Positions 1 through 64,000 of a DNA stretch of 64,000 nucleotides are shown in pieces. Numbering within the stretch: the stretch's first letter is position 1; every line of letters starts with the position of its first letter. Source of the DNA: Spirosoma montaniterrae. GTDB lineage: Bacteria > Bacteroidota > Bacteroidia > Cytophagales > Spirosomataceae. A program made the translations under genes and the position numbers. The stretch spans positions 5,436,501 through 5,500,500 of the forward strand of contig NZ_CP014263.1 in NCBI RefSeq assembly GCF_001988955.1, given 5' to 3'. The notes beneath the pieces were generated by a model. It ran no database searches, was not told where the DNA came from, and saw only the letters and a list, made by a program, of their open reading frames with translations.

Positions 1-212
1 GAAGCTACCTGGCCCGGCAGCTCGAAATGCGTTCGTACAAACGCGCTCAGGTCAAATCCCGGCTGTTGTTTTTCGGTCAGATACTCCGCCAGAATCGTTT
101 CGGGGGCTGCTTTAGGTATGCAATCGACAAAGGTTTTGGAATCCGGGAAGACGCGGCCTAACTGCACGTCGCGGAAAAGTTCGCCGAAAAGAATGTCGGG
201 AGTAGGAGTCAT
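1..212 (-). CDS. Alpha,alpha-trehalase (GH37), N-terminal part only
   Basis: The gene enters from the left edge on the minus strand and starts at an ATG at 212, so only the first 70 codons are visible. The translation begins MTPTPDILFGELFRDVQLGR and continues FPDSKTFVDCIPKAAPE and FDLSAFVRTHFELP. This matches the conserved start of GH37 trehalases (the TreA/TreF pattern of an ELF.DVQ, PDSKTF.D..PK and F.HFELP order). The enzyme hydrolyses trehalose to two glucose molecules. No secretion signal is seen at this start, so a cytoplasmic TreF-like form is possible. The catalytic part lies outside the window. It is divergent from a sugar MFS carrier, which may import its substrate (inference). Confidence 0.85.
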   Translation of the reverse strand, partial: MTPTPDILFGELFRDVQLGRVFPDSKTFVDCIPKAAPETILAEYLTEKQQPGFDLSAFVRTHFELPGQVA

Positions 213-217
213 TTTTT

Positions 218-317
218 GGGACACAGAGATGCACAAAGAAGCACAAAGATACACGGAGAGATTATGCGATTTTGTCCTCTGCGTATCTCTGTGCTTCTTT
301 GTGCATCTCTGTGCCCC
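218..317. repeat. Long imperfect inverted repeat between trehalase and MFS genes
   Basis: Two arms of about 41-43 nt (218-260 and 277-317) are near-complementary around a 16-nt loop. The arms are built from CACAGAG, ATGCACAAAG and ATACACGG words. The right arm runs almost up to the MFS start. A related element occupies 21433-21541, so this is a dispersed family and not a simple terminator. It sits in the divergent promoter region of both flanking genes and could affect their expression. The frame of the downstream MFS gene stays open back through the right arm. Confidence 0.8.
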
Positions 318-328
318 AACCCCACTAT

Positions 329-1579
329 ATGATTCGCGTTAAACTATCTCTTCTCCTGAATTACTTCGTATTCGCCATTCTGCTCAACAGCGTTGGAACG
401 GTGATTTTGCAGGTACAAAACAACTACGGCGTGGCCGAATCGAGTGCCAGCGTGCTCGAAGCGTTCAAAGACCTGACCATTGCGGTCGTATCGTTTTTAG
501 TGGCGTCATACATCACGCGCATCGGCTACAAACGGGCTATGCTTGCGGCTCTCGCCCTCGTGATGCTGGCCTGCCTGCTGATGCCACAGGTGCCTGCTTT
601 CTGGACTACCAAACTGCTGTTTGCCGCTACCGGAGCCGGTTTCGCGCTGATAAAAGTCTCGATTTTCGCCACCATCGGCCTGATTACCAACGACCGGAAC
701 GAGCATGCCAGTTTTATGAACTTCCTCGAATCGTTTTTCATGATTGGCGTTTTGTCGGGTTATTTTCTGTTCAGCGCGTTTGTAGATGACGCCAATCCGC
801 AATCAACAGCCTGGCTAACGGTTTACTATGTACTGGCCGCCATTGCAGGGCTGGCCTTTCTGCTGCTGCTGACAACGCCCATCGACGAGTCGAAGGTGAA
901 GCGCGAAGCTTCTACGGGTTTTGTCGATGATTTGGGCGATATGCTCCGGCTGGTGCTGCTGCCAACGGTGCTGGTATTTGTGCTGACGGCTTTTGTGTAT
1001 GTGCTGATGGAACAGGGTATTATGAGCTGGTTGCCAACCTTTAACAGCAAAATTCTGAACCTTCCTACCTCGCTCAGCATTCAGATGGCAAGCATTCTGG
1101 CGGCCAGTACGGCACTGGGGCGGTTTCTGGCCGGGCTGCTGCTGCGTCGGGTGTCGTGGTACTGGCTGTTGATGACTTGTCTGGTCATCTCGGGCGGATT
1201 AGTGCTGCTGGCTCTGCCGTTGGCTGCGGGCGTTGGTGGGCAGGCTGTAACGGGCTGGGGCGACGCTCCGCTGGCTGCGTTCGTGTTTCCAATGATCGGG
1301 CTGTTTATTGCACCTATTTACCCAGCCATCAACTCGGCCATTCTGAGCAGTTTGCCGCTGCATCAGCACGGGCCAATGGCAGGACTGATCGTGATTTTTT
1401 CGGCCCTCGGCGGCACCACGGGGTCTATCATTACCGGCTATGTGTTTGAAACCTACGGCGGCCAGACCGCTTTCTATTTCTCGCTCGTTCCGATTGGCCT
1501 GTTGCTCGTTCTGATTACCGTCTTCAGCCGATTTGTCGGCACAAACGTGGTGGCAACCGTAAGCGGTGGCGGGCATTGA
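329..1579 (+). CDS. MFS sugar transporter
   Basis: A 416-residue protein with about twelve hydrophobic segments and the general shape of major facilitator carriers (12 TM, inner membrane). I chose the ATG at 329 (MIRVKLSLLLNYFVFAIL), which opens directly into TM1. The frame stays open upstream to 272, but those 19 codons are encoded by the inverted repeat and read as low-complexity sequence (SSAYLCASLCIS). The TM2-TM3 loop carries SYITRIGYKRAM, the usual MFS loop position. It is divergent from a trehalase gene, suggesting but not proving trehalose or another disaccharide as substrate. Confidence 0.8.
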   Translation: MIRVKLSLLLNYFVFAILLNSVGTVILQVQNNYGVAESSASVLEAFKDLTIAVVSFLVASYITRIGYKRAMLAALALVMLACLLMPQVPAFWTTKLLFAATGAGFALIKVSIFATIGLITNDRNEHASFMNFLESFFMIGVLSGYFLFSAFVDDANPQSTAWLTVYYVLAAIAGLAFLLLLTTPIDESKVKREASTGFVDDLGDMLRLVLLPTVLVFVLTAFVYVLMEQGIMSWLPTFNSKILNLPTSLSIQMASILAASTALGRFLAGLLLRRVSWYWLLMTCLVISGGLVLLALPLAAGVGGQAVTGWGDAPLAAFVFPMIGLFIAPIYPAINSAILSSLPLHQHGPMAGLIVIFSALGGTTGSIITGYVFETYGGQTAFYFSLVPIGLLLVLITVFSRFVGTNVVATVSGGGH

Positions 1580-1619
1580 CTGAAACCATACTGGACATTG
1601 GTACTGTGTTGACTATTAG

Positions 1620-3593
1620 ATGGTTATGAATCAATTAGTTGCTTCTATACTGCTTTGCTGTTCAGTATTCGCCAGCTACGCGCAATCGCCAAAGCCCATT
1701 TTCGCGCAGCCACTTAGTCCGCGTTTGGCAAATTATCAGATCGACGTGTCGCTCGACCCGGCTACTAAAAAGCTGACAGGCCGCGAAACGCTGACGTGGC
1801 GTAATCCCTCGAACGATGTGATTCGGGAATTGCGGTTTCATCTGTATCTCAACGCTTTCCGTGACGAAAAATCGACATTTATGCGCGAGTCGGGCGGGCA
1901 GTTGCGGGGCAATGAGATTGATCGAAATGCTAAAGAAAACCCGTATGGCTCTATCGATATTACGTCGATGAAGGTTCGCGGTCAACCGGGGCGGGCATCC
2001 GAAGCGTTGGCTTACGAGTTTATTCAACCCGACGATAACAACCGCGACGACCGCACAGTGATTCGGGTGCCGCTGAGCAAACCCGTTGGGCCGGGCGAGA
2101 CCATTGTACTCGATATAGCGTTCCGGTCTAAACTGCCTGCGATTTTTGCCCGCACCGGTTTCAGCCGCGATTATTTCTTGGTGGGTCAGTGGTTTCCGAA
2201 AATCGGGGTGTACGAACCCGCCGGAACACGTTATGCAAAGACGGGTCAATGGAATTGCCATCAGTTTCACGCCCACTCGGAATTCTACGCTGACTACGGC
2301 GTTTATGACGTGAACATCACCACGCCGAACGAATACGTTATTGGTGCTACAGGTCTGAAAGTCAGCGAAAAAACAGGCCCGAAAAATACACGCATCAGCC
2401 GCTGGCATGCCGAAGACGTAGTTGATTTTGCCTGGACGGCTTCTCCGCATTTTCTGGTCGTAGATGGCTTCTGGAAACGACCTTCCGCAGGCTCGGTTGC
2501 CATTCGGTTGCTCATGCAGCCTGAACATGCACATCAGGCCGACCGGCACATGGATGCGGCCAAAGCAGCACTGGCCTATTTCGATAAACACCTCGGTCGC
2601 TACCCATTTCCGAATCTGACCGTTGTTGATCCCCCGTTTCATGGCAACGGCTCGGCGGGCATGGAATATCCCACGTTCATCACGGCAGGAACCGTTTCAT
2701 TCCTGCCCGAAAACGTTCGCGCCCCCGAAGCCGTAACGGTGCATGAGTTTGGGCATCAGTATTTTATGCAGTTGCTGGCGAGTAATGAATTTGAAGAAGC
2801 CTGGCTCGATGAAGGGTTTAATCAATACTACGAAGGCCGGATTATGGACGCTACCTACGGCCTGCGCACGTCGCAGATAGACCTGTTTGGCTTCCGAATC
2901 GGCGACACTGAAACCGCCCGCGACAGTTACGTGCATCAGGAAAATCCGGCTATCGGCTCATCGTTCGGCAATACATGGCAACTGCCCGACGGTCAGTATG
3001 GTGTGTTAACGTATATGAAAACGGCAACGTGGCTCCGCACCCTCGACGGGCTGGTGGGCCGACCTGTGATGGACGAAATCATGCAGACGTATTTTCGGCG
3101 TTGGCAGTTCAAACACCCTAATGCACAGAATTTTATCGACATCGTAAATGAGATTGTACCGAAGCGACTCGGGCAACGATATGGCTTCGATATGAACTGG
3201 TTTTTCGAGCAGGTGTTGTACGGCGAAAAAGTGATTGATTACCAGCTACAATCGCTCAGAAACCGGAAGCGAAATGGTCGCCAACAACAACTCATCACGG
3301 TGTTGCGTAATTTTGATGGGCAGATGCCGGTAGACGTGCGGGTGCATTTCGAGGACGGGCGCGAGCTATTGTTGTTCTGGGACGGCAAAGCCCGGCAGCG
3401 AACCTTCACGCTCAATGAGAAAAGCAACGTAGTCTGGGCCACGGTCGATCCGAAACAGAAAATTTACATGGACGTGAACCTGAACAACAATAGTCTGACG
3501 CTCGAACCTTCGTCGGCACCGGCGGTTAAGTTTGCGGCCAAGTTCCTGTTCTGGGTGCAGAACTGGATGCAGTGGCTGGCCTGGCTGGCCTAA
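1620..3593 (+). CDS. Secreted M1-family zinc metallopeptidase
   Basis: A 657-residue gluzincin peptidase. A signal peptide (about residues 1-21, ending FASYAQ) sends it out of the cytoplasm. An N-terminal beta-sandwich precedes the catalytic domain. The zinc site HEFGHQYF is at about residues 375-379, with the third ligand Glu 19 residues later in AWLDEGFNQYYEGR (HExxH-x18-E). The upstream GSAGMEYPTF stands where aminopeptidases of this family have GAMEN. It is expected to be a zinc aminopeptidase acting on peptides in the periplasm or at the cell surface. ATG 1620 or 1626 are both possible starts. The nuoC gene follows after 18 bp, so they may be co-transcribed. Confidence 0.9.
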   Translation: MVMNQLVASILLCCSVFASYAQSPKPIFAQPLSPRLANYQIDVSLDPATKKLTGRETLTWRNPSNDVIRELRFHLYLNAFRDEKSTFMRESGGQLRGNEIDRNAKENPYGSIDITSMKVRGQPGRASEALAYEFIQPDDNNRDDRTVIRVPLSKPVGPGETIVLDIAFRSKLPAIFARTGFSRDYFLVGQWFPKIGVYEPAGTRYAKTGQWNCHQFHAHSEFYADYGVYDVNITTPNEYVIGATGLKVSEKTGPKNTRISRWHAEDVVDFAWTASPHFLVVDGFWKRPSAGSVAIRLLMQPEHAHQADRHMDAAKAALAYFDKHLGRYPFPNLTVVDPPFHGNGSAGMEYPTFITAGTVSFLPENVRAPEAVTVHEFGHQYFMQLLASNEFEEAWLDEGFNQYYEGRIMDATYGLRTSQIDLFGFRIGDTETARDSYVHQENPAIGSSFGNTWQLPDGQYGVLTYMKTATWLRTLDGLVGRPVMDEIMQTYFRRWQFKHPNAQNFIDIVNEIVPKRLGQRYGFDMNWFFEQVLYGEKVIDYQLQSLRNRKRNGRQQQLITVLRNFDGQMPVDVRVHFEDGRELLLFWDGKARQRTFTLNEKSNVVWATVDPKQKIYMDVNLNNNSLTLEPSSAPAVKFAAKFLFWVQNWMQWLAWLA

Positions 3594-3611
3594 CAGATAA
3601 CCAACTCAACT

Positions 3612-4106
3612 ATGACCTTTCCTGAGATTAACACGCTCATTCAAAGCCAGTTCGGTGCAGACACGTTTGTTGCCAACACAGCTAATCCGCAGCCATTTCT
3701 GATCGTTCCTGCCGACCGGCTGGTGGAACTTTGCTCGTTTCTACGCAACGATGAGCGGCTGTTTTTCGACCTGCTGGCCTGCGTAACGGCCATCGACAAC
3801 GGCCCCGGCGAGTCTAAGCCGGACGCCAATACGATGGACATGATCTATAACCTGACCTCGATTCCATACGAACACGATCTGATGCTGCGCGTAACGGTGC
3901 CGCGTAACGCGCCCGTTGTGCCGAGCCTTGCCCACCTCTGGCGCACCGCCGACTGGCACGAGCGCGAAGCGTTCGACCTGGTAGGCGTTCAATTCACCAA
4001 CCACCCCGACCTGCGCCGAATATTGCTCCCTACCGATTGGGTTGGGCACCCGCTCCGCACCGATTATGTGGAAGAGGAGCAGTATCATGGCATAAAAACA
4101 AAATGA
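3612..4106 (+). CDS. nuoC: NADH-quinone oxidoreductase subunit C
   Basis: A 164-residue protein with the 30-kDa subunit signature WHEREAFDLVGVQFTNHPDL followed by RRILLPTDWVGHPLR. NuoC is part of the peripheral arm of respiratory complex I, at the cytoplasmic face of the membrane, and helps hold the iron-sulfur subunits together. Length is normal for a stand-alone NuoC (not fused to NuoD). No other nuo gene is present in the window; it stands between an M1 peptidase and a thioredoxin-fold protein. The remaining subunits must be encoded elsewhere, or this is a spare copy. Confidence 0.9.
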   Translation: MTFPEINTLIQSQFGADTFVANTANPQPFLIVPADRLVELCSFLRNDERLFFDLLACVTAIDNGPGESKPDANTMDMIYNLTSIPYEHDLMLRVTVPRNAPVVPSLAHLWRTADWHEREAFDLVGVQFTNHPDLRRILLPTDWVGHPLRTDYVEEEQYHGIKTK

Positions 4107-4138
4107 ATAAAATGTTGAACAGTCAACATTGACGACCT

Positions 4139-5785
4139 ATGCCGCATCGCTGCCTATTTCTTTTTATCATTCTTTCGGTTCCGCTGTTTGCCCAAACACC
4201 CGACTCGGTAACGGTAACGGGGCGCATTCGGAACCTGTCGGCCCGGCTCTACCGCGAGTCGCCAACGGTGCTGGTGAGCCGGAACAACATTTTGCAGGCC
4301 GGGCGTGAGTTCATACGTCCGGCTCCACTCAATGCCGATGGCACGTTTCGGGTAACGATGCCGCTCGTCTACGCACAGGAGGAAATGTATTTCAACTACG
4401 GGCGCATATCAACGCCCTTTCTGGCCGCGCCCGGTACACTGACCATCGACCTGAACGCCGACTCGCTGTTCACGGCTTCGGTGCCGTTTCGGTTTGGGGG
4501 CGTCAATGCGCAGGTGAATCAGCAGTTTGCCCGATTTAAGGCATTCGAGGCTATATCTCCGCAGAAAACCGACGTAGAGGAACTCCCGGAAAAGGTGCAG
4601 AATCTTGACGATCAGAACGCATTCAAGGTTGCCGCGTCGACTTACCAAACTCCGTTTCTGTTGTTTACGCGGCAGGAGAAACCCTTTCCGCTGCTTACGC
4701 GCTGGGTGATGTCGGCAGGGAATTACAATGCGGCTTCGTTTCTGTACGACAAAGCGAGCTACGAAAGTAAAGCTATCGTTAAGGTTCTGAACGATTCGCT
4801 CCGCCCCCCCAACGACCGCCTGCTGACAGCCGCCCGCGCATCGGCCATGAACCGCTTTGCCGAGTATGTTGTGCAACAGCAGCCTACCACAACGTCGGGC
4901 AATACGAATTTATCGGTTCGTACCCTGTCTGGGCTGTTGCTGCGCTATGGCCGTAATCTCACGCCCGATGAACGAAGCCGGTTAGAGACGTTTCAGGAGA
5001 AGAACACGGCCATTGCCAACGACCTGCGTTTCTTCACAACAATAATTCGGCGCAACGACGACTCGTTACAACGAATCATAAACTACGAGTCGCTGATTCA
5101 ACGCGCCGGGAGCGGTTTTGGCAGCGCGTCGGCGGAGTATGTTGCGGCCTATTGGCTGGCCGCAGCACTGCCCGGTCTGACGCTCAATTTTGCCCAACTC
5201 CTCTATGACCACGCCCGCCGGCAACTAACCGACCCGGCCCTGACGCTCTCGCTCGATGAACTGTACCGGCTCGAAGTGAAAGACAGCACCCGCATCCGGG
5301 CGGCAGTGCAAACCACGCAAAAAGCGAACGGTACGGCCAACGCGCTGGAAATCAGCCCCGGTGTGTTTATTAACCAAAACCCTGTTGCCGACGGGCGCAC
5401 CCTGTTCGACCGCGTGGTTGATGCTAACCGGGGTAAGGTCGTTTACGTGCTGCTGACTTCGGCAGAAACCGAAGCGGGTCGGCAAGCCGCACTCGATGCC
5501 CAGCGTATTAGGGAGCAATACGGCCCGCGCAACGTTGCGCTGGTATATTTGACGCTAATTACGACCGACACTCGCCCGTGGGTTGAGTTCAGCGCGAAAC
5601 ATAACCTCGCGGGCGATCATCTGCTACTGAATGTGGCTCAGATTAGCGACGTGATGGCTTACCTGCGCCCCACCGACGACGTGTCGGCCACGATTATCAA
5701 CCGTGTCGGCAAGGTAGGCAGACGAAACGCACCTTTGCCGGATGCACCCGAAGAGTTGAGGAAGGTTCTGGAAAAGAATCTATAG
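4139..5785 (+). CDS. Exported thioredoxin-fold protein lacking a CXXC motif
   Basis: A 548-residue protein with a signal peptide ending LFAQ. The N-terminal quarter (VTVTGRIRNLS... then TLTIDLNADSL) resembles the DUF4369-like beta domain that often precedes TlpA-type thioredoxins in Bacteroidota. A long helical middle follows. The last 130 residues (GKVVYVLLTSAETEAGRQAA ... YLTLITTDTRPWVEF ... ATIINRVGKVGR) fit a thioredoxin-like fold. Where a TlpA protein would have WCGPC there is LLTSAETEA, with no cysteine, so disulfide chemistry is unlikely. It may be a structural or peptide-binding relative. It is followed by a large palindromic repeat. Family placement is inference from pattern. Confidence 0.6.
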   Translation: MPHRCLFLFIILSVPLFAQTPDSVTVTGRIRNLSARLYRESPTVLVSRNNILQAGREFIRPAPLNADGTFRVTMPLVYAQEEMYFNYGRISTPFLAAPGTLTIDLNADSLFTASVPFRFGGVNAQVNQQFARFKAFEAISPQKTDVEELPEKVQNLDDQNAFKVAASTYQTPFLLFTRQEKPFPLLTRWVMSAGNYNAASFLYDKASYESKAIVKVLNDSLRPPNDRLLTAARASAMNRFAEYVVQQQPTTTSGNTNLSVRTLSGLLLRYGRNLTPDERSRLETFQEKNTAIANDLRFFTTIIRRNDDSLQRIINYESLIQRAGSGFGSASAEYVAAYWLAAALPGLTLNFAQLLYDHARRQLTDPALTLSLDELYRLEVKDSTRIRAAVQTTQKANGTANALEISPGVFINQNPVADGRTLFDRVVDANRGKVVYVLLTSAETEAGRQAALDAQRIREQYGPRNVALVYLTLITTDTRPWVEFSAKHNLAGDHLLLNVAQISDVMAYLRPTDDVSATIINRVGKVGRRNAPLPDAPEELRKVLEKNL

Positions 5786-5813
5786 ACGTATACCAATTTG
5801 ACATTGCACTGAC

Positions 5814-6000
5814 GTATGGCTGACGCAAAGGGGCTGACGCAGGCGGAGACGCAAGGGGGCTGACGCGAAGGAGACGCAAAGGGTTGCGTCTCTACAATTG
5901 ACCATCCGACGTAGAGACGCAACCCTTTGCGTCTCCGCCTGCGTCAGCCCCTTTGCGCCTGCGCCAGCCCCCGTTGCGTCTCTACGTGCGTCAGCCATAC
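5814..6000. repeat. Nested palindromic repeat built on the GAGACGCAA core
   Basis: A 187-bp intergenic element with several layers of symmetry. Two 25-nt cores, 5871-5895 and 5911-5935, are exact reverse complements, and each is itself a hairpin (GAGACGCAA, AGGG, TTGCGTCTC). A 29-nt left arm (5824-5852) is perfectly complementary to 5929-5957. The outermost 14 nt at 5814-5827 pair with 5987-6000. The same 25-nt core recurs exactly at 30779-30803, inside a gene. The element separates a plus-strand gene from a convergent minus-strand gene and could also stop transcription, but its repeat-family nature is clear. Confidence 0.85.
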
Positions 6001-6023
6001 CCTAAACATGAATCAATTTTGCA

Positions 6024-6479
6024 TTACTCCATTTCGGGCAGGCAATACCAGTAGAGTCCGGCGAAAATAATGCTGAAAAATACGCCGAACGAGGTGTTGA
6101 AGGCACCAAAACCGGCCAGAGCCACCGGCCCGATCAGGCCCACCACTATACCGAGCGAATACACCCAAAAGCCTACCCGACGCAGCCGAAACATGAGTAC
6201 GGCACCAATGAGCGTCAGCAGCGAATAGCCGAACTGAGCCACCGACAACGACCGAATCTGTTCGGGATCGCCGGGCATGGGCTGGTCGCCCGATGCGGCC
6301 CGATCTTCAAAATAATCTTTGGGGAGTTTGGCTTTTTCTTCGGGCGTGTAGGTTCGTTCGATGAGGGGCGTAGCGGCTGCGGCATCGGTCTGAATGAACG
6401 ATACCACCGCATCTATCAGGCCCCATGCACAGCTTAGGAAAGTAAGTACGCAGAGTAACGTCAGAAATTGGGAGCGCAT
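6024..6479 (-). CDS. Small integral membrane protein of unknown function
   Basis: A 151-residue protein. The N-terminus is hydrophobic (FLTLLCVLTFLSCAWGLIDAVV), then comes a polar loop rich in Pro, Glu and Asp (about residues 35-72), then three hydrophobic stretches (QFGYSLLTLIGAVLMF, VGFWVYSLGIVVGLIGPVAL, FGVFFSIIFAGLYWY). About four membrane helices are expected, with the charged loop on one side. I do not recognise a family. It is divergent from the SCP2-domain gene and convergent with the gene ending at 5785. No catalytic motif is visible. Confidence 0.75.
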   Translation of the reverse strand: MRSQFLTLLCVLTFLSCAWGLIDAVVSFIQTDAAAATPLIERTYTPEEKAKLPKDYFEDRAASGDQPMPGDPEQIRSLSVAQFGYSLLTLIGAVLMFRLRRVGFWVYSLGIVVGLIGPVALAGFGAFNTSFGVFFSIIFAGLYWYCLPEME

Positions 6480-6541
6480 GGTTGGAAAACCTTATTTTAG
6501 CGGCAGAGTTTTCACAAAGAAACAACGAAATCCCAGACAAG

Positions 6542-6838
6542 ATGACCTTACAGGAACTCACCGACCAGATTCGGACCAAAGCAGCCCACGCCGACAGCCT
6601 TAATGCCACGGCCAAACTCGTAACCGATCAGGGGGTTGTGTACATCGACGCAACCCAATCGCCCGCTATAGTTTCCAACGACGATAAACCCGCCGACTGC
6701 GACCTGCACGTCAGCGTGAGCGATCTTGTGAAAATGGGAACGGGCGATCTCAACCCCATGATGGCTTTCATGAGTGGCAAACTTAAAGTGAAAGGCGACA
6801 TGGGCGTAGCCATGAAAATGGGTCAGGTGATGGGCTAA
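6542..6838 (+). CDS. SCP2 sterol-binding-fold protein
   Basis: A 98-residue stand-alone SCP2-like domain. The pattern GVVYIDATQSPAIVSNDDKPADCDLHVSVSDLVKMGTG followed by NPMMAFMSGKLKVKGDMGVAMKM is typical of the family, in which a hydrophobic pocket binds lipids or acyl-CoA-like ligands. The domain is cytosolic with no signal. I chose ATG 6542 because the domain begins immediately after it; an upstream ATG at 6482 would add 20 residues unlike the family. The ligand cannot be told from sequence. Confidence 0.8.
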   Translation: MTLQELTDQIRTKAAHADSLNATAKLVTDQGVVYIDATQSPAIVSNDDKPADCDLHVSVSDLVKMGTGDLNPMMAFMSGKLKVKGDMGVAMKMGQVMG

Positions 6839-6925
6839 AAAGTGAAAAGTGAAGAATTAAAAGTGAAAAATGCTGCCTATCCTGCTTTGAGTAGGTGTAG
6901 CACTTTTCACTTTTCATTTTTAACT
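6839..6925. repeat. Imperfect inverted repeat of AAAAGTGAAAAGTG type
   Basis: Directly after the SCP2-domain stop codon, a purine-rich arm (AAAAGTGAAAAGTG words, then TGCTGCCTATCCTGC) is mirrored by GTAGGTGTAGCACTTTTCACTTTTCATTTTTAA. It forms an imperfect hairpin that ends just before the oxidoreductase start at 6933. It may act as a terminator or attenuator, or be another dispersed repeat. Confidence 0.6.
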
Positions 6926-6932
6926 GCCTCCT

Positions 6933-8345
6933 ATGGCTTCTCGTCGTCAGTTTCTTCAAAGCAGTGCGCTTACGGCGGCTGCGTTTTACATTGTGCCACG
7001 CCATGTGCTGGGCAAAGGCTACGTAGCTCCGTCCGATAAGTTGAATATTGCGGCTGTTGGCTGTGGCGGCAAAGCAGATTTCAACATCAAACAAGCATAT
7101 AACGGCGGCACCGATAACATCACGGCCCTGTGTGACGTCGATGACCGGCAGGCCAAAAAATACCGCGCTCAGTTTCCCAACGCGCCCTATTTTCAGGATT
7201 ACCGCGAGATGCTCGATAAAGCGGGCAAAACGTTCGACGCGGTCATTGTTACCACCCCCGACCATATGCACGCGCCCATTGCTATGGCCGCCATGCAACT
7301 CGGCAAGCATGTGTACGTTGAAAAGCCGCTGACGCACGACATCTACGAAGCCCGAATGCTGACCGAAGCCGCCCGCAAATACAAGTGCGTAACGCAGATG
7401 GGCAATCAGGGCAGTTCGGGCGATGCCACGCGAGTCATAGAAACGGCGATTCAGAACAAAATCATCGGCCACGTACATACCGTGTATTGCTGGACCAACC
7501 GCCCCACGTGGCCGCAGGGAGTGCGGTCGCCGAAAGACAAGGGCGAAAGCCAGCCCATTCCGCCTGAAGTGAACTGGCCGCTGTGGCTCGGCACGGCCCC
7601 TAACCGCGACTACCACGAAGCCTACATGCCATTCCGGTGGCGGGGTTACTGGGATTTTGGCACGGGCGCATTGGGCGATATGGGATGCCATTTTATGGAC
7701 GTGCCGTTTCGGGCGTTGAACCTCAAATATCCTACCTCGGTCGAGTGCAGCGTGGGATCGGTTTATGCCGATTTCTTCAAAGAAGCTTTCTATGACGACG
7801 TTTGCCCGCCTTCATCGGCAGTTCACCTGACGTTTCCGTCTGATAGCCGAAAAATCAAAGAAATCAAGTTTTCGTGGTTCGATGGCGGCATCCGGCCCCA
7901 ATTACCCGAAGGCGTTGAGTATGAGCAGGTATTTCGCGATACCAACGGTGGTATGCTGTTTATCGGCACAAAAGGCATGCTGACAGGCGGGCTGTTTGGC
8001 AACAATCCGACGCTGCTGCCCACCAGTAAGTTTGAAGGCAAAGAACTGCCCGCGCCCGAAAAACCGCTCGTAGAAGGCAAAACGGACGGGCACCAGCAGC
8101 AGTGGGTGAAAGCCTGCAAAGAAGGCTACGGTGCCTACACGTCGTCGTCGTTCGATCAGAGCGGGCCGCTTACCGAAACCGTGCTGATGGGTAATCTGGC
8201 AACGCGCTCGTACCTCGCCCGCGAAGACGGCAAGTTCACGGGCCGGAAGAAACTGCTCTGGGATGGCGAGAATATGAAAATTACCAACTACGACTACGCC
8301 AACCAGTTTGTTCGGCGGCAATACAACGGCGGTTATACCCTGTAA
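6933..8345 (+). CDS. Tat-exported Gfo/Idh/MocA-family oxidoreductase
   Basis: A 470-residue NAD(P)-dependent sugar or polyol oxidoreductase family member. The N-terminus SRRQFLQSSALTAAAFYIV is a twin-arginine signal, so the folded, cofactor-loaded enzyme would be exported. A Rossmann fold follows (LNIAAVGCGGKADFNI, then ALCDVDD), with the family motif VEKPLTHDIYEARML. The C-terminal alpha/beta domain includes YWDFGTGALGDMGCHFMD, containing the conserved catalytic His region. Exported members of this family often act on glycans or 3-keto sugars (family knowledge). It is followed by a hairpin and a convergent gene. The substrate is unknown. Confidence 0.88.
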   Translation: MASRRQFLQSSALTAAAFYIVPRHVLGKGYVAPSDKLNIAAVGCGGKADFNIKQAYNGGTDNITALCDVDDRQAKKYRAQFPNAPYFQDYREMLDKAGKTFDAVIVTTPDHMHAPIAMAAMQLGKHVYVEKPLTHDIYEARMLTEAARKYKCVTQMGNQGSSGDATRVIETAIQNKIIGHVHTVYCWTNRPTWPQGVRSPKDKGESQPIPPEVNWPLWLGTAPNRDYHEAYMPFRWRGYWDFGTGALGDMGCHFMDVPFRALNLKYPTSVECSVGSVYADFFKEAFYDDVCPPSSAVHLTFPSDSRKIKEIKFSWFDGGIRPQLPEGVEYEQVFRDTNGGMLFIGTKGMLTGGLFGNNPTLLPTSKFEGKELPAPEKPLVEGKTDGHQQQWVKACKEGYGAYTSSSFDQSGPLTETVLMGNLATRSYLAREDGKFTGRKKLLWDGENMKITNYDYANQFVRRQYNGGYTL

Positions 8346-8351
8346 AAACCG

Positions 8352-8390
8352 ATCAGACCAAACCGGAAGGCTGTTCCGGTTTGGTCTGAT
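8352..8390. terminator. Perfect 17-bp hairpin between convergent genes
   Basis: The arms 8352-8368 (ATCAGACCAAACCGGAA) and 8374-8390 are exactly complementary around a 5-nt loop. It starts seven bases after a plus-strand stop codon and lies before the 3' end of a minus-strand gene, the classic place for a two-way terminator. No strong T-run follows, so the mechanism is uncertain. Confidence 0.7.
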
Positions 8391-8442
8391 TAACCAGCCG
8401 TAAGCACCCTGCGGCTGTATTTGTAGTGGCAGTCTTGCCGGG

Positions 8443-9102
8443 TTAGTTAAGCTTTAGTTTAAACGTCCCGTTTGTCAGTACAATGTCGTCGGTAGAGCTG
8501 GTTTTGCGGTAGCCATTTCCTTCGGGATCAATATCGGAGTCGTAGCCGGTAGTTTTGGTAACAGCTTTATCCTGCGCCTTATCGATCAAACGACCCATTC
8601 CGCCGAATACCGTGGCGGCTGCTTTTTCTTTCCAAAGGCTTCCAGCCAGCGAACCGCCGAAAGTGGCTTCGAGCGTACCGTCTGCATTAACTTTTACCTC
8701 AATAATCTCATCGTTATTCTGCGATTTGCCCACTTTATACTCCATGCGGGGTGAGCGGGTTTCTTCAACGTATTTGATGGCCGCTATACCTTTGTATTTA
8801 CCCAATTGCTCGGCCCGTTTACGACTATCTTTGGTATAGGCTTTGTCGGCATCTACCACCAAATACGTACCTGAGGCAAGCGCGTCGGTGCCGTCGTAAC
8901 TACCGAGCCAGACACGAAGCGACTTGTCGGGGTTGGTGCTGTTGGCGGTAATCCACCAGAACGTGCCGATACGAACCCGGCGCGGCTGCGTGGTGTACGC
9001 CTTGCCGTCGATCTGTACGTTCAGCGTGTTATTGTTCGTGATTTGCTGAGCAAAACCATTGGTTGTCAGCGAAATGGCAACGCCAAGGAGGAGTGCTTTC
9101 AT
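8443..9102 (-). CDS. Exported protein of unknown function
   Basis: A 219-residue protein with a short signal peptide (MKALLLGVAISLTTNGFAQQ). The rest is rich in Thr, Lys, Asp and short beta-like stretches (LNVQIDGKAYTTQPRRVRIGTFWWITANS, VWLGSYDGTDALASGTYLVV, DDIVLTNGTFKLKLN). It would be periplasmic or surface-associated. No cysteine or obvious catalytic motif is present after the signal. I do not recognise a family. It is convergent with the oxidoreductase gene and divergent from the GntR gene. Confidence 0.75.
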   Translation of the reverse strand: MKALLLGVAISLTTNGFAQQITNNNTLNVQIDGKAYTTQPRRVRIGTFWWITANSTNPDKSLRVWLGSYDGTDALASGTYLVVDADKAYTKDSRKRAEQLGKYKGIAAIKYVEETRSPRMEYKVGKSQNNDEIIEVKVNADGTLEATFGGSLAGSLWKEKAAATVFGGMGRLIDKAQDKAVTKTTGYDSDIDPEGNGYRKTSSTDDIVLTNGTFKLKLN

Positions 9103-9389
9103 ACGAAAAAAGGCCAGAAGTTTTTCGCATAAACATACTGCGTTTACACGAAATAACCTTCACCTCTTTGAGTCAATGGCTACGGCAATTTCCAACGAAC
9201 CAGCCTGCTCTGCACTTTCTGGAATTTCTCAGAGTATATTGAAGAAAGATAAACTTATAGTTCATACAGACAGGCTTCAGAAGCAGGCTTGCCTGTTAAG
9301 GTGCCCGCCGTTACCGTGAACTGCTCGTTGTTTTGAAGCAAACGTTGATTTTGGTCAATGAAAAACGAAATTAGATATACTGATCGGCT

Positions 9390-10406
9390 ATGCTTTATCA
9401 CTTACGCGTCAACGATTATTCTAACACGCCCAAATATCAGCAACTGTATAATTCGGTTATAACTGGCATTGAAAATGCCGATATTCTGCCGGGCGACAAA
9501 CTGCCGTCTATCCACGAAGTATGTGCAGAATTAGACGTGGCGAAAGGAACGGTTGAGCGCGCCTACGATATGCTCAAAGAAAATCAGATCGTAGAGGGCG
9601 TAAAAGGCAAAGGGTTTTACATCTGCTATACGCCAACAGGTAAGACGCTTCGTATTTTTCTGCTTTTCAATAAGTTAAGTGCGTACAAGAAAATTATTTA
9701 CGACGCTTTCGTGGAAACCCTGGGCGCGGGTGCAGGCATCGACTTCTTTGTGTATAACAACGATTTTCGGCTGTTTCGTGAGTTGCTGATCAACCACGCC
9801 TACAATCATACCCATTATGTTATTATGCCGCACTTTCGCGAAGAGGGCGAGAAAGCATATGAGCTGATAAATGGCCTACCCAAGCATAAATTAGTGTTGA
9901 TTGATCGGTTGGTAGAGGGCGTGCAAGGGCAGTACGGGGCCACTTTCCAGAATTTCGAGAAGAATATTTATCAGGCACTAACCGAAGCGTTGCCTATCCT
10001 GCGCAAGTATCATACGCTGAATCTGCTGTTCCCGCACTCCTCATATCACCCCAGAAGCATCCAAAGCGGCTTCTATAAATTTTGCTCCGAGTACGATTTC
10101 ACCGCCAAAATCCTCCATAATATTCACGACGAAACTATCTGCCGGGGCAATGTTTATATCAATCTGATCGAGGAAGATTTGGTAGAGCTGATTCGAAAGA
10201 TTAAGAACACATCGTATGATCTGGGGCAGGAAGTAGGCCTACTGTCGTATAACGATACGCCACTCAAGGAGTTTCTGCTCGATGGCATCACTGTGTTATC
10301 GACCGACTTTGCCCAGATGGGCCGAACCGCTGCACGATTAGTGTTGACTAACAGCCGCGAACACATCGAAAACGCATTCCGACTCATTGTTCGCAAATCG
10401 CTCTGA
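9390..10406 (+). CDS. GntR-type transcription regulator with sugar-binding-like C-terminus
   Basis: A 338-residue regulator. Residues about 8-80 form a GntR winged helix (PKYQQLYNSVITGIENADIL, PGDKLPSIHEVCAELDVAKG, TVERAYDMLKENQIVEGVKG). The remainder resembles a periplasmic-binding-protein (LacI-like) effector domain, ending NDTPLKEFLLDGITVLSTDFAQMGRTAARL as in sugar-responsive regulators. This architecture is common beside Bacteroidota sugar loci. It lies 150 bp upstream of, and in line with, the first SusC gene, so it probably controls the 10.6-29.7 kb pathway. The ligand is unknown. Confidence 0.85.
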   Translation: MLYHLRVNDYSNTPKYQQLYNSVITGIENADILPGDKLPSIHEVCAELDVAKGTVERAYDMLKENQIVEGVKGKGFYICYTPTGKTLRIFLLFNKLSAYKKIIYDAFVETLGAGAGIDFFVYNNDFRLFRELLINHAYNHTHYVIMPHFREEGEKAYELINGLPKHKLVLIDRLVEGVQGQYGATFQNFEKNIYQALTEALPILRKYHTLNLLFPHSSYHPRSIQSGFYKFCSEYDFTAKILHNIHDETICRGNVYINLIEEDLVELIRKIKNTSYDLGQEVGLLSYNDTPLKEFLLDGITVLSTDFAQMGRTAARLVLTNSREHIENAFRLIVRKSL

Positions 10407-10496
10407 TTTTCCGCACATAGAAAATATAAATTTTTATCGATATTATTATAAAATATAGGTAAGTATAGGAAAGTTGCCACGGCAGGGAAGATTTTA

Positions 10497-10524
10497 TTTG
10501 AGTGGAAAAACAGGCGACTGTTTG
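10497..10524 (+). promoter_or_regulatory. Possible Bacteroidota-type -33/-7 promoter for susC
   Basis: TTTG at 10497-10500 and ACTGTTTG at 10517-10524 loosely match the TTTG and TAnnTTTG elements used by the Bacteroidota primary sigma factor. The -7 box departs from consensus at its first two bases. The SusC start follows 32 bp later. This is a weak call by eye. Confidence 0.28.
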
Positions 10525-10556
10525 CTTCCTCAACCTTATTTTAACCTGTCTGACTG

Positions 10557-13500
10557 ATGAATTACTTTTCCAAACTAATGCTCCTGCTGGGAATAGCGGG
10601 CTGCTTACCCAGCCTAACTGAGGGTACTCCCTCACCGCACACTTCCCGAACCAACGGCCCTGTGCTGGCTTTGCCACTGACACGAACCTTCTCTATGCCA
10701 ACCGGCAATGCGTCTGCCGAGATAACCGTAACGGGTAAAGTAGCTGATGAACAAGGAAATGGCCTGCCCGGCGTGAGCGTTGTGGTGAAGGGCACTACGC
10801 AGGGTACAACCACCGATGGTACGGGCAGTTTCCGAATTGCTGTGCCGAACACAGCCGCTACGTTGGTATTCAGCTTTGTAGGGTATGCCAGGCAGGAAAT
10901 TGGGGTAGGCAACCAAACGGTCATCAACGTAACACTCTCCCCCGACGATCAAACCCTGAGCGAGATTGTGGTAGTAGGCTATGGTAGTCAGCTAAAGAAA
11001 GAAGTGACCGGCGCGGTGCAAACCATTAGCGCACAGGAAATTAAAGACCTGCCCGTGTCGCAGATCGGCCAGAAATTGCAGGGGCGGCTGGCGGGTGTTC
11101 AAATCAACCAGACAACCGGAAGGCCCGGAGCGGGGATCAACATCCGAATCCGGGGGCAACTGTCGGTATCGGCTGGTAGCGATCCGCTTTATGTCATCGA
11201 CGGATTCCCGATTACGGGCAACATTGCCCAGTTGAACCCCGACGAAATCGAAGACATTTCGGTGCTGAAAGATGCCGCGTCAACCTCGTTGTATGGTTCG
11301 CGGGCAGCCAATGGCGTAGTGCTGATTACTACCCGTCAGGGCCGACCCAACCAGACCAACATTAGCTTCAATACGTTTGCCGGTATTCAGCAGGTGCCGG
11401 AGCGGGGACGCGTGAAAATGCTCGACGCGCAGCAGTTTGCTCAGTTCAAGAAAGAGTTCTTTGAAGATCAGGGCCGCCCGGTGCCGCCAGAATTTGCTAA
11501 CCCTGCCGACTGGGCCAACAAAAACAACGACTGGTACGGTGCGCTGTTGCGTCAGGCCCCCGTGCAGAGCTACAACCTGACCATTAACTCCAACCGCGAG
11601 CGGTCGAACACGTCGGTGGTGGCGGGTTATTTCAACCAGCAGGGTGTAGTGCTCAACAACGAGTACAAACGGTACTCGCTGCGCCTGAACTCGAACTACA
11701 AAATCTCCGATAAAGTGGGGATTGGCTTCAACGTAGCTCCGTCATATGTGTTCGACAACACGCCCCGCACCGACGGCGACCGGGGTACGGGCATTCTGTT
11801 CAATGCGCTGCACACCTGGCCGGTCATGCCCATCCGCGACAACAACGGTGAACTGACCAAATTCAACACCTTTCCCGGCAGTACGGGCAACATCTTCGCG
11901 TATCCGAACTGGGTGCGGGCTGCTGAAGAACTGGTAAACGAAACCCGCAACACCAACCTGCTCTCAAACGCCTATATCACGTATCAACCCATCAAGGGGC
12001 TGACGCTCAAATCGACCATGAACGTCGAGTATCTGAACTCAAAGTTCTTTTTCTTCAATCCCTCTACGGCCACCAGTGCTATCAACGTACCGATTCCGAC
12101 CATTGCTGTATCAATCCGGCAGGCCCGCGAAGATGTGTCGTGGCTGAACGAAAACCTCGTCACGTATAATCGTAGCATCAAAGACCACAATTTTGAACTG
12201 CTGGCTGGTTTCACCAATCAATACTTCCGGCAGGATATAACTCATATTCAGGCCGATACTTATGCTGACGACCGGCTGCCAACCATTCAGGGCGCGCTGA
12301 ATATCAACCGTGCCGCAAACAACCTTCCAATCGGTTCTAATATAGCCATTGGGGCCAACACCGGCAATACGGTCAACGAGTGGGCACTCACTTCGTACCT
12401 GTCGCGGCTGACGTACAACTACAAAGGCAAGTATCTGTTTACGGCGGCTATTCGTACCGATGGCAGTAGCCGGTTCGGAGCCAATAACCGCTGGGGTACG
12501 TTTCCGTCGGTTTCGGCGGGCTGGGTGTTGTCGGACGAGAACTTCATGAAACGATATTCGACGGTTTCGTTTGCCAAACTGCGGGCCAGTTACGGCATTA
12601 TCGGCAACAACAACATCGGTAATTACACGCAGTACGCGCTGGTAAACAACACCGTCAATGCTGTTTTTGGCAACAACGTTGCGACTGGCGCGGTGGTCAC
12701 GTCGCTGGCTAACCCAAACCTCGGCTGGGAAACCACCAACCAGTTCGACCTGGGCCTGGACCTGGGACTGTTGAACGACCGGATTCAGTTTACCTACGAC
12801 TACTTTTCAAAGCGTACCACCAACTTGCTTTTCGCCGTGCAGATTCCGCAGGAATCTGGTTTTGGGAACTTCAACGACAACATTGGTGAGATAAAGTTCT
12901 GGGGGCATGAGTTCTCGGTCAATAGCCGCAACACGGTCGGCAAGCTGAAATGGTCTACCAACGCCAACCTCTCCTTCCTTCGTAACCGCGTACTCGCGCT
13001 TGCGCCGGGTATCGACCGGGTTTACGGCAGTTTCCACATCACGCAGGTGGGCCAACCGTTCGGGCAGTTTTACGGGCTGGTAAAAGACGGTTTTTACATG
13101 AGTGCCGAAGATGTTCGCAACTCGCCCATTATTCCGGGTCGCTCGGCGGTGGGCACCATCAAGCTGCGTGATGTAAACGGCGACGGTGTAGTTACGTTCG
13201 GGGGAGACCGCGACGACCGGGCTATCATCGGCAACCCGTTTCCGAACTTCGTTTACGGCATTACTAACAGTCTGCAATATGGCAAATGGGATTTTTCGGT
13301 GGTCGGTTCCGGCTCTCATGGCAATCAGTTGTGGGTACGTCACCTCTACAGCACGGCTAACCTCGATGGAGTGTTCAACATGGTTGAGGGCGTGAAAGAC
13401 CGCTTCCGGGTCGGCCCCGACGGGCGCGTCATTACGCCCGGCGCGGGTATGTTCGGCGTAACCAATGGCGGAGGGAACTTTACCGGCATCGAGCGCGACT

Positions 13501-13781
13501 GGCCCAGCAGCCACTTCGTCGCCAATGCGTCTTATTTCACCATCCGTAACATTACGCTGGGTTATAATTTCGAAGCGGTTCGGAAATTCTTTAAGTCGGC
13601 ACGGGTCTATGCGTCTATCCAGCAGGCGTTTGTCTTTACCAAGTATTGGGGTGGTCCCAACCCCGAAACCAGCGCGCAGGGTGATGGACGGAGCGACGGT
13701 GGCAACCTCAGCCCCGGTGTTGATCTCTCAAACTATCCCGTTCCGCGCACCTACACCCTCGGCGTAAACGTCAACTTCTAA
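10557..13781 (+). CDS. SusC/RagA-type TonB-linked outer-membrane transporter (first pair)
   Basis: A 1074-residue outer-membrane importer. After the signal region comes a carboxypeptidase-like domain (ITVTGKVADEQGNGLPGVSV, VVKGTTQGTTTDGTGSFRI). A TonB-box-like region follows (LSEIVVVGYGSQLKKEVTGA), then the plug (PGAGINIRIRGQLSVSAGSD, PLYVIDGFPI, LKDAASTSLYGSRAANGVVL). The C-terminal two thirds is the beta-barrel, ending TYTLGVNVNF. Energised by TonB, it moves glycans across the outer membrane together with the SusD lipoprotein 12 bp downstream. The pair heads a plus-strand set of sugar genes and is preceded by a GntR-type regulator. Confidence 0.95.
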   Translation: MNYFSKLMLLLGIAGCLPSLTEGTPSPHTSRTNGPVLALPLTRTFSMPTGNASAEITVTGKVADEQGNGLPGVSVVVKGTTQGTTTDGTGSFRIAVPNTAATLVFSFVGYARQEIGVGNQTVINVTLSPDDQTLSEIVVVGYGSQLKKEVTGAVQTISAQEIKDLPVSQIGQKLQGRLAGVQINQTTGRPGAGINIRIRGQLSVSAGSDPLYVIDGFPITGNIAQLNPDEIEDISVLKDAASTSLYGSRAANGVVLITTRQGRPNQTNISFNTFAGIQQVPERGRVKMLDAQQFAQFKKEFFEDQGRPVPPEFANPADWANKNNDWYGALLRQAPVQSYNLTINSNRERSNTSVVAGYFNQQGVVLNNEYKRYSLRLNSNYKISDKVGIGFNVAPSYVFDNTPRTDGDRGTGILFNALHTWPVMPIRDNNGELTKFNTFPGSTGNIFAYPNWVRAAEELVNETRNTNLLSNAYITYQPIKGLTLKSTMNVEYLNSKFFFFNPSTATSAINVPIPTIAVSIRQAREDVSWLNENLVTYNRSIKDHNFELLAGFTNQYFRQDITHIQADTYADDRLPTIQGALNINRAANNLPIGSNIAIGANTGNTVNEWALTSYLSRLTYNYKGKYLFTAAIRTDGSSRFGANNRWGTFPSVSAGWVLSDENFMKRYSTVSFAKLRASYGIIGNNNIGNYTQYALVNNTVNAVFGNNVATGAVVTSLANPNLGWETTNQFDLGLDLGLLNDRIQFTYDYFSKRTTNLLFAVQIPQESGFGNFNDNIGEIKFWGHEFSVNSRNTVGKLKWSTNANLSFLRNRVLALAPGIDRVYGSFHITQVGQPFGQFYGLVKDGFYMSAEDVRNSPIIPGRSAVGTIKLRDVNGDGVVTFGGDRDDRAIIGNPFPNFVYGITNSLQYGKWDFSVVGSGSHGNQLWVRHLYSTANLDGVFNMVEGVKDRFRVGPDGRVITPGAGMFGVTNGGGNFTGIERDWPSSHFVANASYFTIRNITLGYNFEAVRKFFKSARVYASIQQAFVFTKYWGGPNPETSAQGDGRSDGGNLSPGVDLSNYPVPRTYTLGVNVNF

Positions 13782-13793
13782 ACTCCGACCCAC

Positions 13794-15305
13794 ATGAAAC
13801 TTAACTATATAACTACCTGCCTGTTCGCGCTGACACTGACCAGTTGCGAGAAAGATTTTCTTACGGTAACTCCCGAAACCGCACTCAGTTCGGCCACGTT
13901 CTTCACCAAAGAAGCCGACTTTCAGCAGGCGGTAAACGGAGCCTACGTACCGCTTCGGCCTATTTTTAACTCATGGGCGTGGATTTTAGGCGAGATGCAC
14001 TCCGACAACACCTACTATGCCCGTAATGTGTTGTTTGGGGCTGTCGAAAACACGCAAAATATAGCTGACTTTGCCGTGCCGAAATCCAATGGCGTAACGC
14101 CGAATAACCCCGTTCTTCAGCAGTTTCGGCTTGATTATCAGATTATTGCCCGAACGAATGAGGTTCTGTCCCGCATCGACAAAGTTACCTTTTCCAGTGC
14201 CGACCTCAAGAATAATCTGAAGGGGCAGGCTCTGTTTCTGCGTTCGTTTGCATACTTCGAACTGGTGCGGTATTTCGGCAGAGTGCCCATTCACCTCGAA
14301 CCCGCAACGGGCCGCACCGATGCCGCCAAGCCCCTCGCGACGGTCGAGGAAGTGTATGCGCTGATTGTTAAAGACGTATCGGAGGCCATTCCATTGCTGC
14401 CCAACAAAGCTAAGCAAGAGCCGGGCCGGGTTACGTCGGGTGCTGCCAAGACCCTGCTGGCTAATGTATATATGCACCAGAAAAAGTGGGCTGAAGCCGA
14501 AGCATTGATGCGCGACGTCGTTACCAATGATACGTACCGGCTCATGCCCGATTACAACGAAGCCTTCTCGTTTACGAGTGCCAACAAAAACAACGCTGAG
14601 TCGGTGTTTGAGGTGCAGTATCTGGAAGGGCCAGCCGGTTTTAACGGCAACCAGATTTATCTGTTCGTGCCAGCTCCCATCACGGCTGCCGAACTGGCCC
14701 CTATCACGGGCACCTCGAATCCGCAGCCGCTGTCGCAGGAAAACAACAACATACCAACGCCCGACATCATTGCGGCTTACGAACCCGGCGACAAACGCAA
14801 AGATATTTCTATCGGTAGCGTAGTACTGAGCCAGAGTCTGCGCGACAACAAGACGTATCCGTATATCAAGAAATATGCCCGGCCCCATGCTCAGCACCAG
14901 AATACGGGGCAGAACTGGCCGGTATATCGCTATGCGGAGGTGCTGCTGTTTCTGGCCGAAGCGCAGATGGAGCAGGGTAAATTAGGTGAGGCCATCACGT
15001 ACCTGAATCAGGTGCGGACGCGGGCCGGGCTGGCACCTGCTACCGCTTCAACGCAGGCCGCGCTACGGAACGCCATCTATCAGGAACGGCGCGTGGAACT
15101 GGCTTTTGAAAACAAACGATGGTTCGATCTGGTCAGAACAGGCCGCGTAAACGAGGTTATTTCGGCCTATGGTGCCCGCGTTAAAGCGAACCCGCAGGCG
15201 TATTATTTCCCGGCTGGGGCGGTGCCACCGCCCAATGCGTTCACCAACTTAGACATCTACTACCCGCTGCCAGCGGTAGAGTCTGACCTGTCGCCATTTT
15301 TCTAA
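13794..15305 (+). CDS. SusD/RagB-type surface glycan-binding lipoprotein (first pair)
   Basis: A 503-residue lipoprotein. The lipobox LTLTSCEK gives an acylated cysteine at about residue 18. The N-terminal helices contain SSATFFTKEADFQQAVNGAY, the usual SusD start, with TPR-like helices in the middle (GQALFLRSFAYFELVRYFG, KTLLANVYMHQKKWAEAEAL). The C-terminal RagB region has YAEVLLFLAEAQMEQGKLGE followed by RRVELAFENKRWFDLVRTGR. It caps the adjacent SusC barrel and binds the glycan. It probably shares a transcript with susC. A short hairpin repeat follows at 15314. Confidence 0.95.
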   Translation: MKLNYITTCLFALTLTSCEKDFLTVTPETALSSATFFTKEADFQQAVNGAYVPLRPIFNSWAWILGEMHSDNTYYARNVLFGAVENTQNIADFAVPKSNGVTPNNPVLQQFRLDYQIIARTNEVLSRIDKVTFSSADLKNNLKGQALFLRSFAYFELVRYFGRVPIHLEPATGRTDAAKPLATVEEVYALIVKDVSEAIPLLPNKAKQEPGRVTSGAAKTLLANVYMHQKKWAEAEALMRDVVTNDTYRLMPDYNEAFSFTSANKNNAESVFEVQYLEGPAGFNGNQIYLFVPAPITAAELAPITGTSNPQPLSQENNNIPTPDIIAAYEPGDKRKDISIGSVVLSQSLRDNKTYPYIKKYARPHAQHQNTGQNWPVYRYAEVLLFLAEAQMEQGKLGEAITYLNQVRTRAGLAPATASTQAALRNAIYQERRVELAFENKRWFDLVRTGRVNEVISAYGARVKANPQAYYFPAGAVPPPNAFTNLDIYYPLPAVESDLSPFF

Positions 15306-15313
15306 GACTAACT

Positions 15314-15347
15314 CCCGTACTCATGGGCTAAAGCCCGTGGGTACGGG
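15314..15347. repeat. Short palindrome after susD
   Basis: CCCGTACTCATGGGCT at 15314-15329 pairs with AGCCCGTGGGTACGGG at 15332-15347, with two G-T-type mismatches and a 2-nt loop. It lies nine bases after the SusD stop codon. It may be a terminator or attenuator that lowers downstream expression, or a dispersed repeat. Confidence 0.6.
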
Positions 15348-15424
15348 TAGGTAAAACGGGGGTATCAATGTACTTTATAGGTAGTCTGAGTGCTGAATAA
15401 TTAATTCGTTTTTCGCTGAAAACC

Positions 15425-18154
15425 ATGATTTATAAAACCAACGTAGCAAAGCTTGGCTTTTTGTTGTCGGCTCTTGTGCTGGCTGGCTCGGCCTGGATAA
15501 CCACGCAGCAGGCCGCCCGCGAACGACAACCGCTCGACAATCCGAAAATCGATAAGGTGAAAGTGTTGCCCGGTTTCAAAGCCGAACACCTCTACAGCCC
15601 CTCCGACAATAAGCAGGGGTCGTGGGTGTCGATGGCGTTCGACGATAAAGGCCGGATGATCTGTTCTGACCAGTACGGGTTTCTGTACCGGCTGACTATG
15701 CCCCCTATTGGCACTACCGAAGCTCCGAAGATTGAAAAGCTGATGGTTGGCCCGCCACCCGCCCCCGGCGATACCACGAAGCGCGTAGGCATGGGTTACG
15801 CACAGGGGCTGCTGTATGCCTTCAATAGCCTGTATGTGATGGTGAACCACCGGCCCAGTAAAGAAAATAAAGAGTTCGATAAGTCGAGCGGGTTATACCG
15901 GCTTCAGGATACCGACGGCGACGACCAGTTCGACCAGATTACGCTGCTGAAACAGCTTAAAGGCGAGGGCGAACACGGCCCCCACAGCATTGTGCTGGCC
16001 CCCGATAAGCAGTCGATTTATGTCATGTGCGGCAACTTCACCGATGTTCCCAAACTCGATGCGTACCGACTGCCGAATGTCTGGCAGGAAGACAACCTGT
16101 TCCCGGCCATCAGAGACCCACGCGGCCATGCCGTTGACCGGATGGCTCCCGGCGGCTGGCTCGCCAAAGTCAGCCCCGACGGGCAGCGGTGGGAATTTAT
16201 GGGCGGGGGCTTCCGCAATACGTTCGATTTTGCGTTCAACGACGCGGGCGACATCTTTGGCTACGACTCCGACATGGAGTGGGATTTTGGCCTGCCCTGG
16301 TACAAACCAACGCGCATTTGCCACATCACGAGCGGGGCCGAGTTCGGCTGGCGCACGTCGGCCTCCAACTGGTCACCGGCTTATATGGATTGCCTGCCCG
16401 CTACGCTGAACATGGGGCAGGGTTCGCCAACGGGCGTTTTTGCGGGCCGGGGGGCGAAGTTTCCGCAGAAATACCAGAAAAGCGTTTATGCGTTCGACTG
16501 GAGCTTCGGCATTGTGTACGCAGTGCACCTGCAACCCAAAGGCGCAAGCTACAGTGCTACGGCTGAGGAGTTTATTTCGGGCGCACCCCTGCCCATTACC
16601 GATGGCCTGATTGGCCCCGATGGAGCCATGTACTTCCTGACGGGCGGGCGTCGGTTAGAGTCAGACCTTTACCGGATAACCTACACCGGTTCGGAAGCAA
16701 CTACTCCGGCTCCGGTAGTAGCAACGGTCACGCCCGAACACAAGCTGCGGACGCAGTTGGAACAATACCATACCGGCCCTAATCCCGCTGCCGTGAATGC
16801 CGCGTGGCCGCACCTGAATCACCCCGACCGCTTTGTTCGTTACGCTGCCCGCCTTGCCGTTGAGCATCAGCCCGTAGCCGAATGGCAGTCCCGCGCTTTG
16901 GCCGAAAAAGACCCCATGCGGCTCAGTCAGGCCATGTTTGCGCTGGCTCACCACGGCGACAAAGCACTGAAAAGCCAGATGCTGAATGCACTGACCGGCG
17001 TGAAGCTTGCTGCCCTGAACGAAGAAGGTCAACTGAATGTGCTACGGGCCATCGAATTGGTTTGTACTCGTTTTGGCCTGCCCGAAGGTGCCGACCGCGA
17101 GAAGGTGATTGCCTTGCTGAACCCGCTCTACCCGGCCAAAACCGTAACGACGGACCGCTCCGATTTGAACCGTTTTTACTGCAAACTGCTGGTATCGCTC
17201 GAAGCACCGGGTGCGGTAGAAAAGACCATGAAGCTGATGGCCCTGAAAAACGAAGGTGGGCAGGGAGCCGTTGGTGGTGAGACGGTTACAGCATCCAACG
17301 ACCTGATTATGCGTAACCCGCAATATGGTATGGACATTGCCCGGATGCTCGAAAAATTCCCGCCTGCCCAGCAAACGTTCTATGCAACGATGCTGAGCAG
17401 TGCCAAAACCGGCTGGACACCCGCCCTGCGCGAGGAGTATTTCCAGTGGTTCAATAAAGCGTTCGATTATCAGGGTGGCCGCAGCTACGTGGGCTTCATC
17501 AACAAAGCCCGCAAATTGGCTTTAGACAACGTCCCGAAAGATCAGCAGGAACGCTACGACAAGATGTCGGGAGTTGCTAAGCTATCATCGTCGGGCAACG
17601 ACATTGTTGAGGGTGGCTGGGCACCCAAAGGCTATCGGCCCTGGAAATTTGAGAACGCCCTCGCGGCAGTGGACAGCATCGGGATGCACCCGCTCGATTA
17701 TGAGCAGGGACGGCAAATTTATTCGGTGATGCTGTGCGGCAAGTGCCACGCCATGCAGGGACAAGGGGGCGACATTGGCCCCGACCTGACGCAATTAGGT
17801 ACGCGCTTTTCAAACAAAGACATTCTGGAATCGATCATTTACCCCGATAAAGTGGTATCGGACCAGTACGCGGCTACGGTATTTACGCTAAAAAATGGCA
17901 AGTCGGTTGTAGGGCGATTGGTGGGCGAAGACAAAACAAACTTCCTTGTGTCGCAGAACCCGTTCGTGCCCGACGATGTGCGGAAAATTGCCAAAGCAAC
18001 AGTCGTGAACCGGAAGTATTCGCCCGTGTCGCTGATGCTGCCGGGGCTGATTAACCCGCTGTCGGGCAGTGAACTTCGTAACCTTGTTGCCTACCTGAAA
18101 TCGGGAGGCAAAGCCGATGCGCCGATCTATAAAGAAGGCTCGAAAGGGAAGTAG
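15425..18154 (+). CDS. PVC-type haem-binding protein: beta-propeller, HEAT-like and cytochrome c domains
   Basis: A 909-residue exported protein. A signal or anchor segment (GFLLSALVLAGSAWITTQQA) precedes a quinoprotein-like six-bladed propeller (about residues 40-410; EKLMVGPPPAPGDTTKRVGM, RDPRGHAVDRMAPGGWLAKV). Next comes a helical repeat region (about 430-700), then a c-type cytochrome domain with CGKCH at 771-775 and a distal region GDIGPDLTQLGTRFSNKDIL. The covalent haem implies electron transfer in the periplasm. Such proteins commonly sit beside DUF1080 and Gfo/Idh/MocA genes; here DUF1080 is next. A role in oxidising sugars or passing on their electrons is plausible but inferred. Confidence 0.88.
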   Translation: MIYKTNVAKLGFLLSALVLAGSAWITTQQAARERQPLDNPKIDKVKVLPGFKAEHLYSPSDNKQGSWVSMAFDDKGRMICSDQYGFLYRLTMPPIGTTEAPKIEKLMVGPPPAPGDTTKRVGMGYAQGLLYAFNSLYVMVNHRPSKENKEFDKSSGLYRLQDTDGDDQFDQITLLKQLKGEGEHGPHSIVLAPDKQSIYVMCGNFTDVPKLDAYRLPNVWQEDNLFPAIRDPRGHAVDRMAPGGWLAKVSPDGQRWEFMGGGFRNTFDFAFNDAGDIFGYDSDMEWDFGLPWYKPTRICHITSGAEFGWRTSASNWSPAYMDCLPATLNMGQGSPTGVFAGRGAKFPQKYQKSVYAFDWSFGIVYAVHLQPKGASYSATAEEFISGAPLPITDGLIGPDGAMYFLTGGRRLESDLYRITYTGSEATTPAPVVATVTPEHKLRTQLEQYHTGPNPAAVNAAWPHLNHPDRFVRYAARLAVEHQPVAEWQSRALAEKDPMRLSQAMFALAHHGDKALKSQMLNALTGVKLAALNEEGQLNVLRAIELVCTRFGLPEGADREKVIALLNPLYPAKTVTTDRSDLNRFYCKLLVSLEAPGAVEKTMKLMALKNEGGQGAVGGETVTASNDLIMRNPQYGMDIARMLEKFPPAQQTFYATMLSSAKTGWTPALREEYFQWFNKAFDYQGGRSYVGFINKARKLALDNVPKDQQERYDKMSGVAKLSSSGNDIVEGGWAPKGYRPWKFENALAAVDSIGMHPLDYEQGRQIYSVMLCGKCHAMQGQGGDIGPDLTQLGTRFSNKDILESIIYPDKVVSDQYAATVFTLKNGKSVVGRLVGEDKTNFLVSQNPFVPDDVRKIAKATVVNRKYSPVSLMLPGLINPLSGSELRNLVAYLKSGGKADAPIYKEGSKGK

Positions 18155-18192
18155 CCAGACGGGAGAAAATAAACTCGCTTACCTTCTACTCG

Positions 18193-18230
18193 CACCCCTC
18201 TCCCCCAGGGAGAGGGGCCGGGGGTGAGGG
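18193..18230. repeat. CTCTCC/GGAGAG-type palindromic repeat
   Basis: A C-rich arm (CACCCCTCTCCC) faces a G-rich arm (GGGAGAGGGGCCGGGGGTGA). It belongs to the same family as the elements at 20026, 20147, 22610 and 34080. It ends 16 bases before the DUF1080 start at 18247. Confidence 0.75.
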
Positions 18231-18246
18231 AACCATCCTGAACGAC

Positions 18247-19011
18247 ATGCACAAAAAATCAATCCTATACCTGCCCCTCCTCGCCCTCATTCTCCTCGCC
18301 TTGCCCACGATGGCACAGAAATCGACCGGTAACAGGGGCTTTACATCTATTTTCAACGGGAAAGACCTGAAAGGCTGGGAAGGCGACACGGCGTACTGGC
18401 GCGTTGAGAACGGCTACCTCGTCGGCGAAATCAAGCCCGATAAGACGCTGAAAAACAATTCGTTTATTATCTGGCAAGGTGGCGAGCCTGCCGACTTTGA
18501 GCTGAAAGGCGAGTTTCTCATCACCGAAGCCGGTAACTCCGGTATCAACTACCGCAGCGACCGGCTCACCGACATTCCCTACGCGCTGCGCGGCTATCAG
18601 GCCGACATCGACGGACGCCGGATGTGGACGGGGCAGAACTACGAAGAGCGCAAACGCACGACGCTGGCGTACCGGGGTGAAAAAGCCACGATTAACGCCT
18701 ACAACGGCCCGGCCACGCCCGAGGCCATTCGGGCCAGCGTAACCCGCAACGCCTGGACGGGCCGCACCGTGACGGGGTCGCTCGGTACGTCGGATTCGCT
18801 GAAAGCGTTGGTCAAACCCAACGACTGGAACTCGTTTCATCTGGTAGTGAAGGGTAACAAAATGCAGCACTACGTTAACGACGTGCTGATGAGTGAGGTA
18901 ATCGACGGGGATACCGTAAATGGCAAGTCGAAAGGTTTACTGGGCGTACAGGTTCACGTTGGCCCGCCCATGAAAGTGCAGTACCGCAACCTGATGCTGA
19001 AAACGCTGTGA
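18247..19011 (+). CDS. DUF1080 (3-keto-glycoside hydrolase-type) exported protein
   Basis: A 254-residue protein with a signal peptide (LPLLALILLALPTMAQ). The domain begins FTSIFNGKDLKGWEGDTAYW followed by VENGYLVGEI. Conserved later elements are FELKGEFLITEAGNSGINYR, GYQADID and NDWNSFHLVVKGNKMQHYVN, the DUF1080 concanavalin-like fold. Members of this family have been linked to cleavage of 3-keto glycosides made by sugar 3-dehydrogenases (established family knowledge). Here a haem protein lies upstream and Gfo/Idh/MocA enzymes lie nearby. The stop codon overlaps the next start (GTGA), indicating coupled translation. The exact substrate is unknown. Confidence 0.88.
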   Translation: MHKKSILYLPLLALILLALPTMAQKSTGNRGFTSIFNGKDLKGWEGDTAYWRVENGYLVGEIKPDKTLKNNSFIIWQGGEPADFELKGEFLITEAGNSGINYRSDRLTDIPYALRGYQADIDGRRMWTGQNYEERKRTTLAYRGEKATINAYNGPATPEAIRASVTRNAWTGRTVTGSLGTSDSLKALVKPNDWNSFHLVVKGNKMQHYVNDVLMSEVIDGDTVNGKSKGLLGVQVHVGPPMKVQYRNLMLKTL

Positions 19012-20072
19012 GTAGTCAACCGTGGCAACCCTATGTTGGCAACGTAGCCCAACTCGGCGGTATCGAAACGTCTGTACTCGACAATGGCCCCGGTCGTGGC
19101 ACCCGCATCGCCTGGGTCAATACGGGGGCAGGGCTGCGCTACAAGGTCGCGCTGGACCGGGCAATGGACATTGTGGACGCTTTCCAGAATGAATACAGTC
19201 TGGCGTGGCTAAGTCACGGCGGGCTAACCTCCGCCGAACCGGGCATAAACAAAGGAATCGACTGGCTCCGTACATTTCCGGGTGGGCTGATGACTACCTG
19301 TGGCCTTACGAACGTAGGTGGCCCAAATCAGGACGAGTACGGCGAACGCGGTTTGCACGGGCGTATCAGCAACCTCCCCGCCGAAATCGAATCCATCAGA
19401 CAACCCGACCCCGCCACGGGCGACCTAACCATGCGTATCACAGGCCGAATGCGCGAATCGCAGGTATTTGGCCCAAATCTGGAGCTAAAACGGACCATTG
19501 CCAGCACGTTAGGTGAGCCGGTAATCCGTATTCACGATACAGTTACGAATCGGGGCAATACCGCTGCCCCGCACATGCTGCTTTATCACCTCAACTTTGG
19601 CTGGCCGCTGGTTGAGGCCGGTACGCGCATTCGTATCGATGGAAAGCTGCAACCGCGCAACGACCCGCAGAGTCTGGCCTGGTTTCGCGAGGGTAATGAG
19701 TACCTGACCTGCCCCGCTCCGCTCGATGACCACAACGGTACTGGCGAAGTCTGCGCCTTTATCGACCCCAACGCCGACGAAACGGGCTGGTGTTCGACCG
19801 GGTTGGTGAACAACCGGCTAAAACTGGCCGTTCAGGTGCGGTTTCGCAAAGAACAGCTTCCGTGGCTCAGCAACTGGCAGCACTGGGGTCGGGGCGAATA
19901 CGTGACGGGTCTCGAACCCGGTACGCACCCGCCCATTGGTCAGGCGCAGGCCCGGCAGACCGGCACACTGATTTTTATTGAACCGGGCGAGAGTAGAGAA
20001 TATGAATTGGAAATTGCGGTGATTACCCCACCCCCGGCCCCTCCCCTAAAACAAGGGGAGGGAGGCAAGTAG
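19008..20072 (+). CDS. DUF4432 aldose-epimerase-like protein with repeat-derived C-terminus
   Basis: A 354-residue galactose-mutarotase-fold protein. The start is GTG at 19008, overlapping the DUF1080 stop by four bases. Typical stretches are RIAWVNTGAGLRYKVALDRA, TCGLTNVGGPNQDEYGERGL, HDTVTNRGNTAAPHMLLYHL and WQHWGRGEYVTGLEPGTHPP. The fold acts on sugars, by anomeric epimerisation in relatives. It has no signal and is probably cytoplasmic. The family sequence ends near FIEPGESREYELEIAVI. The last 15 residues, TPPPAPPLKQGEGGK, are encoded by a dispersed palindromic repeat (20026-20069), which has therefore replaced or extended the native end. Confidence 0.85.
   Translation: MSSQPWQPYVGNVAQLGGIETSVLDNGPGRGTRIAWVNTGAGLRYKVALDRAMDIVDAFQNEYSLAWLSHGGLTSAEPGINKGIDWLRTFPGGLMTTCGLTNVGGPNQDEYGERGLHGRISNLPAEIESIRQPDPATGDLTMRITGRMRESQVFGPNLELKRTIASTLGEPVIRIHDTVTNRGNTAAPHMLLYHLNFGWPLVEAGTRIRIDGKLQPRNDPQSLAWFREGNEYLTCPAPLDDHNGTGEVCAFIDPNADETGWCSTGLVNNRLKLAVQVRFRKEQLPWLSNWQHWGRGEYVTGLEPGTHPPIGQAQARQTGTLIFIEPGESREYELEIAVITPPPAPPLKQGEGGK
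20026..20069. repeat. G/C-rich palindromic repeat forming the 3' end of a gene
   Basis: A C-rich arm followed by ACAAGGGGAGGGAGG. The first 21 bases (20026-20046) are the exact reverse complement of 20166-20186, so the two copies also form a larger inverted pair about 120 bp apart. It encodes the last residues and ends just before the TAG stop of the DUF4432 gene. Confidence 0.8.
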
Positions 20073-20146
20073 AAGGTGTTAGAGTTTAATTTTTGCCATT
20101 TAATAGTCAGATAGTCTGACTTTATAAAGTCGCCCTGACACTCCGC

Positions 20147-20188
20147 ACCCCTCCCCTTATTTCGAGGGGAGGGGCCGGGGGTGGGGTA
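20147..20188. repeat. Second, inverted copy of the G/C-rich palindromic repeat
   Basis: CACCCCTCCCCTTATTTCGA followed by a G-rich arm. The G-rich 21 bases at 20166-20186 exactly complement 20026-20046. The element ends 15 bases before the ATG at 20203. The gap between the two copies holds no gene. Confidence 0.8.
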
Positions 20189-20202
20189 AAAACCCAGAAT
20201 CT

Positions 20203-21423
20203 ATGCAGGCAACAACCCATAGTGTAGTCGTTAAAGCCCTCGAACAGGGCAACGGCATTTTACGGCTGGCTCCCACCTGGGTGCCCCGCTCGTTTTGCGT
20301 TCCTGGCCGACGTATCAAACTCCATCCCGACGACTATTACGTATTGGGCGGGGTGCGGGGCGGCATCGATGAACGCTGGCTTTCCTCAACGACGCCCGCC
20401 CGCAACGGTCCACTTACCGGCGAAAACGAAGGGCTGAGTATGGTTGTCTTTGACGATGGCGGCAGCATACAGCAGATTACGCTAAAAGATGCCATTGACG
20501 AACTACAAAGCGCACTCATCGGCGACCGGCTCTGGAATCAGTACCGGGCCTGGCCTATGTACTCGAAATTTTTCGACAACATGGGTCCGCTGCCCCACCA
20601 CCTCCACCACAATGATGAGCAGGCTGCCCTGACCGGTCAACTTGGCAAACCCGAAGCGTATTATTTCCCGCCCCAGTTGAACAACCACGGGGGCGATTAT
20701 CCATACACGTTCATTGGCATCGCACCAGGCACCTCGAAAGAGCAGATCAAAGAGTGCCTGATGAACTTTACGAAGGGCGACAATAAAATTACCAATTACT
20801 CGTCGGCCTATCGGCTTGAGCCGGGTACGGGCTGGGACGTGCCGCCGGGCCTGCTTCACGCGCCGGGTAGCTTGTGTACCTACGAACCACAGAAAGCGTC
20901 GGATATTTTCGCTATGTATCAGTCGCTGGTGAACGAGGCCATCGTACCCGAAGAACTGCTCTGGAACGGCACACCCGCCGACCGCATCGGCGACTACGAC
21001 CTGCTTATGGAAGCTATCGACTGGGAACTCAACACCGACCCCAATATGATGGCAAATCGCTATATGGTTCCGCTCCCGGTTCATGATGAAGCGGAGATGG
21101 CTGCCGAAGGCTACCGCGAGGTGTGGGTATGCTATAAAAGTGACGCCTTCAGTGCGAAAGAGCTGACCGTGATGCCCGGCCAAACCGTGACGATTAAAGA
21201 TAGCGCGGCCTACGGCCTGATTATGATGCAGGGTCACGGCAAAATGGGGGTCTGGAACGTAGAAACGCCCGCCCTCATCCGCTACGGCCAACTGACCAAC
21301 GACGAATTTTTCGTGAGCGAACAGGCTGCGCTGGAAGGCGTAACCATCACGAACCACTCTACCTGCGACCCGCTCGTAATGCTCAAACACTTCGGTCCCA
21401 ATAACCCTGATTTGGTTTTATGA
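20203..21423 (+). CDS. Cupin-fold protein resembling type I mannose-6-phosphate isomerase
   Basis: A 406-residue cytoplasmic protein without a signal. Metal-site-like residues occur in PLPHHLHHNDEQAAL and KPEAYYFPPQLNN. A second cupin segment is GWDVPPGLLHAPGSLCTYEP, similar to the HAL-type region of mannose phosphate isomerases. The C-terminal cupin half contains ELTVMPGQTVTIKDSAAYGL. I infer a metal-dependent isomerase or sugar-binding cupin that acts with the neighbouring isomerase and dehydrogenase; it is not assigned as true ManA. It is flanked by repeats on both sides. Confidence 0.65.
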   Translation: MQATTHSVVVKALEQGNGILRLAPTWVPRSFCVPGRRIKLHPDDYYVLGGVRGGIDERWLSSTTPARNGPLTGENEGLSMVVFDDGGSIQQITLKDAIDELQSALIGDRLWNQYRAWPMYSKFFDNMGPLPHHLHHNDEQAALTGQLGKPEAYYFPPQLNNHGGDYPYTFIGIAPGTSKEQIKECLMNFTKGDNKITNYSSAYRLEPGTGWDVPPGLLHAPGSLCTYEPQKASDIFAMYQSLVNEAIVPEELLWNGTPADRIGDYDLLMEAIDWELNTDPNMMANRYMVPLPVHDEAEMAAEGYREVWVCYKSDAFSAKELTVMPGQTVTIKDSAAYGLIMMQGHGKMGVWNVETPALIRYGQLTNDEFFVSEQAALEGVTITNHSTCDPLVMLKHFGPNNPDLVL

Positions 21424-21432
21424 CATTTTTTT

Positions 21433-21541
21433 GGGACACAGAGATGCACCAAGACACACAGAGATACACAGAGAACTGTTTCTCTATCTCATAATAATAA
21501 TCCTCTGTGTATCTCTGTGCGTCTTAGTGCATCTCTGTGTC
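21433..21541. repeat. Inverted repeat of the CACAGAGATGCAC family
   Basis: The left arm, about 21433-21474 (GGGACACAGAGATGCACC...), is closely complementary to 21503-21541 (CTCTGTGTATCTCTGTGCGT...). The loop is about 28 nt of AT-rich sequence. It shares its arm words with the element at 218-317. It fills the gap between the cupin gene and the isomerase gene. Confidence 0.8.
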
Positions 21542-21574
21542 ATAACCCTTTTACGTGTCATAACCCTTTAAACC

Positions 21575-22600
21575 ATGAACAATTACCCTAAACTTCACAA
21601 CGCCACCTGGCCGGGACTGGTCGGGAAAGGCCCCGACTCCGAGCCGGTTATCGAGTTCGACCATTTGCTTCAGATGACCGCTGCCGCCGACGTAAATGGC
21701 ATCAAGTTCGATGGCGTCGATCTCGGCCTGATGGGTCCGCACGTAGATATTGATAGCTCAGACGATGACATCAAGCGACTGGCCGACAAAATTGCGTCGC
21801 ACAACCTCGTGGTTGGTTCGCTCGTAGCTCCCATCTGGGGCGGGCCGGTGTTGGGCAGCGATGCCGACCGGGCGCATTTCTTAGACATGGTGAAAAAAGC
21901 CTGTCATTTCGGGAAAGTGCTGCGTGAGCTGGGAATGCGGCCCAGTGGCGTTATCCGCGTCGATTCGGCCAGCTCGCCCCAGCAGTGGGATGCCGACCCG
22001 GTTGGAAGTACGCAACTTATTGCCAAAACCTTCCGCGCAGCCTGCGACATTGCCGCCGACTATGGCGAGCAGATTGCTGCTGAAGGAGAAATTTGCTGGG
22101 CAGGCATGCACTCCTGGCGCACTATGATCGACACCCTCGAACAGGTTGACCGCCCGAACATGGGCTTTCAGGCCGATATGTCGCACACGTTGCTCTACAC
22201 GATGGGCTATAACCGCGAACAGGACCGTATCTTGCCCGAAGGCTACGACTGGCAGGACCGCTCCGTACTGACCGACGCCCTGAAAACCCTCACCGATGCG
22301 CTACGTCCGTGGACTATCGACTTCCACGTAGCGCAGAACGACGGTACGGTGTTCGGCTCCGGCTCGCACGACAAAACCGGTCGGCACTGCCAGGCAACCG
22401 ACCCCAACGGCAAACTCGACGTAGCGAACGACGCGGGTTTCTGGCTTCGCGACGAGAATGGCAACCTGACCAAAAAAATGCGGCACATCTGCTGGGACGG
22501 CTGCATGTTTCCCAACGCTGTGATGAACAATCAGCAAACCTGGAACGATATTTTAGCCACCATGATACAGGTCCGTGAAAAGCACGGATGGAGCGAATAA
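21575..22600 (+). CDS. Sugar phosphate isomerase/epimerase-family TIM-barrel protein
   Basis: A 341-residue xylose-isomerase-like TIM barrel. Likely metal ligands lie in EQIAAEGEICW, NMGFQADMSHTLL, TIDFHVAQNDGTVFGSGSHD and KMRHICWDGC, in the order expected for Glu-Asp/His-His/Asp-Glu sites of this superfamily. It is probably a cytoplasmic enzyme that isomerises or epimerises a keto-sugar made by the dehydrogenase encoded next. It lies in line between the cupin and Gfo/Idh/MocA genes. The family also includes inosose- and 2-keto-sugar-acting enzymes, so the substrate is open. Confidence 0.82.
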   Translation: MNNYPKLHNATWPGLVGKGPDSEPVIEFDHLLQMTAAADVNGIKFDGVDLGLMGPHVDIDSSDDDIKRLADKIASHNLVVGSLVAPIWGGPVLGSDADRAHFLDMVKKACHFGKVLRELGMRPSGVIRVDSASSPQQWDADPVGSTQLIAKTFRAACDIAADYGEQIAAEGEICWAGMHSWRTMIDTLEQVDRPNMGFQADMSHTLLYTMGYNREQDRILPEGYDWQDRSVLTDALKTLTDALRPWTIDFHVAQNDGTVFGSGSHDKTGRHCQATDPNGKLDVANDAGFWLRDENGNLTKKMRHICWDGCMFPNAVMNNQQTWNDILATMIQVREKHGWSE

Positions 22601-22609
22601 AATACACCT

Positions 22610-22692
22610 CACCCCAACCCCTCCCCATTGAGGGAGGGGCTAAACCATCCGGTCGCCAAAAGCCCCTCCCTCAACGGGGAGGGGTTGGGGTG
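22610..22692. repeat. 32-bp inverted repeat (one mismatch) before a dehydrogenase gene
   Basis: The arms 22610-22641 and 22661-22692 are complementary over 32 nt with one mismatch; the loop is 19 nt. Each arm also holds a smaller CCCCTCCC/GGGAGGGG hairpin. It belongs to the same G/C-rich family as 18193, 20026 and 34080. The reading frame of the downstream gene is open from 22628, through most of the repeat. Confidence 0.85.
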
Positions 22693-22708
22693 GGGTTTCA
22701 CAAACACT

Positions 22709-23866
22709 ATGAAAAAAAACCTTCGCATTGGGCTGATCGGCACCGGGTTTATGGGCCGAACCCACTCCAACGGATACAGTCAGGTTGCGCATTTTTTCCC
22801 TGAACTCGAATATAGGCCGGTATTACAGGCTGTTTGTTCGCGCAATGAAGCCAGTGTAAAGGCGTTTGCCGAGCAATGGGGCTATGCCGCTTACGAAACA
22901 GATTGGCGGGCACTTATCGCCCGCGACGACATCGACGCAGTGGACATCTGTACGCCTAACGATACCCACGCTGAAATCGCCATCGCGGCTGCCGAAGCGG
23001 GTAAAATGATTCTCTGCGAAAAGCCCCTCGCCCGCACCGTGGCCGAAGGGCAGCAGATGGTCGATGCCATCAACAAGGCAGGCGTTGCCAACACCGTCTG
23101 GTACAACTACCGGCGCATTCCTGCCGTGTCGCTGGCGAAGCAGATTGTAGCGTCGGGCAAACTGGGCAAGATTTTTCATTACCGGGCCAACTTCCTGCAA
23201 GACTGGACCATCAACGCCGATCTGCCGCAGGGCGGGGCGGGCCTGTGGCGCATGGACGTAGCTGCCGCCGGGTCGGGCGTGACGGGCGATCTGCTCGCCC
23301 ACTGCATCGACACGGCCATGTGGCTCAACGGAGCTATTGTGGACGTATCGGCCATGACCGAAACCTTCGTGAAAGAGCGGATGCACCAACTCACAGGCAA
23401 AGTAGAGCCGGTAGGTATCGACGATGCCTGTATTTTTCACTGCCACTTTGCCAACGGGTCGCTGGGCCTGTTCGAGTCGACGCGTTACGCACGGGGGCAC
23501 AAAGCACTCTATACGTTCGAAATCAACGGCGAACACGCGTCGATTCGCTGGGACCTCCACGACCTGAACCGGCTCGAATATTTCGACCACCGCGACGAAA
23601 GCATTGTGCGCGGCTGGCGGTCGATTCATGTCACCGATGGCGATCAGCCGTACATGGGCAAGTGGTGGGTGCCGGGCTTAGGCATCGGCTACGAGCACAG
23701 TTTCATTCATCAGGTCGCTGATTTTCTGAAAAGCATCGAAACCGGCGCACCGTGCCACCCCACTTTTCAGGACGCGCTCGAAACGCAGAAAGTCTGCGAA
23801 GCCGTGATCGACTCCGCCAATGCCCGTAGCTGGAAAGACACAGGCGTAGAAAGCTTCGCAATGTAA
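22709..23866 (+). CDS. Gfo/Idh/MocA-family oxidoreductase
   Basis: A 385-residue cytoplasmic NAD(P)-dependent dehydrogenase. The start ATG at 22709 gives [20 protein letters not shown], a Rossmann GxGxxG at the very N-terminus; an upstream in-frame ATG at 22628 would add 27 residues coded by a repeat. The family motif [19 protein letters not shown] follows, with a C-terminal substrate domain ([40 protein letters not shown]). Relatives oxidise myo-inositol, glucose or related polyols, often at C3. It lies between the isomerase and a sugar ABC importer, consistent with one catabolic operon. Confidence 0.9.
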
Positions 23867-23873
23867 TTTGGAT

Positions 23874-23968
23874 GGAACACGGATTGTACGGATGATACGG
23901 ATTTACACAGATTTTTGATTTGATATTCTATCTGTGTAAATCCGTATCATCCGTACAATCCGTGTTCC
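23874..23968. repeat. Perfect 39-bp inverted repeat
   Basis: The arms 23874-23912 and 23930-23968 are exactly complementary over 39 nt around a 17-nt AT-rich loop. The arms contain ACACGGATTGTACGG and ATACGGATTTACACAG. It fills the gap between the dehydrogenase stop and the ABC ATPase start at 23982, so it must be transcribed if these genes form one operon. Confidence 0.9.
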
Positions 23969-23981
23969 CATTTAAAATCAT

Positions 23982-25478
23982 ATGCAACCCATTCTCTCCG
24001 TCAGAAATCTCTCAAAATCCTTCGCCGGTGTCCGGGCGTTGGACAACGTACAGCTTACGGTACGTAGCGGGGAGGTTCATGCGGTGATGGGTGAGAATGG
24101 CGCGGGCAAATCGACGCTGATGCGCATTCTGATCGGGCTGGAAACACCCGACGCGGGTGAGATCGTGTTCGACGGCGAACCGCTACGTATCGGCAGCGTG
24201 CGCGAGGCTCGGCAGCGGGGCATTGCCATGATTCATCAGGAGTTGCTGGTAGTGCCCGAACTGACCGTTGCGCAGAACATCTATCTGGGTCAGGAACCGC
24301 GACGCTGGGGCTGGGTCGATGAAGCGCAGATGACCCGGCAGGCGGGCGAATTGCTCCGGCAGATGGGGGTTGCGATACGTCCCGATGCGCCGATGAAGCA
24401 CCTCAGCGTGGCCGAAATGCAGATGGTCGAGATTGCGAAAGCCATCTCCAACGACCAATACGCCGGAGCGGCCCGCGTCATCATCATGGACGAACCTACC
24501 TCAGCCCTGTCCGACACCGAAGTTGCTACGTTGTTCGGCCTCATCCGCGACCTCAGCAGCCGGGGCGTAGCCATTATCTACATCTCGCACCGGATGGACG
24601 AAATCTTTGCCATTTCGGATACCATCACGGTTTTGCGCGACGGACAGTACATCGCCACGCAACCAACCACTACGTTAGACGAACCCACGCTGATCCGGCT
24701 CATGGTCGGTCGCACTATCGACAGCCTGTTTCCCGACGCTACGGTAACGCCCGGCGAAATTGTGCTGTCGGTGCGGAACCTGAGCCGACGCGGGGCGTTT
24801 TCGGGCATTACGTTCGACGTGCGGGCGGGTGAGGTGCTGGGCATTGCCGGGTTGATGGGTGCCGGACGTACCGAAGTAGCCCGCGTTATTTACGGTTTAG
24901 AAACCGCCGACGAGGGCGAAATCATGCTCGACGGTCAGCCGCTACGTATCGACTCGCCCCGGCAGGCCATTCGGCGGGGTATTGGCTACGTCAGCGAAGA
25001 CCGCAAGGGTTGGGGATTTATTCCGGGCCTGTCGGTGCGGCAGAATCTGACACTCAGTAGTTTGGCGAGTCACGTGAGCGGAGGACTGGTGCAGGAACGT
25101 AGCGAAGCCGACACCGCTACGTCGGTCATGGCCGATCTGCGTATCAAAGCCGCCGGGCAGCAGCAGGCCGTTCGGTATCTGAGTGGCGGCAATCAGCAGA
25201 AAGTAGTCATTGGCAAAGTACTGCTCGCATCGCCGAAGCTGATAATTCTGGACGAACCCACACGCGGCATCGACATCGGCGCGAAGGCCGAAATTTATCG
25301 GCTCATCCGGCAACTCACGGAACAGGGCATTGCAGTAATTATGATCTCTTCCGAACTTCCTGAACTACTGGGCCTGAGCGACCGCATTCTGGTGCTGGCT
25401 AAAGGTCGCCAAACCGCTATGTTGTCGCGGGTCGAAGCCACCCAGGAAGTGATTATGCAATACGCCATGCACCCGTGA
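23982..25478 (+). CDS. Sugar ABC importer, double ATPase (RbsA/MglA type)
   Basis: A 498-residue protein with two tandem nucleotide-binding domains. The first has Walker A GENGAGKSTLM, the LSVAEMQMVEIAKAI signature region and Walker B IIMDEPTSAL. The second has the degenerate P-loop GLMGAGRTEVARV, the signature LSGGNQQKVVIGKVLL and DEPTRGIDIGAKAEI. This double layout is specific to ribose/galactose/inositol-class importers. It powers uptake through the permease encoded 9 bp downstream and with the binding lipoprotein encoded at 27900. Confidence 0.93.
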   Translation: MQPILSVRNLSKSFAGVRALDNVQLTVRSGEVHAVMGENGAGKSTLMRILIGLETPDAGEIVFDGEPLRIGSVREARQRGIAMIHQELLVVPELTVAQNIYLGQEPRRWGWVDEAQMTRQAGELLRQMGVAIRPDAPMKHLSVAEMQMVEIAKAISNDQYAGAARVIIMDEPTSALSDTEVATLFGLIRDLSSRGVAIIYISHRMDEIFAISDTITVLRDGQYIATQPTTTLDEPTLIRLMVGRTIDSLFPDATVTPGEIVLSVRNLSRRGAFSGITFDVRAGEVLGIAGLMGAGRTEVARVIYGLETADEGEIMLDGQPLRIDSPRQAIRRGIGYVSEDRKGWGFIPGLSVRQNLTLSSLASHVSGGLVQERSEADTATSVMADLRIKAAGQQQAVRYLSGGNQQKVVIGKVLLASPKLIILDEPTRGIDIGAKAEIYRLIRQLTEQGIAVIMISSELPELLGLSDRILVLAKGRQTAMLSRVEATQEVIMQYAMHP

Positions 25479-25487
25479 TTGACTCGT

Positions 25488-26468
25488 ATGAACGCAACCC
25501 CACCCACTCAAAAATCCACTAACACGTACAAATCCCGTATCCGGCGACTGACGCAGTACGGCCTGCTGCTGGCCCTGCTGCTGGTGTGCGTCGCGCTGTC
25601 GGTCGTGACACCCAAATTTCTGACGGTACAGAACCTGACCATCATCGTCACGCAGGTATCTATCAACGCGCTGCTGGCGTTTGGCGTTACGTTCGTCATC
25701 ATCACGGGCGGCATTGACCTCTCCATTGGCTCCATCGTGGCGGTGGTGGGCGTAGTAGCCGCTACGTTTGCCCATCCTGATACGTATCCGGTAATAGTGC
25801 CGGTGCTGGTCGGATTGCTGACGGGCGTGGGCTTCGGTGCCTTCAACGGCTTCGTGATTACCCGCAGCAACGTACCGCCGTTTATCGTGACGCTCGGCAC
25901 TATGACCATCGGGCGCGGACTGGCCCTCATCCTAAGCAAAGGTCGGCCTATCTCTAATCTTTCCGACGAGTTCAACTTTATTGGCGGGGGTAAGATTCTG
26001 GGCATCCCGACGCTGATTCTGGTGCTGATCGCTACGTTCGCCGTTTGCGCTACGTTGCTCCGCAAGACCGTACTGGGTCGGTACATGTACGCCATCGGCG
26101 GCAACCAACAGGCCGCTCGCGCGTCGGGCATCGAACCGGCGCGGGTCATCATGGCCGTTTACACGCTCTGCGGAGGACTGGCCGCGCTGGCCGGTATTTT
26201 GCTCACTTCGCGCATCAGCACGGGGCAGCCCAACGTAGGCGTCGGGCTGGAACTGGATGCCATTGCTGCGGCCATCATCGGCGGCAGCAGTACGTCGGGC
26301 GGCAGCGGCACCATAACGGGTACGCTCATCGGTGCGTTGCTCATCGGCGTCATCAGCAACGGCCTCGACCTCCTGAACGTATCGTCGTACTATCAGGAAG
26401 TCGTCATGGGGGCCATCATCATCGGCGCCGTCGTGCTGGACGGTCTGAACCGGAGCCGGAATAGGTAG
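25488..26468 (+). CDS. Sugar ABC importer permease (RbsC type)
   Basis: A 326-residue inner-membrane permease with about 8-10 hydrophobic segments. Conserved parts are FVIITGGIDLSIGSIVAVVG, TRSNVPPFIVTLGTMTIGRG, ASGIEPARVIMAVYTLCGGL and AIAAAIIGGSSTSGGSGTI, all typical of the RbsC/XylH family. I chose ATG 25488; a TTG three codons earlier is also in frame. The start is 9 bp after the ATPase stop, so translation is probably coupled. It forms the pore of the importer with the double ATPase. Confidence 0.92.
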   Translation: MNATPPTQKSTNTYKSRIRRLTQYGLLLALLLVCVALSVVTPKFLTVQNLTIIVTQVSINALLAFGVTFVIITGGIDLSIGSIVAVVGVVAATFAHPDTYPVIVPVLVGLLTGVGFGAFNGFVITRSNVPPFIVTLGTMTIGRGLALILSKGRPISNLSDEFNFIGGGKILGIPTLILVLIATFAVCATLLRKTVLGRYMYAIGGNQQAARASGIEPARVIMAVYTLCGGLAALAGILLTSRISTGQPNVGVGLELDAIAAAIIGGSSTSGGSGTITGTLIGALLIGVISNGLDLLNVSSYYQEVVMGAIIIGAVVLDGLNRSRNR

Positions 26469-26603
26469 ATACCCCCCGCCCTGTTGGGTGCTTCCTCCGG
26501 CGTGTGCCGTTCAGCGTAGTCTGTGACTACTATTTTTGTAATAAACTCACATAGGCGACTCATTGCTGAGTAGCTTGCATGGGTTTTACTCATTTTAGAA
26601 GTT

Positions 26604-27863
26604 ATGAAAGCTCAATCGCAAACTGTAATGACTCGTTTAAGTGTACTACTGGCTGGCCTGATCTGGATGCAGACTGCCTGCGGCCAAACTACTACCGATA
26701 CCCGCACATCGTCCGCACCGGGCAACACGGGGCTGGCTCCCGTCGAAACCAAAGAACCCAACTCGCCTTCGTATAAACCAGCTTTTGCGGGCCAGACCCG
26801 CGTGGCAGGTGTGAAAACCAACACGCCTTACGAAGCTACCGTACTGAGCGAATCGCTGAATTCTCCGTGGGGCATCACGAGCCTGCCCGACGGGCGGTTG
26901 CTCATCACCGAGCGCGAAGGCACCATGCGAATTGCGACCGCAGCCGGCAAGGTGAGCCAACCCATAACGGGGCTGCCAAAAGTCGATTCGCGGGCGCAGG
27001 GCGGGTTACTCGGCCTGCGGGTCGATCCCGATTTTGCCCAGAACCGCATGGTCTATTGGGTATTTTCGGAACCCCAGTCCGCAGGGGGCAACCTGACCGC
27101 CGTAGCCAAAGGCAAACTCTCGACCGACGAAACGAAAATTGACAATCCGACGGTCATCTACCGGGCCACACCCGCTTATAAAGGGACGCTGCATTACGGT
27201 GGGCGGATACTCATCGATAAAACCGGCAACCTGATCATTAGCACCGGCGAACGCTCTGATCTGGTCACGCGACCACAGGCGCAGTCGCTCAACTCCGGGC
27301 TGGGCAAGGTGATTCGGATTACGAAAGATGGGCAACCGGCTTCCGGCAATCCGTTTGCGGGCCGTGCCGACGCACGTCCTGAAATCTATTCCTACGGACA
27401 TCGCAACGTTCAGGGTTTAGCGTTTAATCCTGTTACGGGCGATGTGTGGGAAGGTGAGTTTGGCCCACGCGGGGGCGACGAAATTAACCGGGTTCAGCCG
27501 GGCAAAAACTACGGCTGGCCTACCATCACCTACGGTATCGAATATGGCGGTCCGAAGGTAGGGGCGGGTATCCAGCAGCAGGAGGGTTTAGAGCAGCCCG
27601 TCTATTATTGGGACCCCAGCGTATCGCCCAGTGGCATGACGTTCTACAGCAGCGATGCCATTCCCGAATGGAAAAACAACCTGTTTGTCGGGTGCCTGAG
27701 CGGGATGCACATTGCCCGGTTAGTGATCGACAACAACCGGGTCGTGGGCGAAGAGCGACTGCTGGCCGACCAGTCACAGCGTTTCCGCGACGTAATGGAA
27801 AAGGATGGTGTCCTGTACGCCGTTACCGACCAGGGCCGGTTATACCGCATCAGTAAAAAATAA
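26604..27863 (+). CDS. PQQ-dependent sugar dehydrogenase-like protein (soluble type)
   Basis: A 419-residue exported beta-propeller protein of the glucose/sorbosone dehydrogenase family. The N-terminus has a hydrophobic stretch ending LIWMQTACGQ, which could be a lipoprotein signal. Family motifs are SLNSPWGITSLPDGRLLITE, GLPKVDSRAQGGLLGLRVDP, YSYGHRNVQGLAFNP and GEFGPRGGDEINRVQPGKNY followed by GWP. Such enzymes oxidise aldoses in the periplasm using PQQ. Its place between the permease and binding-protein genes of an ABC importer suggests the sugar is oxidised before uptake, or that the importer carries the oxidised product (inference). Confidence 0.87.
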   Translation: MKAQSQTVMTRLSVLLAGLIWMQTACGQTTTDTRTSSAPGNTGLAPVETKEPNSPSYKPAFAGQTRVAGVKTNTPYEATVLSESLNSPWGITSLPDGRLLITEREGTMRIATAAGKVSQPITGLPKVDSRAQGGLLGLRVDPDFAQNRMVYWVFSEPQSAGGNLTAVAKGKLSTDETKIDNPTVIYRATPAYKGTLHYGGRILIDKTGNLIISTGERSDLVTRPQAQSLNSGLGKVIRITKDGQPASGNPFAGRADARPEIYSYGHRNVQGLAFNPVTGDVWEGEFGPRGGDEINRVQPGKNYGWPTITYGIEYGGPKVGAGIQQQEGLEQPVYYWDPSVSPSGMTFYSSDAIPEWKNNLFVGCLSGMHIARLVIDNNRVVGEERLLADQSQRFRDVMEKDGVLYAVTDQGRLYRISKK

Positions 27864-27899
27864 AGTATTCGCAGTCAATGTTATTCCCTGATACGTAGT

Positions 27900-28862
27900 A
27901 TGACTCACCCCAGCTTCCGCTACCCGCTTTCCATTTTTCTCGCAACGGCTCTCCTGACCGGTTGTAGTCAGGGTAGCGATAAAGCCGCCGACAATGGGGG
28001 CAACAAACTGACTATCGGGGCCACCATGCTCAGTATGCAGCACGAGTTTGTAGTGAACGTACACGACGAAATGCTAAAACAGGCCGAAAAAGATGGAATC
28101 GAACTGATTACGGTCGATGCCGGGCGGTCAGCGTTGAAGCAGGTTGAGCAGGTCGAAAGTTTCATCGCGCAGAACGTCGACGCCATTATTCTGAACCCCG
28201 CCGAAGTAGAAGCCTGTTCGCCTGCTGTAGCGAAAGCATTGGCTGCCAACATTCCAATCATCAACGTCAACTCCGAAACCAGCGCGAAACCCACAGCCTT
28301 CGTCGGCTCCGACGATGTAGAAGCGGGCCGAATTGCCATGCAGTACATTGCCGACCGGCTGGGCGGCAAAGGTAACGTGCTGATGATGGAGGGCTACATG
28401 GGTCAGGCCGGGCAAATTAAACGGGCGCAGGGTGCACAGGAAATCCTGAAAAAATATCCCGGCATGAAACTGCTGGCACAGCAAACGGCAGGTTGGGACC
28501 GCGCTCAGGGTATGTCCCTGATGGAGAACTGGATACAGTCGTATGGTAATCAGATCAACGCCGTATTTGCCCATAACGATGAAATGGCTCTCGGGGCGGT
28601 GAAAGCCCTCACCGACGCCGGCCTGAAAGACAAGGTAGTGGTGGTTGGTATCGACGCGATTTCCGATGCCCTACAGGCCATGCAACAGGGCAAACTCGAT
28701 GCGACGGTTTTTCAGAATGCCCGGCAGCAGGGCGCACAGGCTGTTGAGATTGCCGTCAAAGCAGCCCGAAAACAGCCCTTTGCGAAAGAAGTGCTGATCC
28801 CGTTTGAGCTGGTTACGAAAAAGAATCTGGCTTCGTACAGTAAAAATGATAACAAACAGTGA
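27900..28862 (+). CDS. Sugar ABC importer substrate-binding lipoprotein (RbsB type)
   Basis: A 320-residue periplasmic binding protein. The lipobox LLTGC places the acylated cysteine at residue 22. The type I fold shows NKLTIGATMLSMQHEFVVNV, NVDAIILNPAEVEACSPAVA, NAVFAHNDEMALGAVKALTD and GIDAISDALQAMQQGKLDAT, which match ribose/galactose/inositol-binding proteins. It delivers sugar to the RbsA/RbsC-type complex encoded upstream, from which it is separated by the quinoprotein gene. It is followed by an isomerase gene. Confidence 0.92.
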   Translation: MTHPSFRYPLSIFLATALLTGCSQGSDKAADNGGNKLTIGATMLSMQHEFVVNVHDEMLKQAEKDGIELITVDAGRSALKQVEQVESFIAQNVDAIILNPAEVEACSPAVAKALAANIPIINVNSETSAKPTAFVGSDDVEAGRIAMQYIADRLGGKGNVLMMEGYMGQAGQIKRAQGAQEILKKYPGMKLLAQQTAGWDRAQGMSLMENWIQSYGNQINAVFAHNDEMALGAVKALTDAGLKDKVVVVGIDAISDALQAMQQGKLDATVFQNARQQGAQAVEIAVKAARKQPFAKEVLIPFELVTKKNLASYSKNDNKQ

Positions 28863-28870
28863 GCAGTGTC

Positions 28871-29716
28871 ATGAATAAAATTGGCTTTAACCTGCTGGTC
28901 TGGACCGCCATGCTGTCTGACCGGATGAACCCGATTGCCGAGCGGCTTAAAACCATTGGATACGATGGCATCGAGTGCTATCTGGGCGAAACGGATACGT
29001 CGGTTTACGCTCGTTTTGGGCAGCATTTGCAGCAACTGGGCCTCGCATCGACCTGCGTTATGACCCTCGGTGCCGACGAAAATCCCATTAGCGAGTCGGC
29101 AGCAGTGCGGACGGCTGCTCTTGACCGCATCAAAGTTGCCATCGATTGTGCTCAGGCCCTGAATGCAACCGTAATTTGTGGGCCGTTCCATTCGGCTTTT
29201 TCAGTGTTTTCCCGGCAGGAGCCACAACGCATAGAATACGAACGGAGCGCGGAAGTGCTGCGGCAGGCAGGCGACTACGCAGCGCAGGCCGGTATCGTAC
29301 TGACGCCCGAAGCCCTCAACCGCTTTGAGTGCTACCTATGCAACACAACGGCGCAATTACGGCATCTCGTTGAACTGACCGACCATCCTAACGTGCGGGC
29401 CATGTTCGATACGCACCACGCCAACATCGAGGAAAAAAGCTTCCCAGAGGCTATCCAGATGCTGGCACCTGTGCTGGCTCACGTCCATATCAGCGAAAAC
29501 GACCGGGGCACACCGGGGTCGGGGCATATTCCGTGGGACGATACGTTCAAAACGTTGGCCGACATCAACTACACCGGCTGGCTAACCATCGAAGCGTTTA
29601 CGCGCAACGATCCCGACTTTGCCAATGCCATTGGCGTCTGGCGCGAATACAACGAGCCGTGGCACATCGCCGAAAACGGCCTGACCTTTATCCGGTCAAT
29701 GATGAGCGATAGATAG
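28871..29716 (+). CDS. Sugar phosphate isomerase/epimerase-family TIM-barrel protein
   Basis: A 281-residue TIM barrel of the xylose-isomerase-like superfamily. I chose ATG 28871 (MNKIGFNLLVWTAMLSDRMN); a GTG at 28859 overlapping the previous stop is also possible. Candidate metal ligands are in VLTPEALNRFECY, VRAMFDTHHANIE, HVHISENDRGTPGSGHI and LTIEAF (the Glu-Asp/His-His-Glu set). It resembles D-tagatose/D-psicose 3-epimerase and inosose-type isomerases. As the last gene of the importer operon, it probably converts the imported sugar in the cytoplasm. Confidence 0.85.
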   Translation: MNKIGFNLLVWTAMLSDRMNPIAERLKTIGYDGIECYLGETDTSVYARFGQHLQQLGLASTCVMTLGADENPISESAAVRTAALDRIKVAIDCAQALNATVICGPFHSAFSVFSRQEPQRIEYERSAEVLRQAGDYAAQAGIVLTPEALNRFECYLCNTTAQLRHLVELTDHPNVRAMFDTHHANIEEKSFPEAIQMLAPVLAHVHISENDRGTPGSGHIPWDDTFKTLADINYTGWLTIEAFTRNDPDFANAIGVWREYNEPWHIAENGLTFIRSMMSDR

Positions 29717-29735
29717 GTTTCATCGTAAGCAGTGT

Positions 29736-32060
29736 TCAGTAGCACCGAACCTCCAGTAAACTCGCTGGCACGGTTGCGCCCGGTGCTTTCAGGTGAATTG
29801 TCAGGCTACTGGTTTCTATAGGCTGATCGAACCGGACGGTATTGCGTGCCTGATAGTTGCCAACCTGCTCAAAAACGCGCTCCTGCCGGTCGTTGCAGAG
29901 CACATAATTGCGTACACAAAACGGCGACTGTGTTTCAGGATTGAGCATAATCACCGTTTCGAGCGGGTGGTCGAAGTCGGTATCGAATGCCAGTTCGACC
30001 CGGCTGATTCGCTGTTTTTGGGGCCAGGTCAGCGTAATGGTTGGGTTAAGATCGGTCAGGCTGGCTACCCAGGCGTTTGGCTGATCGACGGGGCGTTGCA
30101 AGCCGTTTCGGATATTTTCGGGCGCGAACAGCCTAATGCCGCCATCAATTTTCAGGGCAATATTGTACCCTCCTGGTCGGCGTTCCGGGCACCAGAACTC
30201 AAATGTTTCTACGCCAATGTCCTCGGTTGGCTCCTGCTTTCCCCAGTTCGACACGGCAGGGTTGGTTTTATTGAACACCGACAGCACACCCGTCAGGCGT
30301 AACTGGCTGTATTGCAGGGTGATGTGCTCGTTTTTTATAAAGCAGACGAATACATACTGCGGCTGTTCGAGCGCAGACTTAAACGGCAGGTCGACCAATT
30401 GATTTCCTTTACCAAGTGGAATCGAAAGCGTTTCCAGCGTTATATCGGGTGTATGGTTGCCGGGTTTGCTGCTCCGGCGAAGCTCGACGGTCAGCGTGGT
30501 GGTTGCGTTGGTTACGACCTGCACCTGCATGGCGGGTACGTTGCCAGCGGGTAGGGGCAGCATCTGAGCCGCCGAATCGGTAAGGGGCTGGAGCGGGCCG
30601 TTGGGTGGGAGTTCGGTCAGCACAAACTCGCTGCTTGCTGTCAGGGTAGCCGCGTGGGTCAGATCGTGTGGGTCGTGCAGGCGCAGGCCCGGAATGTGCT
30701 GCCCGGTTTTGAGCAGTTCCTGCTGTAGAGACGCAAGATATTGCGTCTCCTGTGCGTCAGCCAATACCATCCGGCGGTGAGACGCAAAGGGTTGCGTCTC
30801 TACAATTTGCCTGGGCAGTAGTCCCTGTTTCGTACACAATGCCGCAGCCATGCCTACCGCCTGCCCTATGTGGGCACCCGTTCCCATCACCCGCGACGAT
30901 CCAAATGCTACATGCGATGCCGAGATAATACGCCCGGCCAGAAACAGGTTCGATATGTTTCGGCTGTACATACACCGGTATGGAATGCCATAGATACCCT
31001 TGCTGTGCCACTGATTGCAGCCCGGTTTTTCGGAGAAGATACCATCAGCCGGGTGCAGGTCGATGCTCCAGCCGCCGAAAGCTACCGCGTCTGGATGTTC
31101 GCGCTGCTCCACTACGTCCTGCTGCGTCAGCATGTAATCGCCCTCGAAGCGTCGGCTTTCGCGTTTGCCGGGGATCGTACCAACCCACTCAAGCGTCATC
31201 GTTTCGGCTTCAGGGAAGAGACCGGAATTTTTGATGTGATTCCAGACGCCATATACTACCTTCCAGAGTTCCCACTTGATGGTTTCGGTCTCGTGAACGG
31301 TATCTAATCGCCCGCCGTACTCGATCCACCACAACTGACAGCCGAACTCTCTGGCGTTGAACTTGCGGTAGCGCGGAATTTTGGTGATGTCGCTGAGGGC
31401 GTAGGCGGGTGGCACAAACCGCACGGGCCGACCTGTATCTTTGGTGTAGAAATACAACGAATGGCCCAGCAACTCACCGTATTCAGCCGTAGGTGCGAAC
31501 TTCTCGCCAAACTCTTCCCGGCTCTCAGCCCCCATTCGGAAAGCAGCCCCGGCCTGAAACCCCACAACTCCATCGCCCGACGAATCGCAGAACAGCGGGG
31601 CCACGAGGTCGTACATCGTGCTGTTTTGCGAACAAAAAGCCCGTAGCGACTGGATGGCATCACCGGCTTTCTCCACGGCAAACACGACGGTGTTCAATAA
31701 CAGAGTAATGTTCGGTTCGAGGACAACTTTTTCGAGCAGGATGGTATCGAAAATCAGCGGATTGCCTTCGGGATTGCGATACCAGTTCTCCACTAACAGT
31801 TCATCGATAACACCGCCCTCGCGTGCCCAGCGATTGTTGTTGCCCATGTGCGACGTAGCACCCAGCACCCACAGCCGCACTTCGGACGAGGAGTTGCCGC
31901 CCAAAACGGGCCGGTCCTGTACCAGCACAACCCGGATGCCTGCCCGTGCTGCGGTAATGGCGCAACACGTACCCGACAGCCCTCCGCCAACTACAATCAG
32001 GTCGGCTTCGCAGCGGGTCGTTTTTAAGTCTCGTTTATGGGTTGCGTCGGCCTTTAGCAT
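29736..32060 (-). CDS. FAD-dependent oxidoreductase with an in-frame repeat insertion
   Basis: A 774-residue FAD-dependent protein without a signal. The dinucleotide site is DLIVVGGGLSGTCCAITAAR, followed by VLVQDRPVLGGNSSSEVRLW. The middle has SNLFLAGRIISASHVAFGSS and GTGAHIGQAVGMAAALC, typical of the FAD_oxidored group often found beside glycoside hydrolases. The C-terminal 200 residues look like beta-sandwich (carbohydrate-binding-like) sequence. Residues about 419-446 (IVETQPFASHRRMVLADAQE and on) come from an 81-bp palindromic repeat that keeps the frame. The start overlaps the GH2 3' end by 26 bp. The role is unproven; sugar oxidation is plausible. Confidence 0.85.
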   Translation of the reverse strand: MLKADATHKRDLKTTRCEADLIVVGGGLSGTCCAITAARAGIRVVLVQDRPVLGGNSSSEVRLWVLGATSHMGNNNRWAREGGVIDELLVENWYRNPEGNPLIFDTILLEKVVLEPNITLLLNTVVFAVEKAGDAIQSLRAFCSQNSTMYDLVAPLFCDSSGDGVVGFQAGAAFRMGAESREEFGEKFAPTAEYGELLGHSLYFYTKDTGRPVRFVPPAYALSDITKIPRYRKFNAREFGCQLWWIEYGGRLDTVHETETIKWELWKVVYGVWNHIKNSGLFPEAETMTLEWVGTIPGKRESRRFEGDYMLTQQDVVEQREHPDAVAFGGWSIDLHPADGIFSEKPGCNQWHSKGIYGIPYRCMYSRNISNLFLAGRIISASHVAFGSSRVMGTGAHIGQAVGMAAALCTKQGLLPRQIVETQPFASHRRMVLADAQETQYLASLQQELLKTGQHIPGLRLHDPHDLTHAATLTASSEFVLTELPPNGPLQPLTDSAAQMLPLPAGNVPAMQVQVVTNATTTLTVELRRSSKPGNHTPDITLETLSIPLGKGNQLVDLPFKSALEQPQYVFVCFIKNEHITLQYSQLRLTGVLSVFNKTNPAVSNWGKQEPTEDIGVETFEFWCPERRPGGYNIALKIDGGIRLFAPENIRNGLQRPVDQPNAWVASLTDLNPTITLTWPQKQRISRVELAFDTDFDHPLETVIMLNPETQSPFCVRNYVLCNDRQERVFEQVGNYQARNTVRFDQPIETSSLTIHLKAPGATVPASLLEVRCY
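30724..30804. repeat. 81-bp palindromic repeat inside the FAD oxidoreductase gene
   Basis: It starts TGTAGAGACGCAAGATATTG and ends TTGCGTCTCTACA. It contains, at 30779-30803, the exact 25-nt core found in the intergenic element at 5871-5895, and GTGCGTCAGCCA-type sequence as at 5986-5997. Its length is 27 codons and the host frame has no stop in it. The junctions fall where relatives have a short loop between PRQI and QQELL, so it appears to be a tolerated insertion. Confidence 0.85.
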
Positions 32061-35010
32061 CGGGTTGTGTAGTTAAGATCGGTGAAAAAATAGATTGACC
32101 ATTGGCGGTCAGGGTCGCCATCCGGTACTCATAGCGTTGCGTTGAGTCAGGTTGCATCAGAATGAACCGGCCTGTCTGGGCCGTTGTAATTTGCTCCCGC
32201 TGCCACGAACCGCTACCGACCCGTCGGTATTCGAGCAGGTAGCCAATGGCTTTCGGGACAGGGGCAAAGCACACGACAGTTTCTTTGTTTTCTCTTACAA
32301 CACCTTGAAAAACAGGTGGATTTGGGCGTTGACCGCCATCGGGTACTACCGTTCGCTCTTCCGACCAGTTGCTGGCGAAGTAGTTGTCTTTCAGTCGCTG
32401 AAACCGAAAGTAGTAAGGCTGACCATTGGTCAGGTTAGAAACAAACAACGTACCGGGATTGGTTGTCTGGATGGTACGTGCCGTTGCGTAATCACCGGGC
32501 TTCGTCGTTACCTGAACCCGGTACGCATAGTCGTCTTCGGGACTTGCATACCCAATGAAGAAACCTCCGTCTGCCGGTTCGACGTGCTGAATGGCGGGCG
32601 GGGCAAACTGTATCTTCTCAACGGTCACGGCCTGTGCGTTGGTTGGTTCGCTTTCGCCAAACCCGTTGATGCCCACTACAGCCACCTGGTACGTTCGGTC
32701 GGCGTTACGATTTCCGAAAGTCAGCTTTGGTACATCTACGTAGCTATTTAGCGTTGGCGGGGTTTCCTGCGTCAGGCTTCCTTCGCCGTAACGAACTTTA
32801 TACGCCGTTGCCGTTTGGTTTTTCTGGAAATGCACCCGAATGGTGCCGCCCCCACTGTGTCCGTTATAACCAATCCGGCTACCGAGGGCATACGTGATAC
32901 GTACCGGGAGCGGTTTTTGGTAGAAAATAGTTGTGTCGGCCAGCGCGTCGCCGGTCGGGGCCAGCAGTTCAAGCGTCATCGCAAAGGCGTCCGCGCCGGC
33001 GTCCTGGTCGGGTTGCCAGGCAAATGTCTGGGTTCGGGTGGGGTCGCCGGGGCGGATGTCGGGCAATTTGATGAGTCCGCTTTGCCCGATTTTGCCCGCA
33101 GCGTCGGTACGTTTCCAGAGCAGCCGGTAGCCGTGCAATGGGTAAGCGGGCAGGTCGAGCAGTTGGCGGGGCACCAGCGTGACCACGGCAGACGTGCCTT
33201 CGGTCTTTATGCTCAGGTCGCGCAGCGGATTGTGTTCGCGCCGAAACGACGCATACGCCCGCTTTTTCTGCCGATACACGTCCACCACGCCCCAGGCGCG
33301 ATTTTCGGAAAATTCTTTGGTTCCATGAAACCGGCTGCGGTAATCGTTAAACGTCCAGAGCGACCCGCCAATCAGGTACGGCAACCCACGTAGCGAGTCG
33401 ATGAGCGAGCGGGCGTTGAGGCCGGTATCGAGGGTTTCGCCCAAAATACCCGTGCCGTATTCCGTGTAAAACAGGGTCTGTTTCGGATGAAGCTGGTGCA
33501 GTTGCTGCGTCACGGGCCGCAGGTTTTTGCCGTATCGGTTCACGAAGCCGATGTCGCCTACGTCCAGAATATCGGGCGTAAACTGGGCCGTGTGGCTCAC
33601 GCACGACACCAGCCGGGTGCTATCTAACGTTCTGACAAACGGAATGGCCTGTTTTGTGTAATCGAGCGCGGTCGGAAACTCGCCGTATTCGTTGCCTACG
33701 CTCCAGGCTATGACCGAGGGGTGGTTGTACTGGTTGGTAACGAGCCGCGTCAGCCAGTCGGTCGGCATCGGATTGGCGGAGTCGGCCAGCCGGTCGTAGC
33801 CCCAGATTGGGATTTCGGAAATCACCAGCATACCGCGCTCGTCGAGATAATCCATCACCTCTTCGGGCAAACACAGGTGCGACAGCCGGGTCATGGTGCA
33901 GCCCATTCCTTTCAGCAAATCGATGTCTTCTTTGATGCGCCAGGTGGGCAGGGTATTACCCGTAGTGCGGTCGTCGGGAACGAGATTAAACCCCATTGGC
34001 CGGATGGATTCGCCGTTAAGTTTGAGGGTGTACGTAGCGTTGTCAAGTCCGATCTTGCGGATGCCGAAGCGTGATTTGACCTCACCCCCCGGCCCCCTCT
34101 CCTTGAAAAAAGGAGAGGGGGAGGTACTATGTCCACTTTCGGTCTGCGATGATATAGATTTATGATCCAAAGGGTCCAGACTAACCGCCGACGTGTACAA
34201 AAATGGGTCGTCGAAATGCCAGAGGTGCGTTTCGGCGGGTGTCAACGCCGTTTGTACCAGCACCGACGCCGTACTACTGGCCGGTACGTTCACCCGAAAT
34301 GGCAGCGAACGCCTGAACCTGTTCGGAGCCGACAGCTCGACCATACCCGTTGCTTCGGCAGGTTGTGCCGAGTGATTTTGCACGAATACCCGCACGGCTA
34401 CCGTCGCTGTTTTTTTGGATAAATCGACTGTTGGGGTGATATGTTGCCGAACGATACGTAGTGATTTGGTGACTTTCAGCGAAACAGGTCGCCGGATGCC
34501 GCCCCAGTTCCAGATGGCTCCGCGTGTGAGCGTATTATCGGCGCAAACGACTAACGTATTGAGACCATTGGCGTTGAGCCGGTTGGTAATATCGAACTCG
34601 AACGGCAGAAACCCGCTGTGGTTTTCGCCAAGCTTTTGCCCGTTGAGCCAGACCGTGCAGTCGTGGTACACGCCTTCGAATAGTAGCCGCACTACGTCAC
34701 CACTGCCGTTGGCGGGCGTAGCAAACGTGCGTCGATACCAGCCTTTGCCAACGTAGTGAGCATACTCGTTGCGTAGGTCCCAGTTGCCAGGCACAGGCAA
34801 CGAATCCCAATTCGCTACGTTGGCCGATGGACTGAACCAACCCTGCTGTTCGCCAATATCGTTCGGGTCGGTGCGAAACGCCCAGGTGCCGTTTAATGAC
34901 TGGGCGTGGGTTGGGTTGGGGAGAAGAAAAATAGCGATGAACGTCACCCAAATAGCTAACGGATGGTTTTTATCCCCTGCCCTAAAGGGGGGTATATGCA
35001 GGATATTCAT
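32035..35010 (-). CDS. Glycoside hydrolase family 2 protein with C-terminal fibronectin-like domains
   Basis: A 991-residue exported enzyme. The start ATG at 35010 overlaps the symporter stop (ATGA). A hydrophobic signal (AIWVTFIAIFLLPNPTHAQ) follows a long polar n-region. GH2 sandwich: NVANWDSLPVPGNWDLRNEY and VYHDCTVWLNGQKLGENHSG. The catalytic barrel carries the acid/base Glu in VIAWSVGNEYGEFP and the nucleophile Glu in TLFYTEYGTGILGE. The last 350 residues contain two fibronectin-III-like units (VPKLTFGNRNADRTYQVAVV; TNGQPYYFRFQRLKDNYF). It probably acts on beta-linked galactosides, glucuronides or mannosides. Residues about 296-311 are encoded by a palindromic repeat, an unusual in-frame insertion. 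Confidence 0.9.
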   Translation of the reverse strand: MNILHIPPFRAGDKNHPLAIWVTFIAIFLLPNPTHAQSLNGTWAFRTDPNDIGEQQGWFSPSANVANWDSLPVPGNWDLRNEYAHYVGKGWYRRTFATPANGSGDVVRLLFEGVYHDCTVWLNGQKLGENHSGFLPFEFDITNRLNANGLNTLVVCADNTLTRGAIWNWGGIRRPVSLKVTKSLRIVRQHITPTVDLSKKTATVAVRVFVQNHSAQPAEATGMVELSAPNRFRRSLPFRVNVPASSTASVLVQTALTPAETHLWHFDDPFLYTSAVSLDPLDHKSISSQTESGHSTSPSPFFKERGPGGEVKSRFGIRKIGLDNATYTLKLNGESIRPMGFNLVPDDRTTGNTLPTWRIKEDIDLLKGMGCTMTRLSHLCLPEEVMDYLDERGMLVISEIPIWGYDRLADSANPMPTDWLTRLVTNQYNHPSVIAWSVGNEYGEFPTALDYTKQAIPFVRTLDSTRLVSCVSHTAQFTPDILDVGDIGFVNRYGKNLRPVTQQLHQLHPKQTLFYTEYGTGILGETLDTGLNARSLIDSLRGLPYLIGGSLWTFNDYRSRFHGTKEFSENRAWGVVDVYRQKKRAYASFRREHNPLRDLSIKTEGTSAVVTLVPRQLLDLPAYPLHGYRLLWKRTDAAGKIGQSGLIKLPDIRPGDPTRTQTFAWQPDQDAGADAFAMTLELLAPTGDALADTTIFYQKPLPVRITYALGSRIGYNGHSGGGTIRVHFQKNQTATAYKVRYGEGSLTQETPPTLNSYVDVPKLTFGNRNADRTYQVAVVGINGFGESEPTNAQAVTVEKIQFAPPAIQHVEPADGGFFIGYASPEDDYAYRVQVTTKPGDYATARTIQTTNPGTLFVSNLTNGQPYYFRFQRLKDNYFASNWSEERTVVPDGGQRPNPPVFQGVVRENKETVVCFAPVPKAIGYLLEYRRVGSGSWQREQITTAQTGRFILMQPDSTQRYEYRMATLTANGQSIFSPILTTQPDAKGRRNP
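34080..34125. repeat. G/C-rich palindromic repeat inside the GH2 gene
   Basis: CCCCCTCTCCTT and AAGGAGAGGGGG form a hairpin with an A-rich loop, flanked by CCTCACCCCCCGGCC. It is the same family as the intergenic repeats at 18193 and 20147. On the coding strand it reads about TSPSPFFKERGPGGE, between QTESGHS and VKSRFGIRKIG. GH2 proteins normally have a short link here just before the RFGIR motif. Confidence 0.85.
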
Positions 35011-36725
35011 GCTGCTTCCTTTTGCGTGTGAATGGTTGATTGGCTCAATCTTTTTCGACTCGCCCGCCACGGGATCAGCGCAGCCACCAGAATCACTCCG
35101 CCAATCAGTGCGGTTGGCCCGGCCCCGGACGTAGCGAACGTACTTAACCCAAACAGCATCAGGGCCGTAAAGACCAGCGAGCCGGCAATGACCCGCAACC
35201 CAAAGCGATTCTGTTCGGCGATAGCCTCGGCTTCTTCCGGCGTAGTGTTCTCAGTTGCTTCGTTTAGTTTCTGCTGCCGGGCTATTTGGTAGCGGTAATA
35301 ATCGGGGGCTGTTGCGTTGCGGTTGCGCTGATAGAGTTCATGCACCAGCAGAAACAACAGCGTCAGGCCCACGCCGATCACGGTTTCGCCCGCCCGCGAG
35401 AGTTTATAATCGAGCAGCCAGGGCGACAGCACTTTAAAGAACAGGTTCACGGCCAGACCCACGCTGGTAATCCACAGCGTAGCCCGGCCCGTCAGGCGTT
35501 TCGAGAACAACGCCCAGAGCGGAGGAGCCAGTAGCGGTCCGCCCGTGATGGCCGAAATACTCAGCACGACCTCCACCATGCCGCCCGCCCGTGGCACCAG
35601 CAGCGCAATGCCGATCATGCCCAGCCCAAACACCCACGACGACCCCCGCGCCACGCGAATCAGTTGCCGGTCCGACGCGCCGGGGTTCATCAGTCCCTTG
35701 TAAATGTCGTTGGTAAATACTGCCGACACTACGTTCAGGGCCGTATTCGCGCTCGCCGACGTCGAGAAATACATGCCCGTGAGCATCAGGCCCAGCAAAC
35801 CAGGCGGCAACACCAACTGACAGATTTTGAGGTACGCATTCTCCGTATCCAAGCCCGCCAGCGACGGGTCTATCACGCGGTAAATCATCGGCGGCAGCAT
35901 CCAGATAACCGGCGCAATCAGGTACAGCCCGGCAAACAGAAACGCTACTTTCTGGGCCGATTTCGGCGATTTGACGCTCGTATAGCGTTGTACGAACGTC
36001 CAGTTGCCGCCGATGTAAGCGATGTGGTAGAAGACAAATGCCAGCACAAAACCGAGTGTATAATCCCCAGCCAGCGGGCTGAAAAAATCGGCAGGAACCT
36101 GACTGGTGAACCCCTCGAACCCACCTACCCGGTCGAGCGAGAGCGGCAGCAGGATAAACACAGCCGCCGACAGCACCACGAATTGCAGAATATCCGTCAC
36201 CATCACGGCCCACAGCCCGCCAACGGCGGTGTAGGCAATCATGAAGATACCCAGCCCGATAGTGGTCGGTACGAGTGGCAGATTAAGCGACGAGCTAACT
36301 AATTTCGCCACCGGATACAGCACCGACCCTTTGATGAAAATGCTGACAAGCGTGAAGATGAAAATATAAGCTTTTTGCACGGTCAGCCCCAACCGTTCGC
36401 GAATGAATTCGGCGGCTGTCAGGGCACCGGTTTGTTTCCAGCGCGGAGCCAAGTAAAGCCCCGTTACGATGGCCCCGATGCACATGGTCCACTGGATGGT
36501 GATGGCGACCCAGCCGTATTTGTAGGCGATGCTGCCCCAGGCCACGAACGTACCGGCTGAGAAGAAACTCATGAACAGCGACAAACCGCCGATAAACCAC
36601 GGCACGGCCTCGCCCCCCGCAAAAAACGATTTCAGGTTGCGCCCCGTCCGGGCAAACAACAGCCCGATTCCCAGCACAAACGCCGAGAAAATGACAATAA
36701 CGGCGGTATCAATGGTTGTGTTCAA
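35007..36725 (-). CDS. Sodium:solute symporter (SSS family)
   Basis: A 572-residue inner-membrane carrier with about 13-14 hydrophobic segments. Family features include FARTGRNLKSFFAGGEAVPW, MSFFSAGTFVAWGSIAYKYG, MTGMYFSTSASANTALNVVS and FTNDIYKGLMNPGASDRQLI. It imports a sugar or related solute with sodium. The only start after an in-frame stop is TTG at 36725, giving MNTTIDTAVIVIFSAF. The stop overlaps the GH2 start, making the first link of a coupled symporter-GH2-oxidoreductase operon. Only 34 bp separate it from the divergent DUF6934 gene. It probably carries the product of the GH2 enzyme (inference). Confidence 0.9.
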   Translation of the reverse strand: MNTTIDTAVIVIFSAFVLGIGLLFARTGRNLKSFFAGGEAVPWFIGGLSLFMSFFSAGTFVAWGSIAYKYGWVAITIQWTMCIGAIVTGLYLAPRWKQTGALTAAEFIRERLGLTVQKAYIFIFTLVSIFIKGSVLYPVAKLVSSSLNLPLVPTTIGLGIFMIAYTAVGGLWAVMVTDILQFVVLSAAVFILLPLSLDRVGGFEGFTSQVPADFFSPLAGDYTLGFVLAFVFYHIAYIGGNWTFVQRYTSVKSPKSAQKVAFLFAGLYLIAPVIWMLPPMIYRVIDPSLAGLDTENAYLKICQLVLPPGLLGLMLTGMYFSTSASANTALNVVSAVFTNDIYKGLMNPGASDRQLIRVARGSSWVFGLGMIGIALLVPRAGGMVEVVLSISAITGGPLLAPPLWALFSKRLTGRATLWITSVGLAVNLFFKVLSPWLLDYKLSRAGETVIGVGLTLLFLLVHELYQRNRNATAPDYYRYQIARQQKLNEATENTTPEEAEAIAEQNRFGLRVIAGSLVFTALMLFGLSTFATSGAGPTALIGGVILVAALIPWRASRKRLSQSTIHTQKEAA

Positions 36726-36759
36726 GGTTTATGTAGTTTTACGGCCTAAACCGTGATTT

Positions 36760-37203
36760 GTGCAATACCCTGCTTATTCGTTTGTCCAGTCGGACGACGC
36801 TACCCAATTCTTTTTTAAAAGCATCGGCCCAAAAGGGGTGATACAAAAAATCATTGTCCTATCCCTTGTTGACGATAGTGTTTACAATTTGGCCTTAGGT
36901 GATTATGATCACCTGACCGGAAAAATTGACGATCAATCCGTCAGCGATAACGGAGATACGGCAAAAATTCTGGCAACAATCGTACAAGTCATCCATCACT
37001 ATCTTACGCATAATCCTCAGGGCCGTATTGCTTTTGCTGGCAATACACCAGCCCGTAATCGTCTGTATCGCATGGCAATAAGCCGCGCTTATCCAGAACT
37101 TTCAGCCCTCTTTTACTTGTTCGGCTACAAGACCGATGCTGGTAGCCCGGAACCATTTGATCCTTCCAGTGATTACGAACTGTATCTGATCGGCAGGAAA
37201 TAA
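36760..37203 (+). CDS. DUF6934-type small protein of unknown function
   Basis: A 147-residue cytoplasmic protein starting at GTG 36760 (QYPAYSFVQSDDATQFFFKS); an in-frame TGA just upstream rules out an earlier start. The pattern VYNLALGDYDHLTGKIDDQS, VSDNGDTAKILATIVQVIHH, GNTPARNRLYRMAISRAYPE matches, from memory, a Bacteroidota family (DUF6934) that is widespread but uncharacterised. A 49-codon gene follows 29 bp later in the same direction, as in many two-gene modules. Base composition is more AT-rich than its neighbours, suggesting gain by transfer. A toxin-antitoxin-like role is only a guess. Confidence 0.75.
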   Translation: MQYPAYSFVQSDDATQFFFKSIGPKGVIQKIIVLSLVDDSVYNLALGDYDHLTGKIDDQSVSDNGDTAKILATIVQVIHHYLTHNPQGRIAFAGNTPARNRLYRMAISRAYPELSALFYLFGYKTDAGSPEPFDPSSDYELYLIGRK

Positions 37204-37232
37204 ATTGTACATTTAAGCAAAAATGAACTGTT

Positions 37233-37382
37233 ATGGAAACTGTGAAAGATCACCCCGTTGCTATTGTCCCAAACCGAGTGCTGAAAGGTAAGGATGGTCG
37301 TGAGCCGTTTGCTGAGAAATTGGCGAAGGTCAATGAAATCCTCAAAAAAGCTGGTCTTCCTGAAGAGTTGAAAAAGAAATAA
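37233..37382 (+). CDS. Small 49-residue partner protein
   Basis: A short gene from ATG 37233 to TAA 37380-37382. The protein begins METVKDHPVAIVPNRVLKGK and ends LKKAGLPEELKKK. It is highly charged with no membrane segment. The C-terminal half (EKLAKVNEILKKAGLPEELK) looks like an amphipathic helix. It is 29 bp after the DUF6934 gene on the same strand, so probably co-expressed. I do not recognise a family; small antitoxin-like or adaptor proteins have this size. Coding potential is supported by a clean start, even codon use and position. Confidence 0.6.
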   Translation: METVKDHPVAIVPNRVLKGKDGREPFAEKLAKVNEILKKAGLPEELKKK

Positions 37383-37489
37383 CTCAATCTTATAGAACCA
37401 GCAGTAGAAAAGTCGGTTCCCGCCATCGGGCCAAAAAATTCCTTGAGGAACACCCCATTCCTGACCACATTTTGAAGGGCGGTAAATGA
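37382..37489 (+). other. Possible coding remnant or frameshifted extension after the 49-residue gene
   Basis: In the -1 frame relative to the 49-codon gene, a stretch without stops reads TQSYRTSSRKVGSRHRAKKF followed by LEEHPIPDHILKGGK and a TGA at 37487-37489. It looks protein-like but has no ATG, GTG or TTG start. It could be the end of a gene broken by a frameshift, a product of frameshifting at the A-rich end of the previous gene, or chance. Confidence 0.3.
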
Positions 37490-37518
37490 AGTTGCCCGGT
37501 TATCGTTAATTGGTGCCA

Positions 37519-38640
37519 TCATCGGTTCAGTTTAATCTGCACATTGTACGACAAATCGGTGTCGTCTTTGTCGTCTTTGGCTTTTACGGCCAGAAACAGC
37601 ACACTCGGTTTGCCGTTTTCGAGCCAGACCTGCGGCTGATCGAGCCGATGGAGCCGGTCACTCACGCGACCGTCGGCCCAGCGGATGCGGAAGTCCGACA
37701 CAAACGGGTGAGCCGCCAGCCGCCAATCACGTCCAGTTTCCGACGTAAACAGCACCAGCGATTCTTTCTCCGCCGAGCCGGGCCTTGCCTGTTGCGTATA
37801 GATGCCCCGGTAGTCTTTTACAATGGCGTAGAAACGGTCGTTCTGGCACCAGATGTAGTTGTCATCGGTGGGGAATTGCTCGGTGGGGTGGTCGAACAAC
37901 GTAATGTTTTCTTTCTTCCAGGGGCCAAGCGGATTGTCTGCCGTTGCCAGTCCCATGCGTACCTTGCCGCCAAAGGGCATTTTGCCTTCGCTTACACCCT
38001 TATACACCATGATGTATTGGCCGTTGCTATTTCGGGCAACGGTCGGGCTGTTAACCAACAAGCCATCGAATGAACCGGGTGTGGGTTCGAGCAGCGGTTT
38101 GTCGAACCGTTTCCAGGGACCAGCCGGGTGGTCGGCTACGGCCACGCCCAGCCGTTGGTTATTGCGATGAATCCACCAGCCTTCCTTCGTACCATCGCGT
38201 GTGCCGAAGTTTCCCGAATAGTACAAGTAATACTTCCCGTCAAATTCCAGTACGAGCGGGTTATGCAGATTGTCGGCATCCCAGAAGCCGGGTCTGCGGG
38301 CAAAAACCGACCCCGTTACGGTCCACGGGCCAAGCGGGCTGGTGGACGTAGCGTGGGCAATTTCCGAATGCGTCACCCAGGCGTTGAAGCCTTCCTTTTT
38401 GGGCCAGCGGGCAAATAGCATATGGTATTGCCCGTCGTGGGTTTTCACGCAGCCACCACCCCAGATAAACCAATTGGGGTCGCGCAGTACGGAGCGCGGC
38501 TCGATGGGTTGCATCAGCGCGTTCAGGTCAAGTGTATCGGGCATGGGATTTTGACCGGAACGAGTAGTAGCCGAGGCACAACCCGTTAGCAGCAAACCAG
38601 CGGTAGAGGCCAGAAACGTTCGTCGGTTGGTCATACTCAT
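37519..38640 (-). CDS. Exported five-bladed beta-propeller glycoside hydrolase-like protein (GH43/GH117-like)
   Basis: A 373-residue protein. The N-terminus TNRRTFLASTAGLLLTGCAS combines a twin-arginine pattern with a lipobox (LLTGC), so it is likely a lipoprotein. The propeller repeats are visible as RDPNWFIWGGGCVKTHDGQY, YHMLFARWPKKEG, HNPLVLEFDGKYYLYYSGNF, NSPTVARNSNGQYIMVYKGV and DQPQVWLENGKPSVLFLAVK. The repeated Asp/Asn-Pro positions at blade starts are typical of GH43-clan and GH117 enzymes. The start overlaps the upstream dioxygenase stop (ATGA). It is the last gene of the SusC-led operon. The substrate is not evident. Confidence 0.75.
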   Translation of the reverse strand: MSMTNRRTFLASTAGLLLTGCASATTRSGQNPMPDTLDLNALMQPIEPRSVLRDPNWFIWGGGCVKTHDGQYHMLFARWPKKEGFNAWVTHSEIAHATSTSPLGPWTVTGSVFARRPGFWDADNLHNPLVLEFDGKYYLYYSGNFGTRDGTKEGWWIHRNNQRLGVAVADHPAGPWKRFDKPLLEPTPGSFDGLLVNSPTVARNSNGQYIMVYKGVSEGKMPFGGKVRMGLATADNPLGPWKKENITLFDHPTEQFPTDDNYIWCQNDRFYAIVKDYRGIYTQQARPGSAEKESLVLFTSETGRDWRLAAHPFVSDFRIRWADGRVSDRLHRLDQPQVWLENGKPSVLFLAVKAKDDKDDTDLSYNVQIKLNR

Positions 38641-39476
38641 GCTTCGGTCAGCGTTACGTCGGTTTCTTTCGACAGGAAGTCGGCGGAGTGGCCTTTGCCA
38701 GCGGCTTCGGCATCGAGCAGGGCCGAGTCAGGAACCACCGAGATAGGCGTGATGCACGACGTTGACTTTTCGTTGAACGGCTTGTTTGACTGTACGTTGT
38801 AGGCCGAAATGAACGCCCAGCGCGGCTCGTCGGAGAGGTTGGCTTCGGAGCGGTGCAGAATGTTCGAGTGGAAGAAGAGCGTATCGCCCGGCTCCAGTTC
38901 GACGTAAATCAGTTCCAGCCCCGCGTTCAGGCAGTTATCGACCATTGTCTGATCGGCACCGACCTGCTCACCCGTAAACCCGTGATTGACCCGCCCCAGT
39001 TTGTGCGACCCTTTGATGACCTGCAAGCAGCCATTTTCGACCGTTGCCCGGTTCAGCGCGACCATCACCGATAGCATCTGTTCGGGATACAGAAACTGAT
39101 TTTTGTACCAGTAGCCATAGTCCTGATGCCACTCCCAGGCCCCGCCCACACGCGGCTCTTTCATCATCAGTTTGGAGTGAAAATGACAAACCTGATTCTG
39201 GCTACTACCCAGCAAAGCGGCAACCCCCTCGACCATCCGCTCTGAGCGGGCCAGCAAACCGTACAGGTCATCGCCGGGCGTAAACCAGAGAGCTAACTTC
39301 GACTGCTTCCCCGACTGATCGACCACCCCGTAGGCGTGGCTGTTGAGCGCGTCGTCGGTAATGGCAACAGCGTAGAGCTTAGCCGTTTCTTCGGGCGATA
39401 AAAAGCCTTTTGCAATCACGTAGCCGTCGCGGTGGAAGGCCGTTATTTGTTCGGGAGTAAGTACGTTGGTTTTCAT
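38637..39476 (-). CDS. Phytanoyl-CoA dioxygenase (PhyH)-family Fe(II)/2-oxoglutarate oxygenase
   Basis: A 279-residue cytoplasmic oxygenase with a double-stranded beta-helix. The iron triad is His117 and Asp119 in AWEWHQDYGYWYKN and His208 in FFHSNILHRSEANLSDEPRW, with the Arg of DEPRW likely binding 2-oxoglutarate. It would hydroxylate a small substrate using O2. Both ends overlap neighbours by four bases (ATGA), so it is fully coupled to the GH9-like gene before and the propeller gene after. Such enzymes recur in Bacteroidota glycan loci but their substrates are unknown. Confidence 0.87.
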   Translation of the reverse strand: MKTNVLTPEQITAFHRDGYVIAKGFLSPEETAKLYAVAITDDALNSHAYGVVDQSGKQSKLALWFTPGDDLYGLLARSERMVEGVAALLGSSQNQVCHFHSKLMMKEPRVGGAWEWHQDYGYWYKNQFLYPEQMLSVMVALNRATVENGCLQVIKGSHKLGRVNHGFTGEQVGADQTMVDNCLNAGLELIYVELEPGDTLFFHSNILHRSEANLSDEPRWAFISAYNVQSNKPFNEKSTSCITPISVVPDSALLDAEAAGKGHSADFLSKETDVTLTEA

Positions 39477-41551
39477 TTTTTTGTCGCGGTTGTATTGGTT
39501 TCAATGGCAACAGTCGCCTTTTTCTCAAATCCCAGATACCCATACGTAGCGGTCAGTGTGTTGCTACCTGCCGGAACCGTGTAAGCTGCCCGAAACAGAC
39601 CCGTATTTGGCCCGGTCTCCGTCACCGTTACCTTCTGCGATTCGCCCGCACCCGTTGCCACCAGCACGTACCCGGTTTCGGGTTTGGTCCAGTCCTGATT
39701 CAGCGCGGCCCGGAGTTCGAGCGTAACCGTTTCGCCGGGTCTGGCGGTGCCGACAGGCTCGTTCTTAACGTTCAGAATTCGCACGGCATGGCTACCGGCG
39801 GTCGAGAAGGTGAGTGTGGCCATCCAGCCCCGGTTGCTGATTGCCCAGCCTTCGGTGCCGTAGAGGTTGGGGCTGTCGCCGAGCGCAGCGGAGTCGGGCC
39901 GGAAAGGAAAGGCGTGGTTGGTGGGCGAACCGTCCATCGTACCCCGGCAATAGCCGAGTTCGCCCGTTCCATGAATATACTGGAAAGGCCACCCTTTCTC
40001 GACGCCCGGCCAGTATCCCCCCAGCGCAACGCGGGCGTTACTCTTGTAGCTCAGATGTGCGCCCGATGGGTTCAGGCCAAATACGTTGTTTACCTGCGAC
40101 CAGCCAATCTCACGCAACGCGTTGTCGTTCAGTACACTGGCTACGGCAAACATGGACCCGCCCAACCCGCATACCGTACCTACTTCTTTGCTCTTTCGAT
40201 GCGCCCATTCGGTCTCGGAGTGGGTGCGGTAGTGCCAGAGGTTATTGGTTCGGGTCTTGACATAATTGCTCCAGGCTACCAGTTTCTCCTTCGCGCCGGG
40301 CGGGCATTGGTCGGGGGCCAGCATCAGGAACAGGGCCAACGCCTGTGGCGTAATGTGTTCGGCATTCCGCATGGCCCAGGTGTGCCACTCGTTGTCGAAA
40401 TTCCAGTTCTTGATGATGTCTTCGGCGCAATTCCGGGCGTACTTCAGAAATTTGGCCGACTCACCCCCGTTCGGTTCGTGCCGTTCGGCCTCGTACATCA
40501 GCAGGTTACGGAGCAATCCCTGCCCAAATGCGCTGCCCTGTTCGTTGAACTCTTTCCAGCCTTCGTCGATCCACTTCATCGAATACACCCAGTAGCGCAC
40601 TTCTTTCTGCCGGTCGTATTTTTCCCAGTTGTCGAGACAGGCTTTGCGGTACGTCTGATACGTTTTTTCGGGCAGAAACGGCTTCAGAAACGAGTGGTAA
40701 AACGCGCAGGTCGCAGCCAGTTGGTCGAGGTTGTTCTGGTAATCGTAGTGTTGAAACGGCTGGCCCTGATAGCCAAACAGCCGGATGTTATCATAGTCGG
40801 GCATCGTATCGAAGCCGCCCCCGGCTTTGCCCCGGTAGGTATGGTTGTTGAAGGCATAGGCCGAATGCCAGAGCAGTAGTTTGATGAGGTCGGGACGTTG
40901 GCGGAGATCGGCAAATTTGCGTTCGTTCCACTCGCCCCGGTCGCTTTCGGGTTCGTTATCGTCGGGCAGCACATTGGCGTACATCGTTGCTTCATTCTGG
41001 TAGTAGCGCAACTCGCGGTTCCAGCGGTCGAACAGGGCGGGGTTGGAGGCATACAACAATCCCTCGAACGTGGCTTCCAGACCCTGCCCGCCCCCGTCGC
41101 GACTGGGACCACCGCCCGTAATGTTGGAAGGTAACGTATTGGACCGATGCCCGCCCCGCACGTCGATAAAAAACTGATACGCGAGCCTTGACGACAGCTT
41201 TTCCATCAGGTGGTCGGCCACCCAAAACGGCACCGACTCGCCATGACCCGGCACGCTCACGACGTATTCTTTGGCCGAACCCGCCGGGTTAAAGTCCGTA
41301 AACGTACCGACGTAATCGCGGACGCTGCCTTTGTAAACCGCTTTTTTGCCGCCTACTTCGCGAATCTCAAACGGCGTTCCATCAGCCGCGCCGGGAACCG
41401 TGAAGCGTTTGGCTTCGCCGAGGTTATAGCCCGCCTGATTCACAAAGGGTCGGCCTTTAGGAATGCTGGCTGGCTCTGCGGTCCGGCGATCCGGCTGAGC
41501 GAGTGCGAAGGTGGCGGTCAGGAAGAAAAGTATCGTTAAACGAGTTGTCAT
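39473..41551 (-). CDS. Exported GH9-like six-hairpin protein with N-terminal Ig-like domain
   Basis: A 692-residue protein with signal FFLTATFALAQ. Residues about 35-125 resemble the cellulase Ig-like domain (VNQAGYNLGEAKRFTVPGAA, EYVVSVPGHGESVPFWVADH). The (alpha/alpha)6 barrel follows (about 130-560; GGFDTMPDYDNIRLFGYQGQ, VCGLGGSMFAVASVLNDNAL, QVNNVFGLNPSGAHLSYKSN), the last fitting the GH9 zone SxxxVLGxNP. A beta-rich end (about 590-690) completes it. It would act as an endo- or exo-glycosidase in the periplasm or at the surface. Classical GH9 catalytic Asp/Glu motifs are not clear to me, so activity is uncertain. It starts 1 bp after the upstream stop. Confidence 0.7.
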   Translation of the reverse strand: MTTRLTILFFLTATFALAQPDRRTAEPASIPKGRPFVNQAGYNLGEAKRFTVPGAADGTPFEIREVGGKKAVYKGSVRDYVGTFTDFNPAGSAKEYVVSVPGHGESVPFWVADHLMEKLSSRLAYQFFIDVRGGHRSNTLPSNITGGGPSRDGGGQGLEATFEGLLYASNPALFDRWNRELRYYQNEATMYANVLPDDNEPESDRGEWNERKFADLRQRPDLIKLLLWHSAYAFNNHTYRGKAGGGFDTMPDYDNIRLFGYQGQPFQHYDYQNNLDQLAATCAFYHSFLKPFLPEKTYQTYRKACLDNWEKYDRQKEVRYWVYSMKWIDEGWKEFNEQGSAFGQGLLRNLLMYEAERHEPNGGESAKFLKYARNCAEDIIKNWNFDNEWHTWAMRNAEHITPQALALFLMLAPDQCPPGAKEKLVAWSNYVKTRTNNLWHYRTHSETEWAHRKSKEVGTVCGLGGSMFAVASVLNDNALREIGWSQVNNVFGLNPSGAHLSYKSNARVALGGYWPGVEKGWPFQYIHGTGELGYCRGTMDGSPTNHAFPFRPDSAALGDSPNLYGTEGWAISNRGWMATLTFSTAGSHAVRILNVKNEPVGTARPGETVTLELRAALNQDWTKPETGYVLVATGAGESQKVTVTETGPNTGLFRAAYTVPAGSNTLTATYGYLGFEKKATVAIETNTTATKK

Positions 41552-41552
41552 A

Positions 41553-44132
41553 TCAGAATTCCCACACCGCCAGCCCCAATGGCGGCAGCGTGATGGTTTG
41601 GTTGGTTATGGCCTGGCCTTCGGGTACTGTCCGCACGGGGCCGTTGGTGGGCATCCGCACGGTGGTCGCGGCAGGTTGTAAACTGTTATTCATCAGGATA
41701 GCAAACCGACGCTTGCCCGTTACAGCCCGCGCCGAAATGACCTCTACGTTCGGGTTGTCGGGGGTGGGTTCGTTATCGCCGATGGTCAACGTAGCGGCCT
41801 GGCCGTAGATGGCTCCCGGCGCGAAGCCGTAGGTCTGGTGCGGCCCCACTTTCGGCGTCACGAATCCACGCGGGAACCGAATTTGGCCGTTGGAGCGCAG
41901 TTCGGCTTCGGCCATGAGGTAGTCGGTAATCCAGCCGATTTGCCACCACGCATGGTGCGGATATGGTCCCGCCCCCCGGTTCATGGCGTTCCAGTAGTAC
42001 GAGGCTACGCTCGTGGTGCTGTCTACAAACGCATGACGGCCCCAGGCAGCGGCCCGCGCCATGTCGGCAAAGAGAGCCTCGCCCGTAAGCTTGTGCATCC
42101 GAATGAACAGCCCCGCGTGACTCGCCAACTGAATCGGTCCGTGCATATTGGCCGACCCAAACACGCCCCCGTGCTCAAAACTCAGTCCCGACTGCGCTAT
42201 CTCCCAGGCTTCGCGGGTGCGTCCGTTGACCGTCCGGGGGCTGCGGTCGGCAATGGGGTGGGTATAGACCGAAGCTGTATAGATTTTGGCAGCAGCAATG
42301 GCGGCTTCACGGTAGCGCGGCTCGTTGGTCAGGTCGTAAAGGTCGAGCAGGGCCTGCGCGGTTTGTGCCGTAGCAAAGTCGGGTACGTAGCGGGCATCGC
42401 CACACACGCCCAGAAAACTGCCGTTCTGCACACCGTTCCGAATTTGCCAGTCGGCCCCGCGTCGGGCGGCTGCGAGGTAACGCGAGTCGCCGAGGATGCG
42501 GTGGGCCACCAGCAGGCCGTAGAACGTGGGGCGCAGGTCGGCGATGTCCTTGAACTGCTCGTCGGCGGTTTGGCGGTCGTAGGCAACAGCCCAACTCCCG
42601 TCGGGTTTCTGGTTGTTCAGCAGCCACTCGGCCCCCAGCCGGAGCCGTTCGCGGAGGTCGGTATTATTGGGGTCAAAGAGCAGCATGTTGCCCACGTCGA
42701 GCATGGTGTAGTACGTAACGGCGATGGGTTCTACCACCTCGCCCCATTCTTCGGTAAAGCGTTTGCGTTTAGCCAGATAATACTGCCCGGCCAACGCCCC
42801 CCGGAAAAAACCGTCGGCTGTAATTTGCTGTACCTTCTTGAAATTCAGGGCATAGGGCAATACGTTCCGGGTCAGCAACGTATCCTGCGTGGCTGTTGCG
42901 AGCATCCACATGGCCCCGTAATCGGAGTTTTTCATAGCATCTTTCTGCGAACCAACTACCCCGCCCAGATACGACTGCGCCCCGATGCTCAACCCCTCAA
43001 ATTCCTCTACGTTCCAGAGCGACGTTTTGGGGTCGGTCAGGTAATGGTGCATCCGCCGGACACGGTCGGTCAACGATTGGCGGTTCTGTCGCAGGTTCAG
43101 CGTTTCGCCAAACCGGAATATATCATTGGCCGCGTGTTTCAGGGCCGAAAACCAGTCGCCGGTGGTGAGGTGATATCGGAAGGTGTAGCGCAACGTATCG
43201 CCCGCCCGCAGAGCCGATTTAGGTTCGCCCAATACGGGGTAGTAGAGCGTGGGCGAGAGTTGCCCCTGCCGGTTCCGGTGCGAGAGGCCCAGGTTCCAGT
43301 CGTTATGCCGCGGTCCGGCGTTCCGATTCTTGTCCGCAGGCCAGGGGTCGCGGGCCAGCATAGGGTCGGGTATAACCGCCAATGTAACACCACTTTTGTT
43401 CGTCACGATGGGTGCGAGCGTACTGGCGGCCCGTTCGCGATACACGACCGGGAGGGTGGGCACGCCGTGTCCGTAGGTATAGGCCAGCGCGAAGTTGGGC
43501 TGGGGACGGTTGCCTTGAAAATAACCTGGCACCGTAGCCCAGGTCATATCGGCGTCGGGCGTGGTGGCCAGTGTAGGTGTGGGGAGCGAGAAATAACCAG
43601 CACGTTTAGCTACCAGCGTTTGCGTCACCAGTACGTCGGACGAAAATTGCGGGTCGAGTTGCCAGTCGGTTTGGAGGGTTGCTACGTCGGTTTCGCCCTC
43701 GAACCGCAGGCGGTTAACCGAAAGCGAAACGGCTTTTTTGGGATAAAACGGCAGGGCCGTACCTACCGGATCGCCGGACCGTCGGTTCAGAGCTACGGGC
43801 GAGATCACTTCTTTCCATTTTTCCTTCTGGTACACGTAGTTCGGTTCGGGAAAGGCTACGCCGGTAATCGTTTTGAACGTAGTGTCGGGCGTTACGTCCG
43901 GTTTCTGAGCGGCATATAACAGGGTGTATTGGCCCGACGGATCAGGTAACGCCTTTCCCTGTACCCGCACCGACTGCAACCGCCAGCCCACCGGCGACTG
44001 CTGCCACGTTAGCGATAGGCGTTCGTTATTCAGCGACATGCGTTTAGCGGTCTGCGCCAGGCAAAGGTTCAGGGCCGACGTAGCGAGAACCGCTACGCCG
44101 AGCCAGAATCCCGATTTCCAACCTATGTTCAT
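41553..44132 (-). CDS. Large exported six-hairpin glycosidase-like protein, unclassified
   Basis: An 859-residue protein. The ATG at 44132 gives a clean signal peptide (GFWLGVAVLATSALNLCLAQ). Residues about 40-330 are beta-rich. Residues about 340-740 are a helical barrel with repeated hairpins (LRLGAEWLLNNQKPDGSWAV, ARRGADWQIRNGVQNGSFLG, TAQTAQALLDLYDLTNEPRY). A beta-sandwich closes the protein (ARAVTGKRRFAILMNNSLQP, TLPPLGLAVWEF). This layout matches six-hairpin glycosidases or lyases, but I cannot place it in a CAZy family. It lies 11 bp after susD, so it is probably a main enzyme of this locus. A long open frame on the opposite strand is only a shadow. Confidence 0.75.
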   Translation of the reverse strand: MNIGWKSGFWLGVAVLATSALNLCLAQTAKRMSLNNERLSLTWQQSPVGWRLQSVRVQGKALPDPSGQYTLLYAAQKPDVTPDTTFKTITGVAFPEPNYVYQKEKWKEVISPVALNRRSGDPVGTALPFYPKKAVSLSVNRLRFEGETDVATLQTDWQLDPQFSSDVLVTQTLVAKRAGYFSLPTPTLATTPDADMTWATVPGYFQGNRPQPNFALAYTYGHGVPTLPVVYRERAASTLAPIVTNKSGVTLAVIPDPMLARDPWPADKNRNAGPRHNDWNLGLSHRNRQGQLSPTLYYPVLGEPKSALRAGDTLRYTFRYHLTTGDWFSALKHAANDIFRFGETLNLRQNRQSLTDRVRRMHHYLTDPKTSLWNVEEFEGLSIGAQSYLGGVVGSQKDAMKNSDYGAMWMLATATQDTLLTRNVLPYALNFKKVQQITADGFFRGALAGQYYLAKRKRFTEEWGEVVEPIAVTYYTMLDVGNMLLFDPNNTDLRERLRLGAEWLLNNQKPDGSWAVAYDRQTADEQFKDIADLRPTFYGLLVAHRILGDSRYLAAARRGADWQIRNGVQNGSFLGVCGDARYVPDFATAQTAQALLDLYDLTNEPRYREAAIAAAKIYTASVYTHPIADRSPRTVNGRTREAWEIAQSGLSFEHGGVFGSANMHGPIQLASHAGLFIRMHKLTGEALFADMARAAAWGRHAFVDSTTSVASYYWNAMNRGAGPYPHHAWWQIGWITDYLMAEAELRSNGQIRFPRGFVTPKVGPHQTYGFAPGAIYGQAATLTIGDNEPTPDNPNVEVISARAVTGKRRFAILMNNSLQPAATTVRMPTNGPVRTVPEGQAITNQTITLPPLGLAVWEF

Positions 44133-44143
44133 TGAGCGAAAAA

Positions 44144-45625
44144 TTAATTCTGCCACTCCGGGCTTTGTTTGATGAGCGGATTGGCGTTGATTTCGTCCTG
44201 CGGCAAGGGAAAGTAACGATGTTTCGGCAGTGGGTTTCGCGTCGGGAACACGTCGTTGGTGGCCTTTGACGTCACCTGCTGGAATGTGTTGGTGCGCGTG
44301 AGATCGTACCAGCGATCCCCTTCACTGAACAACTCCCACGAACGCTCCTGCAAGACAGCCGCAACGAAGTCATCTCTGTTCAGACCCGCTCTCAGGTCGG
44401 CAACCCCCGCCCGCTTCCGAACCTGATTGATGTAGCCATAAGCGGTGGCCGTGGGGCCGTTGGCGCGGGCTTCGGCTTCGGCGGCAATCAGCAGTACGTC
44501 GGCGTAGCGCAACAGCGGGATGTTGATGTTGTGCGACGCGCCGATGCCCGTGGGGTCCTGGTATTTTTTGACCAATACCCCCCGTGGCGTGATGGGCGTG
44601 ATGCTTCGCTGCGGCACCCGCACCCCCGACCGGTTCACGAACGAAGTATCCAGCAACTGCCGACGCTTGTCGGCGGGGTCGAACGAGGCAAAGAACGCAG
44701 GGTAAGCAAAAATCGATCCGAACGTGGTGGGGCCGTACTCTAAGCTGGCACTGTTGGGCGGACCGTACAAACCCATAATCTGCGAGGTACGACCGGGCGT
44801 AACGGCCTCTGATTCAAACGCGAACATCGTCTCGATCCGGGCGGCATCTTCTTTTGATGCCGTGAACACATCGCGCACGTCGGGCATCAGGCTGTGCTTG
44901 CCCGACGTAATTACGTCCTGCGCCTTTTGCAGGGCCAACGGCCAGCTTTCGTTGTAGAGAGCTGCTTTGGCATACAGAGCCAGAGCCGCTTCTTTCGAGA
45001 CCCGGCCTTTCACCAGCGTTGCCGAGTACGATGGCAACCGCTTGACGGCTTCTTCAAGGTCGCTGAAAATCTGCTTATACACGTCTGCTTTGGGGCTGAT
45101 CGCCTGCTTCGACTCATCTAAGCTTTTACTGGTATTCGTTTTCACCACTACGTCGCGGAAGTTTTTGGTCAGCATCCAATGGAAGTAGGCCCGCAGAAAG
45201 TACGCTTCCCCCACAATCTCGTCGCGCCGTTTGGTGTCCATCGCAATCGGCGGCACCTTTTCAATCACCCAGTTGGCTTTTACGATGCCATCGTAGCCGG
45301 TGTTCCAGACCGAAATGGGCGATTCGTTGGCCCGGTTGAAGCTCACCGTTACGGAGTAGGCCGCGTCGTAGCTGAACAGCGTAAAAATATCGCGGCCCAC
45401 CACCGGGCGCGGATACACCTGATCGGCAGAAAAATCGGCGAACATCAACGGACCCGGCCCGGCATACATGGTTGCCAGGGCACCGTAAGCCGCCGTAATA
45501 GCCCCTTCGGCGTCGCCCGCCGTTTTGTAAAACGTATCGGTAAAAATGGCCGAGTAGGGCGTTTCGTCTAACTGGCACCCGCTCAAACCCGTCAGAATCA
45601 GGAGGAAAGAAAGTATCTTTTTCAT
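44144..45625 (-). CDS. SusD/RagB-type glycan-binding lipoprotein (second pair)
   Basis: A 493-residue lipoprotein. ATG 45625 gives KKILSFLLILTGLSGCQLDE, with the acylated cysteine in LSGC. The body shows FYKTAGDAEGAITAAYGALA, VGEAYFLRAYFHWMLTKNFR, LLRYADVLLIAAEAEARANG and VLQERSWELFSEGDRWYDLT, all standard SusD features. It binds glycan at the outer surface and works with the SusC barrel encoded 18 bp upstream. It is followed after 11 bp by the large six-hairpin gene. Confidence 0.95.
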   Translation of the reverse strand: MKKILSFLLILTGLSGCQLDETPYSAIFTDTFYKTAGDAEGAITAAYGALATMYAGPGPLMFADFSADQVYPRPVVGRDIFTLFSYDAAYSVTVSFNRANESPISVWNTGYDGIVKANWVIEKVPPIAMDTKRRDEIVGEAYFLRAYFHWMLTKNFRDVVVKTNTSKSLDESKQAISPKADVYKQIFSDLEEAVKRLPSYSATLVKGRVSKEAALALYAKAALYNESWPLALQKAQDVITSGKHSLMPDVRDVFTASKEDAARIETMFAFESEAVTPGRTSQIMGLYGPPNSASLEYGPTTFGSIFAYPAFFASFDPADKRRQLLDTSFVNRSGVRVPQRSITPITPRGVLVKKYQDPTGIGASHNINIPLLRYADVLLIAAEAEARANGPTATAYGYINQVRKRAGVADLRAGLNRDDFVAAVLQERSWELFSEGDRWYDLTRTNTFQQVTSKATNDVFPTRNPLPKHRYFPLPQDEINANPLIKQSPEWQN

Positions 45626-45643
45626 GGTCAATGCGTGAAAGGA

Positions 45644-48600
45644 TTAGAACGAAACCTGCAAACCGGCGATGTACGAACGAGCAATTGGATACACTAAGTT
45701 ATCCACGCCGATCTGCGTATTGGAGTTGCCGAACGAGTTCACTTCGGGGTCGAAGCCGCTGTAGTTCGTAAACGTGAAGGGGTTGTTGGTACTGACATAC
45801 ACCCGCACCGCCTGTAGCCCTTTGATGGCTGGTAGCCGGTAGCCGAGCGTTATGTTTTTGCAGCGTAGAAACGAACCATCTTCAAGGAACCGGTCGGAGA
45901 TGGGCAGACGACCGCCCTGCAATACACTGGCAAACTCGTTGTTGGGGTTGGTGGGCGTCCAGCGGTTGGCGACGCCCGCCAGCAGGTTACGCCCGCCCGA
46001 CGGATTTTCGAGCGTGTAGCGAATCAGGTTGTAAATCTGATTGCCCCGCACACCCGCGAAAAAGGTGCTGAAATCGAAGTTTTTGTAGGACAGGTTCGCC
46101 GAGAAGCCGTAGATCAGCCTCGGGTTGGGGTCGCCCGTAATGGTCTGATCGGCCACCGAAATCTGTCCGTCGCCGTTCAGGTCACGTACTTTCGGCCCGC
46201 CCAATCGGCTGCCCGACCCCGGCAGGATCGACTCGCCGGTCTGGTAGTTGCCGTCGAACACATAGGTGCGAAACACCCCGATGGGTTGCCCCACCTGCAA
46301 CACGCCGTAGTTGTTGACGGCGAAGTTCTGAAGCAAGTCGTTCAACGCCAGCAGTTTGTTGCGGTTGATGGTGGCATTGGCACTGACGTTCAGTTTCACC
46401 GGCCCGTCGAGTACGCGCCCGCTGACGGCCATCTCGATGCCCCGGTTCTGAATGGTCGCAAAATTGCCCGTAATGGTCGTGTAGCCCGATGAAGGAGGCA
46501 GTTGCCGCACAAACAACAGGTTGTCGGTACGTTTGTTATAGACATCGACAACCACGTTCAGCCGGTTGTTGAACAGGCCCAGGTCCAGGCCCAGGTTGGC
46601 CTGCGTCGAACGTTCCCATTGCAACTCGCTGTTCGGGATACCCGTCGGGGCAATCCCCGTTGTGTAAACGTGGTTGAATGCATAGGCGTTGTTTCCCCCC
46701 GAGCCTACCAACGCGAGTGACTGATACGGCCCAATGGCACCGGCATTACCGGTCTGCCCATAGCTGCCACGCAGTTTCAGGTCCGAGAGCCAGGTGGCAC
46801 CTTTCAGAAACGGCTCTTCGATGACGCGCCAGGCCGCAGCCACCGCCGGGAAAAATCCGTACTTATTCTCAGCCCCGAACTGACTGGCCCCATCGTAGCG
46901 GGCCGTTACGTCCACGAAATACTTATCGCGGAAACCGTAGTTAACCCGCCCCAGGTACGAATCTAAGCGGCTCTCACTGCGCCCGCTGCTGACGTTCCGG
47001 TTAGTAGATAAGGCAATGGCTTCGTTGGCGGTAGCATCGTTCGGGAACTGCGTGCCGCTGATGTTGTTGTTGCTGCCTTCGTTCTTCAACGAGGCAAACA
47101 CCCCCGTAAACTTCAGCGAGTGAATCGCGTTGAAGCTCGTTGCGTAGGTCAGGATGCTCTCGTGCAGCAAACTACGCCCGTACTGGTTGTTTTTTTGCGC
47201 CGACCCCGCCAGTGCCTGATCAGCCAGATTGACAATCGATTTGGGCGAGTAGAAATCGCCGAGGTTGTTGAACTGCGTTACGTTGAAGGAGGCCCGGTAG
47301 GTCAGCCCTTTGGCCAGATTCAGGTCGGCGTAGAAGTTAGCCAGCAGCGTGTTGTTGGTGATCCGGTCCAGAATCTGCGCCAGTCCAACGGGATTGGCGG
47401 CCTCGCGGTAACGGGCACTAAACTGATCGCCGAACGGCCAGACACTGCCATCTTCGCGGTACGGCACGAGCGTTGGTGGAGCCGCCAGAGCCGCCCCCAG
47501 AATACTGGCCGTCACGGCGGGGCCGTCGATGCTGGTGTTGGCCGTTTGCGTGCGATTATTGACCGAGTTCGACAGCAAGAGACTCGTGCCTACTTTCAGC
47601 CAGTTGTTAACCCGGTGATCGACGTTGGTCCGTAGCGAATACCGCCGGAACCGGGAGTTAATGATAATACCGCTTTGATCGAAGTAATTGAGCGAAAAGG
47701 CCACCTGCGTCTTCTCGGTACCACCCGTCACCGTGAGCTGATGATTCTGGATGGGTGCCCGCCGGAATATAAGGTTCTGCCAGTCAGTATTTGGACCAGG
47801 ATTGTTAGGATCTGGAAAGACGGACGTTTTGAAGATTTCGTTTTCCAACGCGGCAAATTGCGTTGAATTCAGCACGTCCAGCGTTTTGTTGACCTGCTGC
47901 GTTCCGTAGTAGGCATCATACGAAACGCGCGACGTGCCGGCTTTTCCCCGTTTAGTCGTAATGAGTATTACCCCGTTGGCTCCCCGTGCGCCGTAGATGG
48001 CCGTAGAAGAAGCATCTTTCAGCACCTCAACGCTCTCAATATCGTTGGGATTGATGTTTGAGAGTGGGTTCTGGTTGTTTGCGTTCTGATCTAACCCCAC
48101 GGCAATTTGTACTCCATCCAGGACGTAGAGCGGTTCCGAGGTGCCGTTGATGGAATTGGTGCCCCGAATCCGGACACTTGCGCCCCCGCCCGGTGCCGAC
48201 GAGTTCTGGGTGATCTGCACCCCCGCCACCCGCGATTGTATGCCCTGCGTGACGTTGGCTACCGGCAGTTGCAGCAGTTCATCAGATTTAATAGACGCGA
48301 TGGAGCCGGTGGTTTCAATCTTGCGCTGCGTACCGTAGCCGACCACAATCACTTCGGAGAGGGAGCGGTCGTCGGCGGAGAGTGATACGTCGAGCGTTGT
48401 GCGATTGCCGACGGCTATGTCCTGCGCCACAAAGCCGATAGACGAGAACGTCAGCGTAGCGCCTGCTGGTACTTCGGCAAGCGAATATTGCCCGTTGGTG
48501 TTGGTGGTGGTGCCTTTCTGGGTGCCTTTGACGACGATATTGACGCCCGGCAGACCATCGCCCGTTTGGCCTGTGACCCGGCCCGACACAGCGCGTGTCG

Positions 48601-48667
48601 GCGACTGAGCCAGAGCCTGATTCCCCACGGCCAGCAAAAGCCACAGGACGGATAGAAATTGTTTCAT
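45644..48667 (-). CDS. SusC/RagA-type TonB-linked outer-membrane transporter (second pair)
   Basis: A 1007-residue outer-membrane importer. The signal ends GNQALAQ. The carboxypeptidase-like domain follows (AVSGRVTGQTGDGLPGVNIV, VKGTQKGTTTNTNGQYSLAE), then LSEVIVVGYGTQRKIETTGS and the plug (PGGGASVRIRGTNSINGTSE, LKDASSTAIYGARGANGVIL). The barrel ends SYIAGLQVSF. It heads a six-gene minus-strand operon and faces a LacI-type regulator across a 310-bp gap that carries a palindromic operator candidate. It probably imports the glycan cut by the enzymes encoded downstream. Confidence 0.95.
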   Translation of the reverse strand: MKQFLSVLWLLLAVGNQALAQSPTRAVSGRVTGQTGDGLPGVNIVVKGTQKGTTTNTNGQYSLAEVPAGATLTFSSIGFVAQDIAVGNRTTLDVSLSADDRSLSEVIVVGYGTQRKIETTGSIASIKSDELLQLPVANVTQGIQSRVAGVQITQNSSAPGGGASVRIRGTNSINGTSEPLYVLDGVQIAVGLDQNANNQNPLSNINPNDIESVEVLKDASSTAIYGARGANGVILITTKRGKAGTSRVSYDAYYGTQQVNKTLDVLNSTQFAALENEIFKTSVFPDPNNPGPNTDWQNLIFRRAPIQNHQLTVTGGTEKTQVAFSLNYFDQSGIIINSRFRRYSLRTNVDHRVNNWLKVGTSLLLSNSVNNRTQTANTSIDGPAVTASILGAALAAPPTLVPYREDGSVWPFGDQFSARYREAANPVGLAQILDRITNNTLLANFYADLNLAKGLTYRASFNVTQFNNLGDFYSPKSIVNLADQALAGSAQKNNQYGRSLLHESILTYATSFNAIHSLKFTGVFASLKNEGSNNNISGTQFPNDATANEAIALSTNRNVSSGRSESRLDSYLGRVNYGFRDKYFVDVTARYDGASQFGAENKYGFFPAVAAAWRVIEEPFLKGATWLSDLKLRGSYGQTGNAGAIGPYQSLALVGSGGNNAYAFNHVYTTGIAPTGIPNSELQWERSTQANLGLDLGLFNNRLNVVVDVYNKRTDNLLFVRQLPPSSGYTTITGNFATIQNRGIEMAVSGRVLDGPVKLNVSANATINRNKLLALNDLLQNFAVNNYGVLQVGQPIGVFRTYVFDGNYQTGESILPGSGSRLGGPKVRDLNGDGQISVADQTITGDPNPRLIYGFSANLSYKNFDFSTFFAGVRGNQIYNLIRYTLENPSGGRNLLAGVANRWTPTNPNNEFASVLQGGRLPISDRFLEDGSFLRCKNITLGYRLPAIKGLQAVRVYVSTNNPFTFTNYSGFDPEVNSFGNSNTQIGVDNLVYPIARSYIAGLQVSF

Positions 48668-48728
48668 AGATCGGTTAACGGTTTAGAGATTAAGTAAAGG
48701 CAGTATATTAGAAAAAGTCAAAATAAGT

Positions 48729-48758
48729 CTGACAGATCATCGGCTCAGCTACTGTCAG
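48729..48758. promoter_or_regulatory. Inverted repeat upstream of second susC
   Basis: CTGACAG at 48729-48735 and CTGTCAG at 48752-48758 are exact 7-bp inverted copies 16 bp apart, about 60-90 bp upstream of the SusC start. They could be regulator half-sites. No promoter box is convincing. Confidence 0.3.
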
Positions 48759-48836
48759 TTTCTGAGTCGATGTTGGGAATCTATACGTGTTGATTGACTT
48801 TTCAAGTGAAAAACTTAGACTTATTAGATAATAACT

Positions 48837-48854
48837 ACCGGGAACGTTCCCGGT
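48837..48854. promoter_or_regulatory. Perfect 18-bp palindrome, likely LacI-family operator
   Basis: ACCGGGAACGTTCCCGGT is an exact palindrome with a central CG step, as in LacI/GalR operators. It lies in the gap between the divergent susC (start 48667) and LacI-type regulator (start 48978), about 170 and 124 bp from the two starts. It is well placed to control both, including self-regulation. Binding is inference. Confidence 0.6.
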
Positions 48855-48977
48855 AACGTATCCGATAGGTATTTTTTAGCGAATATGTGCTTCAGAGTAT
48901 CACAAATAAAAGCAATTCATGAGCCTGGAGATGAATTGGCTGCTGATGCTCACTTCTTGGAAAATAACAATTTTACT

Positions 48978-50120
48978 ATGATACGCTGTCCGCATTGCAA
49001 ACAGGTCGAATCCATTAACCGGGCAGGTATTGTGCGGGGAAAGCAGCGGTATTTCTGTAAAGCCTGTCAGGTGCATTTTAGCTTCCCCAATGAGGTACAC
49101 ACCCCATCGTTACGGCCCCATCAGGTTACTATTGTTGACATCGCAGAGCAATTGGGTATTTCTAAATCGACAGTTTCGCGGGCTTTGCGCGGGCAGAGCG
49201 ACATTCATCCCGGCACCCGACAGGCCGTGCTCGACGTAGCGAACCAACTCGATTATCAGCCAAACCAACTGGCACACAGTTTAGTGAAGAGTCGTACCAA
49301 TACCGTCGGAATGCTCGTGCCGGAGTTTCTGTCGTCGTTTTTCCCGAAAGTAATTATGAGTGCGCAACAGGTGCTGGTTGAAGCGGGCTACAACGTCGTG
49401 ATCTGCCAATCGGGTGAATCGTATGAAACCGAGGTAGCCAATGCCCGCACCCTGCTGGCTAACCGGGTCGACGGGCTGATGGTGTCGCACACGAAAGAAA
49501 CCCGCAACTTCGACCACCTGCGGACGTTTCAGCGGAAGGGTATCCCGGTCGTATTTTTCAACCGCGTCTGCGAAGACATGACTGTGCCTAACGTAACGGT
49601 CGACGACTACCGGGGGGCGTTCGTGGCTGTTGAACACCTCATCCAGACGGGCCGACGACGCATTGCCCACTTAGCCGGTCCCGACTCGCTGCCGAACAGC
49701 CGCAACCGCCTAAACGGCTACCACGACGCGCTCCTGCACTATGGGCTGCCGGTTGACAATGAGCTAATTATATCTTATGATCTGACGCTTGAGAAGGTTA
49801 ATATCTATGTTAATCACTTACTAAATCTGCCCCACCCGCCCGACGCGCTCTTTGCCATGAACGACCCTGCCGCCATCGAAGCACTGAGAGTGTGCCGGAG
49901 CCGGGGCATCAGGGTGCCTGCCGAACTCGCCATTGTGGGGTTCAGCGACGACCCGGTATCGGAACTGGTGGAACCGTCGCTGACTACCGTTGCGCAGCCA
50001 ATGGCCGAAATTGGCCGCGAAACGGCCCGTCTGCTGCTCAACGCCCTGCACGGACCCGTTTCCGACGTACCGGAACAGGTGATGCTACCCACGCAGTTGA
50101 TTGTGCGAAGATCGAGCTAA
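48978..50120 (+). CDS. LacI-family regulator with an N-terminal transposase-type zinc ribbon
   Basis: A 380-residue protein starting at ATG 48978. Residues 1-35 are a four-cysteine zinc ribbon (Cys4, Cys7, Cys27, Cys30; IRCPHCKQVESINRAGIVRG, then KQRYFCKACQVHF), like the InsA-type finger of IS1-family transposases. Residues about 49-100 are the LacI helix-turn-helix and hinge helix (VTIVDIAEQLGISKSTVSRA, NQLDYQPNQLAHSL). The rest is the sugar-binding domain (NTVGMLVPEFLSSFFPKVIM, LFAMNDPAAIEALRVCRSRG). An earlier ATG at 48885 would add 31 non-conserved residues. It probably regulates the divergent susC operon and perhaps the fuconate genes. Its end overlaps the convergent sulfatase by four bases. 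Confidence 0.9.
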   Translation: MIRCPHCKQVESINRAGIVRGKQRYFCKACQVHFSFPNEVHTPSLRPHQVTIVDIAEQLGISKSTVSRALRGQSDIHPGTRQAVLDVANQLDYQPNQLAHSLVKSRTNTVGMLVPEFLSSFFPKVIMSAQQVLVEAGYNVVICQSGESYETEVANARTLLANRVDGLMVSHTKETRNFDHLRTFQRKGIPVVFFNRVCEDMTVPNVTVDDYRGAFVAVEHLIQTGRRRIAHLAGPDSLPNSRNRLNGYHDALLHYGLPVDNELIISYDLTLEKVNIYVNHLLNLPHPPDALFAMNDPAAIEALRVCRSRGIRVPAELAIVGFSDDPVSELVEPSLTTVAQPMAEIGRETARLLLNALHGPVSDVPEQVMLPTQLIVRRSS

Positions 50121-51583
50121 GGGAGCTCACCCGCCGGGCGCGTGTTGGCTCCTTTTTGAGCGGTCAGGTCATCGCCCAGGTCGAGCCGGGCGGCAGTGGC
50201 TATCTGTTGTAGTTCCGCTACACGCTCTGGAAACTGATCTTTGAGATCGTAGCGTTCGCCGGGGTCGCGGCTCAGGTCGTAGAGGGCCAGTGTTTCGGGG
50301 TTATTTTCGTTGGTTTTGCCCGGAAATCCATTTTGCCCTACCGGGAAAGCTCCGTAGGTGCGGCCCGGATGCGGTAACACTAATTTCCAGTTGCCCCGCC
50401 GAACAGCCTCCAGGTTGTTTTTGCGGTAATAATAGTAAAACTCCTTTCGCGGACTTGCCGTCAGGTCGCCCTGCCACAACGGCCACAAATCAACCCCGTC
50501 GAGTTTGCGGCTGGGTAGCGGTGCCCCGCAGCGGCCCGCAATGGTCGGTAAGAGGTCGATGGTCGAAGCCAGCGCGTTGCAGACCAGCCCGGCAGGAATA
50601 ACACCCGGCCATCGTACCAGACAAGGTATTCGGTTGCCTCCTTCGTAGGTTGTACCCTTGCCTTCCCGCAACCCACTGGTCGATCCGGCATGATTACCGA
50701 AATTGTACCAGGGGCCATTGTCGCTGGTGAAAACAACCAGCGTGTTCTTGTCTAACTTATTGGCTTTGAGCGCGGCAAGTACCTCGCCAACCGAATGGTC
50801 GATTTCGGTAATGACATCGCCAAACAGCCCACGCTCGGTTCGCCCCCGAAAACGAGCCGATGCGGCAATGGGAACATGGGGCATCGGATGCGCCAGATAT
50901 AGAAAAAAAGGCTTTTTTCGATTTCGCTTGATAAAATCGACAGCCTGCATCGTGAGCAACCCGGTTAGCTCGGCCTGATCGTCGAGGGTGCGAATCAGGC
51001 GAAGTGTATCGCCTTTCCCGCGCAGGAGTGGCAAGTCTGTGAATCGTGCTTTCGGCGAAGATGTTGCTGACACCGGCTTGCCATCGTAATCAACCGGCCA
51101 CATGTCGTTGGAGTAAGGCAGGCCCACATATTCGTCGAAGCCGTGGTTGAGTGGCAGAAATGGTCGCTGATCGCCCAGATGCCATTTACCGAAGATGGCT
51201 GTTGCATAACCCTGGCTTTTGAGGAGTTCGGCGAGTGTAGTCTCCTCGCTGTTGATACCAATTTTCGACCCTGGAAACAACGCCCCATACAGCCCGATTC
51301 GATTAGGATAGCAGCCTGTCAGCAGAGCCGCCCGCGAAGCCGTACAAACGGGCTGGGCCGACAGGAAATTGGTAAACCGAATACCTTCCGAAGCCAGCCG
51401 GTCGAGATGTGGTGTCTGATAGCCAGTAGCCCCATAGCATCCCAAATCGCCAAAGCCGAGGTCGTCCATGAAAATCAGTACCACATTGGGTGGTGTTGGG
51501 CGGGGTGGGTTATAGAGGGGGCGAAACGCGACAAATGCAGGCCACAAGCCAATGAGTAAAGTCAGATAAATTGCTTTTTTCAT
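50117..51583 (-). CDS. Exported sulfatase (formylglycine type)
   Basis: A 488-residue sulfatase with signal YLTLLIGLWPAFVAF. The metal site is VVLIFMDDLGFGDLGCYG. The catalytic motif is QPVCTASRAALLTG with Cys80, a C-x-A-S-R form of the usual C-x-P-S-R, where Cys is changed to formylglycine by a separate enzyme. Later conserved parts are ATAIFGKWHLGDQRPFLPLN, HGFDEYVGLPYSND and VVFTSDNGPWYNFGNHAGST. It would remove sulfate esters from sugars in the periplasm. It is the last gene of the minus-strand set with FucP and L-fuconate dehydratase, pointing to sulfated fucose or a related glycan. Confidence 0.9.
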   Translation of the reverse strand: MKKAIYLTLLIGLWPAFVAFRPLYNPPRPTPPNVVLIFMDDLGFGDLGCYGATGYQTPHLDRLASEGIRFTNFLSAQPVCTASRAALLTGCYPNRIGLYGALFPGSKIGINSEETTLAELLKSQGYATAIFGKWHLGDQRPFLPLNHGFDEYVGLPYSNDMWPVDYDGKPVSATSSPKARFTDLPLLRGKGDTLRLIRTLDDQAELTGLLTMQAVDFIKRNRKKPFFLYLAHPMPHVPIAASARFRGRTERGLFGDVITEIDHSVGEVLAALKANKLDKNTLVVFTSDNGPWYNFGNHAGSTSGLREGKGTTYEGGNRIPCLVRWPGVIPAGLVCNALASTIDLLPTIAGRCGAPLPSRKLDGVDLWPLWQGDLTASPRKEFYYYYRKNNLEAVRRGNWKLVLPHPGRTYGAFPVGQNGFPGKTNENNPETLALYDLSRDPGERYDLKDQFPERVAELQQIATAARLDLGDDLTAQKGANTRPAGELP

Positions 51584-51625
51584 GATGATCGGGGGTTTAC
51601 AGAAGTATAAGCCTGATAGGTCGAG

Positions 51626-52924
51626 TTAAATAGTGTGTTTAGCAAAGGCAGCGGGTTTGTAGCCGGAAAGTCCGTAATAGATCAGGTAGAAGTAGCAGAT
51701 GAGCGGCACTACAAACGCCCAGCGGATGGTGCTATAATCGGAGATTAGGCCCATCAATGGGGGAACAATGGCCCCGCCTACAATGCTCATAATCAGCAAC
51801 GAAGACCCCTGTTCGGTATGTGGTCCCAGCCCGGCGATGCTTAGGGTGAAAATGATGCCGTACATCACGGACGTGAACAGCCCCACGCTGACCATCGACC
51901 AAACGGCCACCCAGCCCGAACTCAACACAGAGACAGTTATCAGTACCACTACTACGCCCGACACTAACCCCAGCATAGGCCCTGCCCGGAACCGCCGGAG
52001 TAGCACAGCCCCTGCCAGTCGCCCGATCAGCACACCGGCCATGTAGAGGCTGATGAACGTAGCAGCTTTTTGTTCAGTAATACCCGGCAAATCGAGCGAT
52101 TTGAGGTAGCGAATCATGAAGCTGACCGTACCCACTTCGGCACCGAGGTAGCAGAACACCGCCACGGCTCCCAGCACCGTATGCCGAAACCGGAGCACGT
52201 CGCGCAGGCGGGTGGGAGAGCTGTCGGTTTGCTGAATGGGCGGGAGTTTTAACCGGGCAATCACCACACCCAAACCCAGCAGGAAGAGGGCCAATGTCAG
52301 GTAAGGGGCTTTGACGCTGTTGGCCTCGGCATCCAGAAAAGCCGTCAGCGCGTCCGGCGACAAACCACGCAGGGATTCTTCCGAAACATCCTGTTGGTGC
52401 AGAATCAGTTGCCCGCCCAGCAGCGGCCCCAGCGTTGACCCCAGCGACCCGCAGGCAGCCGCCAGATTGAGCCGACTTGCCGCCGTTTGGGGCGACCCCA
52501 ACACCGACACGTAGGGTGTGGCCGAGACTTCCAGAAACGTGAAGCCCGCAGCCATCACGAACAGAGCCAGCAGAAACACCGGATAAAATCGGGTTTCGGC
52601 AGCGGGATAAAACAGGAATCCGCCCACCGCAGCCAGACAAAGGCCCGTAACGATACCGGCCTGATAGCCGCGTTTTTTGAGAAAATATCCCACTGGCAGC
52701 GCACACAGAAAGTAGGCCCCAAAAAACGCCGACTGCACCAGCGACGATTGAAAATCAGTCAACTGGCAGGCCCGTTTAAGGTGCGGCACCAGCACGTCGT
52801 TGATGTTTCGGCTGATGTTCCACAGAAACATCAGCAGCATCACCACCAGCAGCGGTAACCAGGTGGAGCCGGTCGCGGGTTGGGCGGAAGCAGGGGGCAG
52901 AGCAGGTTGAGGAATAAGGGCCAT
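51626..52924 (-). CDS. fucP: L-fucose:H+ symporter-like MFS transporter
   Basis: A 432-residue inner-membrane carrier of the FucP family with about twelve TM segments. Recognisable parts are NINDVLVPHLKRACQLTDFQ, SSLVQSAFFGAYFLCALPVG, YFLKKRGYQAGIVTGLCLAA and FVMAAGFTFLEVSATPYVSV, closely following E. coli FucP. It would import L-fucose or a similar 6-deoxy sugar with protons. It lies between an SDR dehydrogenase and a sulfatase gene and next to L-fuconate dehydratase, which supports fucose. An N-terminal Pro/Ala-rich tail precedes TM1. Confidence 0.85.
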   Translation of the reverse strand: MALIPQPALPPASAQPATGSTWLPLLVVMLLMFLWNISRNINDVLVPHLKRACQLTDFQSSLVQSAFFGAYFLCALPVGYFLKKRGYQAGIVTGLCLAAVGGFLFYPAAETRFYPVFLLALFVMAAGFTFLEVSATPYVSVLGSPQTAASRLNLAAACGSLGSTLGPLLGGQLILHQQDVSEESLRGLSPDALTAFLDAEANSVKAPYLTLALFLLGLGVVIARLKLPPIQQTDSSPTRLRDVLRFRHTVLGAVAVFCYLGAEVGTVSFMIRYLKSLDLPGITEQKAATFISLYMAGVLIGRLAGAVLLRRFRAGPMLGLVSGVVVVLITVSVLSSGWVAVWSMVSVGLFTSVMYGIIFTLSIAGLGPHTEQGSSLLIMSIVGGAIVPPLMGLISDYSTIRWAFVVPLICYFYLIYYGLSGYKPAAFAKHTI

Positions 52925-52942
52925 GCGATTGGTTTAGGGAGG

Positions 52943-53707
52943 TTAACGACGGTAGCCCAGTTCGGCCCCTCCGCCAACGGGCATCAGGCACCCGGTGACG
53001 AAACGGGCCGCATCGGAGAGCAGAAACACGCACACATCGGCCACGACATGGGCTTCGGGGCAGTAACCCAGGGTATGAATCTCATTCAGATACGTTTCGA
53101 TGGCGGCTGGATTAGGTTGTGTTTTGGCCCAGTCGCGGAGCATCGGGGTCCAGACCCCTGCCGGGCAAACGGCATTGACCCGAATCCCAAACGGCGCGTA
53201 GTCGAGGGCCATTGCCTTCGTTAAAGCGTTCATGGCTCCTTTGCTGGCTACGTAAGCCGCGTGAATCGGCTGGCCGAGTTCGCCTACCATGCTGCTTGTG
53301 TTGAGGACGCAGCCACGTGTTTGCTTCAAAGCCTCCAGGCCGTAGCGAGTGGTCCAGTAAACGCTTTTCAGGTTTATCGCCATCAGTTGATCCCATTCGT
53401 CTTCGGTGGTTTGGTCCAGCGATTTCGACGGACTCGCGCTGCCCGCATTGTTATGAATTGCGTCGATGCGGCCAAACGTTTGGAGGGCCTGTTCCACAGC
53501 CGCTTTTACGTCGGCTTCGTAGCTTACATCGCCCGCAAAGCCCGCGTGGGGGCTACCCAGCCGGGCCAGCGTTTCGGTCAGGCGGTCGGGTTGATTGTCG
53601 AGAATAAAGACCGATGCACCCGCGCTCGCGTAAGCCGTTGCGCAAGCCTCACCAATGCCTGATGCACCGCCGGTCAGGAAAATGATTCTGTTGGCTAAAG
53701 TTCCCAT
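52943..53707 (-). CDS. SDR-family dehydrogenase, probably of the L-fucose/fuconate route
   Basis: A 254-residue classical short-chain dehydrogenase. ATG 53707 gives GTLANRIIFLTGGASGIGEA with the TGGASGIG cofactor site. DIHNNAG-type sequence (AIHNNAGSASPS), the active-site Ser in LNTSSMVGELGQ and YVASK follow in order. An acidic residue after strand two (FILDNQPD) suggests NAD. The start is 2 bp after the fuconate dehydratase stop. By context it could be L-fucose dehydrogenase or 2-keto-3-deoxy-L-fuconate dehydrogenase; sequence alone does not decide. Confidence 0.88.
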   Translation of the reverse strand: MGTLANRIIFLTGGASGIGEACATAYASAGASVFILDNQPDRLTETLARLGSPHAGFAGDVSYEADVKAAVEQALQTFGRIDAIHNNAGSASPSKSLDQTTEDEWDQLMAINLKSVYWTTRYGLEALKQTRGCVLNTSSMVGELGQPIHAAYVASKGAMNALTKAMALDYAPFGIRVNAVCPAGVWTPMLRDWAKTQPNPAAIETYLNEIHTLGYCPEAHVVADVCVFLLSDAARFVTGCLMPVGGGAELGYRR

Positions 53708-53709
53708 TT

Positions 53710-54936
53710 TCAGTCGATTAAGTCGCAACTGCTACCCTCGTGTTGCGGGGTTTGGTAATAACCGCCAACAATTTCGGCGGGGTGCCGGAAGTGCGAACGC
53801 AGGTGCGGAATATGCTCCAGAAACAGAGCCTCGTGACCCAGCGCAATGTGGTTGAACAAGACCAGATGCTGGTGCAGTTGGCCCATGTCGCCCACGTGTG
53901 GCACCACCGGCACGTCAAACTTTTTGGCCAGCAAACTTACCGCCAGAAACTCGGCCACTCCACCCACGCGCACGGCATCGACCTGGCAAAAATCCATTGC
54001 CTGGGCTTGCAGGAAGTTCTTGAAAATGACTTTGTTGGGAATGTGTTCGCCCGTCGCGATTTTGAACGGAGCCACCGCCCGCGCCAGTTGTTGATGCCCC
54101 AGTACATCGTCGGGGTGGGTGGGTTCTTCGATCCAATACGGGTTTACGTCGGTCAGTTGGGCGCAGATTTGCCGGGCCTGCGGCACGTTCCATTGTTGAT
54201 TGGCATCGAGCATAAGCGTAGCCGCGTCGCCCGCCGTGGCCCGAATAAGGCCCGCCCGGCGAATATCACGGGCGGGGTCTTTGGAACCCACTTTCAGCTT
54301 CATCGCCGAAAAGCCGTTACTGATGGCCCGGCGCGTGTTTTCGACCACCTGCTCATCGGAATAGTTGAACCAGCCTACCGAGGTGTCATAGCCCCGGTAG
54401 CCGGTTTTCAGTACTTCGCTCCGGTCGGGGCGGGTAGATAGTTGGTTGGTCAGTAGGGTCAGCGCGTCGGCGTGGGTTAATTCGTCTTCGAGGTAACTGA
54501 GATCGAGGGTCGCCAGCAGTTGCTCGGGCGACAGATCGAGGAGGAGTTTCCAAAGCGGAACCTGCCGGGATTTGGCCCAAAGGTCGAAACAGGCGTTGGT
54601 GATGGCCGCCAGCGCGAGGTGAACCACGCCCTTGTGCGGCCCCAGCCAGCGGTAGGCAGGCTGATCGGTGATGCTCCGATAAACGGTCCCAAAATCGGCC
54701 ATCAGGTCTTCGATGGGCTTGCCCAGCAACGGGGCAGACAGGGCGTTGATAGCCTGACAAACCAGGTCATTGCCCGCGCCGAGTGTGAAAGCCAGCCCGG
54801 TGCCGGTGGTGGTTCCACCCGTGTGCAGGTGGCAAACGGCATAGGCGTACTGGATATTCTGGTGGATAGCATCGGAGCCAGCCCCGGCCCTGAGGTCGAA
54901 TCGGCGGTCGGCGGTTGTAATAGCGGTAATAGTCAT
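53710..54936 (-). CDS. L-fuconate dehydratase (enolase superfamily)
   Basis: A 408-residue member of the mandelate-racemase group of the enolase superfamily. It follows the fuconate dehydratase/ENOSF1 pattern closely: VPLWKLLLDLSPEQLLATLD, GYRGYDTSVGWFNYSDEQVV, AMKLKVGSKDPARDIRRAGL, LMLDANQQWNVPQARQICAQ, WIEEPTHPDDVLGHQQLARA, IATGEHIPNKVIFKNFLQAQ and VPVVPHVGDMG. The KLKVG base, the DAN, EEP and TGE metal ligands, and the final His are all present. It converts L-fuconate to 2-keto-3-deoxy-L-fuconate. Its ATG overlaps the stop of a decayed upstream relative. Confidence 0.92.
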   Translation of the reverse strand: MTITAITTADRRFDLRAGAGSDAIHQNIQYAYAVCHLHTGGTTTGTGLAFTLGAGNDLVCQAINALSAPLLGKPIEDLMADFGTVYRSITDQPAYRWLGPHKGVVHLALAAITNACFDLWAKSRQVPLWKLLLDLSPEQLLATLDLSYLEDELTHADALTLLTNQLSTRPDRSEVLKTGYRGYDTSVGWFNYSDEQVVENTRRAISNGFSAMKLKVGSKDPARDIRRAGLIRATAGDAATLMLDANQQWNVPQARQICAQLTDVNPYWIEEPTHPDDVLGHQQLARAVAPFKIATGEHIPNKVIFKNFLQAQAMDFCQVDAVRVGGVAEFLAVSLLAKKFDVPVVPHVGDMGQLHQHLVLFNHIALGHEALFLEHIPHLRSHFRHPAEIVGGYYQTPQHEGSSCDLID

Positions 54937-55547
54937 AATCGGGTTGTACGTAGGGCAATCGTATGATTTTCAATCCAGTTCCAATCAATATCTACCCCCA
55001 GCCCCGGCCCGGTCGGTACATGAACCAGTCCGGGCCACGTTTGGTCGGACCACGCTTAGTTGGTTGGGTCGATTTTTAGGGGCGTGTTGAGCAGATCAAG
55101 ATGAAAGATCGGGTGGTGTAATTCCAGAAATTGACAGTTGCGGTTCGGCGTCCCGATATTAGCTCCGGCAACGTGCAGGTTCGCTACATCCAACAGGGGG
55201 CTTCCGGCAGAATGAATTTCAAGAGTCAAGCCGCGTTTCCGCGCTACGTCAAAAGACCGATGAATGCCCGTAATACCGCTTTTATCAAAACATCGCCCCG
55301 GAGTATGGAGAGTTCAGTCTGGTCAGCGAAGGTTTCGAGTGCGGCCAACGGTAAGGTTTCCCCCGCCCGTGATTTCGCCTGCAACCCGCGACCAAGTCCC
55401 AAAATGACTCACTTTCACGAAGTAATGACCTGGTTCTTCGATGGAATTGGAAACAGTTCCTTCGTCAATTCAGCTAATACCATCGGGCGAAAGCTGCACC
55501 CGCATATCCAGGCGGGTATCGGTGCCTTCAACTTCTTTCACAATTAG
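54933..55547 (-). pseudogene. Decayed enolase-superfamily (mandelate racemase-like) gene
   Basis: The minus strand carries a broken dehydratase-like sequence. Recognisable pieces, in order, are KEVEGTDTRLDMRVQLSPDG, then NSIEEPGHYFVKVSHFGTWS, then GETLPLAALETFADQTEL (another frame), then FDVARKRGLTLEIHSAGSPL, DVANLHVAGANIGTPN, HHPIFHLDLLNTPLKI, an in-frame TAA, and VHVPTGPGLGVDIDWNWIEN. At least two frame changes and several stops separate them, and the N-terminal domain is missing. The final TGA (54933-54935) overlaps the ATG of the fuconate dehydratase gene, so the intact ancestor was translationally coupled to it. From 55548 to 55661 I see nothing. Confidence 0.75.
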
Positions 55548-55661
55548 AAAAAACAGGGCTTAGGAGGCCCAGCCGCACTTCATCGGGTGCGAGGTAAAAG
55601 GTCGTCTATCCAGATTCGGCGTTCGACTGCCGAGGCTTGAAATGGTTTTATTTTGTAGATC

Positions 55662-56303
55662 TTACTGCTTCTCGTCTTTACCTCCGTATTTCTTTTTGTC
55701 CGTATAGAACATGACCATCTCAAGCGCACGAAGTGGCGACACGATCTGTCCATTTAGCTTTTCCTGAATAGTACGGCAAATGACTTTTGCAAAGTCTTGT
55801 TCTGATAAATTATTCATTAATGCCTGATAATTGAGAAAGGTCTGAGTCTCTTTCATCTGGTAATGGTGTGGCATTGAATCTTGCTCCAATAAATACCTGA
55901 GAACCCGTCGGTCCCATATTGCGTATCTACTGGGGTTGATGAAATGAAGCAGTTTTGATGTACCTACTAATGAATTTTTTAGAAGTCCTTTCAAAACTTC
56001 GATTTGAGTATCTGAAAGTGTTCCACCTGAGTTTACTTCATTGAGACAGCGGACAGATTCATCAAAATCAGTAGAGGTGAATGAAAAAACTCTGGGCATC
56101 CAACCATATACAAAATGAATGCCTATTATAAGATGATGCTTATTTATAGGATTGACATTCTTGAAATAATTAACAAATTCAGGATAAGAAATCAGATACG
56201 AATCATGTTGGTCAAAACCTTTTTGCTTCAACTCTTGCCAGTCTTTCACTATGCGTTCCTGAATTCGCGCTTGATTAAAAAGTACTGTTTTCTCATTCTT
56301 CAT
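55662..56303 (-). CDS. AT-rich orphan gene, unknown function
   Basis: A 213-residue cytoplasmic protein, not recognised. It starts KNEKTVLFNQARIQERIVKD. The central segment GTSKLLHFINPSRYAIWDRR followed by VLRYLLEQD resembles the loop-helix seen in small helix-hairpin-helix (DNA glycosylase-like) proteins, but this is a weak resemblance. The coding sequence is much richer in A and T than the surrounding genes, which suggests recent transfer. It lies on the minus strand between the decayed dehydratase and bestrophin genes with no evident partner. Confidence 0.65.
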   Translation of the reverse strand: MKNEKTVLFNQARIQERIVKDWQELKQKGFDQHDSYLISYPEFVNYFKNVNPINKHHLIIGIHFVYGWMPRVFSFTSTDFDESVRCLNEVNSGGTLSDTQIEVLKGLLKNSLVGTSKLLHFINPSRYAIWDRRVLRYLLEQDSMPHHYQMKETQTFLNYQALMNNLSEQDFAKVICRTIQEKLNGQIVSPLRALEMVMFYTDKKKYGGKDEKQ

Positions 56304-56346
56304 TGATGCAAATTGTGAGAGTTAATGACTGATTTTAGTGTTTTTC

Positions 56347-56359
56347 GCCCCGTAGGGGC
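56347..56359. other. Short hairpin between bestrophin and orphan genes
   Basis: GCCCCGTAGGGGC is a 5-bp stem with a 3-nt loop, 18 bases beyond the bestrophin stop on the minus strand. It may help terminate, but no T-run follows in that direction. Confidence 0.4.
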
Positions 56360-56376
56360 ACACATAGTACATTTTT

Positions 56377-57303
56377 CTACAAAATATATTCTCCGTTCGC
56401 GGCTTCGATAGGGGAGGGAATTTGAGAAGACTTCAGCATTTGCAACACGTTGATTTCAACAGTACGCACAATAGAATCGAGCGGTACACAGGCCGGATTA
56501 CCATCAAACGGATTCATCAGGCTAAGTCCGTTCAAATGCGTTACGTGAAACACAAACCCGATCAGCCAGCCCAGTCCTATTGACCAGATACCGGCCTCTT
56601 CAACGATATCCATCGTCAACACAGCGATCATTATCCAGATAAAAATCCGTGTGAAGTACAAATAAGTTACCGGAAATACTGTGTTCTTAATTCGTTCGCA
56701 TTTGCCCATGCTATCGCAGAAGCGAACCAGCAACTCGTTGAGTGTTAGAAAAGTAAACCCGTCGATTTGGGAAGTGTCTCTCAATGTTTGCAAATCCTGC
56801 GATTGTAAATCCAGTAAAGCCGCCGGGATGTTGGTATAGTGGATGAGAGCTTTCTGATCGGCCTGATTTAAATAAGCCTGATAATCCTGACTGTTTGTGT
56901 TACGTAGCGTGCTTTTGAGCGCGTGCAGGAAACTCAGATTACGGCGTATCATTCGTAATGCCAGGTCTTCGGCGGGTATTTCCTGAACAGGCTGTGTAGC
57001 CGTCTGGGTAGCCTTTGTATAAGTCAGAATGTTCCGTGTCCAGGACCGGGAATCGTTTACCAATCCGCCCCAAACGGTACGGGCTTCCCACCAACGGCTA
57101 TATGCCTGATTATTGTTGAACCCAATAAAAAAAGCAAGTGCCGTACCGAACAATGCAGGTATAGACCCCGGAATATGGATGCTTCCCCGAACTACGTATG
57201 TCTCCACCAGATAAGCACCCGTGCATAACGCAATCATCCACAAATCAACTCGCCAGGTGATTCGGATTACCCGGCTGAGTCGCAGGTCAGGCTTAATCAA
57301 CAT
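56377..57303 (-). CDS. Bestrophin-family (UPF0187) anion channel
   Basis: A 308-residue membrane protein. The bacterial bestrophin signature is clear: FGTALAFFIGFNNNQAYSRW followed by WEARTVWGGLVNDSRSWTRN, and later FVHVTHLNGL-type sequence (GFVFHVTHLNGLSLMNPFDG). Four hydrophobic regions are seen, two near the N-terminus and two around residues 215-265. Bacterial homologues form pentameric ion channels in the inner membrane. The start is 15 bp after the amidohydrolase stop, so they may share a transcript. Confidence 0.9.
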   Translation of the reverse strand: MLIKPDLRLSRVIRITWRVDLWMIALCTGAYLVETYVVRGSIHIPGSIPALFGTALAFFIGFNNNQAYSRWWEARTVWGGLVNDSRSWTRNILTYTKATQTATQPVQEIPAEDLALRMIRRNLSFLHALKSTLRNTNSQDYQAYLNQADQKALIHYTNIPAALLDLQSQDLQTLRDTSQIDGFTFLTLNELLVRFCDSMGKCERIKNTVFPVTYLYFTRIFIWIMIAVLTMDIVEEAGIWSIGLGWLIGFVFHVTHLNGLSLMNPFDGNPACVPLDSIVRTVEINVLQMLKSSQIPSPIEAANGEYIL

Positions 57304-57317
57304 AAATTTTACTACTG

Positions 57318-58688
57318 TTAATTATCGGCTCTTTTATACAGTTTACCATCCTTCATTATGACTAAGAAGTTTTTTTCTGGCTTGGTAATCAGGTCCAGTT
57401 GGGCAAGTGGATCGCCGTTTATCAGTAACAAGTCGGCCAGAGCACCTTCTTCTACTACGCCCAACTTGCCTTCATAGGGGCTGCGCAAACCCGATAAAGC
57501 CAACAACTGTGCGTTGTCGTAAGTGACCATTTTCAGGATTTCGGCGGGTGTGAACCAGGGTTTTAGCTTTAAAATATATTCGTTCTGCTCCATATTGAGC
57601 CAGGGTTCAAACAGGAAATCGGTGCCCCAGGCCATTTTTACACCCAGTTTTTTGGCTAAAGGCCACAAACGCGCTTGTCCTTCGATAACGGGCTTCCGCT
57701 TTCGCAGGCGCAACGGGTCCATGTCGGGGGTTTCGGCCACTAAGTTTTGCGAACTCAGCCAGATGCCTTTAGCGGCCATCAGACGCAACGTTGCTTCGTC
57801 TAATAACTGCCCGTGTTCAATGCATTTCACCCCGGCTTCAATGGCTCTCCGAACGGCTCTGGTAGTGTAGGCGTGAACCGTTACGTAGGTACCCCAATCT
57901 TCGGCAGCTTCTACGGCGGCTCGCATTTCGTCTAAAGTGTACTGGGTTACATCAACCGGATCGTAAGCCGACGACGTGCCACCACCGGCCATTACCTTAA
58001 TTTGACTGGCACCTTTGCGTAGGTTTTCGCGCGTGGCTGTCAAGACCTCGTCGCGGCCATCGGCAATAAAGGTGGCTTCCATTTCTTCGGCCCGCGACCA
58101 CCGGCCAAAATATCGGCGCGAGCGTTCGTGCGGCATTCGCAAATCGCCATGTCCGGCGGTTTGGCTGATGGTGGCTCCCGAAGGCCAGATGCGCGGGCCA
58201 GTGAATTTGCCCCCGTCGACTCCTGCTTTTAAGCCGAACACAGGGCCACCCACGTCGCGTACCGACGTGAAGCCACGTAGCAGCATATTACGGGCCTGGA
58301 TGCCAGCAATGCTGTCAACGTCTTTTCCGGTCAGTTTGGGGTTCATAAGTTGTGCCATTGTCATGGCCCCAAACGTCAGGTGTACGTGTACGTCAATCAG
58401 GCCCGGCATCAGCGTAGCCCCCCGGCCTGAAATAACGGTCATCGACGTAACAGCGGGCAGAATAATCGGCGTTTTACTGATGCGGGCGATGCGGTTTCCC
58501 TCAACGAGTACGTGTACCGGCCCGCTCAGTCGGTCAGACTTCCCGTCGAAAATGCGGACGTTATCGAAGAGGACACGGGTTGGTTCCTGTTGTTGCTGGG
58601 CAAAACACACAACCGGCAGGAGAACGAGCATGCTTAAACGAGTAAGATGCTTCGGAATCAGTTTGTTTGTCACTAAGTGCCAATCCAT
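57318..58688 (-). CDS. Exported amidohydrolase-family metalloenzyme (imidazolonepropionase/prolidase-like)
   Basis: A 456-residue protein. ATG 58688 gives a signal peptide (LTRLSMLVLLPVVCFAQ). Metal ligands are in LMPGLIDVHVHLTFGAM (HxH), YVTVHAYTTRAVRRAIEAGV, KCIEHGQLLDEATL and MAWGTDFLFEPW (the distal Asp), with AGGGTSSAYDPVD between. It fits the subgroup of secreted amidohydrolases annotated as Xaa-Pro dipeptidase-like, acting on cyclic amides or dipeptides. A start ten codons earlier is possible but lengthens the n-region. The substrate is not known. Confidence 0.87.
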   Translation of the reverse strand: MDWHLVTNKLIPKHLTRLSMLVLLPVVCFAQQQQEPTRVLFDNVRIFDGKSDRLSGPVHVLVEGNRIARISKTPIILPAVTSMTVISGRGATLMPGLIDVHVHLTFGAMTMAQLMNPKLTGKDVDSIAGIQARNMLLRGFTSVRDVGGPVFGLKAGVDGGKFTGPRIWPSGATISQTAGHGDLRMPHERSRRYFGRWSRAEEMEATFIADGRDEVLTATRENLRKGASQIKVMAGGGTSSAYDPVDVTQYTLDEMRAAVEAAEDWGTYVTVHAYTTRAVRRAIEAGVKCIEHGQLLDEATLRLMAAKGIWLSSQNLVAETPDMDPLRLRKRKPVIEGQARLWPLAKKLGVKMAWGTDFLFEPWLNMEQNEYILKLKPWFTPAEILKMVTYDNAQLLALSGLRSPYEGKLGVVEEGALADLLLINGDPLAQLDLITKPEKNFLVIMKDGKLYKRADN

Positions 58689-58746
58689 AATAACGTTGTG
58701 TAAAATTGAGGAAGCCAATCCGATGTCAGGCTGTGTGTTGTTATCG

Positions 58747-59637
58747 TCAGTGCAAAGGCCGTTTCTTTACCACTCCCCCCTTCGCATCCCTTACATTGCT
58801 CATCACCACAAATGCATCCGGCTCTATCTTTTCGATCTCAGCATTGAGTTTCATTAGTTCGAGCTGGGTAACCACTGTGTAGAGTATATCTATTCCTTGC
58901 GTTTTCCCAGACTCATCAGGGCGTTTGCCGGTGTAGAGCGTAACGCCGTGTCCAAGTTGATTGCTAATCATTTGCCGTATTTCATCGCTGCGAGATGCTA
59001 CTATGGTTACGCCAACGTATTCTTCGATACCTTCGACAATGAAATTCAGCGTCTTTGATGCTGCAAGGTAGGTAATCATGGAGTACAGAGCGATTTCGAT
59101 GCCGAGCATAAAGGCAGCAACCGAAAAGATCAGGACGTTGATGACGATGATGACCGTTCCAATCGACGTACCGAACATCCGGCTTAGATAGATGGCCAGA
59201 ATCTCTGTTCCGTCAATGACGGCTCCGCCCCGCATGGATAGCCCTATGCCTACTCCAAGAAAAAACCCGCCGAAAATAGCTACCAGCAAGTTGTCCTGCG
59301 TAATGTCGGGAAACTCGACAACGGTCAGGCAAATAGCCAGGCCCGCAATGGCGAGAGACGCTTTCACGGCAAACTGTTTTCCGAGTATCTTATAACCGAG
59401 AGCTATGAATGGAATGTTTACGCAAATGAGCAGGTACGGCAGCGGAATATCTGTTAAGGCCGCAATCAGCAGCGATATTCCCGTGGCACCACCGTCGATA
59501 AAATCGTTGGTCAGCAAAAAACCCTCGAAGCCAAAAGCCGCCGAAAAAATACCCAGCACAATCAGACAAGCGTCTTTGATGTGCTGGCCGATTGACGGGC
59601 GTGTTTGGGTGGTAATGTCAGTATGTTCCTGAATCAT
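58747..59637 (-). CDS. YitT-family membrane protein with DUF2179 domain
   Basis: A 296-residue protein with five to six TM helices. The family start is seen as NDFIDGGATGISLLIAALTD followed by ICVNIPFIALGYKILGKQFA, then GGFFLGVGIGLSMRGGAVID and GTEILAIYLSRMFGTSIGTV. The C-terminal cytosolic DUF2179 domain includes HGVTLYTGKRPDESGKTQGI and AFVVMSNVRDAKGG. The function of the family is not established; transport is suspected. It is in line with, but 110 bp before, the amidohydrolase start. Confidence 0.9.
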   Translation of the reverse strand: MIQEHTDITTQTRPSIGQHIKDACLIVLGIFSAAFGFEGFLLTNDFIDGGATGISLLIAALTDIPLPYLLICVNIPFIALGYKILGKQFAVKASLAIAGLAICLTVVEFPDITQDNLLVAIFGGFFLGVGIGLSMRGGAVIDGTEILAIYLSRMFGTSIGTVIIVINVLIFSVAAFMLGIEIALYSMITYLAASKTLNFIVEGIEEYVGVTIVASRSDEIRQMISNQLGHGVTLYTGKRPDESGKTQGIDILYTVVTQLELMKLNAEIEKIEPDAFVVMSNVRDAKGGVVKKRPLH

Positions 59638-59670
59638 AAAGTGCGGCCCTGGGCCAGTATTCCCTGAAAA

Positions 59671-60735
59671 TTAATTTGACAGACCGAGGAACTTCAATGG
59701 CTTTGAGACCACGAAATTCTTCGAGGATTCGCCGTTATACGTTTCGTTTTTAGAAAGAGCTAACTTTCTGACAGCCGCTCCCTCCTTTAAATCCAGATTT
59801 TTAAAGTCAACCCAAACCACGTTTGGTGTTAAGACATTCTCGAAGTAGTAGACAAGGTTTTTGTGATCGGCTACTGTTCTCCACTGAGTATTGGAGATAT
59901 TGGGTTCGGTAGGAGAGGATATGCCGTAAGGTACTGAGCAGTTGCGGATTACGCTAAAAACACTGGCTACCGCTACCCGCGTATTATCAGTTTGGGGAAT
60001 GGCATTGATGTAATACGATGCCCGCACAAAACGGTCGGCGGCACGGTTGGTGCCTGGTAATCCAATAGTGCCCGGAATGTCTTTCCAGTACTGATTAATA
60101 GCCAACTGCTGATCGAAAATTGGGGAGTTGGTCATCACCGTATATGAGCGGTCGTGATGAATAACGAGTTTGCCGTTGATGTACTCTAAAATGGCATTGT
60201 CGCCTGTTGCATCTGATAGCGAGAGGTGCATGGTTGTGAACATATTGGTGCCCGGCACAAAATCGGAAAATACGTCAAACTCGCCTTTACGAAAATCCGC
60301 AACGGCTTCGGCTACTGTGGCAAAATTGTCTAAGGTGTATTGAAGCCAGAGCGATATAGCCAGTCCTTTCTTGTTTCCGTCTTTTTTGAACTCCGGATAT
60401 TTCGACTCCACTAACCAGAGGGTGTTGCCCACCAAGCCTTTTTCGTTCATTCCGTCGGAGGTGGCTACGTCGAACGAGCTGGTAGCCACGCTTCCATACT
60501 TTGACTTCCATTTTATGGACATAGGCCCAACTTCGCCGGTCCGTTCGATGCCCTTTGGAAAAGCCCACAAATCAGCCGGAATCTCACCTCGCCAGTCCAT
60601 CGAACGGGCGGTAATCACCGTGCCGTTTGGCCCCTGATAAACCACCCTCGTACAAGCCTTCGTATCCTGGTTCTGAACGAGGCATCCCAGCGTGAATGCC
60701 AACAGGAAACGTGAATAACTCAATAGATTTTTCAT
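59671..60735 (-). CDS. Choloylglycine/penicillin V acylase-type linear amide hydrolase (Ntn)
   Basis: A 354-residue exported Ntn hydrolase. The ATG at 60735 starts a signal region (FLLAFTLGCLVQNQDTKA), and cleavage leaves Cys28 as the N-terminal nucleophile (CTRVVYQGPNGTVITARSMD). Other conserved parts are WAFPKGIERTGE, SDGMNEKGLVGNTLWL, YTVMTNSPIFDQQLAINQYW and PGTNRAADRFVRASYYINAI, the usual Asp/Tyr/Asn/Arg positions of the family. It hydrolyses linear amides such as bile-salt conjugates, penicillin V or acyl-homoserine lactones. An environmental role such as signal quenching is possible but unproven. Confidence 0.9.
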   Translation of the reverse strand: MKNLLSYSRFLLAFTLGCLVQNQDTKACTRVVYQGPNGTVITARSMDWRGEIPADLWAFPKGIERTGEVGPMSIKWKSKYGSVATSSFDVATSDGMNEKGLVGNTLWLVESKYPEFKKDGNKKGLAISLWLQYTLDNFATVAEAVADFRKGEFDVFSDFVPGTNMFTTMHLSLSDATGDNAILEYINGKLVIHHDRSYTVMTNSPIFDQQLAINQYWKDIPGTIGLPGTNRAADRFVRASYYINAIPQTDNTRVAVASVFSVIRNCSVPYGISSPTEPNISNTQWRTVADHKNLVYYFENVLTPNVVWVDFKNLDLKEGAAVRKLALSKNETYNGESSKNFVVSKPLKFLGLSN

Positions 60736-60778
60736 GTTGATTTGTTGGTTAAAAAGTACTCTGTCTGTTTCACAGTTG

Positions 60779-61984
60779 CTAATCCACCTGGCGAATCCGT
60801 TTTCGGCGAATGTCGTTGGTGTCGTTGTGGAATGTATAGCCCATACCCCACTCGAAATAATCGGCGTTTCCTTTGTGGGCTTTGATAGTAAGGCCAACAA
60901 ACAGATGTTCGGTGGCGGCATAGCGAACGCCGACCCGCTCGTAATACCAGTTATTGTCGTCGTTGAGCGGATTGCGATTCAGGTAAAAGCCGAGGCCAAC
61001 CGGAATATAGATGCGTGGTCGGATCACCCATTCCCAACTGCCTACCACCGCCATGCTGAGCACGTCGCGCAGGGGCGGGTCTGTTACGTTTTGCCGCTCC
61101 CGATAGCCACCTGCGTACATGAAGTCCAGCCCAACCCCCATTCGATATTTATAGGAAAACTGCCGCAGCACGTTGACGCCTAACGTAGATTTGGTATAAT
61201 AGCCCGTTTCGCGGCTGTATTGCTTCTGCCCCACAGCCGCATTCACGTTGATGCGGTAGTGAGGCTGGTAGCGTGGCAACGGCTCGAACTGGCTGAAGTC
61301 GGGGCGTTGCTCATCGATCAGGTAATGAACCGACAACGCAGCAGGGAACATATTTATGCCATAATTGGGCAGGCGCGACGAACCATTGGAGAAGTGCTTG
61401 AAACCTGCCGACAAGCCCAGCAGAAACCGGCTGTTCAGGTGATACCGAGCCAGAAAGGCAATGTCGACGAAGCAATTTTGCGTAGAGCCTACCAATTCGT
61501 TGAGGGGATTGGCATCTTCGTCAAATGGCACGAAATCGTTGGCAATACCGAAACCACCCCGGTAGGCCCACGACCACCGTTGCCGGAAACGCGGATACGA
61601 AAACGGGATTTCGAACCACAAATAATAGGCGCGGGGAAAGCCAATGTCGAGATTACGGAAGTTAGAACTATATACCCCCACGCCGAATTTCGGGAACCGG
61701 TACAATCGGCTGTAGATGTCAGACTTGGGTATTTGCCAGCCTACCATCACTGAGTGTGCGCGGTAAGTCGACTGGTCGATGAGCTGGGCCGCTTCTGCCG
61801 TGCCGTTTCCCAGGATGGGGCCTCCTTCTTCGTAAAAAGTCAGGTAATGAAATGCTTTTTCCCGCCCATTGCGATTCAGCCGAAGCGTGTCGCTCTCCGG
61901 TACTGTTGGCTGGGCCTGGGTTAGTGTCCATGACAACGAACACACGCACAAAAGTAACAGAGGATGAATCAGATAACGGAGCAT
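60779..61984 (-). CDS. Outer-membrane acyloxyacyl hydrolase/PagL-like protein
   Basis: A 401-residue outer-membrane protein with a signal peptide (HPLLLLCVCSLSWTLTQAQ). It is rich in alternating beta strands and ends FEWGMGYTFHND with a charged tail. The motif LSAGFKHFSNGSSRLPNYGI followed by NMFPAALSVHY corresponds to the PagL lipid A 3-O-deacylase active region (His-Ser pair near HxSN..). It is longer than enterobacterial PagL, as in many Bacteroidota homologues. It may trim lipid A acyl chains in the outer membrane. It lies 43 bp upstream of the Ntn hydrolase gene, same strand. Confidence 0.8.
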   Translation of the reverse strand: MLRYLIHPLLLLCVCSLSWTLTQAQPTVPESDTLRLNRNGREKAFHYLTFYEEGGPILGNGTAEAAQLIDQSTYRAHSVMVGWQIPKSDIYSRLYRFPKFGVGVYSSNFRNLDIGFPRAYYLWFEIPFSYPRFRQRWSWAYRGGFGIANDFVPFDEDANPLNELVGSTQNCFVDIAFLARYHLNSRFLLGLSAGFKHFSNGSSRLPNYGINMFPAALSVHYLIDEQRPDFSQFEPLPRYQPHYRINVNAAVGQKQYSRETGYYTKSTLGVNVLRQFSYKYRMGVGLDFMYAGGYRERQNVTDPPLRDVLSMAVVGSWEWVIRPRIYIPVGLGFYLNRNPLNDDNNWYYERVGVRYAATEHLFVGLTIKAHKGNADYFEWGMGYTFHNDTNDIRRKRIRQVD

Positions 61985-62384
61985 GGTGGTAACTGAACGG
62001 TGCGCAATGTATCACAAGGGTTGATGAATTGATTGGCCCGCCCGTGTTTTGCTTGTCAAGATTTATAAATATTTACACACGATATGCTTCTCGCCTACAT
62101 TGATAATAAGGTTTTTTGGCGTTTCAAGTCGGCCAACTGCGAAATACGTGAATGGGATTGTATCGACGTTAATTCGGATGGTTAGTATACTATTAGTTTG
62201 GTACTGGGACGAACAGATAAATAACAACGATTTATTAACTTTGGTAAACCTAAAAGTCAGTATCTTGCCTGCACTATGGCTAAGTCGAAACGCTTTTACA
62301 TTATGGTCTGAACTACATTAATCCACGTCTATTGCCTCTCATTTTTCATTTATCCAGACTTATGGGTTAAGGACTATCACGACA
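61985..62384. other. 400-bp gap between divergent genes
   Basis: An AT-rich intergenic stretch between the PagL-like gene (minus) and the AraC-type regulator gene (plus). A short open frame at 62049-62321 has no recognisable protein character. TAACTTTG at 62236-62243 matches the -7 consensus TAnnTTTG but lacks a partner TTTG at proper distance. It probably holds both promoters; no RNA gene is seen. Confidence 0.4.
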
Positions 62385-63476
62385 ATGAGCTTAGATATAT
62401 TCTTCATACTAACCGCTATACAGGCACTGATTACGTGTATAATCGTGTGGCCAAACAAAAAAACTGATAGCGAAGACTACTATCTACTGCTGTTTTTAGC
62501 CGCAATTCTATTCAAAGTAGTATCTAAATATATCTTATGGATTAGCGGGAATTACATCCTGTTCTATAAACTGCGAGACAGTTCCAGTTTGCTTTACGGG
62601 CCGCTTCTTCTGTTTTACTACCAACGAATTAAAGGCCAACCTATTCCACTCCGTACTGCACTGCTTCATTGTCTGCCCTTTGTAGCTCTGTTCTTGATCC
62701 AGGTGTTGGTGTATGTGCTGTCAATGCGTCAAAATAATTCTCTTATCAATTGGTATAGCCAGCTATCCGCCGTAGTCTGTTTATCTTCACCGGCTCTGTA
62801 TAGTGGTTATGTTCTCTGGCAAATCCAGTCTAACCCTGCTGAATGGGCTTTCCATCACACAAAGCGAACTATCATATATATTTTAGGATTTTCCCAGTTG
62901 ACATGTGTTCTGATTATCATCTTTTTTGACTTCATACTTGTGAATTCCATGTTAGGCCGGTACACTGTTTACGCCACCATGTTAGCCGCAGTAGTACTGG
63001 TATTATACTTCAGAGTCAAATTGTTTAAGCAACATTCCGAGTCGTTTGAGTACAAGGTGGATCAACACACAGAAAAGCCGGGCAAACTGGATGAATCCCA
63101 ATTGGAAGAATACATCCCTAAGTCGCTGGTTTCGGTATATGACCGCCAAATTCGGGAGTTTATGGAATCTCAAAAGGCTTTTCTGCAACGGGGATATACC
63201 CTTCGGGAGATGGCCGAAACTACAGGCATTCCCTTGCATCATCTGTCGGCGGTTATCAACCGGCACTACGGCTATCATTTCAATGAATACATCAATCACT
63301 GGCGGATTGAATACCTGAAACAGCGATTGGATAAAAATGAGTGGAAACATAAAACGCTCGAAGCACTGGCCCAGGAAAGCGGCTTCACCAATCGGACATC
63401 CTTCATTACAGCCTTTAAAAAACACTGCGGTAAAACTCCATCTGACTACATTCGGACCATAAAAGGTACTGTATAA
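62385..63476 (+). CDS. Membrane-anchored AraC-family transcription regulator
   Basis: A 363-residue protein. The N-terminal 215 residues hold about seven hydrophobic segments (IFFILTAIQALITCIIVW, YYLLLFLAAILFKVVSKYIL, ALLHCLPFVALFLIQVLVYV, YTVYATMLAAVVLVLYF). The C-terminus is an AraC DNA-binding domain with two helix-turn-helix units (YTLREMAETTGIPLHHLSAV; KTLEALAQESGFTNRTSFIT, then AFKKHCGKTPSDYIRTIKG). It would sense a membrane or envelope signal and act while anchored. The target is unknown; the divergent PagL-like gene is a candidate. Composition is AT-richer than the sugar genes. Confidence 0.88.
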   Translation: MSLDIFFILTAIQALITCIIVWPNKKTDSEDYYLLLFLAAILFKVVSKYILWISGNYILFYKLRDSSSLLYGPLLLFYYQRIKGQPIPLRTALLHCLPFVALFLIQVLVYVLSMRQNNSLINWYSQLSAVVCLSSPALYSGYVLWQIQSNPAEWAFHHTKRTIIYILGFSQLTCVLIIIFFDFILVNSMLGRYTVYATMLAAVVLVLYFRVKLFKQHSESFEYKVDQHTEKPGKLDESQLEEYIPKSLVSVYDRQIREFMESQKAFLQRGYTLREMAETTGIPLHHLSAVINRHYGYHFNEYINHWRIEYLKQRLDKNEWKHKTLEALAQESGFTNRTSFITAFKKHCGKTPSDYIRTIKGTV

Positions 63477-63641
63477 CCAGTCTATTTTATTCCGGGGCCC
63501 AATCTGACGATAACGCAAGCCAATCACTTGTTAAGATTTATAAATTCGGACAAGTCCATGTGACTCGTTCGTTTATCTAATTCCAACGAACACTAACTTG
63601 GCAGCCGCAAAAGCAGTCAATCGCCGGTTTGATGTTCTGGT

Positions 63642-64000
63642 ATGAAAAAAATTACCTGTCATTTTTTACTGATTAGTACGGTGCTCATCAGCAGTCACCT
63701 GATGGTTGGCTGCGGTTCCTCCGCGCGGATTACTGGTTCGTGGAAAAGCCCCGATGCGGTCAGGAAGGCTTATACGAAAGTATTGGTGGCCGCACTTACC
63801 AGCGATGCTTACGCCCGGCAAACGGTTGAAACAGATTTGGTAAGCCGCCTTCAGCGTAAAGGCATACAGGCGACGCGTAGTATCGACATTTTCCCGCCCA
63901 CGTTCAGAGAGGGCAAACTGCCTGCCCGCGAAGATATTATAAAAACCATTCGCGAGACAGGCCACGACGCCGTGCTGACAGCCTCACTCATCAAAAGCAA
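63642..64000 (+). CDS. Lipoprotein of unknown function, 3' end beyond the window
   Basis: The gene starts at ATG 63642 and runs off the right edge after 119 codons. The N-terminus KKITCHFLLISTVLISSHLM ends in VGCGSS, a lipobox-like site, so it is probably an outer-membrane or periplasmic lipoprotein. The mature part begins ARITGSWKSPDAVRKAYTKV, and strand-helix alternation follows (VLVAALTSDAYARQTVETDL, VSRLQRKGIQATRSID, GHDAVLTASLIKS). It resembles DUF4136-like small lipoproteins in style only; I do not assign a family. Confidence 0.7.
   Translation, partial: MKKITCHFLLISTVLISSHLMVGCGSSARITGSWKSPDAVRKAYTKVLVAALTSDAYARQTVETDLVSRLQRKGIQATRSIDIFPPTFREGKLPAREDIIKTIRETGHDAVLTASLIKS

Follow-up and report, generated by a model that had tools for sequence, protein, structure and literature searches.

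GTAG-tagged REPs are known as stem-loops (stem 5-13, loop 2-20) which pair into head-head and tail-tail dimers (Di Nocera 2013, PMC3733652); in the portions of that work drawn on here they are mostly intergenic, some lie in ORFs, and inserted dimers or groups encode 20-30 aa (PMC3733652). Such dimers have been linked to RAYT/TnpA-REP single-strand transposases in the consulted sections of three papers (PMC3733652, PMC8266576, PMC6006769). In the REPIN, an inverted REP pair and its spacer form a replicating unit for which a hairpin in ssDNA has been predicted, an arrangement comparable with the one reported below (Bertels and Rainey 2011, PMC3116915); the excerpted text describes REPINs as extragenic, with only 14 of ~1,067 16-mers overlapping genes in SBW25 (PMC3116915). 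The RPEs of Rickettsia are palindromic repeats read in frame as inserts in unrelated proteins, as is the element considered here (PMC10969869, in part). In-frame REPs and RPEs are both established. As for the Bacteroidetes, the same partial sources list CGTC repeats (PMC3733652) and describe TnpA-REP subclasses with REPs (PMC6006769).

The window (the whole 64-kb stretch of DNA analysed) belongs to genome G000 of the Spirosoma group, one contig of 5,797,678 bases (5.80 Mb), and holds a REP within a gene for an FAD-dependent oxidoreductase. The repeat family resembles the GTAG REPs of Di Nocera, as far as the consulted portions describe them, in its tag, stem of 9 and loop of 4, dimers, mostly intergenic location and REP-supplied TAG stops (PMC3733652). 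Judging from sequence, it is very probable that a GTAG-REP dimer entered, in frame, a tolerant linker directly behind the FAD domain, giving a predicted protein with 26 repeat-derived residues.

The REP dimer and its host gene

The features of the window under discussion are as follows.

29736..32060, minus strand: host gene, 774-aa FAD-dependent oxidoreductase; PF12831 at residues 20-419, repeat beginning at residue 420
30725..30803, no strand assigned: REP head-head dimer of 79 bp with GTAG outside at both ends; host-ORF frame kept, residues 420-445
30725..30749, plus strand: left REP; GTAG tag 30725-30728, stem GAGACGCAA 30728-30736, loop GATA, stem TTGCGTCTC 30741-30749
30750..30778, plus strand: asymmetric spacer of 29 nt with the family boxes GCGTCAGC (30754-30761) and CCATCCGG (30767-30774)
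30779..30803, minus strand: right REP, inverted; stem GAGACGCAA, loop AGGG, stem TTGCGTCTC, CTAC end
5870..5936, no strand assigned: tail-tail dimer of this REP family in an intergenic region; GTAG inside, spacer of 15 nt
5814..6000, no strand assigned: nested inverted-repeat array around the intergenic dimer; GCTGACGC/GCGTCAGC boxes, third GTAG end at 5974-5985

On the plus strand, the element reads GTAG-AGACGCAA-GATA-TTGCGTCTC, followed by the 29-nt spacer and the inverted partner ending in CTAC; the stem comprises 9 and the loop 4 nucleotides, with the last G of GTAG as the first stem base. The arms of the dimer (26 nt) are 85% complementary, and as ssDNA the 79-bp element folds at -23.4 (plus strand) and -24.3 kcal/mol (minus strand), shuffled sequences averaging -9.8 and -9.7 (z of -6.6 and -6.9). 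A GTAG-tagged stem-loop at 30725 faces its inverted copy at 30803, as in GTAG-tagged REPs, and the inverted pair enclosing spacer boxes that recur in the family matches the architecture of a REPIN; the element is a REPIN-like head-head dimer of a GTAG-tagged REP family. The first-pass annotation had placed an 81-bp palindromic repeat at 30724..30804, of which the location and the palindrome stand, but the repeat proper measures 79 bp, the longer version adding one T and one A. The exact match that it had reported with the element at 5871 is likewise present, but spans 29 nt (30779-30807 = 5871-5899) instead of 25, and the further similarity between the two is real: CCATCCG occurs in both spacers, and GCGTCAGC is present in the spacer of the insert and flanks the intergenic dimer. 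Allowing two mismatches, 10 REP matches were counted in the 64-kb window against 4.3 expected, and 2 of 100 shuffles reached that count of 10. The array around the intergenic dimer includes several further inverted repeats and GCTGACGC boxes and exceeds one REP dimer in size.

The host ORF stays open through the repeat, residues 420-445 reading VETQPFASHRRMVLADAQETQYLASL, and the last base of the 79 bp starts codon 446. The ORF and its codons bear out the earlier claims that the repeat is in frame without a stop, and that about 27 repeat-derived residues lie near positions 419-446 (26-27 were found, i.e., residues 420-445 and one base of 446). The repeat lies directly behind the FAD domain, at a domain boundary of the enzyme, for which comparison with solved structures gave weak matches, in the nucleotide-binding region only. 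In homologues, the linker at this site usually reads like PRDLTEPxRMxxLQQELL; compared with L035 and others, ~8-10 native linker residues have been replaced by ~25-27 repeat-derived ones (net ~+17). The suggested check, a homologue gap of about 27 residues exactly at the repeat edges, therefore fails literally because of this replacement, though the insert itself is clear. A clean 27-residue insertion was ruled out by the same loss of native residues. The rows nearest to the window protein (P0001) in the host tree, namely P0002, P0010 and P0013, all have the ordinary linker, so the repeat is missing from the closest homologues, as had been anticipated. As for homologues that might have the same residues without the DNA repeat, the residues do occur in some, and the DNA was repeat-like wherever it was read, with the Runella locus L299 doubtful.

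The REP family in the genome, the genus and the phylum

A genome-wide search, a check proposed in the first-pass annotation, was run with GTAGAGACGCAA and returned 200 exact ends in G000 (102 forward and 98 reverse) against 4 for the reversed pattern (3 and 1), a number well above what chance would give. About 475 kb of this genome (the window, REP loci and further stretches) were inspected in 92 clusters, which hold 176 of the 200 exact ends, 24 lying outside; 167 of the 200 are listed by position. Both kinds of dimer that mark GTAG-tagged REPs occur in this DNA, 31 being head-head and 38 tail-tail, the latter with identical spacing in 29 cases. Among the head-head dimers, the first spacer box (GCGTCAGC or GCGYCAGC) is found in 24/31 and the second (CCATCCGG) in 22/31. 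The family is of high copy number and mostly extragenic: coding-like flanks (at least 30 codons in one frame, called from frame and codon score on both sides) surround 5 of the 92 clusters, 4 of which lie in real genes and one (1536556) antisense to a gene that is ended by the TAG of the REP. Three exact head-head dimers lie inside genes, and each has a length of 1 mod 3, which is what keeping the frame needs; the other 28 are split 9/7/12 over 0/1/2. Family-wide selection for an open VETQ frame is unsupported, since the 28 non-genic dimers offer 56 strands, of which 20 are open against 21.1 expected with shuffled spacers. At 29 of the 176 ends considered, the TAG of the GTAG end closes an upstream frame of at least 100 codons (these being open frames, not confirmed genes), the other two phases giving 14 and 4.

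Beyond G000, a survey of the genus found the motif in 31 of 36 genomes (G000 included), with counts outside G000 ranging from 0 to 72. Of 395 genomes sampled from the phylum, 22 have the stem GAGACGCAAN4TTGCGTCTC, with no control matches in the rows shown; it is most frequent in G000 (178), followed by G155 (83), G222 (52) and G218 (49).

Other genes of the same genome

On the evidence of their DNA, at least five more genes of G000 can be read as carrying internal in-frame REP sequence, making six, so that in-frame coding in unrelated genes, a property of RPEs, is found here as well. The additional genes (positions in G000) are:

1273820: cysteine desulfurase paralogue with REP dimer; arm DNA match
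3481923: cysteine desulfurase paralogue with REP dimer; insert starting at residue 260
1879556: B12-binding/MeaB mutase with REP dimer between those domains; arm DNA match
243541: RNase P protein with degenerate REP dimer; outside the 92 clusters
5272158: ABC-F ATPase with degraded REP stretch between the ABC and C-terminal domains; outside the 92 clusters

In all six genes, the DNA of the left and right arms matches the REP better than synonymous recodings of the same peptide do (P 0.002 or less), with arm matches of 19-21/21 in five genes and 16/21 in the ABC-F copy. The two desulfurase paralogues hold their dimers at one homologous site just before LRDRLE, with opposite spacer orientations; compared with the copy at 3481923, E. 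coli IscS (1p3w) lacks 11 residues where the alignment spans the insert. Among the 119 listed relatives of the RNase P protein no full insert was found, and P0122 has a short REP-like stretch. Three C-terminal fusions in G000 (5198470, 1399107 and 3055264), which we take to be a transporter, a HypD-like protein and a helix-hairpin-helix-like protein, respectively, are not included among the six.

A further palindromic repeat, CCTCACC...CCCTCTCCTT...AAGGAGAGGGG, unrelated to the REP, lies at 34078-34119 of the window (ORF 32035-35070, minus strand), where a GH2 beta-galactosidase-like gene reads it in frame as PSPFFKERGPGGEV; two copies of this type stand close together (1881216 and 1881275) in the mutase ORF of G000.

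The same linkers in other species

For the FAD oxidoreductase, 8 of 120 homologue rows have a REP-derived linker by peptide, with 6 changes on the tree (labels assigned by hand and eye; FastTree tree built without the linker columns). The linker holds a full REP dimer in the orthologues of G010, G007 and G022, and REP-like remnants in G001, G018 and G029. The insert of G022 is 109 nt long and has an extra GC-rich piece in both arms, the first 39 nt staying complementary. A GC-rich piece (GCCGGTCCGCCGGTGCGG in L044, there in both arms) lies inside REP arms at several sites, which looks like the entry of one repeat into another; it was observed in L044, L154 and L254 and in rows P0012, P0252, P0271 and P0348 (peptides such as AGPPVRSL).

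Among the cysteine desulfurases, the REP peptide signature (labels being peptide patterns) occurs in 32 of 118 homologues, with 24 changes on the tree, at least 10 of which are forced by starred branches. The tree took 118 of 120 rows, P0248 and P0249 having been dropped because their linker could not be cut out; weak inner branches, drawn open, number 28/117 in the FAD tree and 48/115 in the desulfurase tree. The mutase linker was read in 29 of 30 loci (L214 left out): that of G021 contains REP-like sequence, and those of G022, G001, G018 and G011 may retain remnants. At the REP linker of two desulfurase loci, L156 (G004) and L148 (G007), the reading frame is broken, a hint that REP inserts can also be harmful.

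Since the REP peptide ETQRIASLRD is similar to native linkers of the desulfurase (e.g., DTQRIGQLRD), the linker DNA was compared with synonymous recodings. Far above these stand 12 of 28 loci, including both window-genome desulfurases and the window gene, with best arms of 17-21/21 against means of 12-15 (P <= 0.0005); rows with an ordinary linker fall at expectation. Of the 26 desulfurase loci, 19 were compared (L145, L146, L148, L156, L157, L159 and L160 being left out): 8 reach 18-21/21 (P <= 0.0005) and G017 reaches 17/21 (P 0.001), while G012, G003 and G035 are intermediate (P 0.019-0.059) and the remaining 7 are at expectation. At the FAD site, 14 of 30 loci were taken and 9 read, and 4 of the 9 reach 17-21/21 (P <= 0.0005), G022 gives P 0.027 and 4 are not significant. 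A further comparison of named records (41 of 80 loci, reported where P < 0.02 or where the linker exceeded 36 aa) revealed REP-like DNA at the FAD site within linkers of native length in Fibrisoma montanum (19/21, P 0.012), S. terrae (17/21) and a Runella MAG (20/21), L299 being the Runella FAD locus; L328 (11/21) is at chance level. Such linkers suggest trimming to, or replacement at, native length, with convergence possible for Runella.

Origin, spread and fate of the insert

We propose that one head-head GTAG REP dimer, REPIN-like and non-autonomous, entered the linker codons directly behind the FAD domain, and that the host frame stayed open through the combined effect of this insertion and the loss of some native codons, whereby the host protein would carry 26 repeat-derived residues; the reading GTA-GAG-ACG-CAA ... 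GCG-TCT-CTA (VETQxxAS...ETQxxASL) is stop-free in the window copy. The repeat would move by REP-type single-strand transposition, probably via a Y1/RAYT transposase, and its repeated presence would reflect repeated insertion. Copies which keep the frame in linkers would survive selection, native codons would subsequently be trimmed towards the native linker length, and the insert may be neutral or nearly so for the enzyme. The likely course would hence run from insertion through survival in linkers, if the frame is kept, and loss of native codons to decay of the arms.

For the FAD-site inserts across species, independent insertions fit best, the rival being one ancient insertion per gene, inherited, often lost and kept alike between repeats by gene conversion. 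This rival is unlikely, even though it would accommodate the right junction GCG TCT CTA C, fused to native L-Q/L-R codons, which is common to the FAD loci of G000, G010, G007 and G022 and recurs in most of the REP-bearing desulfurase loci printed, as well as arms that are near-perfect despite diverged flanks and a desulfurase label that is slightly clustered on the tree (24 changes against a shuffle mean of 28.2, with 14 of 500 shuffles as low). A single insertion is difficult to reconcile with the different junctions of FAD rows P0009 and P0051, with the varied type and orientation of the inserts at the FAD site (G000 and G022 agree at 66/79 when inverted and at 55/79 directly), with the opposite orientation of the desulfurase copies of G000 (3481923) and G027, or with close relatives that differ in state (P0266/P0314, P0246/P0259). 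That the residues are native and became repeat-like through convergence of linker codons is hardly credible, given that each arm of the window gene matches REP DNA at 21/21, where synonymous recodings reach 20 and 19 at most, and that its DNA follows the intergenic element over 29 nt; a convergent native peptide is ruled out by this DNA for the window copy, and possible for short rows of the same length such as L299. Convergence draws on the likeness between the native desulfurase linker and the REP peptide, on account of which some of the 32 rows labelled by peptide may be convergent, and on the native length of the REP-like linker at the Runella locus. It is quite improbable that the insert is kept, beyond tolerance, for a function as DNA or RNA in the gene (mRNA hairpin, pause, attenuation): 112 of 120 FAD homologues are not labelled REP-derived, the arms decay in several species and the insert is far from the gene start, against which can be set the stable hairpin of the ssDNA, the repetition at the same sites and the view, in the consulted portions of PMC3733652, that most REPs are transcribed and may act as RNA.

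Spread of the family by another transposase or by recombination, and not by a RAYT-type Y1 transposase, is a serious contender, if a somewhat doubtful one. All three Y1 genes of G000 were looked at, and none is flanked by the window REP within one mismatch, and GTAG[A/G]GACG[C/T]AA is absent within ~1.5 kb from 29 of 32 Y1 loci (the genus has >100 Y1 matches). The RAYT route is favoured by the GTAG tag, the stem-loop and the head-head and tail-tail dimers, which the parts of the literature considered give as hallmarks of RAYT substrates (PMC3733652, PMC8266576), and by one Y1 subfamily with this motif at its flank ends in G000 (L032), G007 (L189), G024 (L190) and G010 (in L173), though with none at its G026 member. 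The motif has 7 matches in 3 of the 32 Y1 loci, plus L173, and its reversed form 0 in 32, counts which are independent of the ORF picks (in a few loci none, or the wrong one). The link between the REP family and a RAYT/Y1 transposase is suggestive only. Identity of the repeats flanking the subfamily with the window REP was ruled out, as they form a different, longer element with 10-11/12 nt in common. A Y1 (IS200-like) gene adjoins a cysteine desulfurase gene of the kind carrying REP-derived codons at G026:C8:566156, G007:C19:298360, G010:C22:95214, G035:C1:5702623 and G024:C8:16836.

Extending the proposed repeated insertion into linkers, the REPs of the Spirosoma group may constitute a standing source of linker sequence, a tentative reading that we regard as almost evenly balanced. 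A few enzyme linkers (FAD oxidoreductase, cysteine desulfurases, B12-binding/MeaB mutase and perhaps RNase P protein and ABC-F) would be hit recurrently, the 26-codon unit would be trimmed and its codons would become ordinary linker; the likeness of ETQxxASL to DxQRIGxL would make hits tolerable, and CTAC (GTAG) at a native Leu codon would be the target. Native CTAC is found in a few rows (at the FAD site by eye, at the mutase site by pattern).

Comparison with known systems

In-frame REPs have so far been reported gene by gene, whereas in the present case many species seem to have taken repeated hits in the same linkers of metabolic and housekeeping enzymes; each such hit could therefore serve as a natural experiment in insertion, tolerance and decay, for which orthologues lacking the insert provide controls. 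This repeated occupancy, across species and in several genes, had been missed by the earlier description, and it offers a tractable system for how mobile DNA becomes protein sequence and for whether REP insertion has target preferences. The earlier assertion that no Bacteroidota counterpart is described goes too far for the repeat class; of intragenic in-frame REPs, none was found for this phylum in open-licence PMC full texts. Two points are apparently new, namely that Bacteroidota have a GTAG family some of whose copies are in frame, and that REPs recur at fixed linkers of several enzyme families.

In the portions of the survey drawn on, the GTAG families of Di Nocera belong to Proteobacteria, Cyanobacteria, Chloroflexi and PVC, not to Bacteroidetes, while the present family belongs to Bacteroidota (PMC3733652). 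The same source gives a site common across species, recB of two Xanthomonas (PMC3733652), the counterpart here being one linker occupied by REP-derived peptides in 32/118 desulfurase rows. Regarding transposases, TnpA-Y1 subclass 1.2 occurs in Cyanobacteria and Bacteroidetes, and the table consulted gives 'no' for REP (PMC6006769). The Y1 genes near related repeats have DHVH, WQ and YI..Q..HH motifs by eye, comparable to that subclass (PMC6006769), and unlike its listing without REP, four Y1 loci here have GTAG-tagged flank repeats, though not of the exact family.

The analogy with the in-frame palindromic elements of Rickettsia, drawn in the first-pass annotation, is sound with respect to the frame, yet the class differs, GTAG standing against CGTC (PMC3733652, in part). 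The RPEs of R. conorii end in CGTC according to the consulted text (PMC3733652), whereas the tag of the window element is GTAG; CGTC repeats are there presented without a dedicated transposase (PMC3733652), and RPEs are given as ~150 bp in the excerpted source (PMC10969869), against 79 bp here. The Spirosoma REP therefore works like an RPE without being one.
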